Positions 1 through 8,153 of a stretch of DNA of 8,153 nucleotides are shown here, piece by piece. The stretch is from Chloroflexota bacterium (GTDB lineage Bacteria > Chloroflexota > Ktedonobacteria > Ktedonobacterales > Ktedonobacteraceae). The position numbers were made by a program, and so were the translations under genes. The notes below the pieces were generated by a model. That model had not been told where the DNA came from. It saw only the letters and a program-made list of their open reading frames with translations, and made no database searches. The stretch lies in NCBI GenBank assembly GCA_005879655.1, contig VBJK01000110.1, forward strand, positions 1 through 8,153, in the 5' to 3' direction. Position 1 is the stretch's first letter. Each line of letters starts with the position of its first letter.

Positions 1-1402
<1,402 letters not shown>

Positions 1403-1412
1403 GTTCATTTTT

Positions 1413-1451
1413 CTCAGTCCATCATCCTTTATCAAGGATATCCGTGCTGAG
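1413..1451 (-). other. nested hairpin in the 16S leader
   Basis: Two nested inverted repeats sit just upstream of the 16S 5' end. The outer arms are CTCAG (1413-1417) and CTGAG (1447-1451). The inner arms are ATCCTT (1424-1429) and AAGGAT (1434-1439), around a 4-nt loop. In the leader transcript this would fold about 11 nt before mature 16S begins, which fits a processing or folding element of the pre-rRNA. The role is inferred; the arms are read directly. Confidence 0.5.
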
Positions 1452-1529
1452 AGTTCGAGTGATCCCAACCATCATCTGGCTGGTTTTATTTGAATTGACA
1501 GAAACTGCATGGTACAGTTACTGTTCTGT

Positions 1530-1556
1530 TTTCCACTCTTCAGTTGTTAAGGTTGC
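1530..1556 (-). promoter_or_regulatory. possible boxA-like antitermination element of the rRNA leader
   Basis: On the minus strand the leader reads AGCAACCTTAACAACTGAAG, which resembles the CTTGA(A/C)AACTGAA(T/G)A-type sequences often found in rRNA leaders and spacers, and partly resembles the E. coli boxA TGCTCTTTAACAA. Its position about 130 nt upstream of 16S suits a Nus-factor antitermination signal. The match is loose, so this is a suggestion only. Confidence 0.3.
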
Positions 1557-1612
1557 TCACAGCAGCATTGACTACTGCGATTTCATTGGATTGAAATAAA
1601 GAAATGTTGTTG

Positions 1613-1626
1613 CCCCAGATCTGGGG
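1613..1626. repeat. 14-bp perfect palindrome upstream of the rRNA gene
   Basis: CCCCAGATCTGGGG is a perfect 14-bp palindrome about 210 bp upstream of the 16S 5' end. Symmetry stops at its edges (G at 1612 against A at 1627). With no loop it makes a poor RNA hairpin but a good site for a dimeric DNA-binding protein. It could be an operator near the rRNA promoter or a chance GC-rich palindrome. Confidence 0.45.
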
Positions 1627-1844
1627 ACAAAAAGCCTCAAAATAAGACTGATGGGGGATGTTGCTCAGTGTTTGTCAAAAAAGAGGAAGACTTCTATATA
1701 TGAAAACGCTTGAAGCATCTGACTTATTCCCAAACTCGCCACATCTTGAAAGAGGTTGCTCTCTAAGGTTTCACTTCTCTCAGCACTGTCAACTCCATCC
1801 TCGTCCCTTGAGGCTGCAATAGTCGGCAATGAAGGCATGATTGG

Positions 1845-2407
1845 TCAGTCCATCATTCTGGGGGCAGACACTACGCCTACCAGGACCATGGTCCAGATTC
1901 CAGGAAAGGCACAATGACTGGCACAGCGAGAGTTCCTTGCAAGCTCAAAGGGTGTAGGCTTCTTCTCATGGAGGGCCTGTATGCGAGATCGTGCCCAGAC
2001 CACGGCCTGCTCGACGGCCTTTTGCGCACGAGACTCACCACCAGCCCGCAAGGCCTTAGCCGCCAATGCGGTAGCATAAGCTGGTTCAAACCAGCAATAA
2101 CCTGCCCAGCTCCCGTCGTCTTGTTGTGCATCCAGCAGATAATCAGTGAGAGCTGGCCGGAACTCGCTCAAACCTGCAACGGTAGCCGTTACACATATAT
2201 GTGGCAGGAACAAGGCACTCAAGTCAACCTCGCGTCGGGCAGCTCTAAAAAGCAGTGCAGCGCAGTGGCTTGATCCGAGCTATAAGTTGAGATACCGTCT
2301 CCAGTCATATTGCGCCTCAGTAGACCTCTTGCTTTCTGTACTCGCTCATCATTGCCTCTGGTTTCCTCAAGAGAGTGTGGGAAGGAGATAGCCGATGAAT
2401 GTCTCAC
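1845..2407 (-). pseudogene. squalene-cyclase/prenyltransferase-repeat protein remnant, frameshifted
   Basis: Two minus-strand frames together look like the C-terminal part of a protein with terpene-cyclase-type alpha/alpha repeats. The upstream frame (about 2407-2219) contains TGDGISTYSSDQATALHCFL and stops at 2219. The downstream frame (2228-1845) carries HICVTATVAG, then LLDAQQDDGSW (QW motif at about 2126-2106), then WFEPAYATALAAKAL. The similarity moves between frames at about 2225-2245, so a one-base-type indel lies there. A second change of frame is likely near 1935, after PTPFELA, where the residues stop looking like the family. No N-terminal half is seen. QxxDGSW is the hallmark repeat of squalene-hopene and oxidosqualene cyclases, but many related repeat proteins are not cyclases, so no activity is assigned. 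It is transcribed divergently from the gene at 2806. Confidence 0.62.
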
Positions 2408-2559
2408 AAAAGTAGAGAGTGGCAGCAGTGGTGATGCTTGGCCCGACGCTGGCTATTAAGGCCATTAGATACGTTAGAGTTAATGCATGTCATTCCTGTA
2501 CTAACCAAATAAGCTATGAGCAGATGAAAGGAGAAGGTTAAAACGAGAGAGCTTGAAAA

Positions 2560-2605
2560 CTCTATCACTTTGTGATATACTAAGTATATCCTAGTTTTGA
2601 TAGAG
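2560..2605. repeat. two-tier inverted repeat
   Basis: The outer arms are CTCTATCA (2560-2567) and TGATAGAG (2598-2605). The inner arms are GATATAC (2574-2580) and GTATATC (2584-2590) around TAA. The single-stranded interruptions are nearly equal, 6 nt on the left and 7 nt on the right. It could form a cruciform, an RNA hairpin with an internal loop, or a double operator. No T-tract follows the right arm directly, so an intrinsic terminator is not favoured. Confidence 0.55.
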
Positions 2606-2633
2606 ACTTCTTAATACTAAACGTTTATCGGCT

Positions 2634-2678
2634 TTGAACGTCGTTGAACGGCTAACGCTAATGTCGAGCGTTTGAACG
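2634..2678. repeat. three TTGAACG repeats, possible operator cluster
   Basis: TTGAACG occurs at 2634-2640, 2644-2650 and 2672-2678. The first two are exactly 10 bp apart, about one helical turn, and the third starts 28 bp after the second. GCTAACGCTAA lies between them, and GTTAGTGCTAAC downstream (2747-2758) shares its core. Such helically phased repeats upstream of a gene suggest binding of a regulator. Function is inferred from position only. Confidence 0.35.
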
Positions 2679-2805
2679 TTAACAATTCTTACTATCCTCT
2701 TTTTTTAGCGTTTTAATGTTTTATTGATTTTCTCAAGTGCTCAATAGTTAGTGCTAACAAGCCAATAGAGAAGCCAGAACTATCTTAAGGCAGAGGTTAG
2801 AAGCG

Positions 2806-3613
2806 ATGGCGCAACAAAGCTCCTACGACATTAAGAGCATTGCTAGTAATGTAGAAATCGAAATCAAGCGGTTGAAAGCACAGGTTGAGCTGTTTTGGGA
2901 CAGCGAGTTGAAGCATTATGTGGAGTTCGGCTTGCGTGATGGGATGTCAGTAGATTGCAGAACGTTTCCCTCACTGCGATATTACGGCTCTAGAGATTGA
3001 TCCTTTGTTAGTCGATTACGCCAAACATTACCTGGCAGAAAAAAAACGGCATCGCTGTACAGTTCTGCAAGGATCTATTATGGCAACCAATCTGACGAAC
3101 GACTCTTTTGATTTCGCTCTCACCAGGATGGTGCTTGAACATTTGCCGGATGCAGTAGGTGCCATACGCGAGGTTTTGCGGATTTTAAAACCTGGAGGAA
3201 AAGCCATATTTGTTGATAATGATTTTGAGATGCACATTATGACCTATCCCCATATTCCAGCATTGAGAGAGCTATATGATGCTTACTGTCAGGCGAGATA
3301 TAACGAAGGGGGAAATCCTAAAATTGGTCGAGAATTGCCTGGTCTCTTGAAACGAGGTGGTTTTTCAAAGGTGAGGTTTGAGGTTATCAGTGCTCATAGC
3401 GATATTGTGGGTGACGAAATGTTTTTTCGCTCCGAGGGCATTGGGATTCCCTCAAAACTGGTCCATGACGGCTATCTGTCGAGCAAAATGTTGGGCAAGA
3501 TTTCAGTTGGCTGGAGAGATATGATCAACAGTGTAGATCATGCTATTATCCGACAGATCTATATGGCTGCTGGGGAGAAAGCGAGGATGCCGAAAACGAG
3601 CCACTACCGTTGA
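2806..3613 (+). pseudogene. class I SAM-dependent methyltransferase, broken by deletion of motif I
   Basis: Two frames make one methyltransferase. The first runs from ATG 2806 and stops at TGA 2998-3000. Its residues up to GLRDGMSV (end 2952) look like the N-terminal helices before motif I. Similarity resumes in another frame at about 2954 with IAERFPH, then DITALEIDPLLVDYA (about 2972-3019), the post-I strand with its acidic residue. It continues through FDFALTRMVLEHLPD (motif II/III area) and EVLRILKPGGKAIFV to TAG-free sequence ending at TGA 3611-3613. The strand and glycine loop normally found between GMSV and the Ile-Ala-Glu helix (a D/E-x-G-x-G-x-G loop, about 13 residues) are missing, and the loss also shifts the frame. 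Repaired, the protein would be about 280 residues, normal for the family. Without motif I it cannot bind SAM normally. The substrate is unknown; a tailoring role in the neighbouring cluster is a guess. A re-start at TTG 3005 would give only a fragment lacking the cofactor site. Confidence 0.8.
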
Positions 3614-3816
3614 AGAATAACGGATCGAAGCGGCTGATGTCCTCTAACATCCCTCCCCTTTTGCTGAGAGGAGTATCCAGACTCTCTGGTTAGGCCCCGG
3701 CCTGTTTAGCCATTTTGGCATATATCACCTAAATACATATAGTTTGCTCTATAATACTTTATAGTGCTGTACAATCAAAACTTCTCATCTTTAAACTCTG
3801 ATGCCATATGGTGAGA

Positions 3817-3845
3817 TTGTGAACAGCTAAGTAATGTCATATAAT
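3817..3845 (+). promoter_or_regulatory. sigma-70-type promoter of the methyltransferase/PKS gene cluster
   Basis: TTGTGA (3817-3822, 4 of 6 matches to TTGACA) and a perfect TATAAT (3840-3845) are separated by exactly 17 bp. Transcription would start near 3852, about 35 nt before the ATG at 3887. All plus-strand genes from 3887 onward are close enough to be read from here. It is the best promoter match in the window; no operator was recognised next to it. Confidence 0.6.
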
Positions 3846-3886
3846 GAAATACCAACTTACAACCGAAATGAGTACATCAATATGTT

Positions 3887-4678
3887 ATGACACAACCGAG
3901 AACGTGGCAGGAAGTCTATGAACAGAGTTTGGTCCCGGCCATTTTTGGCCCATGGTCCACGCAAATGGTTGCATTGGCTCAACCCCGCAAAGGGGAGAGT
4001 ATCTTAGATGTGGCCTGTGGCACGGGTGTAGTGGCACGCAGAGCCTCTCAGTATGTTGGCACACACGGCAGGGTGATTGGTCTGGATATCAACCCAGGCA
4101 TGATAGAGGTTGCATGTTCCATACTGATACCTTCCGGTGTGTCTATCGAATGGCGAGTAGGTGATGCACTCATGCTTCCTTTTCCCAATGCAACGTTTGA
4201 TATTGTCTTTTGCCAGGGCGGGCTACAATTTGTACCCGATAGGCTGGCTGCACTACGTGAAATGTATCGTGTATTAAGGTCTGGAGGTCGTCTAGCTCTA
4301 ATGGTCGGTCAAGCTATTGACTACTGCCCAGGTTTCGCAATTATAGTGGATAAACTGGCGAGCTGTGTTGGTCCGCAGGCTGCGGCAATCTTATCTCTTC
4401 CCTTCTCTTTAGGGGATGTAGAGGAATTGCGCTCCTTGATGGTCGATGCTGGTTTTGAGGACATCACCATTCGCCCAGAGGTAAAGATGATACGCTTTCC
4501 ATCCCCCACAACGTTTGTCGAGGATTTGATCACTGGTTCGAGCATAGCCAGTCAAGTCGATCAAATCACTCTGGCGAAGTTGAAGACGGAAGTCAGTCAG
4601 GAACTACAGCCGTTTGCAAAAAAGGGTGCACTCTCATTTCCAATGGGAGTACACTTTGCAGTTGCACAAAGGAGATAG
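3887..4678 (+). CDS. class I SAM-dependent methyltransferase, UbiE/MenG-like
   Basis: A 263-residue protein with a complete Rossmann-type methyltransferase fold. Motif I is ILDVACGTG (residues 39-47), followed by VIGLDINPGMI with acidic Asp67 for the SAM ribose. GDALMLPF (92-99) gives the adenine-contacting Asp93, then FDIVFCQGGLQFV (104-116) for motif II and LREMYRVLRSGGRLAL for motif III. The C-terminal half, with FEDITI and a helical insertion, is where the acceptor would bind and is not diagnostic. The family methylates quinones, small molecules and polyketides; placement in a PKS/NRPS cluster suggests a tailoring C-, O- or N-methyltransferase, but the acceptor cannot be told from sequence. 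ATG 3887 has no clear Shine-Dalgarno sequence, and no better in-frame start lies upstream. It sits 79 bp before the dehydrogenase and follows a good promoter. Unlike the methyltransferase at 2806, it looks functional. Confidence 0.9.
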   Translation: MTQPRTWQEVYEQSLVPAIFGPWSTQMVALAQPRKGESILDVACGTGVVARRASQYVGTHGRVIGLDINPGMIEVACSILIPSGVSIEWRVGDALMLPFPNATFDIVFCQGGLQFVPDRLAALREMYRVLRSGGRLALMVGQAIDYCPGFAIIVDKLASCVGPQAAAILSLPFSLGDVEELRSLMVDAGFEDITIRPEVKMIRFPSPTTFVEDLITGSSIASQVDQITLAKLKTEVSQELQPFAKKGALSFPMGVHFAVAQRR

Positions 4679-4757
4679 CCGTGTCCCATTTCGACTTTGA
4701 TGTTGGCATTTATGCCCATTTTTCAGTCATACATCAAACGCCATAAAAGGATAAAAC

Positions 4758-5897
4758 ATGGATTTTTCTTGGACTGAGGCGCAGGACGAAATCTATCACC
4801 GCCTGCTCTCTCTTGTACAAAACAAACTGCCTATGAGAGAGATGCATTCAGATCAATGGTGGACACGTGCTCAATGGCTGCTGTGTGGAGATTTGAAGTT
4901 GCTGGGGTTGAGCGTGCCAACAAGCTATGGGGGATGTGGCTATGATGCATTGACCACTGCGCGGGCTATTGAAGCGTTTGGGCTTGGGTGCGAGGTTATG
5001 TGCTTGGTTTTCTCGGCATCCGCTCATCTTTTTGCATGTGCTATGCCCATTGTGGAGTATGGGGATGACGCGATGAAAGCCCGGGTCTTGCCAGGCTTGT
5101 GCTCTGGAAGGCTCATCGGCGCAAATGCTATTACGGAAGACGAGGCTGGCTCGGATGTCTTTGCCTTAAAAACTCGCGCTGAACGCCATGGCGATTTCTA
5201 TGTCTTAGAAGGTCAGAAAAGCTACGTCAGCAATGCCCCTGTTGCTGATCTTTTTGTGGTCTATGCTGTCACCAATCCTGCTCATGGCTATCTTGGCATC
5301 AGTACCTTTCTCGTTGAGAAAGATACCCCTGGCCTGACCATTGGACAACCATTCCGCAAACTGGGGCTAACAAGTACTCCAGCTTCGCGCATTTCTTTTG
5401 ATGCTTGCCGTATACCTGCCAGCAATAGACTTGGCAACGAAGGACAAGGTTCACACATCTTCAAGAGATCAATGCAATGGGAGCGCGCCTGCCTATTTGC
5501 TGCTTACCTGGGACAGATGGAACGCCTGCTTGAGCGAACGCTGACCCATGCCCAAAAGCGACGCCAATTTGGCAAGCCATTAGCCAAGCACCAGGCTATT
5601 GCCCATCGTCTTGCTGATATGAAAGCCAGACTTGAAGCAGCTCGTCTCTTGCTCTATCGTGCTTGCTGGCGTTTTGACCATGGGCAGGATGCCGTGTTAG
5701 ATATTTCGTTATCCAAGCTAGCGGTCAGCGAAGCCGCTGTCCTGGGGGGACTTGATGCCATCCATATTTATGGTGCGACAGGCATTAACTGTGAATATGG
5801 GATAGAACAGATGTTGCGTGATGCACTTCCTTCAACCGTTTTTTCGGGGACATCTGAAATGTTACGTGATATGATTGCCAGCGAGTTGGGATTGTGA
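4758..5897 (+). CDS. acyl-CoA-dehydrogenase-family flavoprotein, probable L-prolyl-[carrier protein] dehydrogenase
   Basis: A full-length 379-residue acyl-CoA-dehydrogenase-fold protein, preceded by AAAAGG 7 nt before the ATG. Landmarks are NAITEDEAGSD (123-133, flavin/substrate loop), GQKSYVSNAPVADLFVVYA (152-170), RRQFGKPL (268-275) and the C-terminal FSGTSEMLRDMIA (362-374). As I remember PigA (prodigiosin), it shares the LLYRACWRFDHGQDA segment, the PVADLF/NPAHGYLG area and the PSTVFSGT ending. The Glu that acts as base in medium-chain acyl-CoA dehydrogenase (before GT) is Ser363 here. Glu242 in QWERACLF lines up with the alternative base of isovaleryl-CoA dehydrogenase and is the likely catalytic residue. 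The expected role is FAD-dependent oxidation of prolyl-S-carrier protein to the pyrrolyl (or pyrrolinyl) thioester in the cytoplasm. The partner genes directly downstream support this. An FkbI-like dehydrogenase of an alkoxymalonyl-carrier-protein pathway is the alternative. Confidence 0.82.
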   Translation: MDFSWTEAQDEIYHRLLSLVQNKLPMREMHSDQWWTRAQWLLCGDLKLLGLSVPTSYGGCGYDALTTARAIEAFGLGCEVMCLVFSASAHLFACAMPIVEYGDDAMKARVLPGLCSGRLIGANAITEDEAGSDVFALKTRAERHGDFYVLEGQKSYVSNAPVADLFVVYAVTNPAHGYLGISTFLVEKDTPGLTIGQPFRKLGLTSTPASRISFDACRIPASNRLGNEGQGSHIFKRSMQWERACLFAAYLGQMERLLERTLTHAQKRRQFGKPLAKHQAIAHRLADMKARLEAARLLLYRACWRFDHGQDAVLDISLSKLAVSEAAVLGGLDAIHIYGATGINCEYGIEQMLRDALPSTVFSGTSEMLRDMIASELGL

Positions 5898-5898
5898 C

Positions 5899-6348
5899 AT
5901 GCGTACCCTGGCTACCACAAAACTTTGTTACTGGGGACAACCACCCCAGAGAGATCAACCCTACAGAACTGGCGATCTAGTGCGTTTGCTCGCTGATGGG
6001 AATTATGCCTACGTTGGTCGATGTGATCAGATGTTAAAAGTGCGTGGCTATCGCATTGAGCCTGGCGATATTGAGACCGTACTTGAGCAACATCCCGCCA
6101 TTGCTAAGGCGGCAGTGCTTGTCACTGGTACAGGTTTAGAGGCCCGCATGGTCGCCTTCGTGGTTTGTGCCAATAATGCGCCTCCTTCGCTCTTAGAGAT
6201 TAAAAAACTCTGTTCAGTGCATTTACTACGCTCTATGATTATAGATGATATTCATGCTATTTGTGATCTTCCTATCACAAGGAATGGCGAAATTGATCGT
6301 CTTGCATTATCATATCTCCTACAAGATGAGAAAAGGAGTACGAGATGA
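5899..6348 (+). CDS. C-terminal stump of an NRPS adenylation domain (probably proline-activating)
   Basis: An open frame of about 149 residues that is only the end of an adenylation domain. It shows YWGQPPQRDQPYRTGDLVR (A7), GRCDQMLKVRGYRIEPGDIE (A8 with the hinge area), then HPAIAKAAVL and LPITRNGEIDRLAL (A10). Free-standing adenylation domains are about 500 residues. Core motifs A1-A6, most of the ATP site and the whole amino-acid pocket are absent. About 10 unrelated-looking residues (MRTLATTKL) precede YWGQ, as if the gene's own start had been joined in frame to its last third. The A10 lysine, needed for adenylate formation, is Glu (GAA, 6289-6291). ATG 5899 overlaps nothing and lies 1 nt after the dehydrogenase stop; TTG 5875 in the same frame is possible but less likely. 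In context the intact protein would have loaded L-proline on the carrier protein at 6345. It is almost surely inactive now. Confidence 0.8.
   Translation: MRTLATTKLCYWGQPPQRDQPYRTGDLVRLLADGNYAYVGRCDQMLKVRGYRIEPGDIETVLEQHPAIAKAAVLVTGTGLEARMVAFVVCANNAPPSLLEIKKLCSVHLLRSMIIDDIHAICDLPITRNGEIDRLALSYLLQDEKRSTR
6331..6338 (+). promoter_or_regulatory. strong ribosome binding site with ATGA overlap
   Basis: AAAAGGAG lies 6 nt before ATG 6345, inside the end of the adenylation-domain frame. The ATG overlaps that frame's TGA stop as ATGA, so translation of the carrier protein is probably coupled to it. This would keep pressure on the truncated frame to remain open even after its own function was lost. 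Confidence 0.65.
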
Positions 6349-6605
6349 ACCGCACGGTCATTGTTGAACAGTTAAAAAATTATATTGCGCAAGATGTCCT
6401 GGGTGGCAAAGATATCGGCCTGGATGAAACGACACCTCTCCTGGCATGGGGACTCATCAACTCTCTGGAGATGGTAAAGTTACTACGTTTTATTCGCCAA
6501 TGCTTTAAGGTTGACATTTCCACCGATAAACTATCTGCTGACTTCTTTACCGATATCGCATCTATTACCAATCTTATCCTGGAACAGATGCCCAGTCAAT
6601 CCTAG
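6345..6605 (+). CDS. free-standing acyl/peptidyl carrier protein
   Basis: An 86-residue four-helix carrier protein. TPLLAWGLINSLEMVKLL (30-47) is the 4'-phosphopantetheine attachment region, with Ser40 as the modified residue (GLINSLE in place of the usual GxDSL). The amphipathic first helix (VEQLKNYIAQDVL) and the helix-3/4 part (LSADFFTDIASITNLIL) are present, so the domain looks complete. Asn39 in place of Asp before the serine is seen in free-standing carrier proteins of the TPLLEWGILNSL type. After activation by a phosphopantetheinyl transferase it would hold the aminoacyl group for the dehydrogenase encoded at 4758 and pass the oxidised starter to the ketosynthase encoded at 6626. It sits between the adenylation stump (4-nt overlap) and the PKS (20-bp gap), the expected place. 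Confidence 0.88.
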   Translation: MNRTVIVEQLKNYIAQDVLGGKDIGLDETTPLLAWGLINSLEMVKLLRFIRQCFKVDISTDKLSADFFTDIASITNLILEQMPSQS

Positions 6606-6625
6606 AACTTTGTAGGTTTGTATTC

Positions 6626-8153
6626 ATGAGAAAGATAGAGATGCAGGATATTGAACAGGAGCCAATAGCGATTATTGGGATGGGATGTCGTTTTCCGAGG
6701 GCCAATAATCTCCAGGAGTTCTGGACGCTTTTACACACAGGCCAGGATGCGCTTCAAGAGGTCCCGGCACATCGTTGGGACATTCAAAGGCTGTATGATC
6801 CTGATCGAACCGTACCCGGAAAAATGGCGAGCCGTTGGGGAGGCTTTCTTGATCAGGTAGACCAGTTTGATTGGCGGGCCTTTCGCATGCTCCCTCGTGA
6901 GGCCACTGCTATGGACCCGCAACACCGTCTCTTACTAGAAGTGGCCTGGGAAGCCCTGGAGGATGCTGGATTACCATTGGAGCAAGTGGCTGGCAGTCAG
7001 ACCAGTGTCTCGCTTGGCATTGGCTGGAATGACTATCTGCGTTTACGTGCTCGTAACTGGTCGCAACTGGACGATTACACGGCTCTAGGCAACGCCGATG
7101 GTGCAGCTGCACATCGTCTTTCGTATTTCTTTGATCTCAGAGGTCCCAGTGTTGCGGTCAATAGCTTGTGCACATCAGGACTTTCTGCTCTTCACCTTGC
7201 CTGTCAGAGTCTGTGGGCTGGCGAGGCAAGTCTTGCGCTTGCCGGTGGTGTCAGCCTGACATTATCGCCTGACAGTATGATCATGGTCTCTCAAGCGGGA
7301 CTGCTCTCAGCAGACGGGCGCTGCAAAACGCTTGATGCGGCAGCCGATGGCTACGTGCGAGGTGAAGGTGCTGGCATTGTTGTGCTCAAGCCTCTGTCTC
7401 AAGTCAGCGGGTCTGATCGCGTGTATGCACTCATTCGTGCTATAGCGGCAAATCACAATGGCCACAACTAGTGGATTATTGCTGCTAGCCAGACAGCGCA
7501 AGAGGCATTGCTGCGAGACGCCTATCGCAAAGCGGGTCTTCATCCAGCTCAAGTCGATTATGTTGAACTGCATGGCACAGGATTTGTGCGCGGGGATAGT
7601 ATCGAGACCGCAGCTTTAGGTGCAGTGCTGGGCAACTGCCTAGAGCGTACACATCCCTGTTTCGTAGGATCGGTCAAAACGAATATTGGCCATCTAGATG
7701 CTGCATCGGGTATAGCCAGTGTCATGAAAGTCGCCCTTTCGCTTTTTCATCAGCACATCCCTCCCACGTTGAATCTAGAGACCTTGAATCCTGATATTCA
7801 TCTTTCCGACCTGCATTTAGCGGTACCCCAGATGTGCATCCCCTGGCCGGAGAAAGCCGCAGAGACAGCTTATCCACAGGTCGCAGGGGTAACGACACTC
7901 GCATTTAGTGGTGCAAATGCTCATGCTGTTCTCACTGCCTATCGGAGCCAGGTGGATGAAGAACAGCGCCAGCACGAAAACGATGATGAACAGGTCTACC
8001 GTCTTCTGCCCGTATCCGCACGGGATAAACCAGCTCTCGATGAGCTGGCCGCAGCCTATCGAGATTTTCTTTGCACTGCTGAGACGGCACCCGCCTTTCG
8101 TGATATTTGTTACACGGCCAGTCTGCGCAGAACACATCACAGTTATCGTCTGG
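6626..8153 (+). pseudogene. modular type I polyketide synthase, first ketosynthase split by an in-frame TAG; continues past the window
   Basis: The protein starts at ATG 6626 (a second in-frame ATG is at 6641) with no docking or loading domain. It enters a ketosynthase at once: PIAIIGMGCRFPRANN (13-28), MDPQHRLLLEVAWEALEDAG (96-115) and the nucleophile in VNSLCTSGLSALHLAC (Cys182, codon 7169-7171). GADGYVRGEGAG-type sequence then leads to NHNGHN, where TAG (7469-7471) stops the frame at residue 281. The same frame goes on without another stop to the right edge: WIIAASQTAQEALL, YVELHGTGFVRGDSIE (His316), VGSVKTNIGHLDAASGI (His356), then the conserved FSGANAHAVL end and the KS-AT linker (YRLLPVSARDKPALDELAAAYR). 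The Cys-His-His triad is therefore encoded, but across a nonsense codon. The ordinary Cys, not Gln, means it would extend a starter received from a separate carrier protein. AT and later domains lie beyond the window. Readthrough or a sequencing error is possible. Confidence 0.88.

What the first reader, a model, noticed from the sequence alone, without database searches (positions are those of the whole stretch)
4758..8153. Remnant of a pyrrolyl-primed polyketide pathway in a probable Chloroflexota genome
A PigA/RedW/PltE-like dehydrogenase, an adenylation-domain stump, a free-standing carrier protein and a KS-first PKS lie in one co-directional run. This set is known from prodigiosin, pyoluteorin and anatoxin pathways, where proline is loaded, oxidised and used as a PKS starter. 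The genes and order are read from the sequence; the proline substrate is inferred because the specificity pocket is deleted. A cluster of this type in Ktedonobacteria would be unusual and may point to intact relatives making an undescribed pyrrole or pyrroline polyketide.
Basis: partly seen in the sequence, partly recalled or inferred. Interest (0 to 1): 0.75.

Follow-up and report, generated by a model that had tools for sequence, protein, structure and literature searches.

The report
Decayed pyrrole-starter polyketide gene set
This stretch of a soil bacterium's DNA (class Ktedonobacteria) holds a broken copy of genes that turn the amino acid proline into a pyrrole ring and feed it to a polyketide factory; unbroken relatives exist and probably make chlorinated pyrrole compounds related to the known myxobacterial pyrronazols.

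Summary
Window 4758-8153 carries, on one strand, a prolyl-carrier-type dehydrogenase, the last third of a stand-alone adenylation enzyme, a free carrier protein and a KS-first PKS. The adenylation gene has lost about 350 residues with the whole pocket; the KS is cut by one in-frame TAG. The same truncated adenylation protein (99%) occurs in a second record, so the deletion is not special to this assembly. The dehydrogenase groups with enzymes that sit beside PltF-like proline adenylators, not with ordinary acyl-CoA dehydrogenases. Of 47 class genomes, 4 have the dehydrogenase; all 4 have a PltF-like adenylation gene next to it (pocket identical or one change) and a PltA-like halogenase in the genome. 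The window is a dead member of a known kind; the intact relatives are the interesting part.

The parts
4758..5897 (+). Prolyl-S-carrier-type FAD dehydrogenase, whole open frame; W241-E242-R243, invariant in the family alignment, kept
   Evidence: NCBIfam PigA 463.5 bits, RedW 445.8, next model 240.9; PDB 6cxt_B 362.5, 4irn prolyl-ACP dehydrogenase 332.7, 5zw0 328.8, 6af6 326.1, next 236.7 bits; invariant columns; tree
5899..6348 (+). Adenylation enzyme remnant: only the C-terminal part; pocket absent; A10 lysine replaced (NGEIDR)
   Evidence: PDB best one-domain match PltF 6o6e_B, 112.7 bits (two-domain gramicidin synthases list 116); aligns to residues 350-487 of the 499 of the intact L001 protein; same truncation in P0121
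6345..6605 (+). Free-standing peptidyl carrier protein, attachment serine kept (WGLINSLEM)
   Evidence: Five PDB hits: PltL twice, the carrier of 6cxt, 5jdx (a putative carrier), PigG; Pfam PP-binding
6626..7468 (+). Ketosynthase N-terminal part with active-site Cys (CTSG)
   Evidence: Pfam ketoacyl-synt 5.5e-90; motif; KS tree
7469..7471 (+). In-frame TAG that cuts the KS; L001, L002, L097 and L010 have sense codons here
7472..8153 (+). Rest of the KS (HGTG and NIGH motifs) and start of the linker, same frame, runs off the window
   Evidence: Pfam Ketoacyl-synt_C 1.9e-29; motifs

Best explanation
The stretch is a decayed copy, probably recent, of a pyrrole starter-unit cassette. In the working form, a stand-alone proline-specific adenylation enzyme loads L-proline on the free carrier protein, the flavin dehydrogenase oxidises prolyl-S-carrier to pyrrolyl-S-carrier, a flavin halogenase (present in the relatives, not seen in the window) chlorinates the ring, and the first ketosynthase takes the pyrrolyl group into a PKS/NRPS line. 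In the window's organism the adenylation gene has lost its first two thirds and its A10 lysine, and the ketosynthase has an in-frame stop, so this copy should neither load proline nor make the PKS: the pathway is dead unless another copy helps. SHOWN: gene identities by similarity, order, deletion, stop codon, tree positions, pocket motifs and halogenase similarity in relatives. INFERRED: the reactions, the chlorination, and that decay rather than a new use of the pieces is what we see.
For: Dehydrogenase. Stump like PltF. Carrier: of five PDB hits, three are PltL or PigG and one is the carrier crystallised with the dehydrogenase that ranks first (6cxt); the fifth, 5jdx, is of a pathway unknown to me. 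Relatives: an A domain directly downstream of the dehydrogenase in 38 of the 40 loci printed (80 loci were fetched, 40 printed). Ktedonobacteria L001, L002, L003, L097: dehydrogenase-A-carrier in 4 of 4, KS next in 3 of 4. The two A proteins compared whole match PltF best (469 and 444 bits); the other stand-alone proline ligase has 259 and 242, two-domain gramicidin synthases up to 400 and 370 summed over two domains. Halogenase of L002: 5buk, ChlB4, PltA at 563-592 bits, next 161; found in 5 of 47 class genomes at E <= 1e-80, including all 4 with the dehydrogenase. KS of window, L001, L002, L097 form one clade (98) inside a 12-row clade (100) with Nannocystis and Myxococcus.
Against: No halogenase, thioesterase or transporter was found in the window; two methyltransferase genes lie upstream instead and are not seen beside the relatives' cassettes, apart from a distant one (32-39%) in L003 (weak matches also in L029 and L039). 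The dehydrogenase misses the NCBIfam cut-offs (463.5 of 500; 445.8 of 650), but so does the P. protegens protein in the pltE position (446.6; 416.3). ChlB4, which ranks between Mpy16 and PltA, is as I recall not a pyrrole halogenase, so the halogenase's substrate is not fixed by similarity. Changes at conserved sites do not prove decay: dehydrogenase 4 of 128 columns (relatives' mean 1.5, median 1; 12 of 116 have 4 or more), KS 1 of 63 (67 of 108 relatives equal or more) (relatives under 370 and under 270 aa were left out, 3 and 11 of 119 each). In K. robiniae both A and KS are split between frames, so of three relatives with A and KS two are whole. In L003 no KS match lies in the 10 kb downstream and the halogenase is some 22 kb off.
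Confidence: 0.85

Rival explanations
1. The cassette is still alive: another adenylation enzyme in the genome loads the carrier in trans, and the KS stop is suppressed, or dehydrogenase and carrier serve another pathway.
For: Dehydrogenase and carrier frames are whole, with the WER motif and the carrier serine kept; few changes at conserved sites.
Against: TAG also ends the carrier and the second methyltransferase gene here as an ordinary stop, so recoding is not suggested; the stump has also lost its A10 lysine. The window's genome is not held, so a second A gene could not be looked for.
Confidence: 0.07
2. The breaks are sequencing or assembly errors and the true genes are whole.
For: The KS break is a single codon; the quality of the window's record is unknown; K. 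robiniae has splits in the same two genes.
Against: A second record has the same truncated A protein (P0121, 149 aa, 99%, 3 members), though it could come from the same population. The KS stop could not be checked in a second record, because P0155 ends before it. A neighbouring methyltransferase is broken too.
Confidence: 0.06
3. The intact pathway stops at 1-pyrroline (two-electron oxidation, as recalled for anatoxin biosynthesis) instead of pyrrole.
For: Order dehydrogenase-A-carrier-KS is as recalled for anatoxin clusters; the prolyl-ACP dehydrogenase 4irn (AnaB, name recalled) is the second best solved structure.
Against: The four class genomes with the dehydrogenase all have a PltA/Mpy16-like halogenase (pyrrolyl substrates of PltA and Mpy16 recalled); the KS groups with Nannocystis clusters likely for pyrronazol.
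Confidence: 0.08
4. The dehydrogenase is an ordinary fatty-acid or FkbI-like enzyme next to an unrelated PKS.
For: It has the general acyl-CoA dehydrogenase domains.
Against: The other acyl-CoA dehydrogenases of three relatives' genomes are at most 37% identical to it, against 63-72% for the proline-type ones; separate clade with support 100. FkbI was not placed in the tree; its structure (1R2J, recalled) is not among the best 60 of 117 hits shown.
Confidence: 0.01

Closest known systems
Pyrronazol B-type clusters of Nannocystis (RBIL2 = L013, L119, L120; BB15-2 = L010)
   Same: Dehydrogenase - PltF-like A - carrier - halogenase - AT-less KS-ACP; first KS in the same 100-support clade as the window's. 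PMC10435759 (passages) lists a cluster likely for pyrronazol B in RBIL2 and one likely for an analogue in BB15-2; that this locus is that cluster is my inference.
   Different: After the first KS, RBIL2 has KS-AT-DH-KR-ACP and only then condensation-A-oxidase-carrier; ktedonobacterial L001 and L002 go straight into that module. Window: broken and cut off after the KS.
Pyoluteorin PltE/PltF/PltL
   Same: 52% identical dehydrogenase in P. protegens (L048); pocket motifs of L002 as in PltF; carrier best hit PltL.
   Different: The Pseudomonas dehydrogenase falls outside the window's clade and its KS in another part of the tree.
Prodigiosin PigA/PigI/PigG and RedW
   Same: PigA and RedW are the best NCBIfam models; PigG is among the carrier hits.
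   Different: Below the curated cut-offs; the PigJ model gives the KS pieces only 48 and 74 bits against a cut-off of 900. Other prodigiosin genes were not searched for one by one; the ORFs scanned in L001, L002/L098 and L097 show a PKS/NRPS line.
Anatoxin AnaB-AnaC-AnaD-AnaE
   Same: Gene order (recalled) and dehydrogenase similarity (4irn).
   Different: Not compared gene by gene; the relatives have PltA-like halogenases, which I do not recall from anatoxin clusters.

Membership tests
Prolyl-S-carrier dehydrogenase (PigA/RedW/PltE/AnaB) | Best match to family models and solved members, with a gap to ordinary acyl-CoA dehydrogenases | tested here: met
Prolyl-S-carrier dehydrogenase (PigA/RedW/PltE/AnaB) | NCBIfam curated cut-off for PigA (500) or RedW (650) | tested here: not met
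   463.5 and 445.8 bits; the P. protegens protein in the pltE position also fails (446.6 and 416.3), so the models are narrower than the wider family; I do not call it PigA or RedW
Prolyl-S-carrier dehydrogenase (PigA/RedW/PltE/AnaB) | Oxidises prolyl-carrier | not testable with these tools
   needs an assay
Stand-alone proline adenylation enzyme (PltF type) | Proline pocket in the window's own enzyme | not testable with these tools
   pocket deleted in window
Stand-alone proline adenylation enzyme (PltF type) | Proline pocket in homologues in the same gene position | tested here: met
   Read by motif, pocket positions recalled: L002 as PltF; L001 one change (Arg for Cys), L097 and L008 Ile for Leu, L003 Phe for Leu; PltF best structure for L097 and L001
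Stand-alone proline adenylation enzyme (PltF type) | Complete enzyme with A10 lysine | tested here: not met
   about 350 residues missing, NGE in place of NGK
Pyrronazol-type first module | First KS in the Nannocystis/Ktedonobacteria/Myxococcus clade | tested here: met
   12 of 59 rows, support 100 (FastTree, KS N-terminal part only)
Pyrronazol-type first module | AT absent or without its active-site motif, and halogenase in the cluster | tested here: inconclusive
   window ends before the AT position and shows no halogenase; in relatives the AT lacks GHSxGE (L001, L002) or is absent (L097, L010, RBIL2)
Anatoxin pathway | AnaE/F/G module series and AnaA thioesterase | not tested
   window ends in the first KS

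The most novel reading that the evidence does not exclude
Ktedonobacteria carry their own line of halogenated pyrrole pathways in which the first ketosynthase does not elongate but only hands the pyrrolyl group over (its AT is gone or has lost the active-site motif), so that in the L001/L002 type the next module (cyclisation, Cys-code adenylation, built-in oxidase) makes a chlorinated 2-pyrrolyl-thiazole directly, a scaffold that I did not meet for this phylum in my paper searches; and the line is being lost repeatedly (window; K. robiniae with split A and KS; a Dictyobacter genome with a split KS and neither dehydrogenase nor halogenase at the thresholds used).
Probability: 0.3. Interest if true: 0.55.

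Novelty: new member of a known kind. Interest (0 to 1): 0.35.

Why it matters
It shows that proline-derived pyrrole starter genes, known from Pseudomonas, Serratia, Streptomyces and myxobacteria, form a distinct line in soil Ktedonobacteria, with intact copies (L001, and the complete genome behind L097) that could be tested for a chlorinated pyrrole-thiazole or related product. The window adds an example of the loss of such a pathway. It does not by itself open a new kind of system.

Tried and rejected
Ordinary acyl-CoA dehydrogenase: rejected. The first dehydrogenase tree lost 49 of 81 proline-type rows and several of the nine outgroup rows to a bad extraction rule; it was replaced (all 91 rows) and is not used. 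Frame-shift in the KS, as the two ORFs first suggested: rejected, both pieces are in one frame. Excess of changes at conserved sites as proof of decay: not found. Codon-position comparison with relatives: too distant to date the decay. Reading the Nannocystis module from long spurious GC-rich frames failed; the right frame was then read, but its substrate code is not used. Upstream methyltransferases as part of the cassette: no support. Repeats in 2400-2810 and tRNAs in the window: none found. Plasmid search: best relative 61.5% on a Brasilonema plasmid, not followed. No structure prediction was run. Paper searches: Ktedonobacteria + gene cluster + polyketide, 22 papers, 20 listed, two opened for passages; Ktedonobacter + pyrrole, two listings, by title unrelated; pyrronazol, 14 papers, 12 listed, two opened for passages; pyrrolyl/proline/halogenase sets and chlorinated pyrrole + thiazole, and Chloroflexi + pyrrole/prodigiosin/halogenase, no such pathway in the titles and abstract starts listed; anatoxin + prolyl-ACP, none. 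'Not met for this phylum' rests on these.
Full report
WHAT IS THERE. The window begins with a 16S rRNA gene on the minus strand (1-1402). Of 47 held genomes of the class of K. robiniae 41 match; full-length matches run from 77 to 87%, most of those listed 84-87%, best G046. In a draw of 301 genomes of the phylum 10 passed the cut-off: nine belong to that class set (79-86%) and one outside it has 79%. So the organism is most likely a Ktedonobacteria member of a lineage without a held close genome; the window's own genome is not held. From 4758 to the right end four genes follow on the plus strand: a 379-aa flavin dehydrogenase, an adenylation remnant, an 86-aa carrier protein and a ketosynthase that runs off the window.

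THE DEHYDROGENASE. The best NCBIfam models are PigA (463.5 bits, cut-off 500) and prolyl-carrier dehydrogenase RedW (445.8, cut-off 650); the next is 240.9. Neither cut-off is met, but the protein of Pseudomonas protegens in the pltE position, next to an adenylation gene nearly identical to the solved PltF in the printed stretch, scores 446.6 and 416.3. The best solved structures are 6cxt_B, the prolyl-ACP dehydrogenase 4irn (AnaB, name recalled), 5zw0 and 6af6 at 326-363 bits; the next falls to 237. In the genomes of L001, L002 and L003 the proline-type enzyme is 63-72% identical and the other matches, 28 of 31, at most 37%. In a tree of 91 rows (window, 81 proline-type, nine ordinary) the ordinary ones split off with support 100 and the window groups with L001 and L097 (96), then L002 (85), then L003 and the cyanobacterium Mojavia (97) (quick method, LG+G4). 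FkbI and other named references were not in it.

THE ADENYLATION REMNANT. The stump aligns to residues 350-487 of the 499-residue intact protein of L001, so about 350 residues with the whole pocket are gone, and the A10 lysine is a glutamate. Its best one-domain solved relative is PltF. The deletion is therefore not special to this assembly, although both records could come from one population.

THE CARRIER AND THE KS. Of five solved relatives of the carrier, three are PltL or PigG, one is the carrier of the 6cxt complex and one (5jdx) is a putative carrier of a pathway unknown to me. The KS has its Cys, HGTG and NIGH motifs, but an in-frame TAG at 7469-7471 cuts it; L001, L002, L097 and L010 have sense codons there. 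TAG is an ordinary stop of two neighbouring genes here, so recoding is not suggested. Whether the TAG occurs in other records could not be tested, because P0155 ends before it.

RELATIVES. A scan of the species genomes gave 172 relatives, of which the best 80 were kept. In the 40 loci printed, 38 have an A domain directly downstream of the dehydrogenase. Of 47 class genomes 4 have the dehydrogenase at E <= 1e-90: L001 (a Ktedonobacteraceae MAG), L002 (K. robiniae), L003 (Ktedonosporobacter rubrisoli) and L097 (G029; its contig length, 8,879,929, is that given for a protein of Ktedonobacteria bacterium brp13). All four have A and carrier next to it, three have the KS next. Pocket residues read by motif, positions recalled, against PltF of P. 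protegens: L002 the same; L001 one change (Arg for Cys), L097 and L008 Ile for Leu, L003 Phe for Leu. Whole A proteins of L097 and L001 match PltF at 469 and 444 bits and the other stand-alone proline ligase at 259 and 242; two-domain gramicidin synthases list up to 400 and 370, summed over two domains. The K. robiniae copy is itself split between reading frames in A and in KS, so two of these three KS-bearing relatives are whole.

HALOGENASE AND PRODUCT. Upstream of the dehydrogenase L001 and L002 have a TauD-like oxygenase, (MbtH in L001), thioesterase, a flavin halogenase and an antiporter. The L002 halogenase matches 5buk, ChlB4 and PltA at 563-592 bits, next 161 (5buk is Mpy16, recalled; ChlB4 is, as I recall, not a pyrrole enzyme). 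It occurs in 5 of 47 class genomes at E <= 1e-80, among them all 4 with the dehydrogenase, though in L003 about 22 kb away. Downstream, L001 and L002 have KS - AT without the active-site motif - ACP - condensation domain with a cyclisation-like motif - A with the code DLYNLSLIWK (read in L001; a Cys code, recalled) - built-in nitroreductase-type oxidase - carrier. L097 has KS-ACP without AT and then an ordinary C-A-PCP. The window's KS, with L001, L002 and L097, forms a clade of support 98 inside a 12-row clade of support 100 with Nannocystis and Myxococcus KS domains (FastTree, N-terminal KS part). The Nannocystis RBIL2 locus reads dehydrogenase-A-carrier-halogenase-[KS-ACP]-[KS-AT-DH-KR-ACP]-[condensation-A-oxidase-carrier]-two more KS-AT units and a thioesterase match. 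PMC10435759 (passages) lists a cluster likely for pyrronazol B in RBIL2 and one likely for an analogue in BB15-2, and PMC4902002 (two passages) describes pyrronazols as halogenated pyrrole-oxazoles, A, A2 and B with a pyrone. That this locus is that cluster is my inference from the parts.

MECHANISM. Most likely working form: proline activation and loading by A, oxidation on the carrier to pyrrole, chlorination, hand-over to the first KS, then a thiazole module in the L001/L002 type. In the window the first step and the KS are lost. The order of events, and whether the first KS elongates, are inferred.

HOW DEAD. The remaining pieces have few changes at conserved positions: dehydrogenase 4 of 128 (relatives' mean 1.5; 12 of 116 have 4 or more); KS 1 of 63 (67 of 108 equal or more) (3 and 11 of 119 listed relatives left out as too short). 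So the loss is recent, or dehydrogenase and carrier still serve something; I favour recent loss. A methyltransferase upstream (2806-3613) is broken too.

WHAT IS KNOWN. A 2026 paper (PMC13289182, four passages) mentions prodigiosin-type clusters in Dictyobacteraceae, so pyrrole-type cluster calls in the class are not new. In my paper searches (listings and abstract starts) I saw no description of a pyrrole-thiazole pathway from this phylum.

Noticed in passing
window 2806-3613 (+): A SAM methyltransferase gene broken into two frames (2806-3000, 3005-3613); a second, whole UbiE-like methyltransferase follows at 3887-4678.
   Followed up: partly
window 1845-2222 (-): A fragment with a weak squalene-hopene cyclase C-terminal match (23.0 bits, below the Pfam cut-off of 26.1), perhaps a relic.
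   Followed up: no
L002 11140-12656 and 13061-19950: In Ktedonobacter robiniae the stand-alone A gene and the first KS are each split between two reading frames: a second copy in decay, or draft errors.
   Followed up: partly
L113 2798-8975 (genome G030): A class genome with no dehydrogenase or halogenase match at the thresholds used has a split KS 64% identical to that of L001, followed by ACP and C-A-PCP. The contig length (540,077) is that of the Dictyobacter vulcani KS protein P0163 (337 aa).
   Followed up: partly
L114 1791-3095 (genome G025): PltA-like halogenase in a class genome with no dehydrogenase match at E <= 1e-90; the contig is only 11.8 kb.
   Followed up: partly
L008 7025-16715: Mojavia pulchra (cyanobacterium) has two tandem PltA-like halogenases before dehydrogenase-A-carrier, then a PLP enzyme and a UbiD decarboxylase; no KS match in the 21 kb held.
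   Followed up: partly
L004: Record titled Comamonas sp. KCTC 72670 groups tightly with Myxococcus in both trees: probably a mislabelled genome.
   Followed up: no
L054: Legionella septentrionalis has a dehydrogenase of this family with a PltF-like A domain beside it; long branch in the tree.
   Followed up: no
L097 180-2246, 5831-6529, 17509-18474: A group II intron maturase gene and two transposase genes lie around the intact cassette of G029, so it may have been moved.
   Followed up: no
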